Assembly (NCBI RefSeq): GCF_000702325.1
Contig: NZ_KL370891.1
Location: forward strand, 1,014,917 to 1,078,916
Direction: 5' to 3'
Length of the DNA: 64,000 bases
Source of the DNA: Thiomicrorhabdus sp. Milos-T2
Lineage (GTDB): Bacteria > Pseudomonadota > Gammaproteobacteria > Thiomicrospirales > Thiomicrospiraceae
The notes under the pieces are model-generated. The model made no database searches. It saw only the letters and a list, made by a program, of their open reading frames with translations, and was not told the DNA's origin. Of this stretch, positions 1 through 64,000 are shown one piece after another (position 1 is the first letter of the stretch; every line of letters starts with the position of its first letter). Position numbers and translations under genes: made by a program.

Positions 1-444
1 CCCAATGTCCCGCCTTATGTAAAAGGCGTTGTTGATCTTAGAGGAACGGTTGTTCCCATTATAGATTTAAGAGAAAAGTTTAAATTAAAAGTGAGCTATG
101 ATGGCACTACGGTGGTTATTGTTGTTCATGTTTTAACGTCTCAAGGTGAAAGAGTGGTTGGGTTAGTGGTTGATGCGGTGTCTGATGTTCATCAGTTTGA
201 TATTAATAACTTACAAGATCCACCTGATATTTCCAATTCTATGCATAGCCAATATATTTTAGGGTTAACCACAATTAAAGATAGTCAAGGTCAAAGTAGT
301 GCGGCACAAATGGGCACGGCTGAACAAAATTTGTCTGATAAAGGGCGAATGGTTGTTGTGGTTGATTTAGACAAGCTTGCCGCTGATGGGTTAATTGATG
401 ATATTGTCGCTAATGCAGAAAATATGCCGTCTGGAAATGGTTAA
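1..444 (+). CDS. cheW: Chemotaxis coupling protein CheW (5' truncated by window edge)
   Basis: The reading frame is open from base 1 and the upstream part lies outside the window. The visible residues include VKGVVDLRGTVVPIIDLR followed by GERVVGLVVDAVSDV, the typical CheW-domain core that bridges chemoreceptors and the CheA kinase in the cytoplasmic signalling array. A GTG at 91 is internal, because good CheW sequence precedes it in frame. The C-terminal tail after the domain is short and acidic. It could instead be the end of a CheV-like protein or another CheW paralogue; what is seen is only the CheW fold. A structured repeat starts about 40 bases after the stop. Confidence 0.9.
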   Translation, partial: PNVPPYVKGVVDLRGTVVPIIDLREKFKLKVSYDGTTVVIVVHVLTSQGERVVGLVVDAVSDVHQFDINNLQDPPDISNSMHSQYILGLTTIKDSQGQSSAAQMGTAEQNLSDKGRMVVVVDLDKLAADGLIDDIVANAENMPSGNG

Positions 445-482
445 CAACATATTCTCAATAGGTTTAAATGTAAAAACTTAGT

Positions 483-845
483 CTTAGTCAGACAGCACCG
501 AGATTGAGAAGCCTATTAAATATTAAGCCTTTGCCTTAAATTTTGTCACTCAGGCTTCCCGTTACTTTTTGCAATTTGGCAAAAAGTAACCAAAAAACAA
601 ACCCCACTCCATAAATAGGCAAGTTCTAAGCTTGTGAACTGAAAATGCTGAACTCGCTTCGCTCAAACAGCAGCATTTTTTTACCGTTCACTACACTAAG
701 AACTTTGCACCATTTATTACAAGGGGACTTATGGCGTTTGTCCAAGTTTCAATATTAAGCATCAAAAAGTGAAAAATAATTCAAATCTCATTACGATTGG
801 ATATTAAATTGGAATAGTACTTTATTGTTGTCCAGCCAGCTTTAG
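483..845 (+). repeat. Long structured repeat, copy A (about 363 bp)
   Basis: This stretch matches 53298-53662 over its full length by eye, and a truncated copy lies near 27788-27892. The ends form imperfect inverted repeats: the left reads CTTAGTCAGACAGC, and the right end of copy B, reversed, reads CTTAATCTGACAGAAC. Inside is a perfect 12-bp stem, GTTACTTTTTGC/GCAAAAAGTAAC, near 560-590. A second hairpin pairs AAAATGCTG with CAGCATTTTT near 643-680. There is no convincing ORF, so it behaves as a non-autonomous mobile or RNA-structured repeat. It fills most of the 445-955 gap. Confidence 0.75.
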
Positions 846-870
846 TTCAATTTTTTAAATTTTAAAAGCA

Positions 871-901
871 AAAAGCCGATTCAATCTGAATCGGCTTTTT
901 T
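871..901. terminator. Bidirectional rho-independent terminator
   Basis: AAAAGCCGATTCA and TGAATCGGCTTTTT form a perfect stem with A and T tracts on the two sides. It lies between the rightward cheW/repeat region and the leftward queD and can end transcripts from both. Confidence 0.85.
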
Positions 902-955
902 GTATTATTGCATTTAATCATTATCGAATCTTGCAAAGATTTCTGTTACCAAATA

Positions 956-1333
956 CTACTCAGAATAGGTCACACAGTTACGATCATTTTCCCAGACGGT
1001 TAGGCTGTGCATGTTGACTTCAGGGCTTTTAATTCTTTTTTCGATCTCTTTATAGAGATAGACAGCAATATTTTCAGCAGTAGGATTTAGTTCTTTAAAA
1101 TGTGGGTGGTCATTTAAGAAGGTATGATCTAGCTCTTTTACGACTTCCTTTGCATGACCTTTAATCTCTTTAAAATCGATTACCATGCCAATTTCATTAA
1201 GTTGAGAACCCGCTACTTGCACTTCAATTTTCCAGTTATGGCCATGAAGTTTTGCACAGTCACCAGGATAACCTTTTAGGCTATGAGCAGCAGCGAAATC
1301 AAGTAATGTTTTTAAAACAAATGTTTGGGCCAT
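956..1333 (-). CDS. queD: 6-carboxy-5,6,7,8-tetrahydropterin synthase QueD
   Basis: QueD converts dihydroneopterin triphosphate to 6-carboxytetrahydropterin, the second step toward queuosine (preQ0) in the cytoplasm. The 125-residue length is normal for the family. Zinc ligands are visible as H17 (FAAAHSL), H30 and H32 (HGHNW), with the catalytic cysteine C26 five residues before the HGH motif. The C-terminal WENDRNCVTY carries the conserved Glu that binds the pterin. It is transcribed leftward as a single gene, with 331 noncoding bases upstream and a shared terminator downstream. A PTPS-family paralogue is possible, but the Cys-HGH arrangement favours QueD. Confidence 0.92.
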   Translation of the reverse strand: MAQTFVLKTLLDFAAAHSLKGYPGDCAKLHGHNWKIEVQVAGSQLNEIGMVIDFKEIKGHAKEVVKELDHTFLNDHPHFKELNPTAENIAVYLYKEIEKRIKSPEVNMHSLTVWENDRNCVTYSE

Positions 1334-1664
1334 AATAGAGTCAATCTTCTCAGTTTTTAATAAAGTTTTACCACCCGTTAAGAGGTCAGCTAGTAAGATG
1401 AAACCTTTGTTCGAGTTGGTGATGCAAGAAAGATGTAAGAAAGAAATAAAAGAATTCTTTAAACTAATTCAGAGAATTCTAGCCTTATAAATTCTAACCT
1501 AATAAATATATCGACTCTTGCAAAATCTCGCTACACAAATAGTTGTATTTTAAGCCTTGCTGCGAGAGGTTGCTGATTATAACTAAAATGATTAACGATT
1601 AAAAGCTAACTTTTTGAAAGCTAAGATTTTTCTTAACTTCTTTAATCTTCAATTTATTGATCAG
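1334..1664. other. Noncoding gap between ispA and queD
   Basis: This 331-base AT-rich gap is the upstream region of queD. No ORF is supported. CTCTTGCAAAATCTCGC near 1513 and CTGCGAGAGGTTGC near 1560 resemble badly decayed ends of the GAGACCTTTGCACGAG element family, but the match is too weak to call. I see no preQ1 riboswitch. Confidence 0.4.
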
Positions 1665-2567
1665 TTAATGTTTTCTAGCGGCAATGTACTCTATTAATGT
1701 TATTAAGAACGGACTTTTTAGCTTTAAAATAGAGAGTTCTTTTTTGGCTTGTGTAATTAAATCGTCTCTATATTCTTTAGCTGGTTGTAAACCGAGTAAT
1801 TTGGGGTAGGTTGATTTGTCGAGTGCGATGTCACTACCTTGAGGTTTGCCTAAAGTATCGGTATCGCCTTCGATATCCAAAATATCGTCTTGAACTTGAA
1901 AGGCTAGACCAATCAATTCTCCTAATTTAACCAGGCCTGGTTGAATAGTAGTGTAGTTTGGAGAAGCGGTAGCCCCCATTAGTAATGCGCATTGAATTAG
2001 CGCTCCTGTTTTTAGATAATGCAGTGCTTTGAGTTGTTGCAAGCTAATCGACTTACCTTCGGCTTGAATATCTAATACCTGGCCGCCAATCATTCCTAAA
2101 GGACCGCTAGCGAGAGAGAGTAAACGAATCATTTCTATGGTTTGAGAAGGAGCTAAATTTTTGTCTTCTGCTAAAATTTGAAACGCTAAAGTTTGTTGAG
2201 CATCGCCTACCAGAATTGCCGTCGCTTCATCGTATTTTATGTGGCAGGTAGGTTGCCCACGGCGCAAGTCATCATTATCCATTGCTGGTAAATCATCATG
2301 CACTAATGAATAGCTATGAATCAGTTCAATAGCACAGGCTGCAGCATCCACTTTATTTAAAGGAATCCCCAAGGCTTCAGCTACTGCATAAATTAATGCA
2401 GGTCGCAGACGTTTTCCTTGGTTTAGTGTTGCATATTCAATAGCGGGGAATAGGTTATTTGTAGTATCGATTGTTAAGCTATCTTTTTGTTGCTTAGCAA
2501 AGAACCGTAAATGGTGTGTTAAGGCTTGATTAACACGTTCTTGATATTGGATTAGTTGGTCTAGCAA
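1665..2567 (-). CDS. ispA: Farnesyl diphosphate synthase (polyprenyl synthetase) IspA
   Basis: IspA condenses IPP with DMAPP/GPP to make farnesyl diphosphate for quinone and undecaprenol synthesis in the cytoplasm. The first aspartate-rich motif, DDLPAMD, is at residues 91-97 followed by the RRG of the family. The second motif, DDILD, is at 227-231 followed by GDTDTLGKPQGSD. At 300 aa it is full length. The start is TTG at 2567, chosen because GGAGAAG lies about 4 bases upstream and no in-frame ATG precedes it. A terminator hairpin ends immediately before that ribosome-binding site. The palindrome CCAGGCCTGG occurs inside the gene at 1931. The usual neighbours xseB and dxs are not here. Confidence 0.93.
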   Translation of the reverse strand: MLDQLIQYQERVNQALTHHLRFFAKQQKDSLTIDTTNNLFPAIEYATLNQGKRLRPALIYAVAEALGIPLNKVDAAACAIELIHSYSLVHDDLPAMDNDDLRRGQPTCHIKYDEATAILVGDAQQTLAFQILAEDKNLAPSQTIEMIRLLSLASGPLGMIGGQVLDIQAEGKSISLQQLKALHYLKTGALIQCALLMGATASPNYTTIQPGLVKLGELIGLAFQVQDDILDIEGDTDTLGKPQGSDIALDKSTYPKLLGLQPAKEYRDDLITQAKKELSILKLKSPFLITLIEYIAARKH

Positions 2568-2581
2568 AAATCTTCTCCATA

Positions 2582-2610
2582 AAAAAGGCCGTCTAATAGA
2601 CGGCCTTTTT
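2582..2610 (-). terminator. Terminator of the peroxiredoxin gene, abutting the ispA ribosome-binding site
   Basis: AAAAAGGCCGTCT and AGACGGCCTTTTT flank a 3-base loop. It lies after the peroxiredoxin stop and ends only about 14 bases before the TTG start of ispA on the same strand. Confidence 0.85.
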
Positions 2611-2718
2611 ATCAGTGCAAAGTTTTAAGCAGATAAGCTTTAAACCTTTACAAAAAATGCTGTTAATTAATGGATATATTTTAATACATTAATGTTGAGC
2701 ATTCAGCTTTTAACGAAA

Positions 2719-3321
2719 TTATAGTTCGTCAGAGTGCTCGCTTAGGTATTCAGCAACACCATCAGGAGTGTCTTTCATTCCTGAATCGCCTTTGTTCCAA
2801 CCAGCTGGACAAACTTCACCAACTTCTTCGTGGAATTTTAGAGCTTCAACCATACGAACCATTTCATCAACGTTACGACCAAGTGGTAAATCATTAACAA
2901 CTTGGTGACGAACAACACCATCAGTATCAATTAAGAAAGCACCACGTAAAGCAACATTACCAGGGTGAACAATTCCGTATGCTTCCATAATAGAACCACC
3001 AAGGTCTGCTACTAGAGGGAATTTAACTGGACCAAGTCCACCTTGATTAACAGGAGTATTACGCCAAGCATTATGAGTGAATTGAGAATCTACAGAGATA
3101 CCTACAACTTCAGTTCCTAACTCTTTAAATTTTTCAACACGGTGGTCAAAGGCAAGAATTTCAGAAGGACATACAAATGTGAAGTCTAATGGGTAGAAGA
3201 AAACAACTGCGTATTTACCAGCAATGTGGCTTTTTAGATTAAAGTCATCAACAATAGAACCATCTGCTAAAACCGCAGCTGAAGTAAAGTCTGGAGCCTG
3301 TTTAGTGACAAGAACTGACAT
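2719..3321 (-). CDS. Typical 2-Cys peroxiredoxin (AhpC/TSA family)
   Basis: This enzyme reduces peroxides in the cytoplasm with a peroxidatic cysteine. C51 lies in FTFVCPSE and the resolving C171 in GEVCPAGW, the arrangement of Prx1/AhpC-type dimeric enzymes. At 200 aa it matches that class, longer than AhpC proper and with a C-terminal tail. No AhpF reductase gene is adjacent, so the electron donor cannot be read from context. A candidate -10 box (TATACT, reverse strand) lies at 3370-3375, about 49 bases from the start. The gene is monocistronic, with its terminator at 2582-2610. Confidence 0.93.
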   Translation of the reverse strand: MSVLVTKQAPDFTSAAVLADGSIVDDFNLKSHIAGKYAVVFFYPLDFTFVCPSEILAFDHRVEKFKELGTEVVGISVDSQFTHNAWRNTPVNQGGLGPVKFPLVADLGGSIMEAYGIVHPGNVALRGAFLIDTDGVVRHQVVNDLPLGRNVDEMVRMVEALKFHEEVGEVCPAGWNKGDSGMKDTPDGVAEYLSEHSDEL

Positions 3322-3677
3322 AGTATTATCCTTATTTTAGTGAGTGATTTCGAGTTTTTTAACCCAAATAGTATAGTCAATTGGTGGGTCTTATTCTAGT
3401 TAAATTATGGATAAATTTGAGTTTGATTTTATTGTTTATTGGCGGTTAAGGCTTAGTATTTAACATAGAGAAATTTATTTTCTTTAAGTTTGTATGATTT
3501 GCAGTCGATATACTCTAAATAAGAAGGCGTTTTTTTAGCAAGAAAGTTTTTTTGAGTTTAAATTAAAAATTGCGGTTATTACTTGAATCCACGGTTTGTA
3601 TAGGTAGATGATTTTTGACAAATCAACAGTGCGTTAATTTTTAGTGAATTCTAGTTTACGATTTTGAGAGTGAAAAT
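3322..3677. other. Divergent promoter region of peroxiredoxin and CBS-protein genes
   Basis: This 356-base AT-rich gap lies between divergently transcribed genes. It holds a TATACT-like -10 for the leftward gene at 3370-3375 and a TTGACA hexamer at 3615-3620 that could be a -35 for the rightward gene, though no good -10 follows. No ORF is supported. Confidence 0.4.
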
Positions 3678-4307
3678 ATGTTTATAGTCTATAGCCCTGA
3701 AGGGCAAAGCTTTATTGGAGCTGTGCAAAATTTACCTGTGCTTAAGGTTGATCCAGCTAAGCGAATAAATAAGGTTGAACAGTCTGAGTTAGGGGCTTTA
3801 AAAACTGATATTGAGTCTAAATCTCAGAGTAATCCAAAAAACAGTGCGTTAAACGCTTATAAACAAAATCAATCAACATCTTCAGGTAAAGCTGTTGTTA
3901 AGGTTGCAGAAGTAATGGTTTCGCCGGTTGTCACAATTAATGTGAATGCTTCTTTGGAAGAGGCTTGGCAAATTATGCACAGCAAAAAAATTAAACACTT
4001 ACCAGTTTTAAATAATGCTGAATTGGTAGGAATGTGTTCTCAAGAAAATTTGTTAACTAGGATTATTGTGGGTAAATCTGGTGAGTTAGAAGGGGTTAAA
4101 CCCGAAAAGGTGGTTGATGTTATGCATACTGAAGTGGTAACCACTAACTTAGATACCGATATTCGCCATGTTGCACAAGCGTTAAATCAATATCAAATAG
4201 ATGCGCTTGTTATTATGAGCGAGTATCATCAAATTATTGGAATTGTTACTGAGAGTGATTTAATTAGGCGACTAGCTAAAGAGCCGCCAATTGAAATTTA
4301 CACTTAA
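3678..4307 (+). CDS. Tandem CBS-domain protein
   Basis: The first 75 residues are polar, low in complexity and unrecognised. Residues of about 78-130 form one CBS domain (VSPVVTINVNASLEEAW..., HLPVLNNAELVGMCSQENLL) and about 148-202 form a second (TDIRHVAQALNQYQIDALVI..., GIVTESDLIRRL). Such CBS pairs usually bind adenine nucleotides and regulate a partner. No catalytic domain is attached, so the partner is unknown. The gene stands alone, convergent with nadB, whose stop is 19 bases away. The N-terminal residues (MFIVYSPEGQSFIGAVQNLP) resemble a module seen in gammaproteobacterial CBS proteins, but I do not assign a function. Confidence 0.75.
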   Translation: MFIVYSPEGQSFIGAVQNLPVLKVDPAKRINKVEQSELGALKTDIESKSQSNPKNSALNAYKQNQSTSSGKAVVKVAEVMVSPVVTINVNASLEEAWQIMHSKKIKHLPVLNNAELVGMCSQENLLTRIIVGKSGELEGVKPEKVVDVMHTEVVTTNLDTDIRHVAQALNQYQIDALVIMSEYHQIIGIVTESDLIRRLAKEPPIEIYT

Positions 4308-4326
4308 TATTTAATCTTAAAGTTGA

Positions 4327-5943
4327 TTACCCTAGTTTGGGTTTTAATATGGTTGGTTTAGGTATTTTGTGTATATGTGGATAATCTAAATTATAGTGAA
4401 GCCCGCGACTTTCTTTACGTTTTTGAGCACTAATCACGATGAGTTCAGACACAAGTACTAAATTTCTAAGTTCGAGTAAGTCGCGATTAAGCGTGTGTTG
4501 ACGGTAATATTCATCGACTTCTTTGTGTAAATTACGGATTCTTTGACGTGCTCTTTTTAAGCGTTTGTTTGTTCTAACAATACCCACATAATCCCACATA
4601 ACTCGACGTAATTCGTCCCAGTCATGACTCACGAGTATTTTTTCTTTCGGTTCGGTTGTTCCACTACTATCCCATGGAATGACATTTTTATGCTTTAGCT
4701 CTTGGTTATCAAAGGTGTTTTTAATACTTTGTTGTGCCATTTTGGCAAATACTAAACCTTCCGCTAAGGAATTACTGGCTAGTCTATTCGCTCCATGTAA
4801 TCCTGTGTATGCGGTTTCACCAATGGCATAAAGGCCATCTAAACTGGTTTTGCCTTCAAGGTCGGTAACGATGCCTCCGCAAGTATAGTGAGCCGCAGGC
4901 ACTACGGGTATTTGTTCTTTGGTGATATCAATACCAATTTTTTTACAACGTTCGTAAATCGTTGGAAAATGGTTTTTCAAAAAACTAGCCGGTTTATGAG
5001 TAATATCTAAATAGACACAATCTACACCATGTTTTTTCATCTCTTGGTCAATGGCTCTGGCAACAACATCCCTTGGTGCAAGATCGGCACTCTCATGGTA
5101 TTGCTGCATAAAGGGTTTGCCATTGGGGAGTTTTAAAATTCCACCTTCACCGCGAACGGCTTCACTAATTAAAAACGAACGGTCTTTAGGGTGGTAAAGG
5201 CAAGTAGGGTGAAATTGATTAAATTCCATATTTCCAATCTTACAGCCCGCTCGCCAAGCCATGGCAATGCCATCACCTGTTGAAGTGTCTGGATTACTGG
5301 TATATAGGTAGGCCTTACTTGCTCCCCCCGTAGCTAACACCGTGAATAAAGATGAAATCGCAATAATGTTACTGTCGGTTTGATTAAGAGCATAAGCACC
5401 AATACATCGGTTTTGACGCTTATTTTTAATCAAATCAATAGTCATATGTTCAGGTAATAATGTGATGTGAGGGTGGCTTTTAACTCTTTTAATTAAGGTG
5501 CTTAAAACAGATTGCCCTGTGTGGTCAGCGGCATGTATCACGCGTCTATGGCTGTGCCCACCTTCTTGCGTTAAGTGAAAAGGGAAGTCACCTGCTTCGT
5601 GGTTATTGGGCTTTTCATTATCCAGACTAAAGGGGACACCTAAGTCAATTAACTCTTGAATTGATTCTGTAGCATGTGATGCAACAATGGCAACGGCTTT
5701 GGGATCACAAAGACCTGCACCTGCAATTTGAGTGTCGGAAATATGGGCTTCAATGCTATCAAAAGGGTCTAATACTCCAGCAATTCCACCTTGTGCGTAA
5801 TTAGTACTGCCTTCGCTTAAAGAGCCTTTTGCAAGTACGGTAATTTTATGTTCTTCAGCAAGTTTTAGGGCAAGTGATAGGCCTGCAATTCCACTGCCTA
5901 TAATAAGAATGTCGGTGGTTAATGTGTTAGATGGAGCTGGCAA
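4327..5943 (-). CDS. nadB: L-aspartate oxidase NadB
   Basis: This FAD enzyme oxidises L-aspartate to iminoaspartate, the first step of de novo NAD synthesis. The N-terminal dinucleotide fold IIGSGIAGLSLAL lies at residues of about 14-26. Also visible are QGGIAGVLDP, the active-site HSHRRVIHAADHTG, RGEGGILKLPNG, APRDVVARAID and ASNSLAEGL, all characteristic of the succinate dehydrogenase/NadB flavoprotein family. At 538 aa the length is typical and no iron-sulfur partner is adjacent, which argues against a fumarate reductase. In many gammaproteobacteria nadB is divergent from the rpoE-rse operon; here it is divergent from rseC. Confidence 0.95.
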   Translation of the reverse strand: MPAPSNTLTTDILIIGSGIAGLSLALKLAEEHKITVLAKGSLSEGSTNYAQGGIAGVLDPFDSIEAHISDTQIAGAGLCDPKAVAIVASHATESIQELIDLGVPFSLDNEKPNNHEAGDFPFHLTQEGGHSHRRVIHAADHTGQSVLSTLIKRVKSHPHITLLPEHMTIDLIKNKRQNRCIGAYALNQTDSNIIAISSLFTVLATGGASKAYLYTSNPDTSTGDGIAMAWRAGCKIGNMEFNQFHPTCLYHPKDRSFLISEAVRGEGGILKLPNGKPFMQQYHESADLAPRDVVARAIDQEMKKHGVDCVYLDITHKPASFLKNHFPTIYERCKKIGIDITKEQIPVVPAAHYTCGGIVTDLEGKTSLDGLYAIGETAYTGLHGANRLASNSLAEGLVFAKMAQQSIKNTFDNQELKHKNVIPWDSSGTTEPKEKILVSHDWDELRRVMWDYVGIVRTNKRLKRARQRIRNLHKEVDEYYRQHTLNRDLLELRNLVLVSELIVISAQKRKESRGLHYNLDYPHIHKIPKPTILKPKLG

Positions 5944-5979
5944 ATTATTTCCTTAAAAGTAAAACTAAAGAGTTTAAAT

Positions 5980-6011
5980 CGTTGTTAATACCGATCGTTG
6001 TTAATACCGAT
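5980..6011. repeat. 16-bp perfect tandem duplication
   Basis: CGTTGTTAATACCGAT occurs twice in a row in the nadB-rseC intergenic region. It is a local duplication in the divergent promoter region and may alter spacing. Confidence 0.9.
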
Positions 6012-6191
6012 ATTATATTGAAGAATATCTTTCTTGAAGGTGAATATTTATTTTAAAAGGTTTGTAATGACCAGATTGTTTTATATAAAACAATGTTAAT
6101 GTTGAAATTAAGAATTGTCGTCCTTATTAAAAACCAAGAATTATTACGAACTAAGATCGTCTTTGTCACCGTTTAAAATTTTAGGAATAGA

Positions 6192-6665
6192 ATGGAAAAT
6201 CAAGATAGTCATATTTTGCGTGAGCAAGGGATTGTGGTTGGAATAGAAGGTGACCATGTGCTTGTTCAAACTCAAAGAACCACCGGTTGTTCGGGTTGCT
6301 CTTCAGAATCGGGTTGTGGAACATCAGCCTTGGCAAAGCTATTTACCTCAACCAGTAAAGCACCAATTAGAGTTAAAAATCGAATTGAATGTCATATGGG
6401 TGATACGGTTGAATTAGTATTAGATGAGTCACGATTGCTTCAACATTCGTTCATGGCATATGGATTACCATTAATTGGTCTGTTTGTTTTTGCAATTGGC
6501 TTTTCTAAAATAGCTTTGCATTTATTAATGCTAACACCAGGCCAGGCAGAGTTGTCGGCAATTTTTGGTGGCTTTTTAGGGTTGTACTTAGGTTGGTGGT
6601 TAACTCGAAAAATTTATAAACCCGTTATGCCAGAATTAAGTAAGGTCATTGCAATATCAACTTAA
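6192..6665 (+). CDS. rseC: SoxR-reducing/sigma-E regulator RseC family protein
   Basis: RseC/MucC is an inner-membrane protein linked to sigma-E control and to the Rsx/Rnf electron-transfer complex. At 157 aa it has an N-terminal cysteine cluster (C33, C36, C42 in TGCSGCSSESGCG) and two hydrophobic segments at about 88-106 and 113-135. It is followed by the protease gene with a 26-base gap, so the two probably share a transcript. The rpoE, rseA and rseB genes that normally precede it are absent; only 248 noncoding bases separate it from nadB. An rnf cluster is at the right end of the window. Confidence 0.88.
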   Translation: MENQDSHILREQGIVVGIEGDHVLVQTQRTTGCSGCSSESGCGTSALAKLFTSTSKAPIRVKNRIECHMGDTVELVLDESRLLQHSFMAYGLPLIGLFVFAIGFSKIALHLLMLTPGQAELSAIFGGFLGLYLGWWLTRKIYKPVMPELSKVIAIST

Positions 6666-6691
6666 AAATTAAATTAGGAGATCATTTAATA

Positions 6692-8131
6692 ATGAAAAAA
6701 TTATCCCTGCTTTTTAGCGTTTTAATTAGTGCTTTAGTGGTTCTTCAGCCTATTAATAGCTATGCGAATAGTTATACGTCTCAAGCTAACAAATTCGGTT
6801 TGCCTGATTTTAGTCAGCTTGTTGAAGATACTAATCAAAGTGTCGTCAATATTAGTACTACCAAAATGGTTGAGAGAGCTGCTATGCCTCAGTTTAGAGG
6901 TATGCCTGAAGATTTATTACGTCACTTTTTTGGCATGCCGCAGTTTAAAGGCGAGCCAAGGGGGAATGTTCCTGAACAACCTCATAAAGAAGAATCTCAC
7001 TCACTGGGTTCTGGTTTTCTTATCAGTGCAGACGGTTATATTTTGACTAATAACCATGTTGTTGAAGGGGCTGATGAAATTATTGTAAGAATGCGAAATC
7101 GCAAAGAGTTAGTTGCCAAGGTCATTGGTACGGATCCAAGAACGGATGTTGCCTTGATCAAAATTGATGCAAAAAATCTTCCTTATGCAAAAATTGGTAA
7201 TTCAGACGAATTAAAAGTCGGTCAATGGGTATTGGCAATAGGCGAACCATTTGGTTTGGATTTTACCGCATCTCACGGGATTATTAGTGCATTAGGTCGT
7301 GCGTTACCTGACGATACTTACGTACCATTCATTCAAACCGATGTTCCCATTAATCCGGGTAACTCTGGAGGTCCACTTTTTAACTTAGATGGCGAAGTTG
7401 TTGGTATAAACTCTCAAATATATAGTAAAACAGGTGGTTCAATGGGGCTATCTTTTTCAATCCCTATTGATATTGCTATGAATGTTGTGCAGCAACTTAA
7501 AAGCAAAGGAAAAGTCACACGAGGTTATTTAGGTGTACAAATTCAGGAAGTAACAAATGATTTAGCGAAATCATTTGGTTTAGCTAAACCACAAGGGGCT
7601 TTAGTTGGACAAACTTATCCAGATACTGCTGCGGAAAAAGCAGGGATTGAATCTGGAGATATTATTTTAGAATTTGATGGTAAGGCAATTAAAAAATCTT
7701 CGGACTTACCGCCTATTGTGGGTATGACACCCATTACTAAAAAGGTTAAGGTTAAAGTCTTACGCCAAGGTAAAGAGAAGTTCTTTACGGTCAGACTTTC
7801 TTCGTTGGATAATGCGGATGATATTGCTGCCAATGCCAGTGGTAAAGCCTATAGCGATAATCGATTAGGTGCCTTGGTTAAAGAACTTAGTAAAGAGGAT
7901 TTAAAATCATTAGGTCTACCATTTGGTGTGGTTGTCACTGATGTTCAGGGTGGTCCAGCTAAAAAAGCAGGAATTCAATCTGGAGACATCATTGTTACGA
8001 TTGATTTTAAACCTGTTAAAAGTGCTTCTGGGCTTAAAAAACTAATGAAAACTTTACCAAAAGGGCATTCATTACCGGTTAGAGTGGTTAGAAAAAACCG
8101 TTCATTATTCTTACCATTAATACTAGATTAA
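6692..8131 (+). CDS. mucD: Periplasmic Do-family serine endoprotease (DegQ/MucD type)
   Basis: The protein has an N-terminal signal peptide (hydrophobic to about residue 20, cleavage after SYA), a trypsin-like domain with triad H122 (TNNHVV), D152 (RTDVALIKID) and S225 (GNSGGP), and two PDZ domains at about 265-365 and 385-475. It degrades or refolds damaged periplasmic proteins. At 479 aa it matches MucD/DegQ. Its position after rseC and before lepA equals the Pseudomonas mucC-mucD-lepA order, which is why I prefer mucD over degQ. A strong terminator follows. The start is supported by TAGGAG about 9 bases upstream of the ATG. Confidence 0.93.
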   Translation: MKKLSLLFSVLISALVVLQPINSYANSYTSQANKFGLPDFSQLVEDTNQSVVNISTTKMVERAAMPQFRGMPEDLLRHFFGMPQFKGEPRGNVPEQPHKEESHSLGSGFLISADGYILTNNHVVEGADEIIVRMRNRKELVAKVIGTDPRTDVALIKIDAKNLPYAKIGNSDELKVGQWVLAIGEPFGLDFTASHGIISALGRALPDDTYVPFIQTDVPINPGNSGGPLFNLDGEVVGINSQIYSKTGGSMGLSFSIPIDIAMNVVQQLKSKGKVTRGYLGVQIQEVTNDLAKSFGLAKPQGALVGQTYPDTAAEKAGIESGDIILEFDGKAIKKSSDLPPIVGMTPITKKVKVKVLRQGKEKFFTVRLSSLDNADDIAANASGKAYSDNRLGALVKELSKEDLKSLGLPFGVVVTDVQGGPAKKAGIQSGDIIVTIDFKPVKSASGLKKLMKTLPKGHSLPVRVVRKNRSLFLPLILD

Positions 8132-8280
8132 TTGAGGTTTTACAGTGATGGTAAATAGGTAATAACTCATAAAAAAGGTGGTTAAGTTATATTTGAGGTT
8201 AAGTTAAGTCATCGCTAAGATTTATCAATGCGAAAAACCTTAAATTAGCGTAAAATACCCGCCATTCATTGATAACCAAA

Positions 8281-8345
8281 TCAACCTTGCGAATACTTAT
8301 AATTTAGCAAGGTTGAATTTAAAGGGGCAGTGGCCCCTTTTTTTG
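8281..8345 (+). terminator. Paired hairpins ending the rseC-mucD transcript
   Basis: A first stem pairs TCAACCTTGC with GCAAGGTTGA across a 16-base loop (8281-8316). It is followed at about 8321-8338 by AAAGGGGC/GCCCCTTT with a 4-base loop and a T tract. The second is a classic rho-independent terminator; the first may be an antiterminator or a 3' stabilising hairpin. Confidence 0.8.
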
Positions 8346-8363
8346 TAGTATTTTTTTCTTTAA

Positions 8364-8538
8364 GAGACCTTTGCACGAGAGTATGCGCGAGTGAAAATGG
8401 TTAAAATTTACCCGATTTTTGTTGAAAAACTTGCGAATAGCTAGCTATTCCCTGCGTTTTCCGCCGCAATCAGGAAAATTTTCTCTCATTTTTCTTTCGC
8501 ACCTATCTCGTATTTATGCCCTTGGGTACAAAGGTCTC
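8364..8538 (+). mobile_element. MITE-like element, copy 1 (175 bp)
   Basis: It starts GAGACCTTTGCACGAG and ends with the inverted GGTCTC end. The centre carries the palindrome AATAGCTAGCTATT. It is flanked by TTTAA on the left and ATTAA on the right, a 5-bp target duplication with one mismatch. Near the right end it has about 16 extra bases (TTTATGCCCTTGGGT) missing from the 159-bp form. It sits between mucD and lepA. A short open frame inside is a by-product shared by all copies. Confidence 0.88.
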
Positions 8539-8656
8539 ATTAATTTACTAGTGAAGACCATTGCTGGATATTATTTGCAAGGTGATTGCACGAATAAGTA
8601 AATTAAAATGGTAGAGCCCCTAAAAAATGGGTTTTTAAGATTGAGTTGGAGCTTAA

Positions 8657-10462
8657 ATGTCAGACAGTTTAAAACATATTCGAAATTTTTCGATTATTGC
8701 GCACATTGACCATGGTAAATCGACCATTGCAGATCGTTTTATTCACTTATGTGGAGGATTGACTGATAGAGAAATGGAAGCTCAGGTTCTTGATTCAATG
8801 GATATTGAAAAAGAACGGGGTATTACTATTAAGGCACAAAGTGTTACTTTGGAGTATAAAGCCAAAGATGGTGAAACCTACCAATTAAACTTTATCGATA
8901 CTCCTGGACACGTAGATTTTTCTTATGAAGTTTCCCGTTCTTTAGCCGCCTGTGAGGGCGCTTTATTGGTTGTGGATGCCTCTCAAGGGGTAGAAGCACA
9001 GACCGTTGCTAACTGTTATACGGCTATTGAACAAGGCCTTGAGGTTTTGGTTGTTCTTAATAAGATTGACCTGCCAGCAGCTGATCCAGAACGCGTGATT
9101 GAAGAAGTTGAAGAAATTATAGGTGTTGAAGCGGTTGATGCTGTTCGCGCAAGTGCTAAGTCTGGTATTGGTATTGAAGAAACTTTAGAAGAGATTGTTG
9201 CCAAAATTCCGGCTCCAAAAGGTGATCCTGATGCACCATTAAAAGCCTTAATCATAGATTCATGGTTTGATAACTACTTAGGTGTTGTCTCTTTAGTTAG
9301 AGTGATTGACGGTAAAATTGGTAAAAAAACCAAAATGAAGGTGATGTCGACTAAAGAAGTTTATTTGGTAGATGATGTGGGAATCTTTACTCCAAAACGT
9401 AAATCAATGCCATCGCTATCCGCTGGTGAAGTTGGGTACGTGATTTCGGGCATCAAAGATATTGACGGTGCACCCGTTGGGGATACGTTAGTTGATGCTA
9501 CTCAGCCAGAAGTTGAAGCTTTACCCGGTTTTAAAGAAGCACAACCTAGAGTATTTGCCGGTTTATTTCCCATTTCATCTGACCAATATGAAGACTTGCG
9601 AGAGTCTTTGCGCAAATTACGCTTGAATGATGCCGCGTTACATTTTGAACCAGAAACCTCAGAGGCTTTAGGTTTTGGCTTCCGTTGTGGTTTCCTGGGC
9701 ATGTTGCACATGGAGATTATTCAAGAGCGTTTAGAGCGTGAATACAATATTGACCTAATCACAACGGCTCCTACGGTAATTTATGAAGTTCTTACTAAAG
9801 CGGGGGATGTTATCACTATTGATAACCCATCTGAACTGCCAGATGCGGGTGTTATTCAAGAGATTCGTGAACCGATTATACAAGCCAATATTTTAGTCCC
9901 TAATGAATATGTGGGCTCAGTAATGAAGTTGTGTATTGAGAAACGCGGTGTTCAAAAAGATATGCAATATTCAGGTGGCCAAGTTTCGATTAATTATGAA
10001 CTCCCACTAAACGAGGTGGTGTTAGATTTCTTTGACCGCTTAAAATCTTGTAGCCGTGGATATGCTTCGATGGATTACGAGTTTAAGTGTTTTCAAGCTG
10101 ATGATCTAATACGTGTAGACTTTATGATCAATAGCGAAAAAGTGGATGCTTTAGCGGTCATTGCTCACCGAAGCTTTGCGACCCAACGTGGAAAAGTCAT
10201 TATTGAAAAATTAAAAGATGTCATTCCTCGTCAAATGTTTGACGTTGCCATTCAAGCCGCCATTGGCGGTAAAATTATTGGTCGTTCAAATGTAAAAGCA
10301 TTACGCAAAAATGTAACGGCAAAATGTTACGGTGGTGATGTTTCTCGTAAGAAGAAATTACTACAAAAACAAAAAGAAGGTAAGAAGCGCATGAAATCAA
10401 TCGGTAGTGTAGAGTTGCCGCAAGAAGCCTTCTTAGCGATATTAGACACAGGAGAGTCTTAA
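8657..10462 (+). CDS. lepA: Elongation factor 4 (LepA), back-translocating GTPase
   Basis: LepA is a ribosome-associated translational GTPase. The G1 motif AHIDHGKST is at residues 15-23; [17 protein letters not shown] and SAKSGIGI follow as G3-G5. The C-terminal domain unique to LepA is present ([12 protein letters not shown]-like stretch read here as [24 protein letters not shown]). At 601 aa it is standard length. It starts the lepA-lepB-rnc-era-recO cluster, with a 2-base gap to lepB. The promoter is expected between the MITE at 8364-8538 and the ATG. Confidence 0.97.
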
Positions 10463-10464
10463 TT

Positions 10465-11235
10465 ATGAGCTTTGAGTTAATCTTAGTGATTGTAACCGCT
10501 GTCACCGGTGTGATTACTTATGTGGATAGAGTGGTTTGGCGTCCCAAACGTTTGTCGGCAATGATGCCTGACAAAGAACCCATGTTAATTGAATATGCTC
10601 GTTCTCTTTTTCCAGTATTTTTAGTGGTACTGGTATTGCGTTCATTCATTATTGAACCTTTTAGAATTCCATCGGGTTCAATGTATCCAACACTACAAAT
10701 TGGTGACTTTATTGTGGTTAATAAATTTGCCTATGGTGTTAAGTTGCCGGTTTTGCAAACTAAAATTATTCCTACCTCTGAACCTGAGCGTGGAGATGTA
10801 GTGGTGTTTAGATACCCAAATGATCCCGATGTTGATTACATTAAACGTGTTATTGGTCTGCCAGGCGACAAAATTACCTACGTTGATAGAACACTTTTTA
10901 TTAACGGTAAAGTGGTACCACAAAAATTTATTGGCAAATATCATGGAACCGAGTCAAGTGCAGTTATGAATGGCGCCTCTGTGGTTGAAGAAACGTTTGA
11001 TGATGGTAATGTTCATAATATTCTGCTGGATATGGATAAATCTTCACGAAATATGGATACCGTTACCGTACCCGAAGGTCATTACTTTATGATGGGTGAC
11101 AACCGTGATCACAGTAATGATAGCCGTTTTTGGGGGTTTGTTCCTGAGAAAAACCTCAAAGGGAAAGCGTTTGGTATTTGGATGAACTGGGACCATAAGT
11201 TACATCTAAATCGATTAGGTACAGGAATTCACTAA
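10465..11235 (+). CDS. lepB: Signal peptidase I LepB
   Basis: LepB cleaves signal peptides from exported proteins at the periplasmic face of the inner membrane. Two N-terminal membrane segments (about 3-20 and 48-64) precede catalytic S72 in PSGSMYPTL and the general-base K128 in DYIKRVIGLPGD. The later box MGDNRDHSNDSRFWGFVP is conserved. At 256 aa it is slightly shorter than the E. coli enzyme. It begins 2 bases after lepA and ends 1 base before rnc, so it is translationally packed in the operon. Confidence 0.96.
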   Translation: MSFELILVIVTAVTGVITYVDRVVWRPKRLSAMMPDKEPMLIEYARSLFPVFLVVLVLRSFIIEPFRIPSGSMYPTLQIGDFIVVNKFAYGVKLPVLQTKIIPTSEPERGDVVVFRYPNDPDVDYIKRVIGLPGDKITYVDRTLFINGKVVPQKFIGKYHGTESSAVMNGASVVEETFDDGNVHNILLDMDKSSRNMDTVTVPEGHYFMMGDNRDHSNDSRFWGFVPEKNLKGKAFGIWMNWDHKLHLNRLGTGIH

Positions 11236-11236
11236 T

Positions 11237-11947
11237 ATGGCTAAGTCAAACGGTAAGCTCTCAGTTGAGCGTCTTGCTAAATTAGAGCAACTATCCAAAA
11301 AATTGGGTTACCAATTTAATGATATTTCAATATTACAGCATGCTTTAACCCATCGCAGTATGGGCGCTATCAACAATGAGCGTTTAGAATTTTTAGGAGA
11401 CAGTCTGGTTAATTTTATGATTGCTGATGTCCTGTTTCATCAGTTTAACCGTTTACCTGAAGGCGATATGAGTCGTGTACGTGCTCACTTAGTTAAAGGC
11501 GATACCTTAGCGGTTATCGGTCGTGAATACAAATTAAGTGATTATCTAGTATTAGGCCCTGGCGAACTTAAAAGTGGTGGGTTTAGACGTGATTCAATTA
11601 TTGCGGACTCGGTAGAAGCCATTATTGCTTCAGTTTATGAAGATGGTGGTCTAGATGCTTGCCGTCAATTAGTCAGTCGTTTTTATCAAAAACGTTTACA
11701 AGTCCTTGACCCTAAAAAAGTGGGTAAAGATCCCAAAACACGCCTACAAGAATACCTACAATCGCAAAACGAAGACTTACCAGAATATAGCATTATTAGT
11801 GTTAATGGCGCTGCTCATAATCAAGAATTTACCGTTTCTTGTTATGTAGGAAAACTGAATTCTAAGTTTGAAGCGATTGCCACTAACCGTCGTAAAGCTG
11901 AACAAAAAGCCGCAGAAATTGCTTTAGAAGCGCTTGGCGAACTATAA
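11237..11947 (+). CDS. rnc: Ribonuclease III
   Basis: RNase III cleaves double-stranded RNA in rRNA processing and mRNA turnover. The signature NERLEFLGDSL contains catalytic E51 and D55; a second acidic set is in DSVEAIIASVYEDGG. The C-terminal double-stranded RNA-binding domain spans about 160-234 (DPKTRLQEYLQS..., NRRKAEQKAAEIAL). At 236 aa the length is normal. It is the third gene of the lepA operon, between lepB and era as in most gammaproteobacteria. Confidence 0.96.
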   Translation: MAKSNGKLSVERLAKLEQLSKKLGYQFNDISILQHALTHRSMGAINNERLEFLGDSLVNFMIADVLFHQFNRLPEGDMSRVRAHLVKGDTLAVIGREYKLSDYLVLGPGELKSGGFRRDSIIADSVEAIIASVYEDGGLDACRQLVSRFYQKRLQVLDPKKVGKDPKTRLQEYLQSQNEDLPEYSIISVNGAAHNQEFTVSCYVGKLNSKFEAIATNRRKAEQKAAEIALEALGEL

Positions 11948-11983
11948 TTAATCAAATAACCATTTGATTAAAATGAGAAAAAC

Positions 11984-12955
11984 ATGTCTGATAATGAATT
12001 GTCTTTAGAAAAAATCTTAGCTGGTAGTGACGCGGATAATAACCAAAATAACGCATACCAAGCCGGTTTTGCTGCTGTAATTGGTCGGCCAAATGTTGGA
12101 AAATCGACCATTATGAATGAAATGCTTGGTCAGAAACTGAGTATTACATCGCATAAGCCACAAACGACACGTCACCGTATTCATGGTATTTATACCACTG
12201 CCGAGCATCAAATTATTTATGTAGATACGCCAGGTATGCACTTAGGTGGCGAGAAATCAATTAATGACTATATGAACCGAACTGCCAATAGTGCATTTGC
12301 CGATGTAGATGTCATTCTGTTTGTGGTGGAAGCTGGAAAGTGGACAAAAGAAGACGATGCGGTAGCCAAAAAATTGGCGTGTATTGATGTCCCTGTAGTC
12401 GTTTTGATGAATAAAATTGATAACTACAAAAATAAAGAAGACCTTTTTCCATTTTTACAAAAAGTGGGTGAAAGGGTCAAAATGGACACCTTAATTCCTA
12501 TTTCAGCCTATAAAAAAAGTGGCTTAGATTTAATTAAAAAAGAAGTTTTAAAATACCTACCTCATCAAGATAAAATTTTTCCAGAAGAGTATGTCACGGA
12601 TCGCTCTCAGCGTTTTTTAGCGGCTGAAATTATTCGAGAAAAACTAATGCGAACCTTAGGGGAAGAAGTTCCTTACGGTTCCACTGTTGAGATTGAACAG
12701 TTTAAGTACGATGAAGAAGAGGAGCGTTGGTTAATTAATGCACTAATCTTGGTTGAGCGTAAAGGTCAAAAACAGATTGTTATCGGTAAAAAGGGCGAAT
12801 TAATCAAACAGATGGGAATCCAAGCACGTAAAGACTTAATTACGTTATTAGATGGCCGAGTTCATTTAGAGTTGTGGGTTAAGATCAAAGAAAACTGGTC
12901 TGACAATGCACGTGCTTTAGCCAGTTTAGGCTACGATGACAACTATTCTAGTTAA
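11984..12955 (+). CDS. era: GTPase Era
   Basis: Era binds 16S rRNA and assists 30S assembly. The P-loop GRPNVGKS is at residues 34-41, DTPGMH is G3 and NKID is G4. A C-terminal KH domain is visible (IVIGKKGELIKQMGIQARKDL). The protein is 323 aa, about 20 longer than E. coli Era, through a polar N-terminal extension (residues 1-25, rich in Asn/Asp). The ATG at 11984 is preceded by GAGAAAA. The gap to recO is 16 bases. Confidence 0.96.
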   Translation: MSDNELSLEKILAGSDADNNQNNAYQAGFAAVIGRPNVGKSTIMNEMLGQKLSITSHKPQTTRHRIHGIYTTAEHQIIYVDTPGMHLGGEKSINDYMNRTANSAFADVDVILFVVEAGKWTKEDDAVAKKLACIDVPVVVLMNKIDNYKNKEDLFPFLQKVGERVKMDTLIPISAYKKSGLDLIKKEVLKYLPHQDKIFPEEYVTDRSQRFLAAEIIREKLMRTLGEEVPYGSTVEIEQFKYDEEEERWLINALILVERKGQKQIVIGKKGELIKQMGIQARKDLITLLDGRVHLELWVKIKENWSDNARALASLGYDDNYSS

Positions 12956-12971
12956 GTGAGCACCTGATTCT

Positions 12972-13691
12972 ATGCAAATAGAACAGCCTGCCTTTGTTTT
13001 ACATTCGCGTCCTTATCGAGAGACTAGTGCTTTAGTCACTTTTTTTACTCCTGAATATGGCAAAGTTAATGGGGTTGTCAGAGGGGTTAGAGGTGGACGT
13101 AAAACGGCTTCTCAAAAAACCGCTATATTGCAACCCTTTCAACAGTTGACCTTACAATGGCGAGAAAAAGCAAATAACGCCAGCGATTTACTCAATATTC
13201 AACAAATTGAACTTTCAACCTTACGTTTTCCCCTGCAGGCGGAAACCAATATTTGTGGTTTGTACGTTAACGAACTCCTCTACCGTCTACTTTTCCCGCA
13301 GGTGGCTACCGAAGCCTTATTTGATGTGTATCAACAAACCCTCTATCAGCTTTTAGCTTCTAAAAATCGAGCTGACCAGGCCTGGTCGTTACGTCAATTT
13401 GAATTTCAACTACTTACTGAAATGGGGCATGGCTTGCAATGTGAACAAGATGTTCATCAACAAGCGATATTAGCTGAATCTACCTACCAATATTATCCGC
13501 AACAAGGTGCCGTGTTATTGCAGAATGACTCTGAACAGCAAGGCGTATTAATTCAAGGTGATTGTTTATTGGCATTACAAGAGATGCGTTACTGTGAGGA
13601 CTGTTTGCCGCAGCTTAAGCGTTTGTTTAGAGCGGTTTTAGCATTATATTTAGGCGATAAACCGATTATGACACGAGAATTATTCAACTAA
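12972..13691 (+). CDS. recO: DNA repair protein RecO
   Basis: RecO helps load RecA onto SSB-coated single-stranded DNA with RecR/RecF. Recognition rests on the N-terminal OB-fold opening (FVLHSRPYRETSALVTFFTPEYGKVNGVVRG-like, residues 7-40), the C-terminal YCEDCLPQLKRLFRAVLALYLGDKP region and its position between era and pdxJ. At 239 aa the length is standard. A CCAGGCCTGG palindrome at 13376 codes for DQAW in this gene. Confidence 0.92.
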   Translation: MQIEQPAFVLHSRPYRETSALVTFFTPEYGKVNGVVRGVRGGRKTASQKTAILQPFQQLTLQWREKANNASDLLNIQQIELSTLRFPLQAETNICGLYVNELLYRLLFPQVATEALFDVYQQTLYQLLASKNRADQAWSLRQFEFQLLTEMGHGLQCEQDVHQQAILAESTYQYYPQQGAVLLQNDSEQQGVLIQGDCLLALQEMRYCEDCLPQLKRLFRAVLALYLGDKPIMTRELFN

Positions 13692-13759
13692 ATTCATTAA
13701 TTTTCAATGTTATTTTGTGAACAATTAGCGATAATACTCTACGCTTTTTTCTACACTCA

Positions 13760-13834
13760 GAAACTTTTGCACAAGCCATCAAAAAAGTGAAATTTTAGCC
13801 TTTTTGTTTTTTTATGGCCTCGTGCAGTAGTCTC
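13760..13834. repeat. Decayed inverted-repeat element between recO and pdxJ
   Basis: The left arm GAAACTTTTGCACAAGCCAT and the reversed right arm GAGACTACTGCACGAGGCC are imperfect inverted repeats that resemble the GAGACCTTTGCACGAG ends of the MITE family. The interior is short and AT-rich. I infer an old or different subfamily member. Confidence 0.45.
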
Positions 13835-13856
13835 ATACTATTTTTAAGGAAATTAA

Positions 13857-14606
13857 ATGAATCCGATTTACTTAGGTTTGAATATTGATCACGTTGCTAC
13901 TTTACGTCAATCGCGCGGAACTCGTTATCCCGATCCTGTTAAAGCTGCGCTAGATGCAGAAATGGCCGGGGCTGACAGTATTACATTACACTTACGTGAA
14001 GACCGCCGTCATATTCAAGATGCCGATGTTGTGCAAATTTCAGCAATGCGTCAAACCAAAGTAAATTTAGAAATGGCTGCAACAGAAGAGATGGTAAAAA
14101 TCGCTATTGAACAGCAACCAGAGGATGTCTGTTTAGTACCTGAAAAACGTCAAGAATTAACGACTGAAGGTGGTTTGGATGTAGCAGGACAAAAAGCCTG
14201 GTTAACCGAGGTTTGTTCACGTTTAGCTGCAGCAGGTTGCCGTGTATCGCTGTTTATTGATCCTGACGAAACACAAATTGCAGCTGCAAAAGAAGTTGGC
14301 GCACCCGTTATTGAATTACACACAGGGACTTATGCTGACTTAGAAAATCCTGCCGATGTTGAGGCAGAGATTGAACGACTTCAAAAAGCCGCCACTTACG
14401 GAAATAGTATTGGTTTAGTTGTCAATGCAGGGCATGGTTTGCATTATCATAATGTACAGCCCATTGCCGCTATGAAAGAAATCGAAGAGCTTAATATCGG
14501 CCACGCAATTATTGCGCAAGCCATTTATTCAGGTCTTCCTGACGCGATTCGTGAAATGAAGCGTTTAATGGTTGAAGCTCGTCAAAACGCTTACTTACAA
14601 GATTAA
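13857..14606 (+). CDS. pdxJ: Pyridoxine 5'-phosphate synthase PdxJ
   Basis: PdxJ condenses 1-deoxyxylulose 5-phosphate with 3-amino-2-oxopropyl phosphate to make pyridoxine phosphate. The TIM-barrel enzyme is recognised by [20 protein letters not shown] at residues 8-27, [29 protein letters not shown] and [10 protein letters not shown]. At 249 aa it is full length. It follows recO after a 165-base gap containing a decayed repeat, and acpS follows 8 bases later, so pdxJ-acpS form a unit as in E. coli. Confidence 0.96.
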
Positions 14607-14614
14607 GTTTTACG

Positions 14615-14995
14615 ATGATTGTGGGTGTAGGTACAGACATTGTTGATGTTGAGCGAATTGCTAAAGTCTATGATAAGCAAGGAATTGCATTTGCTGAGCG
14701 TTTGCTTTCAAAAGCTGAGTTAACTGAGTTTGAAAATCAGCTCTACCCAGAGCGATTTTTAGCAAAACGCTGGGCATTAAAAGAGGCCGTTTCTAAAGCG
14801 TTAGGAACGGGGATTGCTCAAGGCGTTCGTTTTAAAGACATGACGGTTGGCCATAAAGATAGTGGTCAACCTATTTTATTTTTGGAAGGTTCAACCCTAG
14901 AAAAATCAAATGAACTCTGCATTACCGATTGGGCAATTAGTATTAGTGATGAAAAGCATCACACCGTTGCTTTTGTGATTGCAGAACAGCGTTGA
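14615..14995 (+). CDS. acpS: Holo-[acyl-carrier-protein] synthase AcpS
   Basis: AcpS transfers 4'-phosphopantetheine from CoA to acyl carrier protein. The magnesium-binding signature GVGTDIVDVERI is at residues 4-15 and FLAKRWALKEAVSKALGTGI supplies the catalytic Glu. At 126 aa the length is usual. It lies 8 bases after pdxJ; the following DUF445 gene starts 19 bases after its stop. Confidence 0.95.
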   Translation: MIVGVGTDIVDVERIAKVYDKQGIAFAERLLSKAELTEFENQLYPERFLAKRWALKEAVSKALGTGIAQGVRFKDMTVGHKDSGQPILFLEGSTLEKSNELCITDWAISISDEKHHTVAFVIAEQR

Positions 14996-15014
14996 ATATT
15001 TGGGAGTTTATTGT

Positions 15015-15728
15015 ATGAATAAATCATTAGTGACTAATTTAGCGGCTCTAGTTTTACTGCTTTTAGGTTATATGTTTGAAAATACTTATTTATTGATGTT
15101 TGGTTTATTTGCACTTTCAGGTGCTTTAACCAACTGGTTAGCGGTTTATATGCTGTTTGAAAAAGTACCAGGCCTGGTAGGTTCTGGCGTGATTCCAAAT
15201 CGTTTTGAAGAGTTTAAAGCCGCGATTAAAACCTTAATGATGGAGCAGTTTTTCAGCAAAGAGAATATTGATAAATTTGTAGCCGGTAGCGCACAAAATG
15301 CTAAATTTGAACTTAAACCGGTTATTGAAAAAGTCGATTTATCGCCATCTTATGACCGTCTTGTTGAAGTGATTATGAACTCCTCCTTTGGCTCTATGTT
15401 ATCTATGTTTGGCGGTGAGGAGGCCTTAACACCTCTAAAAGAACCTTTCATTTCTAATATGAAAAGCTCATTAATTGAAATGACACAAACCGATGATTTT
15501 CACCAAATGTTACAAGAAGAGCTAGACCAACCCGATGTAATGGCCGATATTCAAACCAAAGTAGCTGATATTATTGAGGCTCGTTTACAGGAGTTAACAC
15601 CTCAATTAGTAAAAGAAATGGTACAACAAATGATTAAGCAACATTTGGGTTGGTTAGTAGTTTGGGGTGGTATTTTTGGTGGTTTAATTGGTCTACTTTC
15701 TAGCTTTTTTATCATGATGCCATTGTAA
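15015..15728 (+). CDS. DUF445 family membrane protein
   Basis: The 237-aa protein opens with two hydrophobic segments (about 5-22 and 25-42), then the DUF445 signature GALTNWLAVYMLFEKVPG..GVIPNRFEEFKA. A long helical, acidic middle and a C-terminal membrane anchor (WLVVWGGIFGGLIGLLSSFF) follow. The function of DUF445 is not established. I chose ATG 15015 because GGGAG lies about 10 bases upstream; an in-frame extension back to 14979 would overlap acpS without support. The palindrome in TACCAGGCCTGGTA form at 15166-15179 encodes the PGLV of this protein. Confidence 0.85.
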   Translation: MNKSLVTNLAALVLLLLGYMFENTYLLMFGLFALSGALTNWLAVYMLFEKVPGLVGSGVIPNRFEEFKAAIKTLMMEQFFSKENIDKFVAGSAQNAKFELKPVIEKVDLSPSYDRLVEVIMNSSFGSMLSMFGGEEALTPLKEPFISNMKSSLIEMTQTDDFHQMLQEELDQPDVMADIQTKVADIIEARLQELTPQLVKEMVQQMIKQHLGWLVVWGGIFGGLIGLLSSFFIMMPL

Positions 15729-15790
15729 AACTCAGTAAAACATCCTTACAAAGAAGGTTTTCACTTCATAAATTCAGCCAACTTGTTTAG

Positions 15791-16111
15791 GCTTGGCTGA
15801 TTTCTCTATTCTGTGCTTTAGCCACAGGAGGTATTGGTTTATTGTGTTCATCTATAATGGCTCGAATATCTCTAGGGCATACCAATAGAAATGTTTTTGA
15901 ACCCCCTAAAATAGTGATTATGGTCTTTGCTTTGTTAACCATTACGGCGATTGTTCGGGTGGTATTTCCGCTTGTTGATGCTAACCACTATGTTTTATGG
16001 ATGCATCTTAGCCAATGGGGTTGGGCAATTCGTTTTATGCTCTTAAGTATTGCATATTGGCCAGTTTTAACTAAACCAAGCCCGGTGAAAAATAGCGGAA
16101 TTTTGTTATAG
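15791..16111 (+). pseudogene. nnrS: NnrS-family C-terminal remnant
   Basis: The frame from 15791 reads AWLISLFCALATGGIGLLCSSIMARISLGHT and then a membrane segment and AIRFMLLSIAYWPVLTKP. This is the C-terminal quarter of NnrS, a polytopic membrane protein of about 400 aa associated with nitric-oxide metabolism. An in-frame TAG at 15788 closes the upstream side and no start or N-terminal membrane segments are present, so the gene is a truncated relic. The possible TTG at 15842 is not a credible start. It lies between DUF445 and the photolyase operon, 16 bases from the convergent photolyase stop. Confidence 0.75.
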
Positions 16112-16127
16112 CGGAATTTTGATATAG

Positions 16128-17669
16128 CTAAAGGGATTTTCTAAGAAACTCCACGCGCTGTTGAATTGCTGTACGTTTTTTATTATCCATATTCGCAAGA
16201 TGCTTTATTTGTAAAGCCATTCTTGGGTGTTGGCTAAATTCGGTTTCGTGTTTGAGCAAAAAAGCCCAATATAAAGTAGTAAATGGGCAGGCTTTATCTC
16301 CAATGGATTCTTCTGGTTTGTAAGGGCACTGACTACAATAAGGGCTCATTTTTTGGATGTATTTTCCTGTGGCAACATAAGGTTTACTCGCCATAAAACC
16401 GCCATCGGCATATTGGCTCATACCCATTACATTTGGTAGTTCAACCCATTCAACCGCATCTACATACATCCCCAAATACCACTCATGCACTTCAATCGGA
16501 TTGGTTTCCCAAAGCTGTGCAAACAGGCCGGTCACCATTAAACGTTGAATGTGATGGCCGTAACCATGCTCTAAAACTTGCGATATAGATTGTTGTAAAC
16601 AGAGCATATCGGTTTTACCTGTCCAGTAGAAAGAGGGTAGCTTTTGTTTTGCATCTAGATGATTCCATGTTTTCCACTCTGGCATAGCATGCCAGTAGAG
16701 TCCTCGTACAAATTCTCGCCAACCCAAAATTTGACGTATAAAACCCTCAACTGCTTCAATAGGAGCATCGCCATTATGATAAGCCTGTTCGGCAGCTTTA
16801 ATGACTTCAAGTGGTGAGATTAGTTTTAGATTCAAGCTACTCGATAATAATGAATGATAGAGAAAAGGTTCATCAAACCACATCGCATCTTGATATTGCC
16901 CAAAGAGTGCTAGACGGTTTTCAATAAAATCGGCTAAAGCTTGTTGTGCTTCTTGGTGAGTCACGGGCCAATTAAAGCTTTTCAAGCTGCCTGAATGATT
17001 GGCAAATAAATCATCTACTAACTCTAGAACTTCTTGAGTAATCTTATCTTTACGAAATGTTGGCGCTTCAACGACCAGGCCTGGGCCTTTTTTACCAAAA
17101 CTACCGCGGTTTTTAGCATCAAAATTCCATTTTTCACCGCAAGGTTTGCCATTCTCCATTAATATGCCAGTGCGCTTTCTCAGGTGGCGAATCCAGTATT
17201 CCATAACAGGTTTTTTACGCTGCGACATCCATTTACTAAACTCTCCTGGAAGGCTTATAAAATGGCGATCAGCTAAAACATTAAGTTTGTGTTCAAAGTG
17301 ATTGGCAGTTGTTTTTAACTGCTTTAAAACTCGGTAATCTCCCGGTAAAACCACTTGGATGTTTTTAACGGAATTTTTGGATAAAAATTCACTTAAACTA
17401 TCCGCTAAATTGAATGGATGTTGGTTGTTTTTCTTTGATAGTGCGAGGTAATGAACAGGCCAGCCTTTATCTTGAAGACGTTCTGCAAAATGACGCATAG
17501 CACTTAAGAACAAAGCGATACGCTGAGGGTGTGATTTTACATGTGTACTTTCCTCAATAACCTCAGCCATCCAAATTAAATCTTGGTTTGGGTCAAATTC
17601 ATCAAATAGAGCGGAATTTAAATTGAGTTGGTCGCCCAATACAATGCAAAGATTACGGATTTTATTCAT
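16128..17669 (-). CDS. Fe-S bacterial cryptochrome/photolyase (PhrB-like, probable (6-4) photolyase)
   Basis: The 513-aa protein starts [17 protein letters not shown], the typical opening of the photolyase-related FeS-BCP family. Near the C-terminus [22 protein letters not shown], together with an upstream cysteine in MLCLQQ, matches the four-cysteine iron-sulfur set of PhrB. Known members bind FAD and a lumazine and repair (6-4) photoproducts. The start at ATG 17669 overlaps the stop of the upstream DUF2256 gene as ATGA; a longer in-frame form from 17717 would run inside that gene and is rejected. It is the last gene of a three-gene light-repair operon. The palindrome lies in it at 17075. 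Confidence 0.88.
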
Positions 17670-17836
17670 GGTTTTTCCTGGATTTGACGACGAATTTGTT
17701 TGGCACTGCGTTGACATTTTTCACTGCAATAGATGACATTTTCCCAATCTTTTGCCCACTTTTTACGCCATACAAAAGGGCGCTGGCAAATAGGGCAGAG
17801 TTTGCTGGGAAGGTTCTGTTTTTTGATACCTTTCAT
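17666..17836 (-). CDS. DUF2256 small zinc-finger-like protein
   Basis: This 56-aa gene is short but clear: [20 protein letters not shown] opens it, [19 protein letters not shown] follows, and it ends with a basic tail. The two cysteine pairs (CPIC, and C..KC with WRKKW between) are the DUF2256 signature, a family commonly found beside photolyase/cryptochrome genes. Its stop overlaps the ATG of the Fe-S photolyase (ATGA), implying translational coupling, and its start is 27 bases after the other photolyase. The role is unknown; two CxxC-type pairs suggest zinc binding. Confidence 0.85.
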
Positions 17837-17863
17837 TTTTTGTAACGGCTCACTAATGCCCCT

Positions 17864-19435
17864 TTAAAATAGGCTTAACTGATTATCTGGAACGGCTTGT
17901 TTCGCAGTGTTACCAGGCCTGGTAGTTTTACTTTTGGGCGTTTTAGAAGGTGTTTTTTTCGGCCTTTTAGCACGGCTACCATGGGTTATAAAAACGCTTT
18001 TAGCTTGTTGTCTGGCATTGGGATCTTTACGCAGAGTAGCCAGTTTGTTTTTAGCTCGTTTTGCGCTCTCATCAATGTCTACCAAGGGTGCAGGATAGTC
18101 TTGACCAATAAAAACCCCAAAATGGCTTTGCCACTCAATTGGCATAGTCCAAGGTTGGTGAATGTATTCCACTGGTACGGCTTGTAATTCTGGGCACCAG
18201 GTTTTAATGAAGAGACCCAAAGGGTCATGATCTTTACCTTGTTTTAACGGGCTGTAAACACGCATGGCATTAATCCCTGTAGTACCAGACTGCATTTGAA
18301 TTTGGCTGTAATGAATACCAGGTTCATAATCGGTAAAGAGTTGAGCTAAAGGTGGCGCGATTAAACGCCAATCTATCCAAAGTTGATAACTTGCAAACGA
18401 CACCACCATCGCACGCATTCTAAAAGGTAACCATCCAGTGACTCTTAGACTTCGCATACAAGCATCTATCATAGGTACGCCAGTTTGACCTTCTAACCAG
18501 GCCTGCAAGAACTCACCTGCACTAGGGTTGTCTAGTCGCAAATTTTCAGTAGCAGCGTGCAAGCAGTGCTTTTCCATCTGGGGTTCAGTTTCGAGTTTTT
18601 GCATAAAATGACTTTGCCAAAAACACCTTGAAATAAAGGCTGTTAACCCACGTTGTTGATTAACAGGGGCTTGAGTTTGCCTAAATTGTGCCGCTTGAAT
18701 AACTTCTCGGATAGACAGAGAACCCCACGTTAAGTGTGGGCTTAACCGTGAGGAGTTTTGTGGTGCTTTTATGGGGTTGGCGATATCAAAAAGATAGTGA
18801 CCTACTCGCTGGGTCAGAAAACGTTGCAATAGCTTTAAACCCAGGGAGCGCCCACCTTTTTGTATTTGCTCTTGTTCACAAATTGCAGAGGGTAATAACA
18901 AATAATTTGGTAGGGTAGTTTGTTCTTGAACAAAAGGTAACGCTTCTGGTTCCGGTAAGCAGGCCTGGTTAAAATGATGGTTAGCCTGGCTTTGCCAATA
19001 ATCACGCTGGCTTTTACCTCGATGAATAGGGTGTTGTTTAAATTCATACCAGGGAATGTCGTGGCTCTTTAACCAGGTAATAAGCTTTTGGTCTCGAGTA
19101 TAACTCCATAAGTTGCCCGTTTCTTGGTGGCTCCAAACGCCTGAAATTTGGTAGTGACTCTTGAGTTGTTTAAATACATCAATCACGTTGCCATACAATT
19201 GGATTAAAGGTTGTCCCAATCGGCTTAAGTCATGGTTTAGTTCGATTAAGCAGTCTTGAACAAACCGCCAATGGCGAAGACTGGCATCTTTTTGCGACCA
19301 TAGTTCAGGTTCAAAAATGTAAATAGGCAGAACCAAGCCTTTTTGTGCAGCCATATAAAGAGGTGCGTGATCCACGGTGCGTAAATCTCTTTTAAACCAA
19401 ACAAGTTGTATAGTCGGTTTTGTCATGGTGGTCAT
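17864..19435 (-). CDS. phrB: FAD-dependent cryptochrome/photolyase family protein (class I-like)
   Basis: The protein has an N-terminal Rossmann photolyase domain (LVWFKRDLRTVDHAPLYMAA, residues about 11-30) and a C-terminal FAD-binding domain with TGVPMIDACMRSLRVTGWLPFRMRAMVVSF and YSPLKQGKDHDPLG. It probably repairs cyclobutane pyrimidine dimers in a light-dependent way. The DYEPGIHYSQIQMQSGTTG stretch differs from the usual DYDPA.NNGGWQW of class I enzymes, so a cryptochrome-like or subgroup activity is possible. The C-terminal 50 residues are basic and proline-rich. It is first in the operon with DUF2256 and the Fe-S photolyase. Start at 19435 is plausible; the third Met-Thr position (M4) is an alternative. 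Confidence 0.88.
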   Translation of the reverse strand: MTTMTKPTIQLVWFKRDLRTVDHAPLYMAAQKGLVLPIYIFEPELWSQKDASLRHWRFVQDCLIELNHDLSRLGQPLIQLYGNVIDVFKQLKSHYQISGVWSHQETGNLWSYTRDQKLITWLKSHDIPWYEFKQHPIHRGKSQRDYWQSQANHHFNQACLPEPEALPFVQEQTTLPNYLLLPSAICEQEQIQKGGRSLGLKLLQRFLTQRVGHYLFDIANPIKAPQNSSRLSPHLTWGSLSIREVIQAAQFRQTQAPVNQQRGLTAFISRCFWQSHFMQKLETEPQMEKHCLHAATENLRLDNPSAGEFLQAWLEGQTGVPMIDACMRSLRVTGWLPFRMRAMVVSFASYQLWIDWRLIAPPLAQLFTDYEPGIHYSQIQMQSGTTGINAMRVYSPLKQGKDHDPLGLFIKTWCPELQAVPVEYIHQPWTMPIEWQSHFGVFIGQDYPAPLVDIDESAKRAKNKLATLRKDPNARQQAKSVFITHGSRAKRPKKTPSKTPKSKTTRPGNTAKQAVPDNQLSLF

Positions 19436-19682
19436 CTTAGCGTTATGGCGAATTACTCAGGGTTTGCCTTTTAAAAATCCACAAACCGTGTGCTTGTAAA
19501 AGAAAAGTACAATAATTATACTTTATTTATACCATAGTTTTACAAAGGTTGTTTAAATAGCGTTTTATTAATTGATATAGGCGTGCTAAACTTTCTTTGA
19601 AGTCTTGTTATTTAATGGCGCATTTAAACTGTTTAAAGTGTATTTTAATCACGACTTTTTATATAAATCAGGGGGTCAAAAA

Positions 19683-20609
19683 ATGGGTTCGAAATTTAAG
19701 TTCAGTTCTTTATCAGCGCTATTTGCCGTGGCTTTTTTAGGTTTAGCCGCACCAATGCATTTAGCTTTTGCGGGTTCAGAAAACACCGCCAGTGGTGCGC
19801 CAATTTATGTGAGCGATGTCGGCTTTGCAACACCAGAATCGGTTGAATATTATGCAGGTGAAGATGTTTATTTAGTGGCTAATATTAATGGCAGCCCCTT
19901 TGCTAAAGATGATAACGGTTTTATTTCTAAAATCTCTCCAGACGGTGATGTACTTGAGCTTAAGTGGTTAGATGGAGCGGCAACAAACATTGCTTTAAAT
20001 GCGCCAAAAGGGATGCAAATCATGGGCAATCGATTGTTGATTGCAGATATTGATAAATTACGTGTATTTGATTTGCCATCGGGTAAGCAGTTAGCAGATA
20101 TTGCTGTTGAAGGTGCTAGCTTTTTAAATGGTTTATCGATGGCCGACCAAAATAGCGTGTATGTAACCGACATGGGGGTTGCTCCAGGGTTTAAAAGCTC
20201 GGGAACAGACGCAATTTATCAAATTGGTTTAGATGGTCAAGTTTCTACACTGGTTAAAACTACAAAGCTTAATAAACCCAATGGTATCGCCGCACATAAT
20301 GGTGGTGTAATCATTGGTACATTCGGTAGTGGTAAGTTAGTTTTTATGGACGATAAAGGAGAAACCCAATCAATAATGACTTTAGAAGGGGGTCGTTTAG
20401 ATGGTCTTTTGAGTCTTGATGATGGCTCGATTATTACTTCAAGCTGGGAAACTTCAAAGGTTTATCGTATTGCTTCAGACAAAAGCGTTACTAAGGTTAT
20501 TGATGGCTTGAAATCTCCTGCAGACCTTGGTTTAGATACAAAACGCAATCGAGTGTTGATTCCATTGTTTAAAGGTAATGAATTAGTGATTAAGCCATTA
20601 AACAAATAG
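19683..20609 (+). CDS. Secreted SMP-30/NHL-type beta-propeller protein
   Basis: The 308-aa product has a signal peptide (MGSKFKFSSLSALFAVAFLGL, cleavage near AFAGS). Propeller repeats follow, with phrases such as PESVEYYAGEDVYLVANI, APKGMQIMGNRLLIADID and KPNGIAAHNGGVIIGTFGSGKL, like SMP-30/gluconolactonase/LRE proteins. It is therefore probably periplasmic; the substrate is unknown. I chose ATG 19683, preceded by AGGGGG about 9 bases away; the longer frame from 19605 adds 26 residues ahead of the signal peptide. It is divergent from the photolyase operon across about 250 bases. Confidence 0.75.
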   Translation: MGSKFKFSSLSALFAVAFLGLAAPMHLAFAGSENTASGAPIYVSDVGFATPESVEYYAGEDVYLVANINGSPFAKDDNGFISKISPDGDVLELKWLDGAATNIALNAPKGMQIMGNRLLIADIDKLRVFDLPSGKQLADIAVEGASFLNGLSMADQNSVYVTDMGVAPGFKSSGTDAIYQIGLDGQVSTLVKTTKLNKPNGIAAHNGGVIIGTFGSGKLVFMDDKGETQSIMTLEGGRLDGLLSLDDGSIITSSWETSKVYRIASDKSVTKVIDGLKSPADLGLDTKRNRVLIPLFKGNELVIKPLNK

Positions 20610-20677
20610 CTTTATTTGCACTAAAAAAATTAATATGAAACCCAGCATTCAATGGAATGACTTGGTTTTTTAAAGTA

Positions 20678-20773
20678 TTACATACTTACTATATCATCAA
20701 CTTTTATCCACCACCCATGTCCTTCAATATTAGCCGCTTTAAAATGCGTCAAACTTTGCAATGGTTTTGGCAT
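20678..20773 (-). pseudogene. Short protein-like fragment downstream of the HlyD gene
   Basis: A 31-codon reverse frame reads MPKPLQSLTHFKAANIEGHG then WWIKVDDIVSM. The frame stays open further upstream without a start, into the HlyD 3' end. The composition looks like real protein, but no family is recognised and there is no ribosome-binding site. It is most likely the broken end of a lost gene, or a chance frame. Confidence 0.2.
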
Positions 20774-20801
20774 GTCTTTAATAAGACTGCCAATTTGTTT
20801 A

Positions 20802-22025
20802 TTAATGGGTTGAACGTTCTTTAATATTTACGCCATCTTCTACCGCATCACTAGGGTGGTTGATTATTTTTTCGCCTTCTACCAGGCCTGTTAATATTTG
20901 CACGGTTAAACCATTTCTTTGTCCAATGTTAACTGACTGTCTTATTGCTTTATTGGCTTCTTTTTTAAATACAGCCCAGCCGTTTTGATAACGAAATAGC
21001 GCGCTTTCAGGTATTTGCAGTACGTTGTCTTCATGCCATAAGATAAATTTGGCTTCTACTCGGTAACCATCCCCTAAGCGTTGCCACTGTTTGGTTGGCG
21101 AGGTAAAGCTGCAGATAACCCAAACACGCTGTTCTTCAACACCTAACGCAGAAACTTTTGTAAATCCAATGGGTTCTATTAACTTAACCACACCTTTAAG
21201 CGGTTGAGCTCCGCCCCAACGGTCAAAGAGTACGGTCATGCCGGGTTTGATTTTAACGGCATCAGCGGAGAGTAGGTCAACCTCTACCTCTAAGGCGGTT
21301 GGATCTCCCACTTCTAGTAACGCTTGTCCGGTTGTTACTGGGCCTTCGCATTGGCGGGTGACTTTTAGAATTTTACCTGTAATTGGCGATTTGACGGCAA
21401 CACGATCTACGTTTTGTTTTTGTGGTTTAGCCGCCGAATATTCTAGCGTGGTAAGTGCGGCTTGTAGTTCAAAGTTAGCAACTTCAACAGCAAACTTAGC
21501 TGAACGTTGTTGTGAATTTGCGGTAATGGTTGCAGTTTTGGCTTCATCAAAAGTTTCTTGTGAAATAAGGCCTTTTTGTAAAAGAGGTTTAAAACGTTGT
21601 ACTTTTTCTTGTGCTAATTTAGCGGTAGCTTGGCTAGCAATAGCTTGTTGTTTGGCTGATTGTAAAGATGCTCTTGCAGCCATGACTTGAGCCTCTGCTT
21701 GTGCACGGCTTCGGGCATCTAATACTTGAGATTCAAGAGGGGTTATGGCTAAAAGGTTTTGCCCTTGAGTGACGTTATCACCTACATTTAAATGCATGCG
21801 ACAGGTCATGCCATTAACTGGGGAACTGATTACATAGCGATCAATAACGCGGGTTTTTCCATCTTCTTGAATGGTAATCGTCAGCGGGGCTTTTTTTACC
21901 GTTGTCGTTTCTACCATAATGGGTTTAGGCCAAAATCCCCAAATAAGTAATCCAATCAATAAAACGACCGTAATTAAAACGCCAGGGTGATTAAACAAGG
22001 GGGTATTGCGTAATGACATCTTCAT
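20802..22025 (-). CDS. HlyD-family periplasmic adaptor (membrane fusion protein)
   Basis: The 407-aa protein has one N-terminal membrane anchor (about 14-30), a lipoyl half-motif (VISPVNGMTCRMHLNVGDNVTQGQ), a long alpha-helical hairpin (about 95-185), a second lipoyl half (VKSPITGKILKV) and a C-terminal beta-barrel (ILWHEDNVLQIPESALFRYQ). It would link the FtsX-type permease encoded just upstream to the outer membrane or periplasm. It is 16 bases after the permease gene and last in the exporter operon. The substrate cannot be deduced; no TolC-like gene is adjacent. Confidence 0.88.
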   Translation of the reverse strand: MKMSLRNTPLFNHPGVLITVVLLIGLLIWGFWPKPIMVETTTVKKAPLTITIQEDGKTRVIDRYVISSPVNGMTCRMHLNVGDNVTQGQNLLAITPLESQVLDARSRAQAEAQVMAARASLQSAKQQAIASQATAKLAQEKVQRFKPLLQKGLISQETFDEAKTATITANSQQRSAKFAVEVANFELQAALTTLEYSAAKPQKQNVDRVAVKSPITGKILKVTRQCEGPVTTGQALLEVGDPTALEVEVDLLSADAVKIKPGMTVLFDRWGGAQPLKGVVKLIEPIGFTKVSALGVEEQRVWVICSFTSPTKQWQRLGDGYRVEAKFILWHEDNVLQIPESALFRYQNGWAVFKKEANKAIRQSVNIGQRNGLTVQILTGLVEGEKIINHPSDAVEDGVNIKERSTH

Positions 22026-22041
22026 AGTAAATTTCTCAAGT

Positions 22042-24405
22042 TTATTCTTTGGCTTTTAATACCGCTACCATATCAAGGTGCGCTAAATTTCGCCATATCA
22101 TTAAGGCTGAAAGTAGTGATGAAACAATCACGACTAGTGCTGCAGTGGCATAAACATTGTTTTCTAAAACAAAAGGGATGCGATATAAATCGCTATCAAA
22201 CTTCATTGCAAGATAAGCACAAAATCCGTTACCAATTAAAAAACCAATGGGGATTGCAAATAGGGTAATGATTGCCTGCTCACCTAAAAGAATATAAGCA
22301 ATTTCGCTACGACGTAATCCTAGCACTCGCAAACTCGCCAATTCTCGGTTACGCTCGGATAAAGCAATGCGCATACTGTTATAAACCACACCAAAAGCGA
22401 TGCTTCCACCCAATAAGGTAGAAACAAAGCTAAAGAGCAATATGGTGTCATTCATGGTTTGGTAAAAGCTTTTAATGGCCGACTTTTGTTCCACTACACC
22501 CACCACTTTAGGCATATTGGTTAGGTCTTTATAGACCTGTTTTTGATATTTTTCATCTACTTTTAAATAGGTTCCTGAAATGACATCGCCTTCTTTAAGC
22601 AGTCTGTTTAAAGTGTGGCGTTGCATATAAACATTGAGACCTAAATACTCTTTGGCAGTACCCACCACGGGGACCTGTAATATTGGGCGGTTGCCCTCTA
22701 AAACTTTTATGGTAAGAGTGTCACCAACCTTTATATGTAATTGCTGTGATAAATAGTCGGTAATGATTACACCTTGCTCAGGCACTTTAATGGGTTTAAG
22801 TTCACTGTCTAACAATTTGGTTAATACTTGATTAGGTTCAACCCCTTTTACAGAGGTTCTATAAGAGCGGTGTTCAAAGGTTAAGTTAGCCGATATATTG
22901 CGAAACCCCTCGGCTAATTCTACGCCTTGTATGTTTTTTACAGAATAAAGTGAACGGGTTGAGGTGGGCTCGGTGTATAAAGCCATTAAGTCTTCGTGTT
23001 GGCTCATATTATATTGCACGTCTAACATCTTATTAATCGCACCTTTTTGAAAACCACTTACCATCATAATTCCACAGGCCAAACTAATCCCAATCGTTGT
23101 TAAAAAAGACTTAACTGGATGGCGTTCTAAATGGCGTAAAATCATACGAGAAGATTGAGAAAAGTGCGTTTGTATTCCCAATTTTTCAATTAGCGTTGGG
23201 CGATAAGTCATCGGTTGTTCTGGTCGCATACCTTGTGCAGGTGATAAACGTATCGCATTATTTACGGCATATAACGTGCCCATTAATGCAACGCCAAAAC
23301 TCACTAGGGTAGCCGATGCAATGACCTCTGGTTTAAGTAAATAATGCATATAAGGTAAGCTAAAGATATTCATGTAAAGTCCGCTTAAACCTTTTCCCAT
23401 CCAAATACCTAAAGCAATTCCGAGTATTACGCCAATAGTAACAATCATTAACACCAGCTTGCTGTAATGCATGCCCACAGCGATATTGCTATAACCAAAG
23501 GCTTTAAGCGTTGCGATTTGTTCCCTCTCAAGTGCAATTAAACGGCTAATGACAACATTTAATAAAAACGCGGCTACCCCTAAAAAAATAATAGGAAATA
23601 GAGTCGCCATATTTTTTAATTGTTTAAGTTCTTGGCTTAAATAACGGTTGGAGAGTTGATCTTTTCGTGAGTAAGCGCCAATACCCCCGTAAGGGGCGAG
23701 TAGGTTATCTAGTTCATCAATAACATCTTGAAGGTTGGTGCCTTTAGTTACCGTTAAACTAATATCGTTAAATGCACCGGTCATATCATAAGCACTTGCT
23801 AAAGGTGTGCGAGCCATCCACATAACACCATAACTTTTATAGTCAGGGAACATTGCTCCAGGTGCAATTTGATAGATATATTCGGGCGATAGTCCAGTGC
23901 CTGCAATAGTCAGCGATTTATTGCGACCATTGATATTTGCTTTAAGTTTATCTCCGGGTTTGAGTTGGTGGGCATCTGCAAATTCTTGGCTAATAATGAT
24001 TTGATTATCACGATTAGGTTCTAAGGGCTGACCATCTTCTAGGTAGATTTGGTTAAGCAGGCTCTTTTTCTTATCGGGTTCAGAAATAATGTGCCCGCTC
24101 ACCGGATCATCATAGCCAGCAATATCAAGGTTTACATAAGTAACTACTCGGGTTTCGACTTTATCTACACCTGGTATATCCTCAATACGTTTTACCAATG
24201 AGATAGGCGCGCGTTTTAACGAGGCAAAGACATCCGCAAAGTGATTGTCTTGATAATAATTTTCACGAGTTTCATAGAGTGAGTGGTAAGTACTGAAAAA
24301 AGTGATAAAAATAGCAACACCACCGATAATGACCATTGCAATTGCCATGGCTTGCATCCGCATATTCCAGAGCTCTCGCCAAAGCTTTATATCAATTGCA
24401 TTCAT
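22042..24405 (-). CDS. ABC transporter permease with two FtsX domains
   Basis: At 787 aa it has an N-terminal membrane segment (about 15-35), a periplasmic MacB-like core, three membrane helices (about 265-395) forming one FtsX domain, a second periplasmic core and a second FtsX domain near the C-terminus. This duplicated ten-helix layout is typical of DevC/YbbP-type permeases. ATG 24405 is preferred because TGAGG lies 7 bases upstream; the frame opens at a TTG at 24417 directly after the ATPase stop. It is the middle gene of ATPase-permease-HlyD. Confidence 0.88.
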   Translation of the reverse strand: MNAIDIKLWRELWNMRMQAMAIAMVIIGGVAIFITFFSTYHSLYETRENYYQDNHFADVFASLKRAPISLVKRIEDIPGVDKVETRVVTYVNLDIAGYDDPVSGHIISEPDKKKSLLNQIYLEDGQPLEPNRDNQIIISQEFADAHQLKPGDKLKANINGRNKSLTIAGTGLSPEYIYQIAPGAMFPDYKSYGVMWMARTPLASAYDMTGAFNDISLTVTKGTNLQDVIDELDNLLAPYGGIGAYSRKDQLSNRYLSQELKQLKNMATLFPIIFLGVAAFLLNVVISRLIALEREQIATLKAFGYSNIAVGMHYSKLVLMIVTIGVILGIALGIWMGKGLSGLYMNIFSLPYMHYLLKPEVIASATLVSFGVALMGTLYAVNNAIRLSPAQGMRPEQPMTYRPTLIEKLGIQTHFSQSSRMILRHLERHPVKSFLTTIGISLACGIMMVSGFQKGAINKMLDVQYNMSQHEDLMALYTEPTSTRSLYSVKNIQGVELAEGFRNISANLTFEHRSYRTSVKGVEPNQVLTKLLDSELKPIKVPEQGVIITDYLSQQLHIKVGDTLTIKVLEGNRPILQVPVVGTAKEYLGLNVYMQRHTLNRLLKEGDVISGTYLKVDEKYQKQVYKDLTNMPKVVGVVEQKSAIKSFYQTMNDTILLFSFVSTLLGGSIAFGVVYNSMRIALSERNRELASLRVLGLRRSEIAYILLGEQAIITLFAIPIGFLIGNGFCAYLAMKFDSDLYRIPFVLENNVYATAALVVIVSSLLSALMIWRNLAHLDMVAVLKAKE

Positions 24406-24417
24406 GGTTAACCTCAA

Positions 24418-25203
24418 TTACCAGCTTAAATCTTTAGGTGATATTAAGGTTTTATTGGTATGAATATCTGTGATTTGACCATCGGATAAGCTAATGACTC
24501 GATTAGCCATTTGAGCAATTCCCGCATTATGAGTAATGACAGCTGTAGTGGTACCTAATTCTTGATTTACACGTTGTAATGCTTCTAATACTTTAATGCC
24601 TGTTTTTGAATCTAATGCACCAGTCGGTTCATCACACAATAACACATCTGGGTTTTTAGCAATGGCACGAGCAATGGCAACACGCTGTTGTTCCCCCCCA
24701 GAAAGTTGTGCCGGAAAGTGGTCAAAACGCTCACCTAAGCCAACTAATTCTAAGGCTTGTTCAGGTGTCATCGGTGCTTTCGCTATTTCAGTAACAACGG
24801 CTACATTTTCACGAGCAGTTAGGCTAGGAATTAAGTTATAGAATTGAAAAACAAAGCCCACGTTAAAGCGTCTATATTCAGTAAGTTGGTGCTCCGAAGC
24901 CGCGCTTAAATCAATGATTTCATCTTTATCATCCAAAACCTTGTGATAAATAACCGACCCTTTTGTGGGGGTATCTAATCCGCCTAAAATATTTAAAAGC
25001 GTTGACTTACCACTGCCAGATGGACCTAGTAAAACGGAGAGTTCACCCTCATAAAGTTTAAGATCTACACCGCGCAAAGCATGCACCTGTACCTCACCCA
25101 TTTGATAGATTTTAGTTATGCCTTCTAGCTCAAATACCACTTCTTTCTCTATAGACTGAGAAAGTTGGTTATTTTCTGATATCTGGGTTTGGGTCGATTG
25201 CAT
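24418..25203 (-). CDS. ABC transporter ATP-binding protein (LolD/MacB type)
   Basis: The 261-aa cytoplasmic ATPase has Walker [10 protein letters not shown] at 60-68, signature LSGGEQQR, Walker [12 protein letters not shown] and the H-loop ITHN. An N-terminal extension of about 25 residues precedes the domain. The family powers mechanotransmission exporters (MacB, LolCDE, YbbA). It is first in the operon and followed 12 bases later by the permease. Confidence 0.92.
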
Positions 25204-25436
25204 ATTGGTCGCCGTTGCAGTTAGGTTAATTAACTCTTTAAGTTAAGTATATATCACTTAAAATTAACGAAAAAGAAAATCAACTCTCTAGAGACTTTAA
25301 GACTTAATACAAATCATTTTTTGCTAGCAAGCTGCAAATAAGGTGGGGGGAGTTAGTAACAAAGAATTTAAATGTTCGCACACAACATCAATGCGGTATA
25401 AAGGCTTAGTTGGTTTAAAATCCCAGGCCTGTTAAC

Positions 25437-25697
25437 TTAGGCTTTAGGTTGGTTTAAAATCTTGTGTAGCCAGTAATGTTTAATTTTTTCCCATAAAGGT
25501 TTACCCATTAATAATATAGCAATATAAAAAGTCACTTCACCCATTATGATTAAGGCGGTAATCATGCCAGCCATTTCTGCAATACCAAACTCTAAAAAAG
25601 GGATAATAAAAACTAGCATCCAAGCGATAGTAGAAATAGCAATTAGCGTGTAAGCTAACGGCTTAATAAAAGGTGAAAAACGTGCTTTTAATGTCAT
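25437..25697 (-). CDS. Small two-helix membrane protein (transporter-suffix-domain-like)
   Basis: This 86-aa protein has two hydrophobic segments (about 13-35 and 42-65) joined by a short loop, then a basic amphipathic tail (WEKIKHYWLHKIL). The AWMLVFIIPFLE ... GEVTFYIAILLMGKPL pattern resembles the small proteins annotated as transporter suffix domain-containing. No function is established. It is divergent from the arylesterase gene by about 32 bases. A CCAGGCCTG half-variant lies just downstream at about 25422. Confidence 0.5.
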   Translation of the reverse strand: MTLKARFSPFIKPLAYTLIAISTIAWMLVFIIPFLEFGIAEMAGMITALIIMGEVTFYIAILLMGKPLWEKIKHYWLHKILNQPKA

Positions 25698-25729
25698 ATG
25701 ATTAAATCTACATCTAATTGGTAAATAAA

Positions 25730-26362
25730 ATGAAAATGAATACTATACCAGCAGGCCTGGTAACGTTGGTTTTAAGCATTGTTACAACTGTCTTGTTATT
25801 ATCATCTTGTAGTCAGGCTAAATTGCCCGTATTACAATCAGAGGATGTTGTTGTGGCTTTTGGCGATAGTTTAACCGTTGGTTACGGTGTGCAAAAAAAC
25901 CAAAGTTATCCTAGTGTTTTAGCCAAAATGACTGGGTTGAATATTATTAATTCAGGTATTTCGGGTGAAACCACCCAGCAAGGATTAGCTCGTCTTTCTA
26001 AGGTTTTAGTGGAATATAAACCCCATTTAGTGATTCTATTAGAAGGTGGAAATGATGTTCTTCAAAAAGTTCCAGAGTCTCAAATAAAAGCCAATCTAGC
26101 TCGCATGATTAGTATGATTCAAAACAGTGGTTCTGCCGTTTTATTGGTGGGCGTGCCGGAGAAAAAACTCTTTGGTAGTTCGCTAGAGTTGTATTCAGAA
26201 TTAGCCAATCAATTTAATATACCGCTCGAAGAAGATATTGTGGCTGATCTAATCAAACGACCATCCATGAAATCAGACTATGTTCATTTTAATGCTCAAG
26301 GCTACCAAGCATTGGCGCAAGCCATACACAAACAGTTAAAAAGTAGCGGAGCCATTCACTAG
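25730..26362 (+). CDS. GDSL-type arylesterase/lysophospholipase (TesA-like lipoprotein)
   Basis: The serine hydrolase has block I FGDSLTVGYG (nucleophile S47), block II NSGISGETTQQGL, block III LEGGNDVLQ and a C-terminal DYVHFNAQG carrying the Asp/His pair. The N-terminus is a hydrophobic signal ending in LLLSSC, a lipobox with C27, so it is probably an envelope lipoprotein rather than a soluble TesA. I chose ATG 25730; the open frame begins at a TTG 12 bases earlier. The second Met (25736) is also possible. A palindrome variant AGGCCTGGTAAC lies in the signal-peptide codons. Confidence 0.85.
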   Translation: MKMNTIPAGLVTLVLSIVTTVLLLSSCSQAKLPVLQSEDVVVAFGDSLTVGYGVQKNQSYPSVLAKMTGLNIINSGISGETTQQGLARLSKVLVEYKPHLVILLEGGNDVLQKVPESQIKANLARMISMIQNSGSAVLLVGVPEKKLFGSSLELYSELANQFNIPLEEDIVADLIKRPSMKSDYVHFNAQGYQALAQAIHKQLKSSGAIH

Positions 26363-26452
26363 ACTATAATTTACTATACGAAATTAGAAAAATGGAATTA
26401 TAGCAAACAGAATTAGAACAAACAGAGCGCAAAGGTCTTATTAAATATAAAA

Positions 26453-26929
26453 ATGAAAACGAAATTAATCACCAAACAAGGCTTTAAAAAACTTCAAGAT
26501 GAACTGGATGAACTTTGGCGTAAAGAACGTCCAGCCGTTACTAAAATAGTAACTTGGGCCGCCAGCCTGGGCGACCGCTCAGAAAATGCAGACTACCAAT
26601 ACAATAAACGCCGTTTACGAGAGATAGACCGCAGAGTGCGATTTTTACGTAAGTTTTTAGAAGAAGTAAAAATTGTAGAATACAGCTCGCAACAGGACGG
26701 CAAAGTGTTTTTTGGTGCCTGGATAGAGCTAGAAGACGAAGAAGGTAATATCCTTAACGTTAGAATTGTAGGCCCAGAAGAAATCTATGGAGCAAAAGAC
26801 TATATATCCATTGATTCACCCATGGCCAGGGCCTGCATTGGCAAAGCGGTAGATGACGAAGTCATTGTCAGTTTGCCAACAGGCAAAAAAACTTGGTTTG
26901 TGAACGATATTAGTTACAACCCAGAATAA
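26453..26929 (+). CDS. greB: Transcription elongation factor GreB
   Basis: GreB binds the RNA polymerase secondary channel and stimulates cleavage of backtracked transcripts. The N-terminal coiled coil carries the acidic tip GDRSENADYQYNKRRLREIDRRVRFL typical of GreB, and the C-terminal FKBP-like domain contains VGPEEIYGAKDYISIDSPMARACIGKAVDDEV. At 158 aa the length is exact. It stands alone after the arylesterase gene, with an AT-rich leader. Confidence 0.96.
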   Translation: MKTKLITKQGFKKLQDELDELWRKERPAVTKIVTWAASLGDRSENADYQYNKRRLREIDRRVRFLRKFLEEVKIVEYSSQQDGKVFFGAWIELEDEEGNILNVRIVGPEEIYGAKDYISIDSPMARACIGKAVDDEVIVSLPTGKKTWFVNDISYNPE

Positions 26930-27023
26930 TCATTTAATTCAACTGAATTTGGCTTGGATTTTGGTTAACTAAGTTTGGCTAAAACATTATGTAATTCAAA
27001 TTGTTAAGTTTGATAATGCAAGC

Positions 27024-27037
27024 TACCAGGCCTGGTA
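27024..27037. repeat. Intergenic palindrome TACCAGGCCTGGTA
   Basis: This is a perfect 14-bp copy of the recurrent palindrome, in the greB to AhpD-like gap. See the finding on its frequency. Confidence 0.95.
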
Positions 27038-27149
27038 GATTTACAAAATCAGGTACATAAAAAGTTCATATAATAAATCAGCTAGAGCAGTATAGTAATT
27101 ATTAAATAGGTTTTTTAGGCTTTAATTTCAAGTAAGAAGGATTTGTAAA

Positions 27150-27476
27150 ATGGAAAGACTACAAGAAACTGGCGCCATGATGGGGCGTCTTATGAAGGAT
27201 ATGCCAAAACAACTACAGAGTTTTGGAGCCTTTGTAAAAGGGGCAGAAGCGGATGGTGCGCTCGACGAAAAAACTAAACACTTAATGCTTTTATCCTTAG
27301 GTGTCGCATTTCAATGTTCTTGGTGTATTGCCTTGCACGTTAAAGGAAGTGTTGATTCAGGTTCAACCAAAGAAGAAATTCTTGAAGCGGCCATGATGGC
27401 GGTGGTAATGGGTGGCGGCCCCAAGTTGATGTACATTGAAGTGGTTTACGAAGAGTTAGATAAGTATTTTAGCTAG
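27150..27476 (+). CDS. AhpD-like carboxymuconolactone decarboxylase family protein
   Basis: The 108-aa helical protein has the family core LMLLSLGVAFQCSWCIALHVKGS with C56, C59 and H63, the redox-active CxxC-x3-H of AhpD-like peroxidase partners. It could take part in peroxide or thiol metabolism. No peroxidase gene is next to it. The ATG is preceded by AGAAGGA. A terminator follows at 27534. Confidence 0.85.
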   Translation: MERLQETGAMMGRLMKDMPKQLQSFGAFVKGAEADGALDEKTKHLMLLSLGVAFQCSWCIALHVKGSVDSGSTKEEILEAAMMAVVMGGGPKLMYIEVVYEELDKYFS

Positions 27477-27533
27477 GTATTTTAGCTAAAACTTGTTAAA
27501 TTGAATGTCTCGAAGATTAAAGTAATCAAAGTG

Positions 27534-27570
27534 AAAGGGCTGTATACATATGTGTTACAGCCCTTTTTTA
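27534..27570 (+). terminator. Rho-independent terminator after the AhpD-like gene
   Basis: AAAGGGCTGTA and TACAGCCCTTT, interrupted by one base, pair across a short loop and are followed by a T tract. Confidence 0.85.
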
Positions 27571-27627
27571 TTATCTCGGTTTAAAGATTAAGAAGATTAA
27601 TAAGATTAAGTGGTCAAAGCCGTTTTT

Positions 27628-27827
27628 TGTGGGTGTCCGATACACAAACATAGGTAACACATTTTGTAATCTATTAAGCACTCAAGGAGGTGATTATGAC
27701 ATGGAAAAATGTGAACCCTATGGAACAACGTATTTTATTTATTGCCGATTATTTAAAACACAACTACTCAGTTTTCAGTGAGTTATGCCCAAGCTTCAAT
27801 ATTGAGCATCACAAAAGTGGAAAATAA
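27628..27827 (+). pseudogene. IS481-family relic: left end and transposase N-terminal fragment
   Basis: From 27696 a 43-codon frame with a perfect AAGGAGGTGAT ribosome-binding site reads MTWKNVNPMEQRILFIADYL and then KHNYSVFSELC. This matches the helix-turn-helix opening of IS481-type transposases. The match stops at about 27788, where sequence homologous to the right part of the 365-bp repeat begins. TGTGGGTGTCCGATACAC at 27628 may be the IS left end. No remaining catalytic DDE part is visible, so the element is dead. Confidence 0.6.
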
Positions 27828-27892
27828 CTTAAATCTAATAATGAATTTTTATCAAGTTAGGTTAGTCATTAACTGTTGTCTTGTCTGATAAA
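27788..27892 (+). repeat. Truncated third copy of the long structured repeat
   Basis: CCAAGCTTCAATATTGAGCA begins the similarity to about 735-845 and 53560-53662 and it runs to CTGTTGTCTTGTCTGAT. Only the right-hand 105 bases are present. It is joined directly to the transposase fragment. After it, about 27893-28000 holds an open frame (ARNKNFKAQIESLTGRRG...) without a start or recognised family. Confidence 0.65.
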
Positions 27893-28021
27893 GTGAAAGC
27901 ACGTAATAAAAACTTTAAAGCACAGATTGAGTCACTTACTGGTAGAAGGGGGTCACCAAAAAAGCTTGGAAGACCAACAGGTTGGCGTAAAGTGAAATAA
28001 ATTGTTTTAGATTGTAATGCA

Positions 28022-28039
28022 TGTCATACTTGTCATACA
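28022..28039. promoter_or_regulatory. Direct-repeat operator candidate for the toxin-antitoxin pair
   Basis: Two abutting 9-mers, TGTCATACT and TGTCATACA, lie 24 bases before the antitoxin ATG. Tandem sites of this size fit binding by a ribbon-helix-helix antitoxin that autoregulates its operon. This is inference. Confidence 0.4.
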
Positions 28040-28062
28040 TTTTTAATTAAAGGATTGAAGTT

Positions 28063-28272
28063 ATGCTTTCTGTAAGATTGGATTCGGATACGGAGAAGTT
28101 TTTAGAAACATTGGCGAATGAAACGCATCGTTCTAAAAGTTTTTTTGTAAAAGAAGCGTTGAAAAACTATAGAGAAGATATGGAGGATTATTACGAGGCT
28201 CAAGTTCGTAGTAAAGATGAAAAACGTAATTTAATTTCTGTTGAAGAATTGGAAAAGTCTCTTGGCCTCTGA
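28063..28272 (+). CDS. Ribbon-helix-helix antitoxin (RelB-like)
   Basis: The 69-aa protein begins LSVRLDSDTEKFLETLANETHRSKSFFVKEAL, a ribbon-helix-helix DNA-binding domain (residues 2-40), followed by an acidic toxin-binding tail (DMEDYYEAQVR...EELEKSLGL). It neutralises the RelE-type toxin encoded directly after it and represses the operon. A good AAAGGA lies 8 bases before the ATG. Confidence 0.85.
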   Translation: MLSVRLDSDTEKFLETLANETHRSKSFFVKEALKNYREDMEDYYEAQVRSKDEKRNLISVEELEKSLGL

Positions 28273-28531
28273 GGTAAAGTACCAACTCGTTTTTGATGAT
28301 AAAGTCATCAAGGATTTGAAAGGTATCAATAAGGTTTGGCAACAAAGAATTATTAATGCTATAAAAACTAAGTTGGTTAAAAATCCTTTTCAGGGTAAAA
28401 GATTGGTAGGTGAATTATCATCTTATTATCAGTTTAGGGTAGGTAATTATCGAGTCGTTTATGAGTTGTTTGAGGAAGAAATTTTGGTAACGGTGATTCG
28501 AATCCGACACCGAAAAGAGGTTTATCGTTAA
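28262..28531 (+). CDS. RelE/ParE-superfamily toxin
   Basis: The 89-aa product has the RelE fold pattern: QLVFDDKVIKDLKGINKVWQQRI, LVKNPFQGKRLVGELSSYYQ, FRVGNYRVVYEL and RIRHRKEVYR at the end. Members are mRNA interferases or gyrase poisons; YRVVYE..IRHRKEVY fits RelE more than ParE. I prefer TTG 28262 because GGAAAA lies 5 bases upstream, giving an 11-base overlap with the antitoxin gene. The frame is open from a TTG at 28241. Confidence 0.82.
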   Translation: MASEVKYQLVFDDKVIKDLKGINKVWQQRIINAIKTKLVKNPFQGKRLVGELSSYYQFRVGNYRVVYELFEEEILVTVIRIRHRKEVYR

Positions 28532-28641
28532 GTTTGACTGGATGTTTAAAAAATTAAGCAAGTAGTTGTTTATGTCTAGTTTGATATAAATAGTTTTTTG
28601 ATTTTATGGCACCCCGCAAGTGGGGATAAAAGCCTGGTTGA

Positions 28642-29145
28642 TTAGTTTTCTTCTGGAAACCAAGCCGATTGTTGGGCTTGTTCTAGTGTGGTTTTGAATT
28701 GGTCGTGAATCTTTTTTATCCAATCTTTTTGTTTGGCTTTAGCACAACCGCCAAGTGAGTTTAAGGTTTTTTTAAAGTCTCGTTCTTGTGAGGCTTTTTC
28801 TTTGCGTACATCATTATTGATGTAGTCTTTTATGAAATTATTGGCGGTTAAGCTGTATTTGGTAATGTATAAACGATTAACTTTATTGAAGTTTTTGGCC
28901 ACGCTAATACCTCGACAACGGCGGTTGTAAAAATCTAGTTTTAAAGCTGTCAAGACGAGAGAGGTATGTAATTCTTGTTCTGCGTTTTGTAGGGATTCAG
29001 TTTTGTTGACTTGGGTATCCGTTTGAGTGGTAGGGGTTTCTGCTAATGAGATATTTGAGTATAAAAACAGGGTGGCAATGAAAATGGTCAGCAGACTACG
29101 AGAACTGCTTGGCTGGGCGTTGTGTTTTGATTTGTTAGCAAACAT
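28642..29145 (-). CDS. Secreted protein of unknown function
   Basis: I do not recognise this 167-aa protein. It has a signal peptide (hydrophobic SLLTIFIATLFLYSNISLA, residues about 17-35) and a polar Thr/Gln-rich linker. A basic helical domain follows with two cysteines (NRRCRG and GGCAKAK) that could form a disulfide in the periplasm. It stands alone and is convergent with the toxin gene, with a terminator-separated neighbour upstream. An alternative start just before the hydrophobic stretch cannot be excluded. Confidence 0.6.
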   Translation of the reverse strand: MFANKSKHNAQPSSSRSLLTIFIATLFLYSNISLAETPTTQTDTQVNKTESLQNAEQELHTSLVLTALKLDFYNRRCRGISVAKNFNKVNRLYITKYSLTANNFIKDYINNDVRKEKASQERDFKKTLNSLGGCAKAKQKDWIKKIHDQFKTTLEQAQQSAWFPEEN

Positions 29146-29273
29146 ATATATTATCCAATAAAGGTCTCTTAAATGTTTCAGATTATCTTTAGTTTACTGG
29201 ATATACTTTAGTTTTTGAATGCTAATTGTAACGATAGTTGAAAATGAAATATTTAGCTCTAAGCATAACTATA

Positions 29274-29312
29274 AAAAAGCCTCGTTTAAGTGAATTCTAA
29301 ACGAGGCTTTTG
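29274..29312 (-). terminator. Terminator after the DUF6858 gene
   Basis: AAAAGCCTCGTTTAGAATTC and its inverted arm AAACGAGGCTTTTT form a long stem followed on the reverse strand by a T tract. It ends the leftward SQR-like/DUF6858 transcript. Confidence 0.85.
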
Positions 29313-29332
29313 GGTAGATTGGTCTAATTGAA

Positions 29333-29719
29333 TTATTTAACTAATTGTTTTGCCCAAGCTTCCATTGTTTCGTTGGCGATAGGATTTGGTGCTTCCATAA
29401 AGTTAATTACAAAGTGATCACCCATGTCAGTTACACCAATTGAACGTGGGCGAACCGCAACAGGGTCCGCTGAAGGTAACTGCATACCAAAACAAAGAAT
29501 TAGGTTTTGCGCATCTTGAATGCCTTCACCAATTTCACCATTAATGCTTTTTGTATGACTAAAGTGATCAAAACGTGCAATGTTAACGGCTTTTGGGTGT
29601 GCTTCTACTTGAGCGTGTAGAAAATCTAAAATAGCTGGAACATTGTCAAATTTTGATTCTTCTTTTGTGATTTCTAGTGCAAAAATAGGGTATTTTTCTT
29701 TAAAGATTTTTTGTTTCAT
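29333..29719 (-). CDS. DUF6858 family protein
   Basis: The 128-aa protein begins MKQKIFKEKYPIFALEITKE and contains HPKAVNIARFDHFSHTKSI, NLILCFGMQLPSADPVAVRPRSIGV and FMEAPNPIANETMEAWAKQL. This resembles a small conserved family of sulfur-oxidising and epsilonproteobacterial genomes (DUF6858, from memory). No function is known. I chose ATG 29719; the frame is open further upstream, into the SQR-like gene, without a start signal. It is downstream of that gene, with 101 bases between holding a palindrome variant and hairpin. Confidence 0.65.
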   Translation of the reverse strand: MKQKIFKEKYPIFALEITKEESKFDNVPAILDFLHAQVEAHPKAVNIARFDHFSHTKSINGEIGEGIQDAQNLILCFGMQLPSADPVAVRPRSIGVTDMGDHFVINFMEAPNPIANETMEAWAKQLVK

Positions 29720-29757
29720 TTTGGGTTCCTTAGTAATAAAACGGCGAAAATTAGTGT

Positions 29758-29812
29758 TACCAGGCCTGTATAGCCCCTTGCGGGGTGTGGTGAGTATAAA
29801 TTTCAGGCCGGT
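29758..29812 (-). other. Palindrome-variant hairpin between SQR-like and DUF6858 genes
   Basis: ACCAGGCCTG is followed by ATAGCCCC/GGGGTGT inner arms and then TTCAGGCCGG, so GGCCTG and CAGGCC close an outer stem. This could attenuate or process the shared transcript. The TTCAGGCCGG partner recurs beside the palindrome at 46800. Confidence 0.45.
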
Positions 29813-29820
29813 AAAGATTT

Positions 29821-30960
29821 TTAACGATATTGGCGCAGATACATCCATTCAAATGCACGTTTAGCGAAATGCAGTAGACGACATGGTGGAAGTAAAGTTG
29901 TGCCTTTGTCTGTACGTTTAATTAAAATACCGTGAGTGAGGGTATCGACAATACAGATTAATTCATGTTTAAATTCTTCAAAGTCTGTTTGGCCATTTAA
30001 AGATTTAACTAAATTTTTTGCCGCTGCAGTGGCTTGTAGATCAGCAGCGTGAGCTTGTTTAGCTTGCCAATCTGGCCCTGGGAAACTTCCTGCATCACCA
30101 GCTACATAAACATCATCATAGCCTTCTACTTTAGCGTGCATGTCGGCTACAATCATTCCCCCAGCAGATTTTGGTAATTCTGAGTTTGGTAACCAAGCAG
30201 GTCCTGTCATTCCAGGCATAAATAAGATTAAATCAGCGTCAAATTCACCACCTTCGGTTTTAACCTTATTAGCTTCAAAACCGACCATTTTATTGCCTAG
30301 ATGGGTTTCAATACCTTTTTTATTCATCATCTTAACTAGGTTGCCAGGAACTTTTGGCCCAAGGCGTTTGCCAGGCTCTGGTGCAGGGTTAAAGAAGACA
30401 ATTTTAAATTTATCACGACGGCCTTGACGACGAAGTAGATTGTCTATTCCAAACAAGAACTCAAACATTGGACCACCCCGCATGGCTGATGGCTCTTTAG
30501 GATTACCACCAAAGCCAATTGCTATGGTGCCCCCCGTCATACCGTCTAAACGAGATTTAATTCGGTTGGCAGCATCAATTCCTTCACAAGGAGTAATGGC
30601 ATGTTCAATACCAGGTAGTTTTTTAATAAAGCGACCACCCGTTGCAATAATTAAACCATCGTTTTGATATTCGCCATTAGAGGTAACAACAGTGCGTCCG
30701 CCGTTAGTGATATTTTCTACGCTAGCTTGAATAAACTGAACTTTTTGACGATTAAAAAAGTTGTGTAGATTGATGCTTAAATCATCCCCATTACGAATCC
30801 CAGCTGGGATCCAAATTAAACTAGGGTAGTACATAAAATTTTCGTTTGGAGCAATAACCGTAATGTTTGAATTAGGGGCTGCTTTACGAGTTTGTTTAAT
30901 AGCCGTTAATGCGGCAAAACCTGTTCCTAGGATAGTAATATTCATTTGGGGTATTTCCAT
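29821..30960 (-). CDS. FAD-dependent oxidoreductase, sulfide:quinone oxidoreductase-like
   Basis: The 379-aa flavoprotein starts with the FAD-binding fold MNITILGTGFAALTAIKQ. It contains IIATGGRF, an acidic-ended second strand, MPGMTGPAWLP and the C-terminal FAD motif YDDVYVAGDAGSFPGPDW, as in SQR/flavocytochrome c sulfide dehydrogenases. Cysteines are C125, C336 and C360; the positions do not clearly reproduce the three-cysteine set of classical SQR, so the substrate is uncertain. A C-terminal amphipathic, basic end (RLLHFAKRAFEWMYL) suits membrane attachment. The second Met (30945) may be the true start. Confidence 0.72.
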   Translation of the reverse strand: MEIPQMNITILGTGFAALTAIKQTRKAAPNSNITVIAPNENFMYYPSLIWIPAGIRNGDDLSINLHNFFNRQKVQFIQASVENITNGGRTVVTSNGEYQNDGLIIATGGRFIKKLPGIEHAITPCEGIDAANRIKSRLDGMTGGTIAIGFGGNPKEPSAMRGGPMFEFLFGIDNLLRRQGRRDKFKIVFFNPAPEPGKRLGPKVPGNLVKMMNKKGIETHLGNKMVGFEANKVKTEGGEFDADLILFMPGMTGPAWLPNSELPKSAGGMIVADMHAKVEGYDDVYVAGDAGSFPGPDWQAKQAHAADLQATAAAKNLVKSLNGQTDFEEFKHELICIVDTLTHGILIKRTDKGTTLLPPCRLLHFAKRAFEWMYLRQYR

Positions 30961-31278
30961 TAGTTATACTTTGTCTATTATAAGTTTAATTTATAAACAA
31001 GGGAGATAAACTCCATTCAAATTTATATATGAATCATAACAAAAAAAACTTATGGTCTTTTAAGAAAGAGAAAAGAAATAGAACGATTGATTTAAAAATC
31101 AAAAGTGTGATATCTACAGAGTAAGAATTGTTGTCTGGTGAAATTAGCGCTAGTAGGGTTAAGTGAGAAATTTAATAAAAGACTTTAATAAAAGTATTTA
31201 ATTGAAACTGATGTTTAATATTAGTTTTTATTGTTTTATAACAATGCTTTATTTGTTAAAGTTAATTTTAATTGTGCT
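30961..31278. other. AT-rich gap between SQR-like gene and PLP-enzyme gene
   Basis: These 318 bases are very AT-rich and have no supported ORF, hairpin or repeat. They contain the upstream region of the SQR-like gene. Confidence 0.4.
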
Positions 31279-32295
31279 TCATCTTGTTCTACCTTGTAAG
31301 CCGCCAGTGTGTAATAAAATAATGTTTGAACCTGGTTTTATATTGCCTTTTATAAGTTCTTGGTAAAAGGCATATACCATTTTATTTGTATAGATAGGGT
31401 CTAATAAAATGGAGAATTGACTTTCAAATTCGGTTTGAAATTGCCTGCTTTCTGAAGACTGTTTGGCGTAACCACCTCCATGATATTGGGTGAGCAACCT
31501 CCAGTTTACCGGTAGGGTTTGATTTGGATTAACGTCATTGTGGTATTTTTTTTGGGATGCTGAGTAAATCAAATTTTGAATTTGGGGAATTAAATAGTCG
31601 GCATTTTTTAAAACAGCAACACCCAAAATATGGCGTGATAAAGTTTTGGTTTTATTCTCAGATTTAGTGTTTGACTGGGGTGTTATTTTGGGTGTTATTT
31701 TAGGTGTTAAATTTTGGCTGGCGTGAACTAATCCGGCTAAAGTCCCACCTGTTCCCGTCGCGGTAAAAAGATGAGTCCAATCAGGGCACTGTTGAGTGGT
31801 TTCTGTCATTAAATCATCAAACCCTAAAACGGCCAAATCATTTGTACCGCCTTCTGGCAATATATAAGCCTGTGGGAACTGTAACTGTAAATTTTTTAGC
31901 GTGTTTTCATCTGATTTTTGACGGTAATCTTGTCTATTTATAAATTGTAATTGCATCCCATTAGCTGCTGCTGTTTTTAATGTGTGACTCCACTTCTCGG
32001 GATGATTTGCTAACTCATCTCCTCTAATAAATCCTATGCTTTTAAAACCCATATGATTAGCGGCAGCGGCTGTGGCTACTATGTGATTAGAATAAGCGCC
32101 ACCAAAGGTTAATAAGGTGGTTTTATTCATTTTGCGTGCTTGTTGTAAATTGTATTTAAGTTTATGCCATTTATTGCCTTGTACTGTTGGATGGTTTAAA
32201 TCATCACGCTTAATCCAAACTTTAACTTGGTATTTATCAAACAGCCTTGAATCTAGGGGGGTTAAAGGCGTTTTAATGGGGTTTTTGGCTGTCAT
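31279..32295 (-). CDS. PLP-dependent ACC deaminase/D-cysteine desulfhydrase family enzyme
   Basis: The 338-aa protein belongs to fold-type II PLP enzymes. TPLTPLDSRL and VWIKRDDLNHPTVQGNKWHKLKY include the probable PLP lysine K45; TFGGAYSNHIVATAAAA binds the substrate carboxylate; TATGTGGTLAGLVHAS holds the phosphate. Family members deaminate ACC or release H2S from D-cysteine; sequence alone does not decide which. A short insertion with repeated TPKIT units lies near residues 208-222. The gene stands alone and is divergent from amtB. Confidence 0.8.
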   Translation of the reverse strand: MTAKNPIKTPLTPLDSRLFDKYQVKVWIKRDDLNHPTVQGNKWHKLKYNLQQARKMNKTTLLTFGGAYSNHIVATAAAANHMGFKSIGFIRGDELANHPEKWSHTLKTAAANGMQLQFINRQDYRQKSDENTLKNLQLQFPQAYILPEGGTNDLAVLGFDDLMTETTQQCPDWTHLFTATGTGGTLAGLVHASQNLTPKITPKITPQSNTKSENKTKTLSRHILGVAVLKNADYLIPQIQNLIYSASQKKYHNDVNPNQTLPVNWRLLTQYHGGGYAKQSSESRQFQTEFESQFSILLDPIYTNKMVYAFYQELIKGNIKPGSNIILLHTGGLQGRTR

Positions 32296-32434
32296 ATTTT
32301 TTTAATTTTGTTACAATTTGTCGTTTATGAAATAGATTTTAGTCTATTTTTAATTTTTAGACTGCGGTACGACAGTCAGTTTTTAATATCAAATTTTATC
32401 TCAATAATTAGCTAAAAGCTCAACGAGGAGTCGA

Positions 32435-33652
32435 ATGGAACAGCTAACAACAAGCTTGGATGTAATGTTTATCCTACTAGGTGCCATTCTAGTACTATTT
32501 ATGCATGCAGGTTTTGCATTCTTGGAAGTGGGTACGGTACAGCATAAAAATCAGGTAAATGCCCTGGTTAAAATCATGAGTGATTTAGGCGTATCGACCA
32601 TTGCTTATTTCTTCATTGGTTACGGCATTGCCTACGGGGTATTTTGGGGCTTTAACGTTGATGGTCAATTAACTCAAGCTATGACTGAAAAATCTGGCTA
32701 TGAGTTAGTTAAGTTTTTCTTCTTAATGACTTTTGCAGCAGCTATTCCGGCCATTGTTTCTGGTGGTATTGCAGAGAGAGCTCGTTTTTATCCTGTATTA
32801 ATGTCAACTTTTTTAATCGTGGCATTTATCTATCCGTTTTTTGAAGGCATTTCTTGGAATGGAAATTTTGGTGTACAAGCTTGGTTAGAAGAAAGTTTTG
32901 GAGCTGGTTTTCATGATTTTGCGGGTTCTATTGTTGTGCATGGCGTTGGCGGTTGGATTGCTTTAGCCGCAATTTTAGTGCTAGGAGCTCGTCACAACCG
33001 TTATGACAAACAGGGTAATATTCGCCACTCTTATCCACCATCAAGTATTCCATTTTTAGCTTTAGGTGCATGGATTTTATCTGTGGGTTGGTTTGGTTTT
33101 AACGTCATGTCTGCTCAAGCCATTGAAGGAATTCAAGGTTTAGTGGCTATGAACTCTTTAATGGCGATGGTAGGTGGTATTTTAGCGGCAACCTTTGTTG
33201 GTGATAAAGATCCAGGTTTTGTTCATAATGGACCTTTAGCAGGCCTGGTAGCAATTTGTGCGGGTTCTGATATTGTGAGCCCTTTAGGCGCATTAGTGAT
33301 TGGTTTAGTGGCTGGAGCTCTTTTTGTTAAAGCCTTTACATGGACGCAAAAAACCTTAAAAATTGATGATGTATTAGGGGTTTGGCCATTACACGGTTTA
33401 GTTGGTGTTTGGGGTGCGCTTGCAGCAGGTATCTTTGGTTCTGAAACTTTAGGTGGTCTAGGCGGAGTCTCCATTGTGTCTCAGTTAGTGGGAATAGCAA
33501 TGGGAGTGGGTATTGCCTTTGTTGGTGGTTACCTTGTTTACTTACTAGTCAATGCATTTTCTGCAATTCGTATGAGTGATGATGAGCAATATGAAGGTGC
33601 GGATTTATCTATTCACCGTATCCATGCTAATCCACCGCGTGATGACTATTAA
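32435..33652 (+). CDS. amtB: Ammonium transporter AmtB
   Basis: The 405-aa membrane protein has about eleven hydrophobic segments and begins with the periplasmic/TM1 region LTTSLDVMFILLGAILVLFMHAGFAFLEVG. The twin histidines of the ammonia channel are in GSIVVHGVGGW and WPLHGLVGVWG, and GARHNRYD and GWFGFN are conserved. It imports ammonium. The usual glnK partner is absent on both sides. ACGAGGAG lies about 6 bases before the ATG. A MITE begins 3 bases after the stop. Confidence 0.96.
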   Translation: MEQLTTSLDVMFILLGAILVLFMHAGFAFLEVGTVQHKNQVNALVKIMSDLGVSTIAYFFIGYGIAYGVFWGFNVDGQLTQAMTEKSGYELVKFFFLMTFAAAIPAIVSGGIAERARFYPVLMSTFLIVAFIYPFFEGISWNGNFGVQAWLEESFGAGFHDFAGSIVVHGVGGWIALAAILVLGARHNRYDKQGNIRHSYPPSSIPFLALGAWILSVGWFGFNVMSAQAIEGIQGLVAMNSLMAMVGGILAATFVGDKDPGFVHNGPLAGLVAICAGSDIVSPLGALVIGLVAGALFVKAFTWTQKTLKIDDVLGVWPLHGLVGVWGALAAGIFGSETLGGLGGVSIVSQLVGIAMGVGIAFVGGYLVYLLVNAFSAIRMSDDEQYEGADLSIHRIHANPPRDDY

Positions 33653-33655
33653 GAT

Positions 33656-33875
33656 GAGACCTTTGCACGAGAGTATGCACGAGTAAAAATGGTTCTAGGT
33701 GCCCCTTGAGGGTAAAAATTCACCTTATTTTTGTTGTACCCCAAGGGTACTTCCGTTGGGCGACAACTTGCGAATAGCTAGCTATTCCCTGCATTTTCCG
33801 CCGCAATAAGGTAAATTTTTCCTCATTTTTCTTTCGCACCTATCTCGTGTTTATGCCCTTGGGTGCAAAGGTCTC
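33656..33875 (+). mobile_element. MITE-like element, copy 2 (220 bp, longest form)
   Basis: The ends are GAGACCTTTGCACGAG and its inverse. The copy carries two internal inserts absent from the 159-bp form: CTAGGTGCCCCTTGAGGG after ATGGTT and a stretch with ACCCCAAGGGTAC before AACTTGCG, plus the 16-base right-end extra seen in copy 1. Flanks AAGAT/AAAAT give a 5-bp duplication with one mismatch. It is 3 bases after the amtB stop. Confidence 0.88.
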
Positions 33876-33916
33876 AAAATGCATTTAGAAATGTAGATTT
33901 AATTACGTTAAATACT

Positions 33917-33949
33917 AAAAAAGCCCGCACTTAGTTGCGGGCTTTTTTG
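33917..33949 (+). terminator. Terminator after amtB and MITE copy 2
   Basis: AAAAAAGCCCGCAC and GTTGCGGGCTTTTTT pair as a strong stem with a T tract. The MITE was inserted between the amtB stop and this terminator. Confidence 0.85.
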
Positions 33950-33984
33950 TTATAGTGTAATTAACATTTAAAGACCTAAAATAA

Positions 33985-34143
33985 GAGACCTTTGCACGAG
34001 AGTATGTACGAGTAAAAATGGTTAAAATTCCCCCGATTTTTGTTGAAAAACTTGCGAATAGCTAGCTATTCCCTACGTTTTCCGCCGCAATCAGGCAAAT
34101 TTTCCCTCATTTTTCTTTCGCACCTATCTCGTGCAAAGGTCTC
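33985..34143 (+). mobile_element. MITE-like element, copy 3 (159 bp)
   Basis: It is the short form with both inverted ends intact, flanked by a perfect AATAA 5-bp duplication. The right end is 22 bases before the start codon of the Lon-like gene, and an in-frame open frame runs from inside the element into that gene. Confidence 0.9.
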
Positions 34144-34165
34144 AATAAGAAGAAAATATCAACTT

Positions 34166-36556
34166 ATGCAAAAGCTAACCTCTGAAGAACTTTATCGTTT
34201 TACTGACCTTTCTCAATCAGATTTTAATCCGTTAAATACTAAAGGAAAAGATGCTGAAATCTTAGATTTTATGAAGCACTTTCATCCTAGAGCGTATCAG
34301 TCTCTAAACTTTGGTTTGCACATGAAGCGCAATCATAATCATATCTTTATTATGGGTGAACCTGGTATTGGCCGTATTGGTATGACTAAGGCTATGCTAA
34401 CCGAGTCGGCAAAGCAAAAAGAGATTCCTAATGATGTGGTGTTAGTCTCTGATTTTGGTGAATCAAATAAAACCCAGTATCTTTATTTTGAAGCAGGAGT
34501 TGGGATTGAGTTTAAAACCGCAGTAGAAGCTTTTGTAACCCAGTTAAAAACTCAGTTACCGGTTTTGTTTGATGGCCATGCCTATCAGTTAAGAAGTCAG
34601 GCATTAGAAAATGAGTTAAATGAAAAGCAAGAGGCGGTATTAGAGCCAGCTTTTGAATTAGCGGAAGAGTTGAGTATTGCCATAAATCAATCGGAAAATA
34701 ATTTTGTTCTATCAGCCGTTATTGATGATAAGAATTATCGCGCGGCTGAACTTAAAAACTTTGATGAAGAGATTCAAAGACATTTTTTAGACGCTTTTGA
34801 CAAAGTTGAAGAAGCTTTGAATAAAGGTTTAACGCATTTTCCATTTTTACAGCATGAATACATGGATGCGGGAAAACACTTAAACACCGATGTAGCTAAT
34901 GAGCATTTAGAACCTTTAATACAAACCTTAAAGATGGAGTTTGCAAAAACACCTGAGGTTGTTGCCTATCTTGATGACTTACAAAATAGCATTGTTTCTA
35001 AATTGCATCTGTTTTGGGATCAAAATGCAGACCAGGTTACTGCTAATAATCAATCAAGTATGGATGAATTACTCTCTGAGCAGCAGGGCTTATCTATCTT
35101 TGAAGTAAACTTACTGGTTGATCATCGTGATTTAAAACATGCGCCTATTATTTATGAACAAAATGCCACTACGCCAAAACTTTTTGGTTATACCATTAAT
35201 TCCGCAGCGGCAACGGCGACAGATACCGTAAGTCTAGCAATGAGCCACCAGGCGGGGCTATTACAAAAGGCGAATGGCGGTTACTTAATTTTAAATATTC
35301 AGTCTATTTTGAAAGATCCTGACATTTGGTCTAATTTGAAAGCAGCATTAATGGGTAAAAAATTAAGTTTTGAAGTGCCTTCTTCAAGCAGTGTTGCTCC
35401 TTATCACTTGCCTGATTTTCCACTGAATCTAACTTTAGTTTTGGTTGGTCAAGCCGCGCATTTTTATGCTTTACAAGAGATTGATGCACAATTTAGTCGT
35501 TTATTTAAAGTACAAGTAGAATTTGAAGTTGAACTGGCTAGAACACCAGAGCATGAAGTGACATTGGCTAAACAGCTGGCCTCAGAAATAGAAGGTTGGG
35601 ATGACTTGCCGGTTAAACCCTCTGCATTTGAGCGTTTAATTGAATATGCTTCACGAATGGCCGAAGACGAAAGTCGTTTGTACAGTAACAAAGCTATTTT
35701 AAGAGATGTGTTAGCCGAGGCAAATGCTTTTGCAAGAGCAAATGGTGAAGAATTTATTAGTCGTCAGACCATTGAAGATACCATACAGCAACGTGAATTT
35801 CATACTGGGTTAATGGAAGAGTATTACCATCGCGCTATTACAGAACAGCAGGTGTTAATCTTAACGGAAGGCGAACATATAGGAATGGTGAATGGGTTAA
35901 CTGTTTTGACGGTTGGTCGTCAATCATTTGGTCAGCCAGTTCGCATTACTGCACAAGCTTCACCCGGAGATGAAGGTGTGGTGGATATTGAGCGTGAAGT
36001 TGAGATGGCTGGCCCAATACACTCTAAAGGAATGTTGATTCTATCAGGCTACCTCCGTGGTCGATATATGAAGCAACGTGCTCTAGGATTTAGTGGTTCT
36101 ATTGTTATGGAGCAATCTTATAATGGAGTAGAGGGTGATTCAGCCTCCTCTGCAGAGTTATTAGCTTTAATTTCATCAATAGCACAGTTGCCAATGCGAC
36201 AAGATTTAGCGATTACGGGTTCCATTAACCAGTTTGGTGAAATTCAGCCAATTGGTGGTGTGAATGAGAAAATTGAAGGGTTCTATAAAATTTGTCATGA
36301 ACGAGGCTTAACGGGAACGCAAGGGGTGATTATTCCATCAGCCAATGCCAGTCATTTAATGTTAAACACTGAAGTGCGTGAAGCGGTTGAACAGGGCGAC
36401 TTCCATATTTATACAATGAGCCATATTGATGATGCAATTGCGCTATTTACCGGAGTAAAAGCAGGTAAATTAACTAAAAAAGGTAAGTTTAGTAAAAATA
36501 GCGTGAATGCTCGGGTGGTTAAGTCTTTAGAGGATATGAACTTAAAGCATGAATAA
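34166..36556 (+). CDS. Lon-like ATP-dependent protease (LonB/YcbZ type) with degenerate P-loop
   Basis: The 796-aa protein has an N-terminal AAA region whose Walker A is GEPGIGRIGM (residues 64-73). The invariant lysine is Arg, so ATP binding may be weak. A large helical middle follows. The C-terminal Lon protease domain carries the dyad S659 (EGDSASSAE) and K702 (GGVNEKIEG). ATG 34166 gives MQKLTSEELYRF and follows AAGAAGAAAA. An in-frame extension from 34040 would encode MITE sequence and is rejected. It probably degrades a subset of misfolded or regulatory proteins; the family also includes E. coli YcbZ. Confidence 0.85.
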   Translation: MQKLTSEELYRFTDLSQSDFNPLNTKGKDAEILDFMKHFHPRAYQSLNFGLHMKRNHNHIFIMGEPGIGRIGMTKAMLTESAKQKEIPNDVVLVSDFGESNKTQYLYFEAGVGIEFKTAVEAFVTQLKTQLPVLFDGHAYQLRSQALENELNEKQEAVLEPAFELAEELSIAINQSENNFVLSAVIDDKNYRAAELKNFDEEIQRHFLDAFDKVEEALNKGLTHFPFLQHEYMDAGKHLNTDVANEHLEPLIQTLKMEFAKTPEVVAYLDDLQNSIVSKLHLFWDQNADQVTANNQSSMDELLSEQQGLSIFEVNLLVDHRDLKHAPIIYEQNATTPKLFGYTINSAAATATDTVSLAMSHQAGLLQKANGGYLILNIQSILKDPDIWSNLKAALMGKKLSFEVPSSSSVAPYHLPDFPLNLTLVLVGQAAHFYALQEIDAQFSRLFKVQVEFEVELARTPEHEVTLAKQLASEIEGWDDLPVKPSAFERLIEYASRMAEDESRLYSNKAILRDVLAEANAFARANGEEFISRQTIEDTIQQREFHTGLMEEYYHRAITEQQVLILTEGEHIGMVNGLTVLTVGRQSFGQPVRITAQASPGDEGVVDIEREVEMAGPIHSKGMLILSGYLRGRYMKQRALGFSGSIVMEQSYNGVEGDSASSAELLALISSIAQLPMRQDLAITGSINQFGEIQPIGGVNEKIEGFYKICHERGLTGTQGVIIPSANASHLMLNTEVREAVEQGDFHIYTMSHIDDAIALFTGVKAGKLTKKGKFSKNSVNARVVKSLEDMNLKHE

Positions 36557-36588
36557 TGTTTAAAAAATGCTCAATAAATTTGTATCTA

Positions 36589-36628
36589 AAAAATCGCTAC
36601 TCATTATATTAAATGTAGCGGTTTTTTT
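36589..36628. terminator. Terminator between Lon-like and CZB genes
   Basis: AAAAAATCGCTAC and GTAGCGGTTTTTTT pair across a 14-base loop. The T tract faces right and the A tract could serve the convergent leftward gene. Confidence 0.75.
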
Positions 36629-36718
36629 ATTTGAGCTATTAACTATTCGAGGTATTAAACTATTTGGTAAATAACGATAAAAGATTAGCTCAAAAAAAGT
36701 GTGGTTAGAATAGTCTAG

Positions 36719-37174
36719 TTAGAATAGTCTAGATACCTCTTCATCAGAAAGCTCCATGACTTGTTTTTCTAGAGAAGTTAGTGCAGAAAGCAGTGTCTCA
36801 GAAATATCAATTAATTTTTCCATCTCTTCATTCGCTTTTTTTGCATTTTTTTCGCGGATTTTATCTTCCGAAGAGAACATTTTGCCAAAAAGGCCTTTTG
36901 GCTTTTGAATTTGACCAAACATGAGTTTAAAAATTTCCATATACGTTTGGTGAAGCATTGCGTGGGGCGCATCAATCGAAGAGTAGCCTGGAATGCTTGA
37001 AAGCATTTGCCCTTTACCGTAATACCATTGTCCAAATTTACAGTTGGTATGAATAACGGGTACGTGGTTTTGGTCCACAGAAAATCCATTTACAATAGCT
37101 TGTGCATAAGCTCGCCACTGAATATGAGCAGCCTTAGCAGCCCTTAATTGTATGACGATGTCCTTCTTAGTCAT
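36719..37174 (-). CDS. Stand-alone chemoreceptor zinc-binding (CZB) domain protein
   Basis: The 151-aa protein shows the CZB pattern of three histidines and one cysteine: H17 (AAHIQWRAYA), C45 (HTNCKFGQWYYGKG), H71 and H75 (APHAMLHQ). The family binds zinc and regulates chemoreceptors or diguanylate cyclases. Here there is no attached output domain; residues 88-115 are basic and 120-150 form a helical tail. No partner is adjacent. The start at 37174 is followed by a normal CZB opening helix. Confidence 0.85.
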   Translation of the reverse strand: MTKKDIVIQLRAAKAAHIQWRAYAQAIVNGFSVDQNHVPVIHTNCKFGQWYYGKGQMLSSIPGYSSIDAPHAMLHQTYMEIFKLMFGQIQKPKGLFGKMFSSEDKIREKNAKKANEEMEKLIDISETLLSALTSLEKQVMELSDEEVSRLF

Positions 37175-37339
37175 TGTTGGAATCCCTTATTAATTTAGTT
37201 TTTATACTTTTCTTACTTTGATTCTAGTTAAGAACAGAGATAAAACAAGTCAAATTTAATCAAACTTTCAAAAAAAAATATTAATAAATATTATTGCTTA
37301 TTTGATAGTGTTATTCTCTTATGTATGGTGCTGTTAATA

Positions 37340-37366
37340 GGGTTTATTGGGTTTATTGGGTTTATT
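37340..37366. repeat. Three tandem copies of GGGTTTATT
   Basis: A 9-bp unit repeats three times perfectly and runs into the stop codon of the DUF2062 gene. Confidence 0.9.
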
Positions 37367-37883
37367 AAGATAAAGTATTTTTTCTTGCCTTCCAGTTTTT
37401 GATAACGTGAAATCGCCAAAGAAACTTCACAATTAAATAAGACATTAACCCTAAAACTAAGCCTACAACAGCGCTACCTAAGTATAAGGGAATCCATAAA
37501 TCACCTAGAACATTAACAACCCAGTGCCAGCTTAATTCAAATGCCAGGTCTTCCGTCGCATCCTGGCCAAGAATATAGGCTCCAACCAAATAGTTAAAAT
37601 AAAAAATTGGGCCCATGGTTAATGGGTTACTTATCCAAACTAGGGCAACACTAATTGGAAGATTAGCTCTAAAAATAACAGCAAAAATTGCAGAAGCAAT
37701 CATTTGAGAAGGCACGGGAATAGACATCCAAAAAAGGCCAATGATTAAAGCCTTAGAAACAGAATGTCTATTAAGGTGCCAAATATTAGGATTGTGTAGC
37801 CATTTACCAAGAATACCAAGGCCTTGCATCTTTTTAATTTTGTCAGGGTTGGGTAGATAACGTTTAATGAGTTTTTTTGGCAT
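37365..37883 (-). CDS. DUF2062 family membrane protein
   Basis: The 172-aa protein starts MPKKLIKRYLPNPDKIKKM..LGKWLHNPNIWHLNRHSVSKAL, the typical DUF2062 opening, then shows IPVPSQM, WISNPLTMGPIFYFNYLVGAYILG and two further hydrophobic segments. Function is not established. It is often next to comEC in gammaproteobacteria. Here its start codon and that of comEC lie head-to-head and overlap, so promoters must sit inside the opposite gene. Confidence 0.88.
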   Translation of the reverse strand: MPKKLIKRYLPNPDKIKKMQGLGILGKWLHNPNIWHLNRHSVSKALIIGLFWMSIPVPSQMIASAIFAVIFRANLPISVALVWISNPLTMGPIFYFNYLVGAYILGQDATEDLAFELSWHWVVNVLGDLWIPLYLGSAVVGLVLGLMSYLIVKFLWRFHVIKNWKARKNTLS

Positions 37884-40512
37884 GTTTATTCAGTTTATTA
37901 TCGGTTTATTGTGTAGTGTTATTCTATGTTATCAGTTAACAACTTATCTACCCTTTTGGAACGGTTGGGTAGGGTTTATTTTGACCCTATTGCCGCTATT
38001 GCTATTCTTTTTAATAAAAAAATTAATAAATAGTTCATCATTATTAAATTCAAAATTAAGGGCTTATAGCCTCTCTTCTAGAGAAGGTGGATTAACTCTT
38101 GTTAATTTTCTATTTGGTTTTATTGTTGGGGTAAATATTGTCTTCTGGCAAAATACACTTTCTCCGCATATTGATTCACAATTCTATAATCAAAAAGCTT
38201 TGTTAGAAGCCAAGCTTATTCAATCCCCTAAAGTTTCTCAAACGCATCATTTCTATAAACTGGCATTTGTTGCCAAATTAAACCGAATAACACAACCCCA
38301 TGTAAGTGGTTTTAAACAAAATACCAACGACCAGGCCTGGTTATTGATAAAACCCATTATTAAATTTAGTTGGTACATGAATAAAGAAGAATACCTTAGT
38401 CTAAAAAAATTACCTAAAACGGGTGAGGTATGGCGATTTTATGCAAAATTAAAAAGTAATCACGCCACCCTTAATCCTGGAGCACGAGATTACGAGGCCT
38501 GGTTGTTTCAAAACCATATCTTGGCAAAAGCCCCTATTTCAGGGGTTAAAATTAAAAATAAGTCTTTGTCTGCTATTACTGCAGTATCGGCATTGAAATT
38601 ACAAGATAGAAGCAACTGGAGTTATTTAGTTTGGCGTGAACACTTGGCAAGTTATTTATCGACGCTTTACGGAAAAACGGATAACCACGGAATATATAAC
38701 GCATTACTTATTGGGGATAAAACGCAAATAAAAGATTCGTTTTGGCAATTGTTTCAACAAACGGGAACAATTCACTTAATGGCTATTTCAGGCTTGCACA
38801 TGGGGATTATGGCACTGATTGGTTTTTGGGTTTTTAAGTTATTTTGGTGGTTAGGGGCTTACCGTCAAAAATTAATGATCTTGCCAACCTTTACCGCTTT
38901 AGGGGGAATTTTGTTTGCCACCGGATATTTAATATTTTCTGGAGGCGCTATTCCCACTCAAAGAGCTTGGATTATGGTGGTAAGTCTATTAGCTTTTTTG
39001 TTGATAAGAAGAAGTTTTAGACCTTGGTATGCCTTAGCGATGGCGGCATTTTTAGTGGTTTTATGGGATTCTCGCGCTGTCTTAAGTACGGGGTTTTGGC
39101 TCTCTTTTTCTGCGGTTGCGATGATATTTATTAGTTTGCAGTTTTTTAAAGAAAAGCCTAAATGGCAACAACTCATTGCCATGCAGTTTATGTTGTCAGC
39201 GGGCTTAGCGCCCTTAATTATTTGGAGCTTTTACCAAGTTCCTTTATATGGATTGTTAGCGAATTTGGTTGCAGTGCCATTTGTCTCCTTTATAGGTTTA
39301 CCAGGACTGTTATTAGGCGTTTTTCTAGGCCTGTTTTCTACTGATTTAGCTCAGTTTTATTTTAAAAATTTTGACTGGTTATGGTCGCAACTTTGGACGT
39401 ATTTAGAATGGATACAGGCTTTACCTAAGGTTAATGTTCTGAGTCTACAACACTCTTGGATTTGGCTTGCTTTTGTATTATTGGCCTTAGGGGCACTTTT
39501 ATCTGTTTTTAGGTATATACAAAGACGGTGGGACATTTCAGCTTGGTGGCTAATTCCTATTTTAAGTTTTTATTTTGTGGCTCTAATTTTTTATCCGTAC
39601 ACTTTGGAAAGACCCCTGTTTGACGCCAAAAAGCATAATCAGCATGCCTGGTTAACGGTTTTGAATGTTGGGCAAGGGCAATCTATTGTGATTGAAACCG
39701 CAAATCATGTGGTTGTTTATGATACGGGGGCCAAATGGGGAAATACCACCGACGCAGCTAAAGCCGTGTTATTACCTTATTTAAAATCAAAAGGTTGGCA
39801 GTCTATTGATTTACTGATGATTAGTCATAGTGATATTGATCACGCAGGCGGGACTAAAAGCGTTTTAGATAATATAACGGTAAAACAACGATTCAGTGGT
39901 CAACCTAAAGAAGTGAATCAATTAGTGGGTTTTGATGATTTATCAAAGGATAAAGATGCAGCTAGATTTACGCAGTGTAAAAGTGACCAGGCCTGGTGGT
40001 TTGATGGTATTAAATTTGAAGTGATGTCTCCGTACCCAACCCAAACGAAAGGCCTAAAGTCTGATAACGATTTATCTTGCGTTTTAAAGATAACCAATGA
40101 TAAACAAAGTGTATTAATAACCGGGGATTTAAGCCAAAAAGGCGAGCGAATTTTATGGCAAAATTATCAACACCAAACAGAAAAACTTCAAGCCAATTTA
40201 TTAGTAGCGGGACATCATGGCAGTAAACATTCCAGTTCTACTGAATTTTTACAAAAAGTAAATCCAACTAAGGTTGTTTTTTCTGCGGGGTATTTAAACC
40301 GCTATCATTTTCCTAACCAAGCGGTAATTCAACGTTTGCAAGCACTCAATCCACAAAACCCAATTAAATGGTGGAACACGGCTTGTTCTGGTGCGGTCTC
40401 ATTTGAGTTAAATAATTTTGCTATAGATTTGCGTTATCAAGCACGCAAATCGCTACATAAATGGTATCATCACACCTGTTTAAAATCTCAGCAAGGAACC
40501 TATTATCAGTGA
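37867..40512 (+). CDS. comEC: DNA uptake channel ComEC/Rec2
   Basis: The 881-aa membrane protein moves single-stranded DNA across the inner membrane in natural transformation. It has an N-terminal membrane/OB region (about 130-220), the competence domain with LMAISGLHMGIMALIGFWV and many hydrophobic segments (about 290-570), and a C-terminal metallo-beta-lactamase-like domain with SHSDIDHAGG and AGHHGSKHS. ATG 37867 or 37882 may be the start; the second makes the start codons of this gene and DUF2062 interlock in CATG. Two perfect palindromes (38331, 39987) and one variant lie inside. The stop overlaps the lpxK start. Confidence 0.93.
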   Translation: MSFFGMFIQFIIGLLCSVILCYQLTTYLPFWNGWVGFILTLLPLLLFFLIKKLINSSSLLNSKLRAYSLSSREGGLTLVNFLFGFIVGVNIVFWQNTLSPHIDSQFYNQKALLEAKLIQSPKVSQTHHFYKLAFVAKLNRITQPHVSGFKQNTNDQAWLLIKPIIKFSWYMNKEEYLSLKKLPKTGEVWRFYAKLKSNHATLNPGARDYEAWLFQNHILAKAPISGVKIKNKSLSAITAVSALKLQDRSNWSYLVWREHLASYLSTLYGKTDNHGIYNALLIGDKTQIKDSFWQLFQQTGTIHLMAISGLHMGIMALIGFWVFKLFWWLGAYRQKLMILPTFTALGGILFATGYLIFSGGAIPTQRAWIMVVSLLAFLLIRRSFRPWYALAMAAFLVVLWDSRAVLSTGFWLSFSAVAMIFISLQFFKEKPKWQQLIAMQFMLSAGLAPLIIWSFYQVPLYGLLANLVAVPFVSFIGLPGLLLGVFLGLFSTDLAQFYFKNFDWLWSQLWTYLEWIQALPKVNVLSLQHSWIWLAFVLLALGALLSVFRYIQRRWDISAWWLIPILSFYFVALIFYPYTLERPLFDAKKHNQHAWLTVLNVGQGQSIVIETANHVVVYDTGAKWGNTTDAAKAVLLPYLKSKGWQSIDLLMISHSDIDHAGGTKSVLDNITVKQRFSGQPKEVNQLVGFDDLSKDKDAARFTQCKSDQAWWFDGIKFEVMSPYPTQTKGLKSDNDLSCVLKITNDKQSVLITGDLSQKGERILWQNYQHQTEKLQANLLVAGHHGSKHSSSTEFLQKVNPTKVVFSAGYLNRYHFPNQAVIQRLQALNPQNPIKWWNTACSGAVSFELNNFAIDLRYQARKSLHKWYHHTCLKSQQGTYYQ

Positions 40513-41546
40513 GCTGGCCACAATTTTGGATTAAGAACACTTGGCAAACACAGTTATTGTTACCGCTGGCAAAATTAGTCTGTTGGGAGGCTTCTCGCCG
40601 CCTTAAAAAATTTAAAAGCGCTCCTCCGTCAAATCAAACTCAGGCAAAAGTGATTGTAGTGGGAAATATCGTTGTAGGCGGTACAGGTAAAACGCCGTTT
40701 ATTATTTGGTTGGCAAAGAGTTTGCAAGCAAAAGGCCTAAAGGTAGGTATTATTAGTCGAGGATATGGCGCTAAAAATAACCAATGGCCTTATTGGGTAA
40801 CGGGGAGCAGTCAGGCAAGCGATTGTGGCGATGAACCCTTAATGTTGTATAAGCAAACGGGGTGTGCTGTCGCGGTTGCACCAAAGCGTTTACAAGCATT
40901 ACAGCTGTTAAATAAAAAAGCTCAATGTGATGTTGTGATTAGTGATGATGGTTTGCAACACTATGCTTTAGCACGAGATATAGAGATTGTGTTAATCGAT
41001 GCTAAAAGGCAGTTTGGTAATGGTGAATGTATTCCCGCTGGCCCCTTAAGAGAACCCTTAAAACGTATTACCAAAGTCGATTTTATTGTATGGAATGGCT
41101 TAGCGAAAACGGAATCTATTCCTCAATTAGACATCGCACAATCAAATCCTTCTACCATGCAATTGCAACCAGCCTGTTTTAGAATGGTTGGATGGCCGGA
41201 TATTAGTCTAAGTATTGAAGATTTTATAGCTAGATATTCAGAAAAATCGGTTTTAGCGGTTGCGGGCATTGGTAACCCCAAACGTTTTTTTGATACCCTG
41301 CAAAATATGGGTTTAAAAGCACAGGAACAGGCATTTGATGATCATTATGCTTATCAAAAAACCGATTTAGAAAAGCTCATTAGTCAGTCTGGTGAATCAA
41401 TAGAACGAAAACCGTTGGTTATGACGGAAAAAGATGCGGTAAAATGTACTCAATTTGCAGAATCTGAAAAGCATTGGTGGTACTTACAAGTGGCTGCTGA
41501 ATGCGATGAACAGATTATTAAAGAGATTATTCAACGTTGTAAGTAA
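40509..41546 (+). CDS. lpxK: Tetraacyldisaccharide 4'-kinase LpxK
   Basis: LpxK phosphorylates the lipid A precursor at the inner membrane. The 345-aa protein opens [22 protein letters not shown] and has the P-loop [11 protein letters not shown] at 52-62, [11 protein letters not shown] with the catalytic Asp, and [17 protein letters not shown] chose GTG 40509, whose GTGA overlaps the comEC stop, because MSWP is the usual opening and the 16 upstream in-frame residues are not family-like. The transporter gene msbA, normally just before lpxK, is missing. Confidence 0.93.
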
Positions 41547-41643
41547 AACGCTTGATAACTTAGGCAGCATTCAATTAATAAAATTAGAGAGCTTGGTACG
41601 AATCCCATTCGTGTAGGCTAACAATTAATTATAAGAGTTAAAA

Positions 41644-41844
41644 ATGGATCCAAAATTACTAGAAATTTTAGTCTGTCCGGTGAGTAAAATAAAACTTATC
41701 TATGATAAAGACGCTCAAGAGTTAATCTCTACCGCAGCCAATTTAGCTTTTCCGGTTAGAGACGGTATTCCCATTTTATTGGAAGACGAAGCTCGTCAGC
41801 TAACTTCTGAAGAAGCGGAAACGTTTCGTAAACAAAAAAGCTAA
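41644..41844 (+). CDS. ycaR: Trm112-family small protein (YcaR)
   Basis: The 66-aa protein [20 protein letters not shown]...[19 protein letters not shown] is the usual Trm112/UPF0434 protein between lpxK and kdsB. The CP knuckle has only one cysteine, so zinc binding as in yeast Trm112 is unlikely. Its function in bacteria is unclear; Trm112 proteins elsewhere stabilise methyltransferases. Confidence 0.93.
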
Positions 41845-41865
41845 GCGCTAACGTAGAATCTTTAT

Positions 41866-42627
41866 ATGTCATTTTGCATTATTATTCCTGCCCGTTTTGA
41901 ATCAAGTCGTTTACCTGGTAAACCTTTAATGGATATTCACGGTAAACCGATGATTCAATGGACTTGGTTACAAGCAAAAAAATCGGGAGCGCAACGTATT
42001 ATTATTGCCACCGAGTCAGTGCAAGTAAAACAGGCCTGTGAGGGGTTTGGTGCGGAGGTCTGTTTAACTGGTGACCAGCATCAGTCAGGCACAGAGCGTA
42101 TTGCCGAAGTGATTGAACTCTCTGGTATTGCAGAAGATGAAATTATTGTTAATGTGCAGGGTGATGAGCCCATGTTGCCTGCTGAATTAATTCATCAAGT
42201 GGCCGAAGGCTTAGAAACTCATTCACACATACAAATGGCCACCTTATGTGAGCCTATTCATTCTGTTGAAACCGTATTTGATCCACACGCAGTGAAAGTT
42301 TCTAGAGATGTTAATAACTTTGCGATTAACTTTAGCCGTGCACCACTGCCTTGGTCCAGAGATACCTTTTCTCAAGAGATTAAAACCTTACCTACTAATT
42401 GGGCATATAAACGCCATATTGGTTTATACGCTTATCGTGCAGGTTTTGTTAAACAGTATGTGGCTTGGCCAGAGTGTGATTTAGAACATGTTGAAAAATT
42501 AGAGCAATTACGTGTGCTTTGGCATGGGGTTGATATTTTAGTTTTAGATGCGCTATGTGATGCTGGTGTTGGTGTGGATACCGCTGACGACCTAAAGCAA
42601 GTTCGTAGCTTGTTAGCCCCAAATTAA
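41866..42627 (+). CDS. kdsB: 3-deoxy-manno-octulosonate cytidylyltransferase KdsB
   Basis: KdsB activates KDO as CMP-KDO for lipopolysaccharide core synthesis. The nucleotidyltransferase motif IIPARFESSRLPGKPL is at residues 5-20, followed by VNVQGDEPMLP and SRAPLPWSRD, with HIGLYAYR near the C-terminal part. At 253 aa it is full length. It is 21 bases after ycaR and 12 bases before a small membrane protein gene. Confidence 0.96.
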   Translation: MSFCIIIPARFESSRLPGKPLMDIHGKPMIQWTWLQAKKSGAQRIIIATESVQVKQACEGFGAEVCLTGDQHQSGTERIAEVIELSGIAEDEIIVNVQGDEPMLPAELIHQVAEGLETHSHIQMATLCEPIHSVETVFDPHAVKVSRDVNNFAINFSRAPLPWSRDTFSQEIKTLPTNWAYKRHIGLYAYRAGFVKQYVAWPECDLEHVEKLEQLRVLWHGVDILVLDALCDAGVGVDTADDLKQVRSLLAPN

Positions 42628-42639
42628 TCTCAGATTTTT

Positions 42640-42843
42640 ATGCTTAAATACCTTACCTTAATGGCCGTTATTTACTTTTTTTACTGGCTAATTAAACAAA
42701 AAATCCGTAACCGTAAACTAGAAGCGCAAGGCATTGTGGTTGAGCAAAAAGGCTTAAGACCCATCACCCTAATGAGTATTGTTATGGTGGTTATGTATGG
42801 CGGTTATATGATTTATTTTTTGATTTTTGCTAATAATGCTTAA
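42640..42843 (+). CDS. Small two-helix membrane protein of unknown function
   Basis: This 67-aa product has hydrophobic segments at about 3-16 and 46-64 separated by a basic linker (KQKIRNRKLEAQG). It starts 12 bases after kdsB and is probably co-transcribed with it. I do not recognise a family. Its stop is followed 49 bases later by a MITE in the opposite orientation. Confidence 0.6.
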   Translation: MLKYLTLMAVIYFFYWLIKQKIRNRKLEAQGIVVEQKGLRPITLMSIVMVVMYGGYMIYFLIFANNA

Positions 42844-42892
42844 TTTTTATTAGGCGTTTTTTTATCTAACGTTGTCGCGCATTATTCTTTTA

Positions 42893-43051
42893 GAGACCTT
42901 TGCACGAGATAGGTGCGAAAGAAAAATGAGGAAAAATTTGACTGATTGCGGCGGAAAACGCAGGGAATAGCTAGCTATTCGCAAGTTTTTCAACAAAAAT
43001 CGGGTTAATTTTAACCATTTTTACTCGTGCTTACTCTCGTGCAAAGGTCTC
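42893..43051 (-). mobile_element. MITE-like element, copy 4 (159 bp), supplying the btuF stop codon
   Basis: It is the short form in reverse orientation, flanked by a perfect TTTTA 5-bp duplication. Its end lies inside the 3' end of btuF, whose last codons (ETFARE and TAA) are element sequence. Confidence 0.92.
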
Positions 43052-43927
43052 TTTTAGTTTATCTAGGGCAGTTGGCTCTCTTGCTTGGTCTATTAAACTA
43101 CATAAACCAGGCAAATTCTTAATAAACCGTGCAGTTGGTCGTTGGTATAAATTATTATTTAAAAGAAATATATGTTGGTTTTTAACGGCATCCAAAAATG
43201 GATATTTTAGCCATTGCTGTTTCCAATTATTTTGAAATTCTTTTTGCCCACCTATTAAAAAGACCTTTGGGTTGCTTTGAATGACGCTTTCAATATTAAT
43301 TTGTGGCGCTAATATGGGTAGGTCTGAAAAGATATTCTGTGCGCCACAAATATTCATCGCTAAACTAATAAATTGTTTGCCATTAACGGTCATTAAAGGT
43401 TTTTGCCAAACCTCATAAAACGCAGAGACTTTCTGTTTGTGATGATAAAGTGTTTTTAATTGATTTAGGGTTGAATTTAATTTTTTAGCGTGTTGGTTTG
43501 CAATCATTGAAGTACCAGCTTGTTGACCAATTTGGCTGATGAGGTTGGGAATATCTTGTAAGGACTGTATTTGTGTTAACCAAACCTCTAATCCAAGTGA
43601 TTTTAATTTTGCAATATCTTGCGGCCTAATAGATGATTTCCATGCAATGATTAAATCGGGTTTGAGAGCCAAAATCGCTTCTATATTTATGGTCTGATAA
43701 TTACCCACAGAAGGTAGTTTTTTTGCTTGCTCAGGATAGTCAGAATAGTCGCTTACACCAATCAGATATTCCCCTGCACCAGCAGAATAAACCATCTCGG
43801 TAATATGAGGTGCCAAAGAGATAATGCGGTGTTTTGGTATAAATTCGGCTGACCAGGCCTGGTAATTTATAAAAACTAAACATAAAGTCAATAACGGAAA
43901 TGCGATGAGCTTATTCCAATTAAACAT
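43031..43927 (-). CDS. btuF: Vitamin B12 ABC transporter substrate-binding protein BtuF-like, with MITE-derived C-terminus
   Basis: The 298-aa product has a signal peptide (NKLIAFPLLTLCLVFINYQAWSA) and a periplasmic cobalamin/iron-type binding fold: HRIISLAPHITEMVYSAGAGEYLIGVS, DYPEQAKKLPSVGNYQTINIEAILALKPDLIIAW. The last six residues and stop come from MITE copy 4. I chose ATG 43927; the frame is open 14 codons further upstream through a duplicated stretch. It lies downstream of cobO and btuB. No btuC or btuD permease/ATPase genes are adjacent. The palindrome at 43853 codes for part of its signal peptide. Confidence 0.82.
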   Translation of the reverse strand: MFNWNKLIAFPLLTLCLVFINYQAWSAEFIPKHRIISLAPHITEMVYSAGAGEYLIGVSDYSDYPEQAKKLPSVGNYQTINIEAILALKPDLIIAWKSSIRPQDIAKLKSLGLEVWLTQIQSLQDIPNLISQIGQQAGTSMIANQHAKKLNSTLNQLKTLYHHKQKVSAFYEVWQKPLMTVNGKQFISLAMNICGAQNIFSDLPILAPQINIESVIQSNPKVFLIGGQKEFQNNWKQQWLKYPFLDAVKNQHIFLLNNNLYQRPTARFIKNLPGLCSLIDQAREPTALDKLKETFARE

Positions 43928-44005
43928 TATTGTTCTCAATATAATTTTTCTAAATACTATTGTTCTCAATATTATTCCGCCTAAATAAATAAGATTGAAA
44001 GCGCA

Positions 44006-44617
44006 CTATAAATCCACACCTTTTTGTGCCTTAATACCACTTGTATAAGCGTGTTTTTCATCTTTAATGTCTGAAACAGTATCGGCTAAATCGCGTAACT
44101 CAGAAATTGCGGTTCGGCCTGTTACTACAACATGCTGCATCTCAGGTCGGTTTTGAATGGTGTCTAGTACTAAGTTTTTATCGAGATATTCATAACTTAA
44201 TAGATAAGTAAGTTCATCCAATACCACTAAATCGTAGCTTGGATCATTTAGCATTTTAGTGACGACTTCCCAACCTTTTTCAGAGGTTTCAATATCTTGT
44301 TTTCTATCTTGGGTGTCCCAAGTAAAACCGTCACCTAAGACATGCCATTCACAATTAGGTTGTTGTTTAAAAAAAGCCTCTTCACCCGTATCAGTACGGC
44401 TTTTAATAAACTGACAAACCCCAACTTTCATCCCATGACCTAAAGCACGGGCCACCATGCCAAAACTTGAAGTTGATTTACCTTTACCATTACCGGTAAT
44501 CACTAATAAAATGCCTTTTTCATCATTAGCACGTTCAATTGAAGCATCAATTTGGGCTTTTTTTCGCTCCATGCGAACCTTGTGATATTGGTCTTGTTTT
44601 GTATTTTGTTGAGTCAT
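44006..44617 (-). CDS. cobO: Cob(I)yrinic acid a,c-diamide adenosyltransferase
   Basis: The 203-aa enzyme adenosylates the corrin ring in cobalamin synthesis or salvage (CobO/BtuR/CobA family). The P-loop is GNGKGKS at 42-48, followed by SSFGMVARALGHGMKVGVCQFIK, ETSEKGWEV, YDLVVLDELTYLLSYEYLD and VVTGR. The N-terminal 30 residues are basic, as in E. coli BtuR. It lies between btuB and btuF on the same strand, which supports a B12 salvage role; all three may be under the upstream riboswitch. Confidence 0.93.
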   Translation of the reverse strand: MTQQNTKQDQYHKVRMERKKAQIDASIERANDEKGILLVITGNGKGKSTSSFGMVARALGHGMKVGVCQFIKSRTDTGEEAFFKQQPNCEWHVLGDGFTWDTQDRKQDIETSEKGWEVVTKMLNDPSYDLVVLDELTYLLSYEYLDKNLVLDTIQNRPEMQHVVVTGRTAISELRDLADTVSDIKDEKHAYTSGIKAQKGVDL

Positions 44618-44664
44618 ATTGTTTCTCTAAATTTAAGTACTGTCTTATAAATTATTGCCAGACA

Positions 44665-44705
44665 AACATAAAACACGATGATGAGTATATACCGTGTTTT
44701 ATGTT
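44665..44705 (-). terminator. Inverted repeat between btuB and cobO
   Basis: AACATAAAACACG and CGTGTTTTATGTT form a perfect 13-bp stem with a 15-base loop. It has no strong T tract, so it could be a weak terminator or a processing/stability element lowering cobO expression relative to btuB. Confidence 0.55.
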
Positions 44706-44719
44706 ATGAACGTTTTACA

Positions 44720-46594
44720 TTAAAGACTGCTTTGAACACCAATAAAGAATTGGCGACCACCGTTATTATAGATATCTTGAACAGGGGAACTTGTATCATA
44801 AGTAGAAGAGTAATTTGCTACTGCATTTGTATAATTTTCATTAAACGCATTTACAACTCGGCCATAGATAGCTAGATTTTTATTGATACGGTAACTTGCT
44901 GTTAAGTTAGTCGTAAAGTAATCACCTATTTGTGCACTCTGTCCATTGGCTTCATTTCTATCATTCATTTGCCCAATATAACGTGTTTCAATACCTAACA
45001 CCGTGTTTTTAAATCCATCATAACTTACATTTAAGTTTGCTTGAGATTCTGGACGACGTCCTAACCATTTATTATTGGAATCTTTTGCACTTAATGTTTC
45101 ATATGATAAATATAGCTCAGTATCCAGTGTATTAAAATAGTGAGAATAGCTAATTTCCATGCCTTTTAAATTACTTTTTCCTGATTCGTTGTAATAACCA
45201 AAACTGGTAGAGTCATAGGAATATAAATCACTAATTTCATTATTGTAATAACTAAGTTGAAGACCATAAACTCCTAAATTAACCTCATATCCCTCTGTTG
45301 TTTCAGGTTGAAGATTAAATCCTGGTACAGGATGAGTGTACTGATATAGTGATGGTGCGTTATAAGCGGTTCCATATTGTCCACTAAGATAAACATCAGG
45401 CGTAAAGTAGTTCTTAAAGCCAATCTTGCCAGTTAATTTATCATCAAAATTGTTGTCATAATTATCTTTTCTGATAGATTCGGTTAGGATTAAAGAACCA
45501 TTGTTAAAGTGGTTTGTATTTGATACAAACAATCCAGTGGATTGATATTCAGAAGTAGATACACCGTAATAGTCGCTTAAACCATTGGTGATGGTTTGGG
45601 TTAACCCAGCTGCAAAAGTTTGATTTTTTAAATATTCATAATTTGCAACAGCGCCTTTTTCAGTTATATCGCCTTTGTAATAAGCTGTAGAAAATGGGTC
45701 AGTTACTGTTCGATCAATTTCAAATTTACTTAGGTAAATTCGCAGATTAAAACGGTCTTGGTTATAAATGTATTGCAATTTACGCAAAGTACTATTCATG
45801 TCTGAATTAGAAAGAGTGTCATTAGTGTCAATAGGAAAACCTGAATCAAAATCAGTATTGGTGGTGCCTTTTTTAATAAACGTTTCCAAACGATGATGCT
45901 TATTTAAGTTAACGCCTAATTTGAGTGAAAAATCTGTTTGAGAATAGCCATCATTTTCACCATCACTGGCATCACCGTTTACAGGCATAATTGTTGAAAA
46001 TCCATCGCTATTGATATTTGAAATTGAAAAAGCAAAATCGCCTTGTTCATTAGCAGCACTTAAACCAGCAACCAATTTTTTTGTATTGTTTGAACCTAAC
46101 TCAATATTAACTTGACCTTGTTCACCTGATTTAGCTTGCGTAGTAATAATATTAATAACACCTGCGGCTGCATTTGCACCCCATACACCTGCTTGCGGGC
46201 CTTTTAAGATTTCAATGCGTTCTATGTCTTGTAGTGCCACTGAGTTTAGGTTTGCACCAAAGCCAGAAGGGTCATTAATAGCGATTCCATCAACCATTAC
46301 AAGAACTTGCCCTGATGAAGAACCTCTCATTTGAATACTGGTAGCTTGAAGAGGTCCACCATTATTATATAAGTTAACACCTGGTACTTGCTGCAATGCT
46401 TGCTGCAGCGTTTGATACTGCTTTTCTTTTATCTCTTCGCGTGTAATAACGTTAATTTGGCTGGTGATTGATTGAATGTTTTGAGACATATTGTTTGCTG
46501 TCACAACAATCTTGTCTAAATTTGTGGTTTCAGCAAAGACGTTTTGTGAAATGGTAGCAACTAAAATAGCCGCAGATATTTTTGAGAGTTTCAT
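44720..46594 (-). CDS. btuB: TonB-dependent cobalamin receptor BtuB
   Basis: The 624-aa outer-membrane beta-barrel has a signal peptide (to about residue 21, VFA), a TonB box (NLDKIVVTA, 25-33) and a plug domain (INVITREEIKEKQ, QVPGVNLYNNG, VLVMVDGIAIND, ERIEILKGPQAGVWGANAAAGVINIIT). A barrel ending in an aromatic-rich strand follows (GGRQFFIGVQSSL). The cobalamin assignment rests on the riboswitch just upstream and the cobO/btuF genes downstream, with BtuB-like length. Confidence 0.92.
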   Translation of the reverse strand: MKLSKISAAILVATISQNVFAETTNLDKIVVTANNMSQNIQSITSQINVITREEIKEKQYQTLQQALQQVPGVNLYNNGGPLQATSIQMRGSSSGQVLVMVDGIAINDPSGFGANLNSVALQDIERIEILKGPQAGVWGANAAAGVINIITTQAKSGEQGQVNIELGSNNTKKLVAGLSAANEQGDFAFSISNINSDGFSTIMPVNGDASDGENDGYSQTDFSLKLGVNLNKHHRLETFIKKGTTNTDFDSGFPIDTNDTLSNSDMNSTLRKLQYIYNQDRFNLRIYLSKFEIDRTVTDPFSTAYYKGDITEKGAVANYEYLKNQTFAAGLTQTITNGLSDYYGVSTSEYQSTGLFVSNTNHFNNGSLILTESIRKDNYDNNFDDKLTGKIGFKNYFTPDVYLSGQYGTAYNAPSLYQYTHPVPGFNLQPETTEGYEVNLGVYGLQLSYYNNEISDLYSYDSTSFGYYNESGKSNLKGMEISYSHYFNTLDTELYLSYETLSAKDSNNKWLGRRPESQANLNVSYDGFKNTVLGIETRYIGQMNDRNEANGQSAQIGDYFTTNLTASYRINKNLAIYGRVVNAFNENYTNAVANYSSTYDTSSPVQDIYNNGGRQFFIGVQSSL

Positions 46595-46774
46595 GATATT
46601 CCTTCAATTCATAAGTTTTAATGAACGAAGGCAAACGGACAGGCCTGGTTAGTGATAACCGATTCCATTAAAAGGAATAGAGGTCTGCTTAGATAAATTA
46701 CTTTGGCATCTTTGCATTGATAATGTGCAAAGAGTATTTGGCTTATCTCCGTATTGCCCACCGCAATCGGTTTT

Positions 46775-46808
46775 GGCCTGAAATTACCAGGCCTGGTAGT
46801 TTCAGGCC
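46775..46808 (-). promoter_or_regulatory. Palindrome-centred hairpin adjoining the cobalamin riboswitch
   Basis: GGCCTGAAA, TTACCAGGCCTGGTAG and TTTCAGGCC make one near-perfect 34-base inverted repeat. Its far arm overlaps the last GGCC of the riboswitch aptamer, so it could be the expression platform, pairing with or freeing aptamer bases. No T tract follows. The role is inference. Confidence 0.5.
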
Positions 46809-46965
46809 GGTATCCGGGCTTAAGAGCAATTTCAGATTGCCTTCTCAGAACGAACGTTCCAATGGCTAAAGTAATCTGTTTTCTCTATCACCGTTGCGGG
46901 GGCAGCGCTGGAATAGAAGGATTAAAACCCTTCGCACCATACTTCCCGTTTAACTTTACCCTTTT
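46805..46965 (-). ncRNA. Cobalamin riboswitch
   Basis: On the reverse strand the order is GGGAAGTATGGTGCGAAGGG, AATCC, CGCTGCCCCCGCAACGG, a B12-box-like GCCATTGG, and the closing AAGCCCGGATACCGGCC. This is the order of conserved blocks in the AdoCbl riboswitch. It precedes btuB by about 210 bases and should repress the uptake genes when cobalamin is plentiful. Boundaries are approximate. Confidence 0.88.
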
Positions 46966-47089
46966 GAAAAGCTTCAATTAGTAAAGCACCTGAAAAAAGC
47001 TAGATTGTACTTAGCTAGATTTGAAAAACAAGGGTTTCTTAATAAAAACGTAAAGAAATATGAATGTTATTTGAGAAAGGTTTGCATAA

Positions 47090-47099
47090 CCAGGCCTGG
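47090..47099. repeat. Intergenic palindrome CCAGGCCTGG
   Basis: This is a perfect copy in an AACC..GGTAG context, 26 bases after the stop of the leftward DUF3581 gene. Confidence 0.95.
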
Positions 47100-47125
47100 T
47101 AGAACCTAGTTATAACGATTGAGTT

Positions 47126-47833
47126 TTAGGCTAGGTAGTTGTTTTTAGAGGTTTCGTAAAGATTAATTAAGCTTTCTACTTCAGATTGTTGGTATTCACG
47201 TAAACCACTTAATACCATGCTTTTGCAACCAAAACCAACTTTTTGATCGCCGTCTAAAATATCAAATTCAATACGAACTTTACCGCGTTTGCCGTTAACC
47301 TCTAAAGTTGAATTGCTTAATTTTAGCGATGGTGCTTTTATATCTAAATGCTCAAATTCAAACGCCATACTTTTATAGATAACGGTAGGGCGTTGTGGGT
47401 TAATCATGACATTATGCTGTTGCATTAATGGCACTAATATATGCGGAAAACTGTGACCAGAGAACGCAACATAAGCTCGTGAAAAACCTTCAATAAATTC
47501 CATGTCTTGAGAGGTCTCACCTTCTCGGTTGACTTCTAAATAGCTTTTGTCATTAACATCTTTAATAGTGAATGTTTGTGCATCCGTTTCTGGAAAAGCT
47601 AGCTCCACTCCTTTTCCTACCATGCCAGTGTAATTAAATTGCATTTTTTTTGATAAACCTAAGCGAGCCAAGGTCATCGCAAAAAGTAAATCTCCGGGTA
47701 CACAGAAACGTTTTGATTCAGGGTTGTGCAATGGATTAAAGTCGTTAGAGACTTCTTTTGCAAAACGGCTACCTTGCTCTGGAGTAATTTGGATTAAATT
47801 GTTTTGAATGGTATGAAAAGCGTCTAAGTACAT
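47126..47833 (-). CDS. DUF3581 family protein
   Basis: The 235-aa cytoplasmic protein shows ITPEQGSRFAKEVSNDFNPLHNPESKRFCVPGDLLFAMTLARLG, SGHSFPHILVPLMQQHNVMIN and KVGFGCKSMVLSGLREY. The DFNPLH..FCVPGDLLF pattern recalls MaoC-like hot-dog dehydratases, to which DUF3581 may be related. Function is unknown. It stands alone with an AT-rich leader. Confidence 0.78.
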   Translation of the reverse strand: MYLDAFHTIQNNLIQITPEQGSRFAKEVSNDFNPLHNPESKRFCVPGDLLFAMTLARLGLSKKMQFNYTGMVGKGVELAFPETDAQTFTIKDVNDKSYLEVNREGETSQDMEFIEGFSRAYVAFSGHSFPHILVPLMQQHNVMINPQRPTVIYKSMAFEFEHLDIKAPSLKLSNSTLEVNGKRGKVRIEFDILDGDQKVGFGCKSMVLSGLREYQQSEVESLINLYETSKNNYLA

Positions 47834-47983
47834 GTTTTCTCGATAAACTAAAAATGGGGTAAATCATAAGATTTTTTAAATAAGCGAGGAATCATACCCA
47901 AATATATGAAAATAATCATCTTTTTAATGAAAATAATGAGTCGTTTTATTTTTATTAAATTGGTTAATTAAGCTTTAATAGGC

Positions 47984-48217
47984 TTATTTGTGTTCATCTT
48001 TGAGGACTAAGTTAACCAATTTATGAACTAAGGGTGAAATGAGAAAAATGGTAGGGAAGGCAACGGCAAATGCAAATAACCAGGCTTTTAACCATATTTC
48101 AATAATATTTTCGACGAACCCTACATTAAATAAGCTGATAACTAAAGACATAATGCAGGACATGAGGAGTGACATAAAAAATGAAAAAACGACTTTATGA
48201 TGTTTTTGATGAATCAT
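47984..48217 (-). CDS. DUF2798 family small membrane protein
   Basis: The 77-aa protein has two hydrophobic segments (about 9-30 and 42-66) with the family features SLLMSCIMSLVISLFNVGF and WLKAWLFAFAVAFPTIFLISPLVHKLV. The function of DUF2798 is unknown. It is monocistronic. Confidence 0.75.
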   Translation of the reverse strand: MIHQKHHKVVFSFFMSLLMSCIMSLVISLFNVGFVENIIEIWLKAWLFAFAVAFPTIFLISPLVHKLVNLVLKDEHK

Positions 48218-48531
48218 TTATTAATCCTTGTTTTTTTGTTTTACGTTGAGGGTTTTCACGAGCCAGGGGTTCAGAAAATAGCGAGAATTTTTTAAGCAGA
48301 AGATGGAAGATTATAGCCTTTTTTATGCATTCATCGAATCTTGCAATGGTCTCATCTTAAAAGAGGTGTATGATTAAATCATAAAGTAGGATTAATTCTC
48401 TTTTAATTACAGGGTGTTACCGGTTTTAATCTATTGCTGATCTATTTTTAAATTATAAATTTGCCCTGTAGAAGTTATACAAGTTTGTATTCTATGGTTT
48501 TTGACTCAAGTTGATTTCAATAGGAGGGTTT
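48218..48531. other. Gap upstream of the small secreted-protein gene
   Basis: This 314-base stretch between divergent genes has no supported ORF. TTGCAATGGTCTCAT at about 48341 looks like a lone decayed end of the MITE family. CAGGG near 48410 and CCCTG near 48465 could pair as a weak leader hairpin for the rightward gene. Confidence 0.35.
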
Positions 48532-48822
48532 ATGAAATTTACCTCAGTTATGATTTTGAGCTTAGCTTTTTTATTTAGTCCATTAATCTATTCAGCCCCT
48601 GTTAATGTCAATATAGAGGCATCATATGATATTGCAGAATCGCTTGAAATAAGCCAGAGCTTAGCAGAATCAATAGCCATGCATTGTGAAGTATATGAGT
48701 GTACGGAGGCTGAAGATATACAAAATTTAAATGGTATGACACAAGCCATTTTTGACAGGATTCGGTTAGATTTACGCTTTAATATCATGGAGCGTAGCTT
48801 AGATTTAAATGGAGATTGCTAA
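48532..48822 (+). CDS. Small secreted protein of unknown function
   Basis: The 96-aa product has a clear signal peptide (KFTSVMILSLAFLFSPLIYSA) and then an acidic helical region. Two cysteines lie close together (MHCEVYEC) and one is at the C-terminus (NGDC), consistent with periplasmic disulfides. ATG 48532 follows a strong AGGAGG at 7 bases; the open frame upstream is not needed. I do not recognise a family. Confidence 0.65.
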   Translation: MKFTSVMILSLAFLFSPLIYSAPVNVNIEASYDIAESLEISQSLAESIAMHCEVYECTEAEDIQNLNGMTQAIFDRIRLDLRFNIMERSLDLNGDC

Positions 48823-48845
48823 AGCCATAGGCAAAAATTAAATGG

Positions 48846-49124
48846 TTAGTTTCGATAAATAGTTTCAATCAAATGATAGCCAAATTTAGTTTTAATAGGT
48901 CCATGAACCGTTAATACAGGAAGTTTAAACACGACATTATCAAATGCTTTAACCATGCTTCCTGGTCTAAACTCACCCAAGTTTCCCCCTTTCTTTTTAG
49001 ACGGGCATAGAGAGTGTTTTTTAGCTAATGTGCCAAAATCAGCGCCTTTTGCAAGCTGTTGTTTGAGCTTTTCAGCTTCTTATTTTGTTTTAACTAGAAT
49101 ATGTCTTGCGCAAGCTAAAGCCAT
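48846..49124 (-). pseudogene. ppiC: Parvulin-type peptidyl-prolyl isomerase (PpiC) with an in-frame stop
   Basis: Read leftward from ATG 49124 the frame gives MALACARHILVKTK, a TAA at 49080-49082, then [20 protein letters not shown] and [26 protein letters not shown]...[11 protein letters not shown]. This is a complete 92-residue PpiC (rotamase) with one nonsense codon at position 15, where the family usually has Glu, Gln or Lys. All other conserved residues look intact. It is a recent pseudogene or a sequencing error; the base change would be a single substitution. Confidence 0.8.
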
Positions 49125-49232
49125 TTTTATCCTTTTTTATTTTTTATCTTGAAAAGTATTTGTTGCAATTTTTGATTAGCTTAGTGCAAGTTAGTTTTAT
49201 ATGCGAATACTTACACCTGGCCTGGTTACTTT

Positions 49233-49391
49233 GAGACCTTTGCACGATATAGGTGTGAAAGAAAAATGAGTAAAAATTTGCCTGGTTGCGGCGGAAAACG
49301 CAGGGAATAGCTAGCTATTCTCAAGGTTTTTAACAAAAATCAGGTGAATTTTACCCATTTTTACTCGTGCATACTCTCGTGCAAAGGTCTC
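49233..49391 (-). mobile_element. MITE-like element, copy 5 (159 bp)
   Basis: It is the short form in reverse orientation. Flanks ACTTT/ACCTT give a 5-bp duplication with one mismatch. It lies between the ppiC relic and the glnS promoter. Confidence 0.88.
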
Positions 49392-49423
49392 ACCTTATAT
49401 TTATCTAAAGACATGGTCAATAA

Positions 49424-49461
49424 TGCTATAATTTGCGCTATTTATTTCTTACCAGGCCTGG
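49424..49461 (+). promoter_or_regulatory. glnS promoter (extended -10) with palindrome in the leader
   Basis: TGCTATAAT at 49424-49432 is an extended -10 element; the -35 is weak. The perfect TACCAGGCCTGGTA at 49450-49463 falls about where the transcript begins or in the 5' leader, 45 bases before the ATG, followed by GTTAGGCCGG that can pair with AGGCCT. Confidence 0.55.
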
Positions 49462-49508
49462 TAGTTCGTTAGGCCGGTTTCAATAGCATTTAACAGGTTT
49501 TTAGATAG

Positions 49509-51188
49509 ATGAGTAATAACGGTAAATCCGAAGCAGTTGATCGCCCAGTAAACTTTATTCGCAATATTATTGACGAAGACTTAGCTCAGCAAAAGCATAA
49601 GCAAGTTCATACACGTTTTCCACCAGAACCTAATGGCTATTTGCACATTGGTCACGCTAAATCAATCTGCTTAAACTTCGGTACGGCTGCCGATTATAAC
49701 GGTAAATGTAATCTTCGTTTTGATGATACTAACCCTGCAAAAGAAGACATGGAGTATGTTGATTCTATCAAAAATGATGTGAACTGGTTAGGTTTTCAGT
49801 GGGCGGATGAAATTTGCTATTCATCAAACTACTTTGATCAATTTTATGCATATGCTACTGAATTAATTGAAAAAGGTTTGGCTTATGTTTGCTTTTTAAA
49901 TGCAGAAGAAAGCCGAGAATATCGTGGTTCTTTAAAAGAACCTGGTAAAGATAGCCCATATCGCGATACTTCTGTTGAAGAGAACTTAGCTCTGTTTACC
50001 AAAATGAAAAACGGAGAGTTTAAAGAGGGTGAGTGTGTATTGCGTGCCAAGATTGATATGGCATCTTCTTTTATGTGTATGCGCGATCCAACGCTTTATA
50101 GAGTGCGTTTTGAACACCATCACCAAACGGGCGATAAATGGTGCATTTACCCAATGTACGACTTTGCGCACTGTACCTCTGATGCGATTGAAGGCATTAC
50201 TCACTCTTTATGTACCTTAGAGTTTCAAGACAACCGCCGTTTGTATGACTGGGTATTAGAGCATTTAAATGATTTTAATAAGCCAGACCGCCCACATCAG
50301 TATGAGTTTTCGCGCTTAAACTTAGAATACACGGTAATGTCTAAGCGTAAGTTACATCAGTTGGTGGATGATAATTTGGTAGAAGGTTGGAATGACCCTC
50401 GTATGCCCACTATTTCTGGTATGCGTCGTCGTGGTTATACGCCTGCATCTATTCGTGATTTTGCCGAACGTATTGGTATCTCTAAAGTCGATAGTATGAC
50501 CGAAATGACGGTTTTAGAAGCGGCAGTACGTGATGACTTAAATAAAGTAGCACCGCGTTCAATGGCCGTATTAGACCCTATTAAATTAGTGATTGAAAAC
50601 TATGAGGGTGAGCCACAAGCATTAATGGCGCCGATTCATCCGCAAAACGAAGAGATGGGTAAACGTGAAATCTTCTTTGGTAAAGAGTTGTATATTGACC
50701 GTGCAGACTTCTCTGAAGTGGCACCAAACCGCAAGTTTATGCGTTTGGCGTTAGATAAAGAAGTGCGCTTACGTAATGCGTATGTGATTAAAGGTGAACG
50801 TGTTGAGTATGATGCAGATGGCAATGTGACGACGGTTTATTGTACCTATGACCCTGACACGCATGGTAAAAACCCAGCGGATGGACGTAAGGTAAAAGGC
50901 GTTATTCATTTTGTTGAAGCTTCTAAAGCGGTGCCTGCTGAATTTAGATTATATGACCGTTTGTTTACAGTAGAAAACCCAGCAAAAGAAGATAATTTTG
51001 AAGCGGTGATTAATTCAGAATCATTAAGTGTAAAACAGGGCTATATTGAACCAGGCCTGGTTGATTCAAAGCCTGAACAGGCGTACCAATTTGAACGCGA
51101 GGGTTATTTCTGTAGAGATAATCAATCGGGAGAACAACAAGTTTATAACCGCACGGTTGCCTTGCGCGATACTTGGTCAAAAAAGTAA
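49509..51188 (+). CDS. glnS: Glutaminyl-tRNA synthetase
   Basis: The class I enzyme charges tRNA-Gln. HIGH is at residues 46-49 ([14 protein letters not shown]), the KMSKS counterpart is VMSKRKL and the anticodon-binding beta-barrels fill residues of about 340-555. At 559 aa it matches bacterial GlnRS; the [39 protein letters not shown] block is diagnostic. The palindrome at 51051 codes for the PGLV in the C-terminal part. ATG 49509 is supported by homologous opening residues. Confidence 0.97.
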
Positions 51189-51212
51189 TGACTTTAATTT
51201 AAAGCCAAGAGA

Positions 51213-51228
51213 GGCCTTTGCAAAGGTC
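51213..51228. repeat. Short inverted repeat resembling two joined MITE ends
   Basis: GGCCTTTGC and GCAAAGGTC meet back to back 25 bases after glnS. They resemble the two GAGACCTTTGC ends of the MITE without an interior, a possible excision scar. Confidence 0.35.
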
Positions 51229-51255
51229 ACTAAGAGACAAAAAGGAATAAATAAC

Positions 51256-51693
51256 ATGATGCGAATTTGTGGTGTAGAGCTGAGTGGTAATGATGCGGTA
51301 ATTAGTTTACTAACCGTTGATAACGAGATTTTTAACCTACCTGAGTGTCGTGTGCGTCGTATTACCTGCCAAAACCCAGATACCGTTAATGACCTGCAAT
51401 ATTTTCAAAAGACGTTCAAGCAGTTAATGACAGATTATCAAATTGATACCGTTGTCATTAAAGAGCGTATGAAAAAAGGCAAGTTTGCGGGTGGAGCTAA
51501 TGGCTTTAAACTTGAAGCAGCGATTCAGTTGATTGATGGTTTAAAGGTTGTTTTAATGTCTGCAAGTGACCAAAAAGTGCATTTAAAACATTATCCTTTA
51601 CCAATTAGTTTTGCAGAAACAGGCCTTAAAAAATTCCAAGAGACGGCTTTTATGGCGGCATTTTCTTATTATGCCAGTAAACACGAATGGTAA
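51256..51693 (+). CDS. DUF3010 family protein
   Basis: The 145-aa protein starts MMRICGVELSGNDAVISLLT and contains VVIKERMKKGKFAGGANGFKLEAAIQLI and ISFAETGLKKFQETAFMAAFSYYASKHEW. This matches DUF3010, a conserved gammaproteobacterial family with a possible RNase H-like fold. Function is unknown. It follows glnS by 67 bases; an in-frame extension into glnS is rejected. Confidence 0.8.
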   Translation: MMRICGVELSGNDAVISLLTVDNEIFNLPECRVRRITCQNPDTVNDLQYFQKTFKQLMTDYQIDTVVIKERMKKGKFAGGANGFKLEAAIQLIDGLKVVLMSASDQKVHLKHYPLPISFAETGLKKFQETAFMAAFSYYASKHEW

Positions 51694-51826
51694 GTTTTTG
51701 ATACCACAAAGACACAAAGACACGAATTCACAAATCAGGAAGTCATGAAGAGAGTAAATGTTTAAATGAGATAACTTTCTCTCAATAAGAGCGATAAGTC
51801 GCTAAATGGCAACTTAGTTTTAAATT

Positions 51827-51840
51827 TACCAGGCCTGGTA
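51827..51840. repeat. Intergenic palindrome TACCAGGCCTGGTA
   Basis: This perfect 14-bp copy lies in the DUF3010-dbpA gap, about 55 bases before the dbpA start. Confidence 0.95.
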
Positions 51841-51892
51841 AAAACTATTTTTAAAACTTTCCTGTCTCTGTAGTCAATACAAAATAATCCAA

Positions 51893-53281
51893 ATGAGTAA
51901 TCCCATGCCAAGCAATTTTGAACATCTTGATTTACCTAAGTCTCAGTTAAATAACCTTACCCAATTGGGCTATACATCGATGACCCCAATTCAGAACGAG
52001 GCGTTACCTTTGGCATTGGGTGGGCATGATTTAATTGCTCAAGCCAAAACGGGGAGTGGTAAAACAGCCGCGTTTGGTATTCCGATGCTGAATAAATTGG
52101 ATATGTCTAATATGACCGTTCAAGGTTTGGTTATTTGCCCAACAAGAGAACTAAGTAATCAGGTTGCTGAAGAACTTAGACGTTTAGCTCGTTTTCAATC
52201 GAATATAAAAATTATCGTCTTATCGGGCGGAATTCCCATGCGTCCCCAAATTGCGTCTTTAGAACATGGTGCACATATTGTTGTGGGTACACCAGGGCGT
52301 TTAAAAGATCATATTCAAAAAAATAATCTCGATATTTCACAAATCCATACTCTAGTGTTGGATGAAGCTGACCGTATGTTAGAGATGGGTTTTAAAGTAG
52401 AGATGGTCGATATTATTGGTTATACGCCACACACGCGCCAAACCTTATTGTTTTCGGCAACCTTTCCCGATGATATTGAATACATTAGTCGCCGTTTTCA
52501 AAAGAATCCTATGCAAATTGCGGTTGAGTCACATCATGATTCTGCAAGCATTGAACAGTTGTTTTATATGTGTCATCACAAAGATAAGCTGGCGAGTTTA
52601 GTGCGTATATTGTCAGTGAATGAATTTGAACATGCGATGATTTTTTGTAATACCAAAGCGTTGGTACAAGAAGTCATGGATTTTCTTGAAGAGAAAGGTT
52701 TTGATGCCGTTGCCTTGCATGGCGATATGGAACAGCGAGAACGAGAGCAAATTTTGATTCGTTTTAAACACCACAGTACCAATTTTTTAGTAGCAACAGA
52801 TGTCGCTGCTCGAGGTTTAGATATTGAAGCGCTACCCGCGGTTATTAACTATGAATTGCCACGTAATCAAGAGACTTATACTCACCGTATTGGTCGAACA
52901 GGGCGTGCAGGTTTAGAAGGTAAGGCGATTACTCTTTTTACTGAAAAAGAGCGTTATAAATTAGACCACTTGAGTAGCTATCAAGGTCATGCTCTGGAAT
53001 ATGAATCTATTGAACGTTTGCCGCAGTCTCGGTCTAATCGAGTTCAGCCAGAATATGTAACACTTTATATTTCTGGTGGTCGTAAAGACAAAGTGCGCCG
53101 CGGAGATATTTTGGGAGCAATTACTAAGCAAGTTGGTTTAGAAGGCAAACACGTGGGAAAAATAGATGTGGTTGATCACTCTAGTTACGTGGCCATTGAA
53201 CGTGGTTATGAAGCAGAAGTCGTGCGTGGTTTAAACCAAAATAAAATTAAAGGCCGCAAGTTTAAAGTAGGACGTGTTTAA
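51893..53281 (+). CDS. dbpA: DEAD-box RNA helicase DbpA
   Basis: DbpA unwinds RNA during 50S assembly and binds 23S rRNA helix 92. The Q motif (TPIQNEALP), Walker A AKTGSGKT (51-58), VLDEADRML, SAT and HRIGRTGR are all present. The C-terminal 75 residues (VTLYISGGRKDKVRRGDILGAITKQVGLEGKHVGKIDVVDHSSYVAIE) are the DbpA RNA-binding domain, which separates it from other DEAD helicases. At 462 aa it is full length. ATG 51893 is followed by a second Met at codon 5. Confidence 0.95.
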   Translation: MSNPMPSNFEHLDLPKSQLNNLTQLGYTSMTPIQNEALPLALGGHDLIAQAKTGSGKTAAFGIPMLNKLDMSNMTVQGLVICPTRELSNQVAEELRRLARFQSNIKIIVLSGGIPMRPQIASLEHGAHIVVGTPGRLKDHIQKNNLDISQIHTLVLDEADRMLEMGFKVEMVDIIGYTPHTRQTLLFSATFPDDIEYISRRFQKNPMQIAVESHHDSASIEQLFYMCHHKDKLASLVRILSVNEFEHAMIFCNTKALVQEVMDFLEEKGFDAVALHGDMEQREREQILIRFKHHSTNFLVATDVAARGLDIEALPAVINYELPRNQETYTHRIGRTGRAGLEGKAITLFTEKERYKLDHLSSYQGHALEYESIERLPQSRSNRVQPEYVTLYISGGRKDKVRRGDILGAITKQVGLEGKHVGKIDVVDHSSYVAIERGYEAEVVRGLNQNKIKGRKFKVGRV

Positions 53282-53297
53282 TTTGTAAAAGCTTAGA

Positions 53298-53662
53298 TTT
53301 AATCAGACAGTACAGCGATTGAGAAGCCTTTTAAAATATTACGCCTTTGCCTTAAATTTTGTCACGCAGGCTTCCCGTTACTTTTTGCAATTTGGCAAAA
53401 AGTAACCAAAAAAACAAACCCCGCTCCATAAATGGGCAAGTTCTAAGCTTGTGAACTGAAAACGCTGAACTAGCTACGCTCAAACAGCAGCGTTTTTTTA
53501 CCGTTCAATACGCTAAGAACCTTGCACCATTTATTACAAGGGGACTTATGGCGTTTGTCCAAGCTTCAATGTAAAGCGCCGCAGAAGTGAAAATAATTCT
53601 AATCTCATTATGGTGGGGTATTAAATTAGAATAGTATTTGACTGTTGTTCTGTCAGATTAAG
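53298..53662 (+). repeat. Long structured repeat, copy B (about 365 bp)
   Basis: It is nearly full-length identical to 483-845. It keeps the GTTACTTTTTGC/GCAAAAAGTAAC stem, and in the second hairpin both arms change together (ACGCTG with CAGCGT instead of ATGCTG with CAGCAT). It lies 17 bases after dbpA. Ends TTTAATCAGACAG and CTGTCAGATTAA are inverted repeats. Confidence 0.78.
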
Positions 53663-53760
53663 TTGAATTTTCTACTTTTAACCATTGAGCCACTCGTTTT
53701 TTGTATTAAAATCTGGTTTATAACCATTTTCAGTCTTGCAAAGCCGTTTTTAAAGGTCTG

Positions 53761-54225
53761 TTATAGAGCATTCACTTTTTCTAACATAGCGGCAGCATGT
53801 CCGTCTGGTGAAACGCCATATTCAACATAAGCTAATGTACCGCTTTTATCTATAATAAAAGTCGAACGAACAATGCCCATTTTAGAGACACCATTTTTTT
53901 CTTTTAATTGCCAAACATCGTAAGCTTCGCAAACTTCGCCTGAAGTATCGGCTAATAGTGCAACCTTAAGTCCAAACTTTTCAATAAAAGCCTGGTGGCT
54001 GCCGCAATCATCTTTGCTTACCCCAATAACCACGGTATTTGCCTCAGAAAATTCATTGGCTAAAGCGGTAAAGTCATTGGCCTCAATCGTACACCCTGGG
54101 GTATCATCTTTTGGGTAAAAATATAGTACAACATTTTTATGTCCTTTAAAATCAGCAAGATGAATCATCTGGTTATTGTGATTAGGACTTGAGATGGCTG
54201 GTGCAATTTGTGAGACTTTAAGCAT
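53761..54225 (-). CDS. bcp: Thiol peroxidase of the BCP/PrxQ family
   Basis: The 154-aa peroxiredoxin reduces peroxides, using thioredoxin. The peroxidatic C45 lies in YPKDDTPGCTIEANDF. The usual resolving Cys five residues later is Asn50, so another cysteine (in SKDDCGSH or GEVCEAYDV) or the partner must resolve it. GHKNVVLYFYPKD and RSTFIIDKSGTLAYVEYGV are typical. It is monocistronic, downstream of the repeat-rich gap. Confidence 0.92.
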   Translation of the reverse strand: MLKVSQIAPAISSPNHNNQMIHLADFKGHKNVVLYFYPKDDTPGCTIEANDFTALANEFSEANTVVIGVSKDDCGSHQAFIEKFGLKVALLADTSGEVCEAYDVWQLKEKNGVSKMGIVRSTFIIDKSGTLAYVEYGVSPDGHAAAMLEKVNAL

Positions 54226-54250
54226 AATAAAAACCTTTAAGTGAATATGA

Positions 54251-54366
54251 GAGACCTTTCTTTACAAGAGTGGATGAATGTAAAAAAGTCAATAATCCTC
54301 TATATTTAGGCTAAAAATCTAAAGAATGTTTTCACTTTTTTACCTCTCCGGTTCGTACGAAGGTCT
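54251..54366. mobile_element. Decayed MITE-family relative
   Basis: It starts GAGACCTTTCTTTACAAGAG and ends with CGTACGAAGGTCTTT, imperfect inverses of each other and similar to the intact MITE ends. The interior is unrelated and AT-rich. It lies 17 bases from intact copy 6. Confidence 0.45.
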
Positions 54367-54382
54367 TTATGAGTGATTTATA

Positions 54383-54586
54383 GAGACCTTTGCACGAGAT
54401 AGGTGTGAAAGAAAAATGAGGGAAAATTTGCCTGATTGCGGCGGAAAACGTAGGGAATAGCTAGCTATTCGCAAGTTGTCGCCCATCGGAAGTACCCTTG
54501 GGGTACAACAAAAATCGGGTGAATTTTTACCCTCAAGGGGCACCTAGAACCATTTTTACTCGTGCATACTCTCGCGCAAAGGTCTC
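54383..54586 (-). mobile_element. MITE-like element, copy 6 (204 bp)
   Basis: It is in reverse orientation with both internal inserts of the long form (ACCCTTGGGGTAC and CCCTCAAGGGGCACC) but without the 16-base end extra. It is flanked by a perfect TTATA 5-bp duplication. A lone further end, GAGACCTTCGCATG, lies at 54751. Confidence 0.9.
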
Positions 54587-54803
54587 TTATAGCATTTATA
54601 TTAACGAATATTATCTTGAATATCGCCCTTAAAATAATTATGGGTATTCCTCTTAAACAAGAACTCTTGAATTCGCATATTAAGAGCAGCTATACATAAA
54701 TTTACGCCATGAGTTTATGTATCAGTTAGAATGGATTTATCTTGTAATATGAGACCTTCGCATGTGTCTATGGGCTCCAAAATTCTAGGAATATAATTTC
54801 TTC

Positions 54804-57254
54804 GTGACGTTTAAATTATCAAATAAACTTATTTATTTCTTGAGTGCTTCAGTCTTTTTTTTAGGATTGCTAATCTCTTGGGAGTGGAAAAATCATTCAG
54901 AAAGTAAACATATTGAAATTTTGGAGAATACGTTCAATCAAGTTTCTGTTAATGCGAATAATACGATTACCAACGCCTTAAAAAGAGAGCTTGAACGTTT
55001 AAATAGTTTGGCCGCCTTGTTCAAGCTGTCTAAGAATATATCTAAACAAGATTTTGAGCGTTATGCTGAGGTGTTTCTCACCAATGAGAATCATAACTAT
55101 GCCGTTTTTAGATACGTTTCTTCTATTGAAGAAAATGATAAGTTGATTGGCTCAGATGTTCATTTAAATGCCTCTGAAAAACAGGCTATGTTGCTTGCTG
55201 AACAAAGCAAATTAACAATCGCTACCACTCCACATTCTGTTATTCAATCTAACACAAATGGTGTTAACACCCTTTTTTATCAAGCCGTCTATGATAATCA
55301 ACAAACTTTTAAGGGTTATGTTGTCTTACGCTTTAATCTAAAACGTTTTATTGAAAATCTTCGTGCTAATTCATTAATTGAGAAGAATCTTAGACTGTCT
55401 TTTTTTGATAAGCAAAGTCCTTTAGACTCATTTTTCTCTTCTGGAAAGTCTTATGATAAGAGTGGAAAGCTTTATCGAGAGAATGAGTATTTAATGCCTT
55501 TTGCCGATAAATCTTGGAAAATGCTAATTGCAATAAATCTTAAAGATATACCAGAATACAAAATACTCAGTCATCAATCGTTGCAAAAATTCTGGGTAAA
55601 AGGATTAGGTCTTAGTCTTTTATTTAGTTTACTCATTTTCTGGTTATTACGTTTTTGGTTAAAAATCAAGCAAAGAGAAACCATTCTTAATAGCCAGAAA
55701 AGGCATTATCAAGATATCATTAATCAAAGTTCAGAAGCGTATTATTTACTAAGGTGTGATGGCTCTATTTTGGATGTAAATGATGAAGCTTGTAAGGTAT
55801 TAGGTTACTCTCGAGAAGACTTGTTGAGAATGAGTATAAGCCAAATTGATTGTAAATATAGTGCTGAGGAAATAGCTGATATTTGTGCGGGCATTGAAGT
55901 GGGTAAAAAGCGACTCTTCCAAACGATTCATCAAGATAATAATGGGCAACAAATTGATGTTGAGGTGAGTGCTAATAAATTTAAAATGAAAAATGAATAT
56001 GTCACGATTGCATTTGTTCGAAATATTACAGAGCAAATTATTAATAGAGACTTAAGTTTAAGTAATGCTCAGCTTCAAAAAGAAATTAATAAAGCAACAC
56101 GGGATCTGAATGACCAAAAGCAAGCTTTTGAAACGATTTTTGAAAAATCTGCTGATGGAATTTTTATTAGTGAGGGTCGTCATGTTGTAGATTGCAATCA
56201 AGCGACAGTGAAAATTTTTGGTTATAAATCAAAAGAACAACTTTTAAGTTTGCCTAACAGAGTCTTTGCGCCTAAGTATCAACCTGATGGAGAGCTTTCA
56301 TATCGTAAAGGTTTTAGGATGTTACAGATCTGTTTAGAAAAGGGAACTCACCGTTATGAGTGGGTCAATAAACGAGCAAACGGAGAGGAATTTTGGACGG
56401 ATATAGTATTAACACGCCTAGAGTACTTTGGAAGAACGGTTGTTCACATTGCATTTAGAGATATCTCTAAGCCTAAACAACTTGAGAGCAAATTGAAATT
56501 GGCAAGAGAGCATGCAATTGCGGCCAATAAAGCAAAGTCAGACTTCTTAGCTAAGATGTCTCATGATATTAGAACCCCTCTTCATGGAGTGCTAAGCTAT
56601 TCACAATTAGGCGAATCTCGCTATTTAAGCGCTTCTCAAGAACAGTTACAGCGTTATTTTAAGAATATTAATAGCAGTGCGCAAAGATTAATGTCATTAC
56701 TAAATAATGTCTTAGACTCTGAAAAACTAGAGTCAGGAATGATGCAGTTCGATTTTAAATATCAAAATATTAAGCCGGTCATTTTAGCGTGTATTAATGA
56801 ACAATCTCCTTTGTTAAAAGAAAAAAATATTGAACTCATTGTTCAAGAATCTGACTACATGGCAGTCTTTGATGAAAGCCGAATTGCCCAGGTTATTTCC
56901 AATTTATTAAGTAATGCTATTAGGCACACCCCTCAAAACCAGAAAATTGAAATTTCTGTTGAGACTAATGGTTCTGAGTCAATCGTATTTTCTTTACAAG
57001 ATAGCGGTGATGGAATAAATTCCGATGAAATTGATCTGATATTTGATAAGTTCATCCAAAGTAAACTCTCTGCTGCTAATACAGGGGGGACGGGGCTTGG
57101 CTTAGCCATAAGTAAGGAAATTATTTCCGCTCACAAAGGTAAAATTTGGGGTGAAAATTGGACTGTTCAAAATGCCGTTCAAGGTGCGGTATTTAGGTTT
57201 ACGTTACCTGTACCTTTATACGCAGTAGATGGAGTTAATGATGCCTCTGAATAA
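54804..57254 (+). CDS. Membrane sensor histidine kinase with two PAS domains
   Basis: The 816-aa kinase has a membrane segment at 9-25, an extracytoplasmic CHASE-like region (about 28-265), a second membrane segment (about 270-287), PAS domains at about 303-415 and 440-560 and a HisKA domain. Phospho-acceptor H587 lies in SHDIRTPLHG. The ATPase domain shows NLLSNAIRH, DSGDGI and GGTGLGLAI. There is no receiver domain. The start is GTG 54804, preceded by AGGAAT. It overlaps the response regulator gene by 14 bases and should phosphorylate it. The signal is unknown. Confidence 0.9.
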   Translation: MTFKLSNKLIYFLSASVFFLGLLISWEWKNHSESKHIEILENTFNQVSVNANNTITNALKRELERLNSLAALFKLSKNISKQDFERYAEVFLTNENHNYAVFRYVSSIEENDKLIGSDVHLNASEKQAMLLAEQSKLTIATTPHSVIQSNTNGVNTLFYQAVYDNQQTFKGYVVLRFNLKRFIENLRANSLIEKNLRLSFFDKQSPLDSFFSSGKSYDKSGKLYRENEYLMPFADKSWKMLIAINLKDIPEYKILSHQSLQKFWVKGLGLSLLFSLLIFWLLRFWLKIKQRETILNSQKRHYQDIINQSSEAYYLLRCDGSILDVNDEACKVLGYSREDLLRMSISQIDCKYSAEEIADICAGIEVGKKRLFQTIHQDNNGQQIDVEVSANKFKMKNEYVTIAFVRNITEQIINRDLSLSNAQLQKEINKATRDLNDQKQAFETIFEKSADGIFISEGRHVVDCNQATVKIFGYKSKEQLLSLPNRVFAPKYQPDGELSYRKGFRMLQICLEKGTHRYEWVNKRANGEEFWTDIVLTRLEYFGRTVVHIAFRDISKPKQLESKLKLAREHAIAANKAKSDFLAKMSHDIRTPLHGVLSYSQLGESRYLSASQEQLQRYFKNINSSAQRLMSLLNNVLDSEKLESGMMQFDFKYQNIKPVILACINEQSPLLKEKNIELIVQESDYMAVFDESRIAQVISNLLSNAIRHTPQNQKIEISVETNGSESIVFSLQDSGDGINSDEIDLIFDKFIQSKLSAANTGGTGLGLAISKEIISAHKGKIWGENWTVQNAVQGAVFRFTLPVPLYAVDGVNDASE

Positions 57255-58386
57255 ATTTAGGTTTTTTGATAAACCTCTTATTTTGGCTGTTGATGATGAA
57301 CCGATGAATCGATTTATCATAGAAGATATGATTGAAAATCGCTACCAACTTACTATGCTTGAAAGCGGAGAGTTGTGTTTAGACTTTGTGAAAGATACGA
57401 TACCAGACCTAATTTTATTAGATATTAACATGCCGGGAATCTCTGGCTATGAGGTCTGCAAAGCGCTAAAAGAAAATCCTGCCACTCATCATATCCCCGT
57501 TATTTTTTTAACCGCAATGATGAAAGTTGATGATGAAAAAAAAGGTCTGCAAATGGGAGCGGTAGATTTCATTACTAAACCGTTTACAGAGGCGATTTTA
57601 TTAGCGCGAATTAATACTCAGCTTGAACTCAGTTTTACTAGAAAAATATTGGAACATCATAATCAAGTCCTGAAAAAAGAACGCTCTTATATAGAGCAGA
57701 TTTTAGAAAGTATGCATGCTGATAAACGTTTTGATTCAAATAACCTAGACGTTATGTCTCTACCCATTGAAAAATCTAGCGGTGATATAGTCCTATCGGC
57801 AACCAATCAAGATAATCATCAACAGATTTTAATGGGCGATTTTACCGGGCATGGATTACATGCCGCTATTGCTGGCCCTTTGGCTTCTTCCCTGTTTTAT
57901 GCTTTAGTTGAGGAAAATCATTCTGCTGAATTTATTCTTAAGGTGATAAATAACGAATTGTTTTGTAAATTACCGACTAATCAATTTTTAGCTGCAGTTT
58001 ATATTGATTGGGATAAAACTCAAAACCAGGTAACTATCTGGAATTTTGGATTGCCTGATGCTATCTTTTATGACCAACAAACCTTCACTTTAATTCCTTC
58101 TATATCGCTTGCATTAGGGATTGTTGAGTTTAGTCAACATAACGTCCAGCCGGCTAGATTTGATATAACGATGGGGGATAAATTGTTTGTTTATACCGAT
58201 GGAATTAGTGAGGCGATAAATACACAAAAACAGTATTTTGGGGCAGAAAATGTCTTGAAAGTTATTGATGAGATTGCTAAACAATCGTTATCAATTGACA
58301 TAATGCTAAATCGTCTTGAGATGTTTAGTGAAGGTCAGCCACTTAAAGATGATGCGACTATGCTTGAATTGAGTTTTAATGCTTGA
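57241..58386 (+). CDS. Response regulator with PP2C/SpoIIE-type phosphatase output (RsbU-like)
   Basis: The 381-aa protein has a receiver domain (residues 12-125; acidic pair DDE at 18-20, phospho-acceptor D61, T91, K113), a coiled-coil linker (about 130-160) and a PP2C/SpoIIE domain. Metal-binding D181 (SSGDIV) and D200 (GDFTGHG) are visible, as are VYTDGISEA and the closing KDDATML. Such regulators dephosphorylate anti-anti-sigma factors, but no STAS or anti-sigma gene is adjacent. I chose ATG 57241 because GGAG lies 6 bases upstream; ATG 57238 and 57229 are alternatives. Confidence 0.88.
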   Translation: MPLNKFRFFDKPLILAVDDEPMNRFIIEDMIENRYQLTMLESGELCLDFVKDTIPDLILLDINMPGISGYEVCKALKENPATHHIPVIFLTAMMKVDDEKKGLQMGAVDFITKPFTEAILLARINTQLELSFTRKILEHHNQVLKKERSYIEQILESMHADKRFDSNNLDVMSLPIEKSSGDIVLSATNQDNHQQILMGDFTGHGLHAAIAGPLASSLFYALVEENHSAEFILKVINNELFCKLPTNQFLAAVYIDWDKTQNQVTIWNFGLPDAIFYDQQTFTLIPSISLALGIVEFSQHNVQPARFDITMGDKLFVYTDGISEAINTQKQYFGAENVLKVIDEIAKQSLSIDIMLNRLEMFSEGQPLKDDATMLELSFNA

Positions 58387-58493
58387 ACAGAGTTTTAATT
58401 GTTAGGTCGAGTCTGTATGCGTTGGTTTGTAGGCTTAATAAAAATGCTTAACGGTGCTTGATTGTGGCTTAAATATTTTTCGATAACTCGCTA

Positions 58494-59030
58494 TTAACTG
58501 CATTTTCTCTGTAATACAGCTTCTCTAGCAAGCTGATCCGCAATGGTATTGCCTTGATTTCCATTATGGCCTTTAACCCACTGCCAGTGAATATCTAAGC
58601 TAGTTGTTAAGCTGGATAAGGCTTGCCATAATTCTTTGTAGACAACCGTTTTTCCTGATTTAACGCGCCATTGATTTTGACACCACACGCTATACTTTTC
58701 AGTTAAACCTTCAATAATAATTTTAGAATCGGTGTATAGAGTGTTACACGAATCGAGACAAGAATGCTGAGTCATTTCTGATTGATTAGAATACATTGAA
58801 TTTTGACTTTTCAGGTATTCAAGGGCATTGCGTGCAGCGGTTAACTCCATCTCTAAACTGGAGGTTTGACGCTGCCAACCAGAGTCTCTGTAAACTTCTT
58901 TGTCATTTTCAAAGATAACTAATCCCCAGCCCCCAATATCAATTTTTTCAAAATAACCTCCATCGGTGTAGATGGTAACCTTTGAATTTACAACATTAGA
59001 GTTAAGCATTTTTAGGGAGTCGCTGGGCAT
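58494..59030 (-). CDS. Ribonuclease HI family protein
   Basis: The 178-aa nuclease removes RNA from RNA:DNA hybrids. Catalytic residues appear in order: Asp in IYTDGGYF, Glu in LEMELTAARNAL, Asp in LYTDSKIII and Asp in TIADQLARE; HWQWVKGHNGNQGN is the handle/loop segment. The phrase after the first Asp (GGYFEKIDIGGWG) departs from the usual GSCLGNPGPGGWG, and an insertion with several cysteines and serines lies near 80-97. It may be RnhA or a second RNase H paralogue. Confidence 0.82.
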   Translation of the reverse strand: MPSDSLKMLNSNVVNSKVTIYTDGGYFEKIDIGGWGLVIFENDKEVYRDSGWQRQTSSLEMELTAARNALEYLKSQNSMYSNQSEMTQHSCLDSCNTLYTDSKIIIEGLTEKYSVWCQNQWRVKSGKTVVYKELWQALSSLTTSLDIHWQWVKGHNGNQGNTIADQLAREAVLQRKCS

Positions 59031-59046
59031 TTTGTAAAGCTAATTA

Positions 59047-59973
59047 TTAAGGGCGTGAACCAAGTTTTAGCGGCAAAGATTTATCTATACTGTATTCTTG
59101 CATAGAGCCATCGTAGAGTTTGATATTGTTGAAGCCAATACTTTTTAACATGGTAAACGTGCGTGATGCTCTATGTGCGGTATCACAGTACACGATAATA
59201 GGTTGGTTTAAATCATTAATACTTTTCGCTCTTAATTTCTCTAATAACTTATCTTTAGGCTGTTGTTTATAACCATCAGTGGTATTCACGGCCATAGACC
59301 AATCAAACCATAAAGCACTTGGAATATGCCCACTGCGTTTCTGTTTAGCAATTCCTTCATATTCCTCTTGGCTTCGGGCATCTATTAACGCGGTTTTATT
59401 GTCTTTAATAGCCGCTATTACTTCAGCTTTATTAGCGGTTAAGGCATCCGTTGAAGTGTTAACCGGAACTTGGTAATTAACTTTTTTAGGTTGAGTAGGG
59501 AGTTTTTGTGTGACTTTATTGCCGCTTAAAACCCAATTAACAATCCCTCCATCTAAAATATGAACTTGTTTGTGATTGAGTTTTGTAAATTCCCAGTAAA
59601 GCCGGCTTGCATTTAAACCACCCATATCATCATAAATCACAATATTATCGTTATTATTAATGCCTAATTGAGAAAATACATTTGCCATATATTTATCACC
59701 GCCACTTAAGCTGAGTCCATTCTGTGGCTTGATTAACCAGCTATAGTTCACCCACATTGCATTAGGAAGATGAAATTTTAGGTAATTAGCTCGATCACTT
59801 AAATCAATAACTTTAACTGAAGACTGGTGCTTTTTAACCCAGTTAGCGGATACAAATACTGAATTTTGTGCAGCTTTGGTTAAGGGTGACATTGCAAGCA
59901 AAAATAGACTTAAAAACAGCAATGAGATATTTTTTGATAGAGATGTCTTTAAAAGATTTTGAATCTTTAACAT
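59047..59973 (-). CDS. Secreted rhodanese-type sulfurtransferase
   Basis: The 308-aa protein has a signal peptide (KNISLLFLSLFLLAMSPLTKAAQ) and two rhodanese domains. The first is an inactive structural half (VIDLSDRANYLKFHLPNAMWVNY) and the second is catalytic, with C263 in VYCDTAHRAS. It transfers sulfur from thiosulfate or mercaptopyruvate to an acceptor in the periplasm. The loop CDTAHR does not match either textbook type exactly. It is 16 bases from the RNase H gene downstream and may share its transcript. Confidence 0.88.
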   Translation of the reverse strand: MLKIQNLLKTSLSKNISLLFLSLFLLAMSPLTKAAQNSVFVSANWVKKHQSSVKVIDLSDRANYLKFHLPNAMWVNYSWLIKPQNGLSLSGGDKYMANVFSQLGINNNDNIVIYDDMGGLNASRLYWEFTKLNHKQVHILDGGIVNWVLSGNKVTQKLPTQPKKVNYQVPVNTSTDALTANKAEVIAAIKDNKTALIDARSQEEYEGIAKQKRSGHIPSALWFDWSMAVNTTDGYKQQPKDKLLEKLRAKSINDLNQPIIVYCDTAHRASRTFTMLKSIGFNNIKLYDGSMQEYSIDKSLPLKLGSRP

Positions 59974-59997
59974 ATGCGTATCCTTGAGCTAAATCAG

Positions 59998-60429
59998 TTA
60001 TTTAAAGAGTAGTTGTCTTAAGCAGGCTAAATAGGCTTGTTCATCAGGTTCAACTTGATCTCGCTGAGCAATCCAAAGAGATTCTGCTAAACAGTCCATC
60101 ATGGCATGCTCTGTCTTGTGAACATCGCCCAAGCGTTCTCCAAGTTGTTGGTATACTGCTTGAATACCTGCGGGTCTATCCATAGAGACTTGTTCTTGTA
60201 AACCTAAATGCATTCCCATGTGTAAAAAGGGATTGGTTTCACCATCTTCAGGTTTGTATTCATTACCAAGATGTTTCTCATTTTGTAACATGGATTGGTA
60301 TTCAGGATGGAGTTCAATCACATTAGCCACCATGGTTTCCATGGCATCCATCGGTAAACCATGACGCGCTTTTTGCCAGGTATCGGCATAAAATTGTCTG
60401 AGTTTATCTCTTTCAGAAGTGTAAAACAT
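59998..60429 (-). CDS. DUF1841 family protein
   Basis: The 143-aa protein contains LRQFYADTWQKARHGLPMDAMETMVANVIELHPEY, NPFLHMGMHLGLQEQVSMDRPAGI and HDVHKTEHAMMDCLAESLW-like text (read here as DVHKTEHAMMDCLAESLWIAQRD), the features of DUF1841. The histidines recall metal-binding helical proteins, but no function is known. In several gammaproteobacteria it lies near nth, as it does here. Confidence 0.82.
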   Translation of the reverse strand: MFYTSERDKLRQFYADTWQKARHGLPMDAMETMVANVIELHPEYQSMLQNEKHLGNEYKPEDGETNPFLHMGMHLGLQEQVSMDRPAGIQAVYQQLGERLGDVHKTEHAMMDCLAESLWIAQRDQVEPDEQAYLACLRQLLFK

Positions 60430-60447
60430 ATTAACCTTTCATCGTTT

Positions 60448-60461
60448 TACCAGGCCTGGTA
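60448..60461. repeat. Intergenic palindrome TACCAGGCCTGGTA
   Basis: This perfect 14-bp copy is 18 bases upstream of the DUF1841 start, in its leader or promoter. Confidence 0.95.
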
Positions 60462-60491
60462 AGTTTGTTTTGAGGGGATCGTTGGTAATTA

Positions 60492-60650
60492 GAGACCTTT
60501 GCACGAGAGTATGCACGAGTAAAAATGGTTAAAATTAACCCGATTTTTGTTGAAAAACTTGCGAATAGCTAGCTATTCCCTAAGTTTTCCGCCGCAATCA
60601 GGCAAATTTTCCCTCATTTTTCTTTCGTGCCTATTTCGTGCAAAGGTCTC
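60492..60650 (+). mobile_element. MITE-like element, copy 7 (159 bp)
   Basis: It is the short form, flanked by a perfect AATTA 5-bp duplication. It lies between nth and the DUF1841 gene. Confidence 0.92.
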
Positions 60651-60722
60651 AATTAAATAATATCATTAGAGAGTAGATTATGAGTTACTCAAAAACTTGC
60701 TTATTTAAGCTACCAAGCCTGG

Positions 60723-61355
60723 TTATTCTGTTTTTTCTTTAAATTCGCATAAGTCATAAATACAGCAAGCACCACAATGGGGTTTACGAGCCGTACATGT
60801 GTATCGCCCGTGTAAGATTAAAAGATGGTGTGCGGGAATAAGGTACTCTTTAGGGATGTTTTTGAGTAGTTTCATTTCAACTTCAAGAACATTTTTACCT
60901 GGTGCCAATTTAGTGCGGTTTGATACACGAAATATATGGGTATCCACAGCCATTGTTGGGTGCCCAAAGGCAGTATTTAAAACGACATTGGCTGTTTTAC
61001 GACCAACACCCGGTAAGGCTTCTAAGGCTTTACGGTCATCTGGTATCTCAGAATGATGTAGGTCGATTAACATTTTGCAGGTTTTAATGATATTGGCACC
61101 TTTGGTATTAAACAGACCAATGGTTTTAATGTACTCTTTTAAACCTTCTTCCCCCAAAGCGTAGATGGCTTCTGGTGTATTGGCAATAGGGAAGAGTTTA
61201 TCTGTCGCAATATTCACCCCTTTGTCAGTCGCTTGTGCGGACAAAATAACCGCAATTAATAACTCAAAAGGGGTGGAGTAGTTAAGTTCGGTTTCCGGGT
61301 TAGGAATAGCTTCACTTAGGCGTTCAAAGATTTCAAGACGTTTCGCTTTATTCAT
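60723..61355 (-). CDS. nth: Endonuclease III
   Basis: Nth removes oxidised pyrimidines and nicks the abasic site. The helix-hairpin-helix LEALPGVGRKTANVV holds catalytic K120, and D138 is in AVDTHIFRV. The iron-sulfur ligands are C187, C194, C197 and C203 (CTARKPHCGACCIYDLC). At 210 aa it is full length. It closes the rnf cluster, 4 bases after rnfE, the usual gammaproteobacterial order. A palindrome variant CCAAGCCTGG lies at its stop. Confidence 0.97.
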   Translation of the reverse strand: MNKAKRLEIFERLSEAIPNPETELNYSTPFELLIAVILSAQATDKGVNIATDKLFPIANTPEAIYALGEEGLKEYIKTIGLFNTKGANIIKTCKMLIDLHHSEIPDDRKALEALPGVGRKTANVVLNTAFGHPTMAVDTHIFRVSNRTKLAPGKNVLEVEMKLLKNIPKEYLIPAHHLLILHGRYTCTARKPHCGACCIYDLCEFKEKTE

Positions 61356-61359
61356 GACG

Positions 61360-62115
61360 TTATTTGGTGACCATTGAGGTAACAGAGACTTGAATGCCTA
61401 ATTGGTTTTGTTGTTTGGCAATTTTGCGGGCGTCAAACCAGTTTTTAAAAGCGATAATAAGTCCTAAACCAATAAAGGCACCTGGAGGTAATATGGCTAA
61501 TAATACGCCTTGATAATTATCACCAAAGTGTATGGTCCAACTACGAGCATCTTCACCAAACATTAAGTAAGCTTGATCAAAAAGAGTGCCGTTGCCGATC
61601 ACCTCTCGTAAAGCACCTAGTAACGTGAGGACCAATAGAAAACCTAAGCCCATAAAGAATCCATCAACAATGGCTTTATCGATATTATTTTTAGACGCAT
61701 AAGCCTCCGCACGGCCTAAAATAGCGCAGTTGGTAACAATCAATGGAATAAAGATACCTAAGATGCCATGTAGCGTATGAAAGTAAGCATTCATTAATAA
61801 ATCAATGACCGTAACCATCGTAGCAATAATAGCGATAAAAACAGGAATACGAATTTCATCTGAAACATGGTTACGTATTGCAGAGACCAAGGCATTAGAT
61901 AAAACTAAAACCAGTAGGGTCGCTAGACCAAGCCCCAGGCCATTAATAGTATTATTTGACACAGCTAATAGCGGACAAAGCCCAAGAAGGGCAACGAGTG
62001 CTTGGTTATTGTTCCAAAGTCCATTTTCTATTATGATTTTGTAATCATGCCAAAATGGCTTTTTATCAACGGCTGTTTCATTGTCAGCAGGGTTGGTCGT
62101 TGTTGCATTACTCAT
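61360..62115 (-). CDS. rnfE: Electron transport complex subunit RnfE/RsxE
   Basis: The 251-aa inner-membrane subunit has about six hydrophobic segments and the family phrases [51 protein letters not shown] and [11 protein letters not shown]. It is part of the Na+- or H+-linked ferredoxin:NAD oxidoreductase, or of the Rsx complex that keeps SoxR reduced. It overlaps rnfG by 8 bases. Confidence 0.95.
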
Positions 62116-62746
62116 ACAAACGTTCTCCTAAATCATTAACCACCAGTAATGCGTGTTTTACGGCGCCTACCACGGCTCTTGGTGTAATGGTTGCACCTGT
62201 AAATTGGTCAAAATCACCGCCATCTTTTTTTACTGCCCAGCGTGGATCATTGTCATCACGCACTTTGCGGCCATCAAATTCTAATACCCACTTAGTTTTA
62301 TTAATCTCAACCTTATCACCCAGGCCTGGTGTTTCTTTATGCTTTATGACGCGTACGCCAGAAATACGACCATCAGGATAAACACCAATTAATATATAGA
62401 TGTTGCCAGAATATCCATTGGGTGCGATGGCACTAAAAATCGCTCCTGCTGGTTGTTGGTCTTTAAAGGCACGATAAACGGTAACTGGTTGTGACGTACC
62501 CAATAGTTTTAAATAGTTAGGGTCATTGATTGTATAAGTGTTTGCAAGCGGGTCGTTATTATAAAGTGCTTTCGGTAAAACTTGACCAAAGGTATTTAGT
62601 AAGTTTTCACGTTCCGCTTTCTCAATAGCCGGGGCGGTTAAGGCTTTAATACTTAATAGCAGGATAATGCTTAAAAGCACAAATAAGGTCAGTTTACCTG
62701 CTGAACTAAACATTGTTTTAATAAGTTGTTGGGTTGTGTTATTCAT
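62108..62746 (-). CDS. rnfG: Electron transport complex subunit RnfG/RsxG
   Basis: The 212-aa protein has one N-terminal membrane anchor (about 17-35) and a periplasmic FMN-binding domain. The covalent FMN attachment site is FTGAT near the C-terminus, with T186 as the modified residue. [37 protein letters not shown] is diagnostic. The palindrome at 62320 codes for PGLG in this segment. It follows rnfD by 11 bases. Confidence 0.95.
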
Positions 62747-62757
62747 TAAATCAACCT

Positions 62758-63792
62758 CTAACGTTTGTGGCCAAATACACGTGGTTGAGTGTATTGGTCT
62801 ATTAAAGGAACCGCAATGTTCATTAATAAAATCGCAAACGCGATACCATCAGGAAAGGCTCCCCAGTTACGGATAACGTAAACCAATATGCCTATTCCGC
62901 AAGCATAGATAAACCGGCCTTTTGGCGTTGTACTGGCCGTGACGGGATCAGTAATAATAAAAAATGCTGCCAACATCGTTCCACCACTCAATAAGGTGAA
63001 GCTCATTGGTGGATATAGGTTAGGGTCAATTTGGTTAAAGATAAAACTCATTAGGCCAAGAGCACCCAAAAAGCCAACAGGAAATTGCCAGCTGATAGAA
63101 CGGGTAATTATCATCCATACACCACCCACCATAAAGGCGACATTTACCCAGCCCCAGCTTGATAAACCAAATAAATGACTCGACGCTTCAGTTCTAATTG
63201 AATCTACAACCGTAATGCCTTGAGATAATCCTGTACGAACTGAATTTAAAGGCGTTGCTCCGGTAAGAGCATCCAAATTCATGCCAGGAATATGCCCTGT
63301 AAAAATGTAATAAGCAGATTCCAGAAAACTAATAGAGTGGCCACTTAAACTACTTGGCAAGGTCCATTGAGTCATTTGTACGGGGAATGAGATTAAAAGA
63401 AAAGCATAACCTAACATGGCAGGGTTAAAAGGGTTATAACCCAAGCCACCATAAAGATGTTTACCAAAAATTAAGGCAAATGTACTACCACTTACAATAA
63501 TCCACCAAGGGGAGTCAGGAGGAATACAAAACACAAGACCCGTTATGGTAATTAATCCACTCATATCGGTAATAAAAGGTAGCACAGGTCGGCCACGCAT
63601 TCTTAGCATAACGTATTCCACTATCAGTAAGGTCATTACCGCTAGTATCCATTGCACGACAATACCAAAACCAAAAAGGTAGATATGTGTAAAAAGTGCA
63701 GGTAAAGCCGCAATCTGAACTTGCAACATGACCTTACGAACATTTTGATTATTATGAGTGTAAGGTGAAGAACTTAGTTCGGGGGCATTCAC
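62758..63792 (-). CDS. rnfD: Electron transport complex subunit RnfD/RsxD
   Basis: The 344-aa membrane subunit has about nine hydrophobic segments and the covalent FMN site LTGAT (T180). HLYGGLGYNPFNPAMLGYAFLL and FFIITDPVTASTTPKGRFIY are family features. The start is GTG 63792, which overlaps the rnfC stop as GTGA, implying translational coupling. Confidence 0.95.
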   Translation of the reverse strand: MNAPELSSSPYTHNNQNVRKVMLQVQIAALPALFTHIYLFGFGIVVQWILAVMTLLIVEYVMLRMRGRPVLPFITDMSGLITITGLVFCIPPDSPWWIIVSGSTFALIFGKHLYGGLGYNPFNPAMLGYAFLLISFPVQMTQWTLPSSLSGHSISFLESAYYIFTGHIPGMNLDALTGATPLNSVRTGLSQGITVVDSIRTEASSHLFGLSSWGWVNVAFMVGGVWMIITRSISWQFPVGFLGALGLMSFIFNQIDPNLYPPMSFTLLSGGTMLAAFFIITDPVTASTTPKGRFIYACGIGILVYVIRNWGAFPDGIAFAILLMNIAVPLIDQYTQPRVFGHKR

Positions 63793-64000
63793 GATTGAGT
63801 ATCCTCAGAATTTTCTTGAATTTTTTTTAACGCAGCTCTTTCAGCGGCTTTTTTAGCTGCATTGGCCTTAGCTAATTGCATTGCTTTTTGTTTTTTATCT
63901 TGTTTATCAGTTTGTCTATCAGTTTGTCTATCAGCTTGTTTATCCACTTGTTGGGATGAAGCTTCAGTGATTGGCTGATTAGATTGCTTAGAGTTAGATG
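63789..64000 (-). CDS. rnfC: Electron transport complex subunit RnfC, C-terminal tail (truncated by window edge)
   Basis: Only the last 69 residues are visible. They form the Ala/Lys/Gln-rich helical tail typical of RnfC in gammaproteobacteria (AMQLAKANAAKKAAERAALKKIQ), preceded by a short DRQT/DKQ repeat encoded by duplicated 12-mers near 63910-63940. Position directly before rnfD confirms the identity. The iron-sulfur and flavin domains lie outside the window. Confidence 0.85.
   Translation of the reverse strand, partial: SNSKQSNQPITEASSQQVDKQADRQTDRQTDKQDKKQKAMQLAKANAAKKAAERAALKKIQENSEDTQS

Follow-up and report, generated by a model that had tools for sequence, protein, structure and literature searches.

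The window analysed here comprises 64,000 nucleotides (G000:C1:1014917-1078916) of a genome of 2.66 Mb on two contigs. It carries btuF in a B12 gene context, with cobO, a gene for a btuB-like receptor, and a cobalamin riboswitch, and a MITE copy lies across the 3' end of btuF. The features of the locus are listed in Table 1.

Table 1 Features at the btuF locus and occurrences of the 12-bp palindrome in the window.
Feature	Position in the window	Strand	Remarks
Convergent 67-aa ORF (ORF67)	42640..42843	+	Adjoins btuF in G021 (95.5% identical), G030, G003, and G009; further off in G015
TAA closing btuF as ...DKLKE-stop with the flanks joined at one TTTTA	42882..42884	-	Reconstruction
Target duplication TTTTA, distal side	42888..42892	.	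5 bp, read from the sequence
MITE copy	42893..43051	-	159 bp, imperfect palindrome, GAGACCTTTGCACGA ends; GAGAGTA.. end toward btuF
TAA stop inside the MITE	43031..43033	-	TAT in the family consensus; the change is in the third base (43031)
Six MITE-derived codons, ETFARE	43034..43051	-	18 nt of sense codons inside the element
btuF CDS, B12-binding periplasmic protein	43031..43927	-	Likely ATG at 43927; longest TTG-start ORF 43031-43969
Target duplication TTTTA, btuF side	43052..43056	.	5 bp, read from the sequence
cobO/btuR, corrinoid adenosyltransferase	44006..44617	-	Upstream of btuF; profile matches
btuB-like TonB-dependent receptor	44720..46594	-	TonB-B12 as best NCBIfam model, with a score under the cut-off
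Cobalamin riboswitch upstream of btuB	46788..47008	-	RF00174, 102.8 bits
12-bp palindrome ACCAGGCCTGGT	1930, 13375, 15167, 17912, 27025, 38330, 39986, 43852, 46786, 47089, 49451, 51050, 51828, 60449		

The product of btuF, read from the TTG start, passed the Pfam cut-off for PF01497 (E 4.1e-23), and its best NCBIfam model was BtuF (NF002894; E 9.7e-53, 179 bits, which is below the cut-off of 234). For the form starting at ATG, the best solved chains were B12-binding proteins, and the BtuF chains among them aligned only as far as residues 281-282. The order DUF3581-btuB-cobO-btuF-ORF67-kdsB-lpxK was kept in G021, G030, and G009, and, with wider spacing, in G015. The stretch examined around btuF of G003 gave no match to btuB, and btuF was the only gene of this neighbourhood found in the stretch of G018. 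Between cobO and btuB, the window has only about 100 bp (44617-44720); at this place G021 has an ORF of 524 aa (L144:6998-8572), which looks cobQ/cbiP-like by eye.

The MITE copy at btuF and its family

The sequence of the btuF copy is GAGACCTTTGCA...TGCAAAGGTCTC, with perfect 15-nt inverted ends on both sides, and its insertion site is C-TTTTA-G. RNA folding gave one long hairpin (-51.8 kcal/mol, z -6.94), which is followed on the plus strand by TTTTAGTTT. The copy differs from the family consensus at five of the 159 positions. The consensus has stops in all six frames, and 159 bp is too small for a transposase of its own.

Genome-wide, 48 strict copies were found in which both 15-nt ends are perfect; a reversed-pattern control for the end pairs gave 0 copies in the whole genome. 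When up to three mismatches in 27 nt were allowed, right ends numbered 88 on the forward and 92 on the reverse strand (about 180 in all). We read 128 loci, that is, the 48 strict copies and 80 further loci among the matches listed (70 and 10 from two listings). Among these, 127 could be paired to full elements; the sole unpaired right end, L186, had no transposase ORF there. The length was 159 bp in 71 of the 127 elements among the matches listed and 158 to 276 bp in the remainder. Exact 5-bp duplications flanked 72 of the 127 copies, again among the matches listed, and a further 38 had a 4/5 match; 2000 shuffles of the flanks gave 2.2 exact matches on average and never more than 9. The recurrence of the element and this excess of 5-bp duplications indicate that the element at btuF is not a chance occurrence. 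The 72 exact duplication sites were AT-rich, and, with both strands pooled, the adjoining base was a pyrimidine before the site (a purine after it) in 91% of cases. Accordingly, the btuF element is a MITE, with terminal inverted repeats, many copies, a target duplication, and no transposase of its own. Four strict copies of 161 bp (L105, L107, L137, and L139) have the same 15-nt ends and a different interior.

A DNA match to the element was obtained in 27 of 57 relatives (58 genomes searched, including the source genome). The plasmid collection, from which near records may be left out, gave no match to the element. A literature search for Thiomicrorhabdus and MITE found nothing, and a search by sequence did not find the 15-nt end sequence. 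The GAGACC-type ends may resemble those of IS5-family-like MITEs; a 5-bp duplication is not known to be usual for most IS5 subgroups.

A helper transposase was sought with the PF01609 profile, the sole transposase family covered, and the genome yielded 22 matches. For 15 copies, 13 of them with 400-aa transposases and two from a second group, the insertion sequence (IS) ends could be defined; in both groups they were unrelated to the MITE ends. In three more stretches with 339-aa transposase copies, whose protein is almost identical to that of the second group, no MITE-like ends were found around the transposase. The comparison left out three more second-group copies and the partial hit C2:431262.

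Other repeats were observed besides the MITE family. In the window, the palindrome ACCAGGCCTGGT of 12 bp was counted 14 times, where 0.01 would be expected, and the genome as a whole has 498 occurrences. Among 10 other genomes, it was counted 446-718 times in G021, G030, G009, G015, and G018, 289 times in G033, 181 times in G035, once each in the congeners G003 and G024, and 0 times in G055. It looks like a lineage-variable abundant palindrome of a HIP1- or uptake-sequence-like kind; the 12-mer was not found in a literature search by sequence. The 1.3-kb IS with the 400-aa PF01609 transposase (L115-L127) has CCAGGCCTGG on both sides in all 13 copies and seems to use this abundant palindrome as its target, duplicating 10 bp, unless the palindromic sequence is part of the IS ends themselves. 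The window also contains a direct repeat of 297 nt with 83% identity (566-862 and 53383-53679), near the inverted repeat GTTACTTTTTGCAATTTGGCAAAAAGTAAC.

The 3' end of btuF with and without the element

The btuF ORF ends with ...DKLKETFARE, and on the minus strand the border between gene and element (slash) reads CTA AAA / GAG ACC TTT GCA CGA GAG TAA. As the original prediction stated, the ETFARE codons and the TAA lie inside the MITE end with TTTTA on both sides, and the MITE end supplies the btuF stop; both points were borne out by the sequence and by the ORF reading. The stop itself is due to a base change unique to the btuF copy, a detail absent from that prediction. At element positions 19-21, 38 of 40 aligned 159-bp copies have TAT, one has CAT, and one, the btuF copy, has TAA. 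The 22-mer GAGACCTTTGCACGAGAGTAAG, which carries the TAA, occurs once genome-wide. In frame 0, the frame in which btuF enters the element, the consensus of the 40 aligned copies reads ETFAREYARVKMVKIHLIFVEKLANS-stop and is open for 26 codons; T to A at element position 21 makes codon 7 TAA in the btuF copy.

Joining the flanks at one TTTTA gave a protein of 307 aa, compared with 312 aa for the present btuF (both from the TTG start). The statement that the MITE end had replaced the natural C-terminus is hence true to the letter but overstated, as only "E-stop" was exchanged for "ETFARE-stop", with a net gain of five residues, in a variable tail.

Matches to btuF were found in 48 of 58 genomes (source included), and the loci of the best 29 relatives were read. 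The C-terminus and the 3' flank were readable at 28 of these 29 loci, and the locus of G012 runs off its contig. Relatives that lack the MITE and still end in ETFARE were looked for, and this ending was seen in none of the 28 relatives with a readable btuF C-terminus, an outcome in line with the original prediction. In the closest relative, G021 (78% identical by tblastn), btuF ends with ...AREKPTLNKP-stop, and the locus is colinear with the joined flanks through the 3' stretch of btuF without the element. In the alignment, the stop of G021 falls a little upstream of the stop predicted for the time before the insertion, and the ancestral ending is therefore reconstructed from a single genome. 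A blastn search of the 29 relatives' btuF loci with the MITE consensus revealed no insertion and only two short, weak matches, one of 24 nt in L011 (E 0.047) and one of 13 nt in L031 (E 0.57). The positive controls in the same database, namely the source locus and the known MITE locus L039 of G018, were strongly found. End-like strings with 3/15 mismatches in L011, L018, and L020 had no whole-element blastn support and were rejected.

In an alignment of 27 sequences (the source BtuF and 26 relatives with a simple reading), R283 of 298 was the last residue to be invariant. The tail beyond the conserved QAR region ranged from 0 to 27 residues across 28 relatives. The MITE-derived residues are 293-298 of the 298-aa ATG form; they begin about 10 residues beyond the last invariant one, in the variable tail. 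The AlphaFold model of BtuF had a mean pLDDT of 91.7, with 87-98 for residues 31-280, 76 for residues 281-290, and 69 for residues 291-298. A low-confidence helix was placed at 287-297, and hence the tail need not be disordered. These results place the change made by the MITE outside the conserved BtuF core.

Formation of the btuF end and its alternatives

Taken together, these findings are best explained by insertion of a MITE near the btuF stop followed by a T-to-A change that left a probably neutral tail, and we give this reading a probability of about 0.9. A non-autonomous palindromic MITE of 159 bp, presumably mobilised in trans by a transposase, would have inserted a single codon ahead of the stop of btuF, in the spacer that separates the convergent btuF and ORF67, and duplicated 5 bp there. 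Translation would then have passed into the element in frame 0, and a later T-to-A change at element position 21, which no other copy has, would have trimmed the tail to ETFARE. Because the consensus frame is open for 26 codons and the TAA is present only in the btuF copy, the insertion probably first added 26 residues, which the base change then cut to six. Alternatively, a source copy that has since been lost could already have had the TAA. The BtuF core would be unaffected, and the effect of the predicted ETFARE tail is most likely neutral.

The T-to-A change might also have been selected, if a tail of 26 residues was harmful and the stop at codon 7 restored a nearly normal protein. We consider this possible but rather unlikely. 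The sole copy with the TAA variant is indeed the one that is read in frame 0 by a long gene, and an Erwinia amidase fused to RU-1 likewise has a point-mutation stop inside the element, as far as it is described in the available text of PMC2759123. However, among the matches listed, an early frame-0 stop was present in 6 of the 71 copies of 159 bp including the btuF copy, and the other five (of 70 copies) had it without any ORF of at least 40 aa reading that frame. Furthermore, under uniform substitution, the chance that at least one of three substitutions in this half gives a stop is approximately 0.12.

It is more doubtful that the palindromic element also serves as a transcript end or stabiliser between btuF and ORF67 and has been kept for this reason. 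Its single long hairpin sits in the convergent spacer and is followed on the plus strand by the sequence given above, as such a function would suggest, but a terminator scan of 42600-43300 gave 0 terminator-like sites (0.5 in shuffles). Moreover, the absence of such an element at btuF from the 28 relatives' loci with a readable 3' flank indicates that it is not needed there.

The original prediction also held that btuC and btuD are not adjacent to btuF, and in fact the genome has a BtuC-like permease together with an ABC ATPase at a distance of about 0.93 Mb from btuF. This permease, at C1:1992005-1993048, is the sole full-length FecCD permease and adjoins the ATPase; the pair is at L143:5148-7049. 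The best model of the permease was BtuC (NF003001; 260.8 bits, below the cut-off of 334), and the best NCBIfam model of the ATPase was a heme HmuV-like one and not BtuD (246.6, cut-off 261), so that the substrate of the pair is uncertain. Loss of btuCD was rejected insofar as one full-length BtuC-like FecCD permease with an ATPase is present. The permease was searched in 36 genomes including the source, and distances were taken where the best btuF match and the best permease match were on one contig. In all eight congeners measured (G003, G005, G009, G015, G017, G018, G019, and G021), the two genes were approximately 0.50 to 1.04 Mb apart. In the three relatives of other families with both genes on one contig, they were within 1 kb (G038), about 10 kb (G041), and about 0.16 Mb (G040) of each other, and in the remaining genomes searched they were on different contigs or one of them was not found. 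In some congeners (G002, G013, and G014), a second permease is present with another, weaker binding protein next to it. The distance between btuF and btuC is thus a common trait of the eight congeners measured and is independent of the MITE insertion; given the closer spacing in G038, G041, and G040, the two genes may have been parted earlier in this lineage.

The further suggestion of that prediction, that MITE recombination rearranged the locus and parted btuF from btuCD, is highly improbable and was rejected: many MITE copies could recombine and the spacing in G038 and G041 suggests that the genes may once have been neighbours, but the target duplication is intact, G021, G030, and G009 have the same gene order around a btuF at which no element was found, and the separation is shared by the congeners measured, independent of the insertion.

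Element borders in other genes and comparison with known systems

Among the matches listed, nine open frames of at least 90 aa ended at or inside an element (254 sides of 127 copies); five of them leave the stretch read, and their lengths are lower bounds. The border makes the stop in seven of the nine frames, as T/GA in six and as TA/G in one, and the stop lies inside the element in two, btuF and a histidine-kinase-like frame (L190). When the flanks were joined, there was no change of length in L175 (CobW-like), L191 (class-III aminotransferase-like), L200 (FolD-like), and L216 (no Pfam match). The frame had gained three residues in L190 and five in btuF, and had lost 20 in L171 (asparaginase-like), 24 in L187 (AcrB-family), and 94 in L207. 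Exact duplications were present only in btuF, L175, L191, and L200; the match was 4/5 in L190, L207, and L216 and lower in L171 and L187, and the empty sites of these five are therefore less sure. Pfam scans covered btuF and seven other frames, with L207 left out. With the 48 strict copies and a threshold of at least 80 aa, btuF was the only such frame, and the other eight came from the 80 loci added. No enrichment of landings in stop codons emerged: among the matches listed, four landings inside a stop without a change of length compare with a rough expectation of three, which was derived from the 29 landings that lie at most 20 nt behind a stop, with slightly different ORF rules for the two counts.

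From these borders, one might regard the family as a portable stop donor acting through its GA-start ends and its AT-rich Y-W5-R target, an idea that we hold to be improbable. If it were true, landing after the first base of a stop would give T/GA and landing after TA would give TA/G; insertion into a stop codon would usually leave the protein unchanged, and the family would accumulate at gene ends. Occasional landings in frame 0, such as that at btuF, would add a short tail that is later trimmed by mutation.

The btuF case is a clean example of a mobile element that rewrites the end of a protein, seemingly at low cost. Since the sequence shows the empty site as well as the duplication and the one base that changed, neutral drift versus repair is testable. 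Other copies of the family in this genome also form the stop of long open frames, and in annotation such C-termini should not be mistaken for the outcome of selection on the protein.

In kind, the case is ordinary: it is real and well supported, and a further example of an event type known in other bacteria. ORFs containing Rickettsia palindromic elements (RPE) generally continue on the far side of the element, and the btuF MITE, which ends its ORF, is unlike RPE in this respect. The two are alike in other respects, since RPE, in the portion of PMC10969869 available to us, are about 150 bp long, palindromic, and read through by genes; in-frame fusions of MITEs are reviewed there and in PMC2229807, as far as these texts were accessible. 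In the accessible part of PMC2759123, an RU-1/ERIC element removed the stop of the Erwinia carotovora amidase gene ECA3499, and a point mutation in the element made a new one. As at btuF, a short element took the normal stop and the protein was extended past its conserved domain, whereas ECA3499 gained 35 residues compared with six at btuF, the element belongs to a different family, and no target duplication is described in that part of the paper. In Coxiella burnetii, QMITE1 overlaps gene ends, by 2 bp in ubiB, 42 in pntAA, 26 in mutT, 50 in nagZ, and also in others (PMC5896051, in the part available). QMITE1 is 300-400 bp long with duplications of 2-3 nt, whereas the btuF MITE has 159 bp and a 5-bp AT-rich duplication; copies of both overlap the C-terminal end of genes, and in Coxiella, according to the same part of that paper, this applies to several functional genes.
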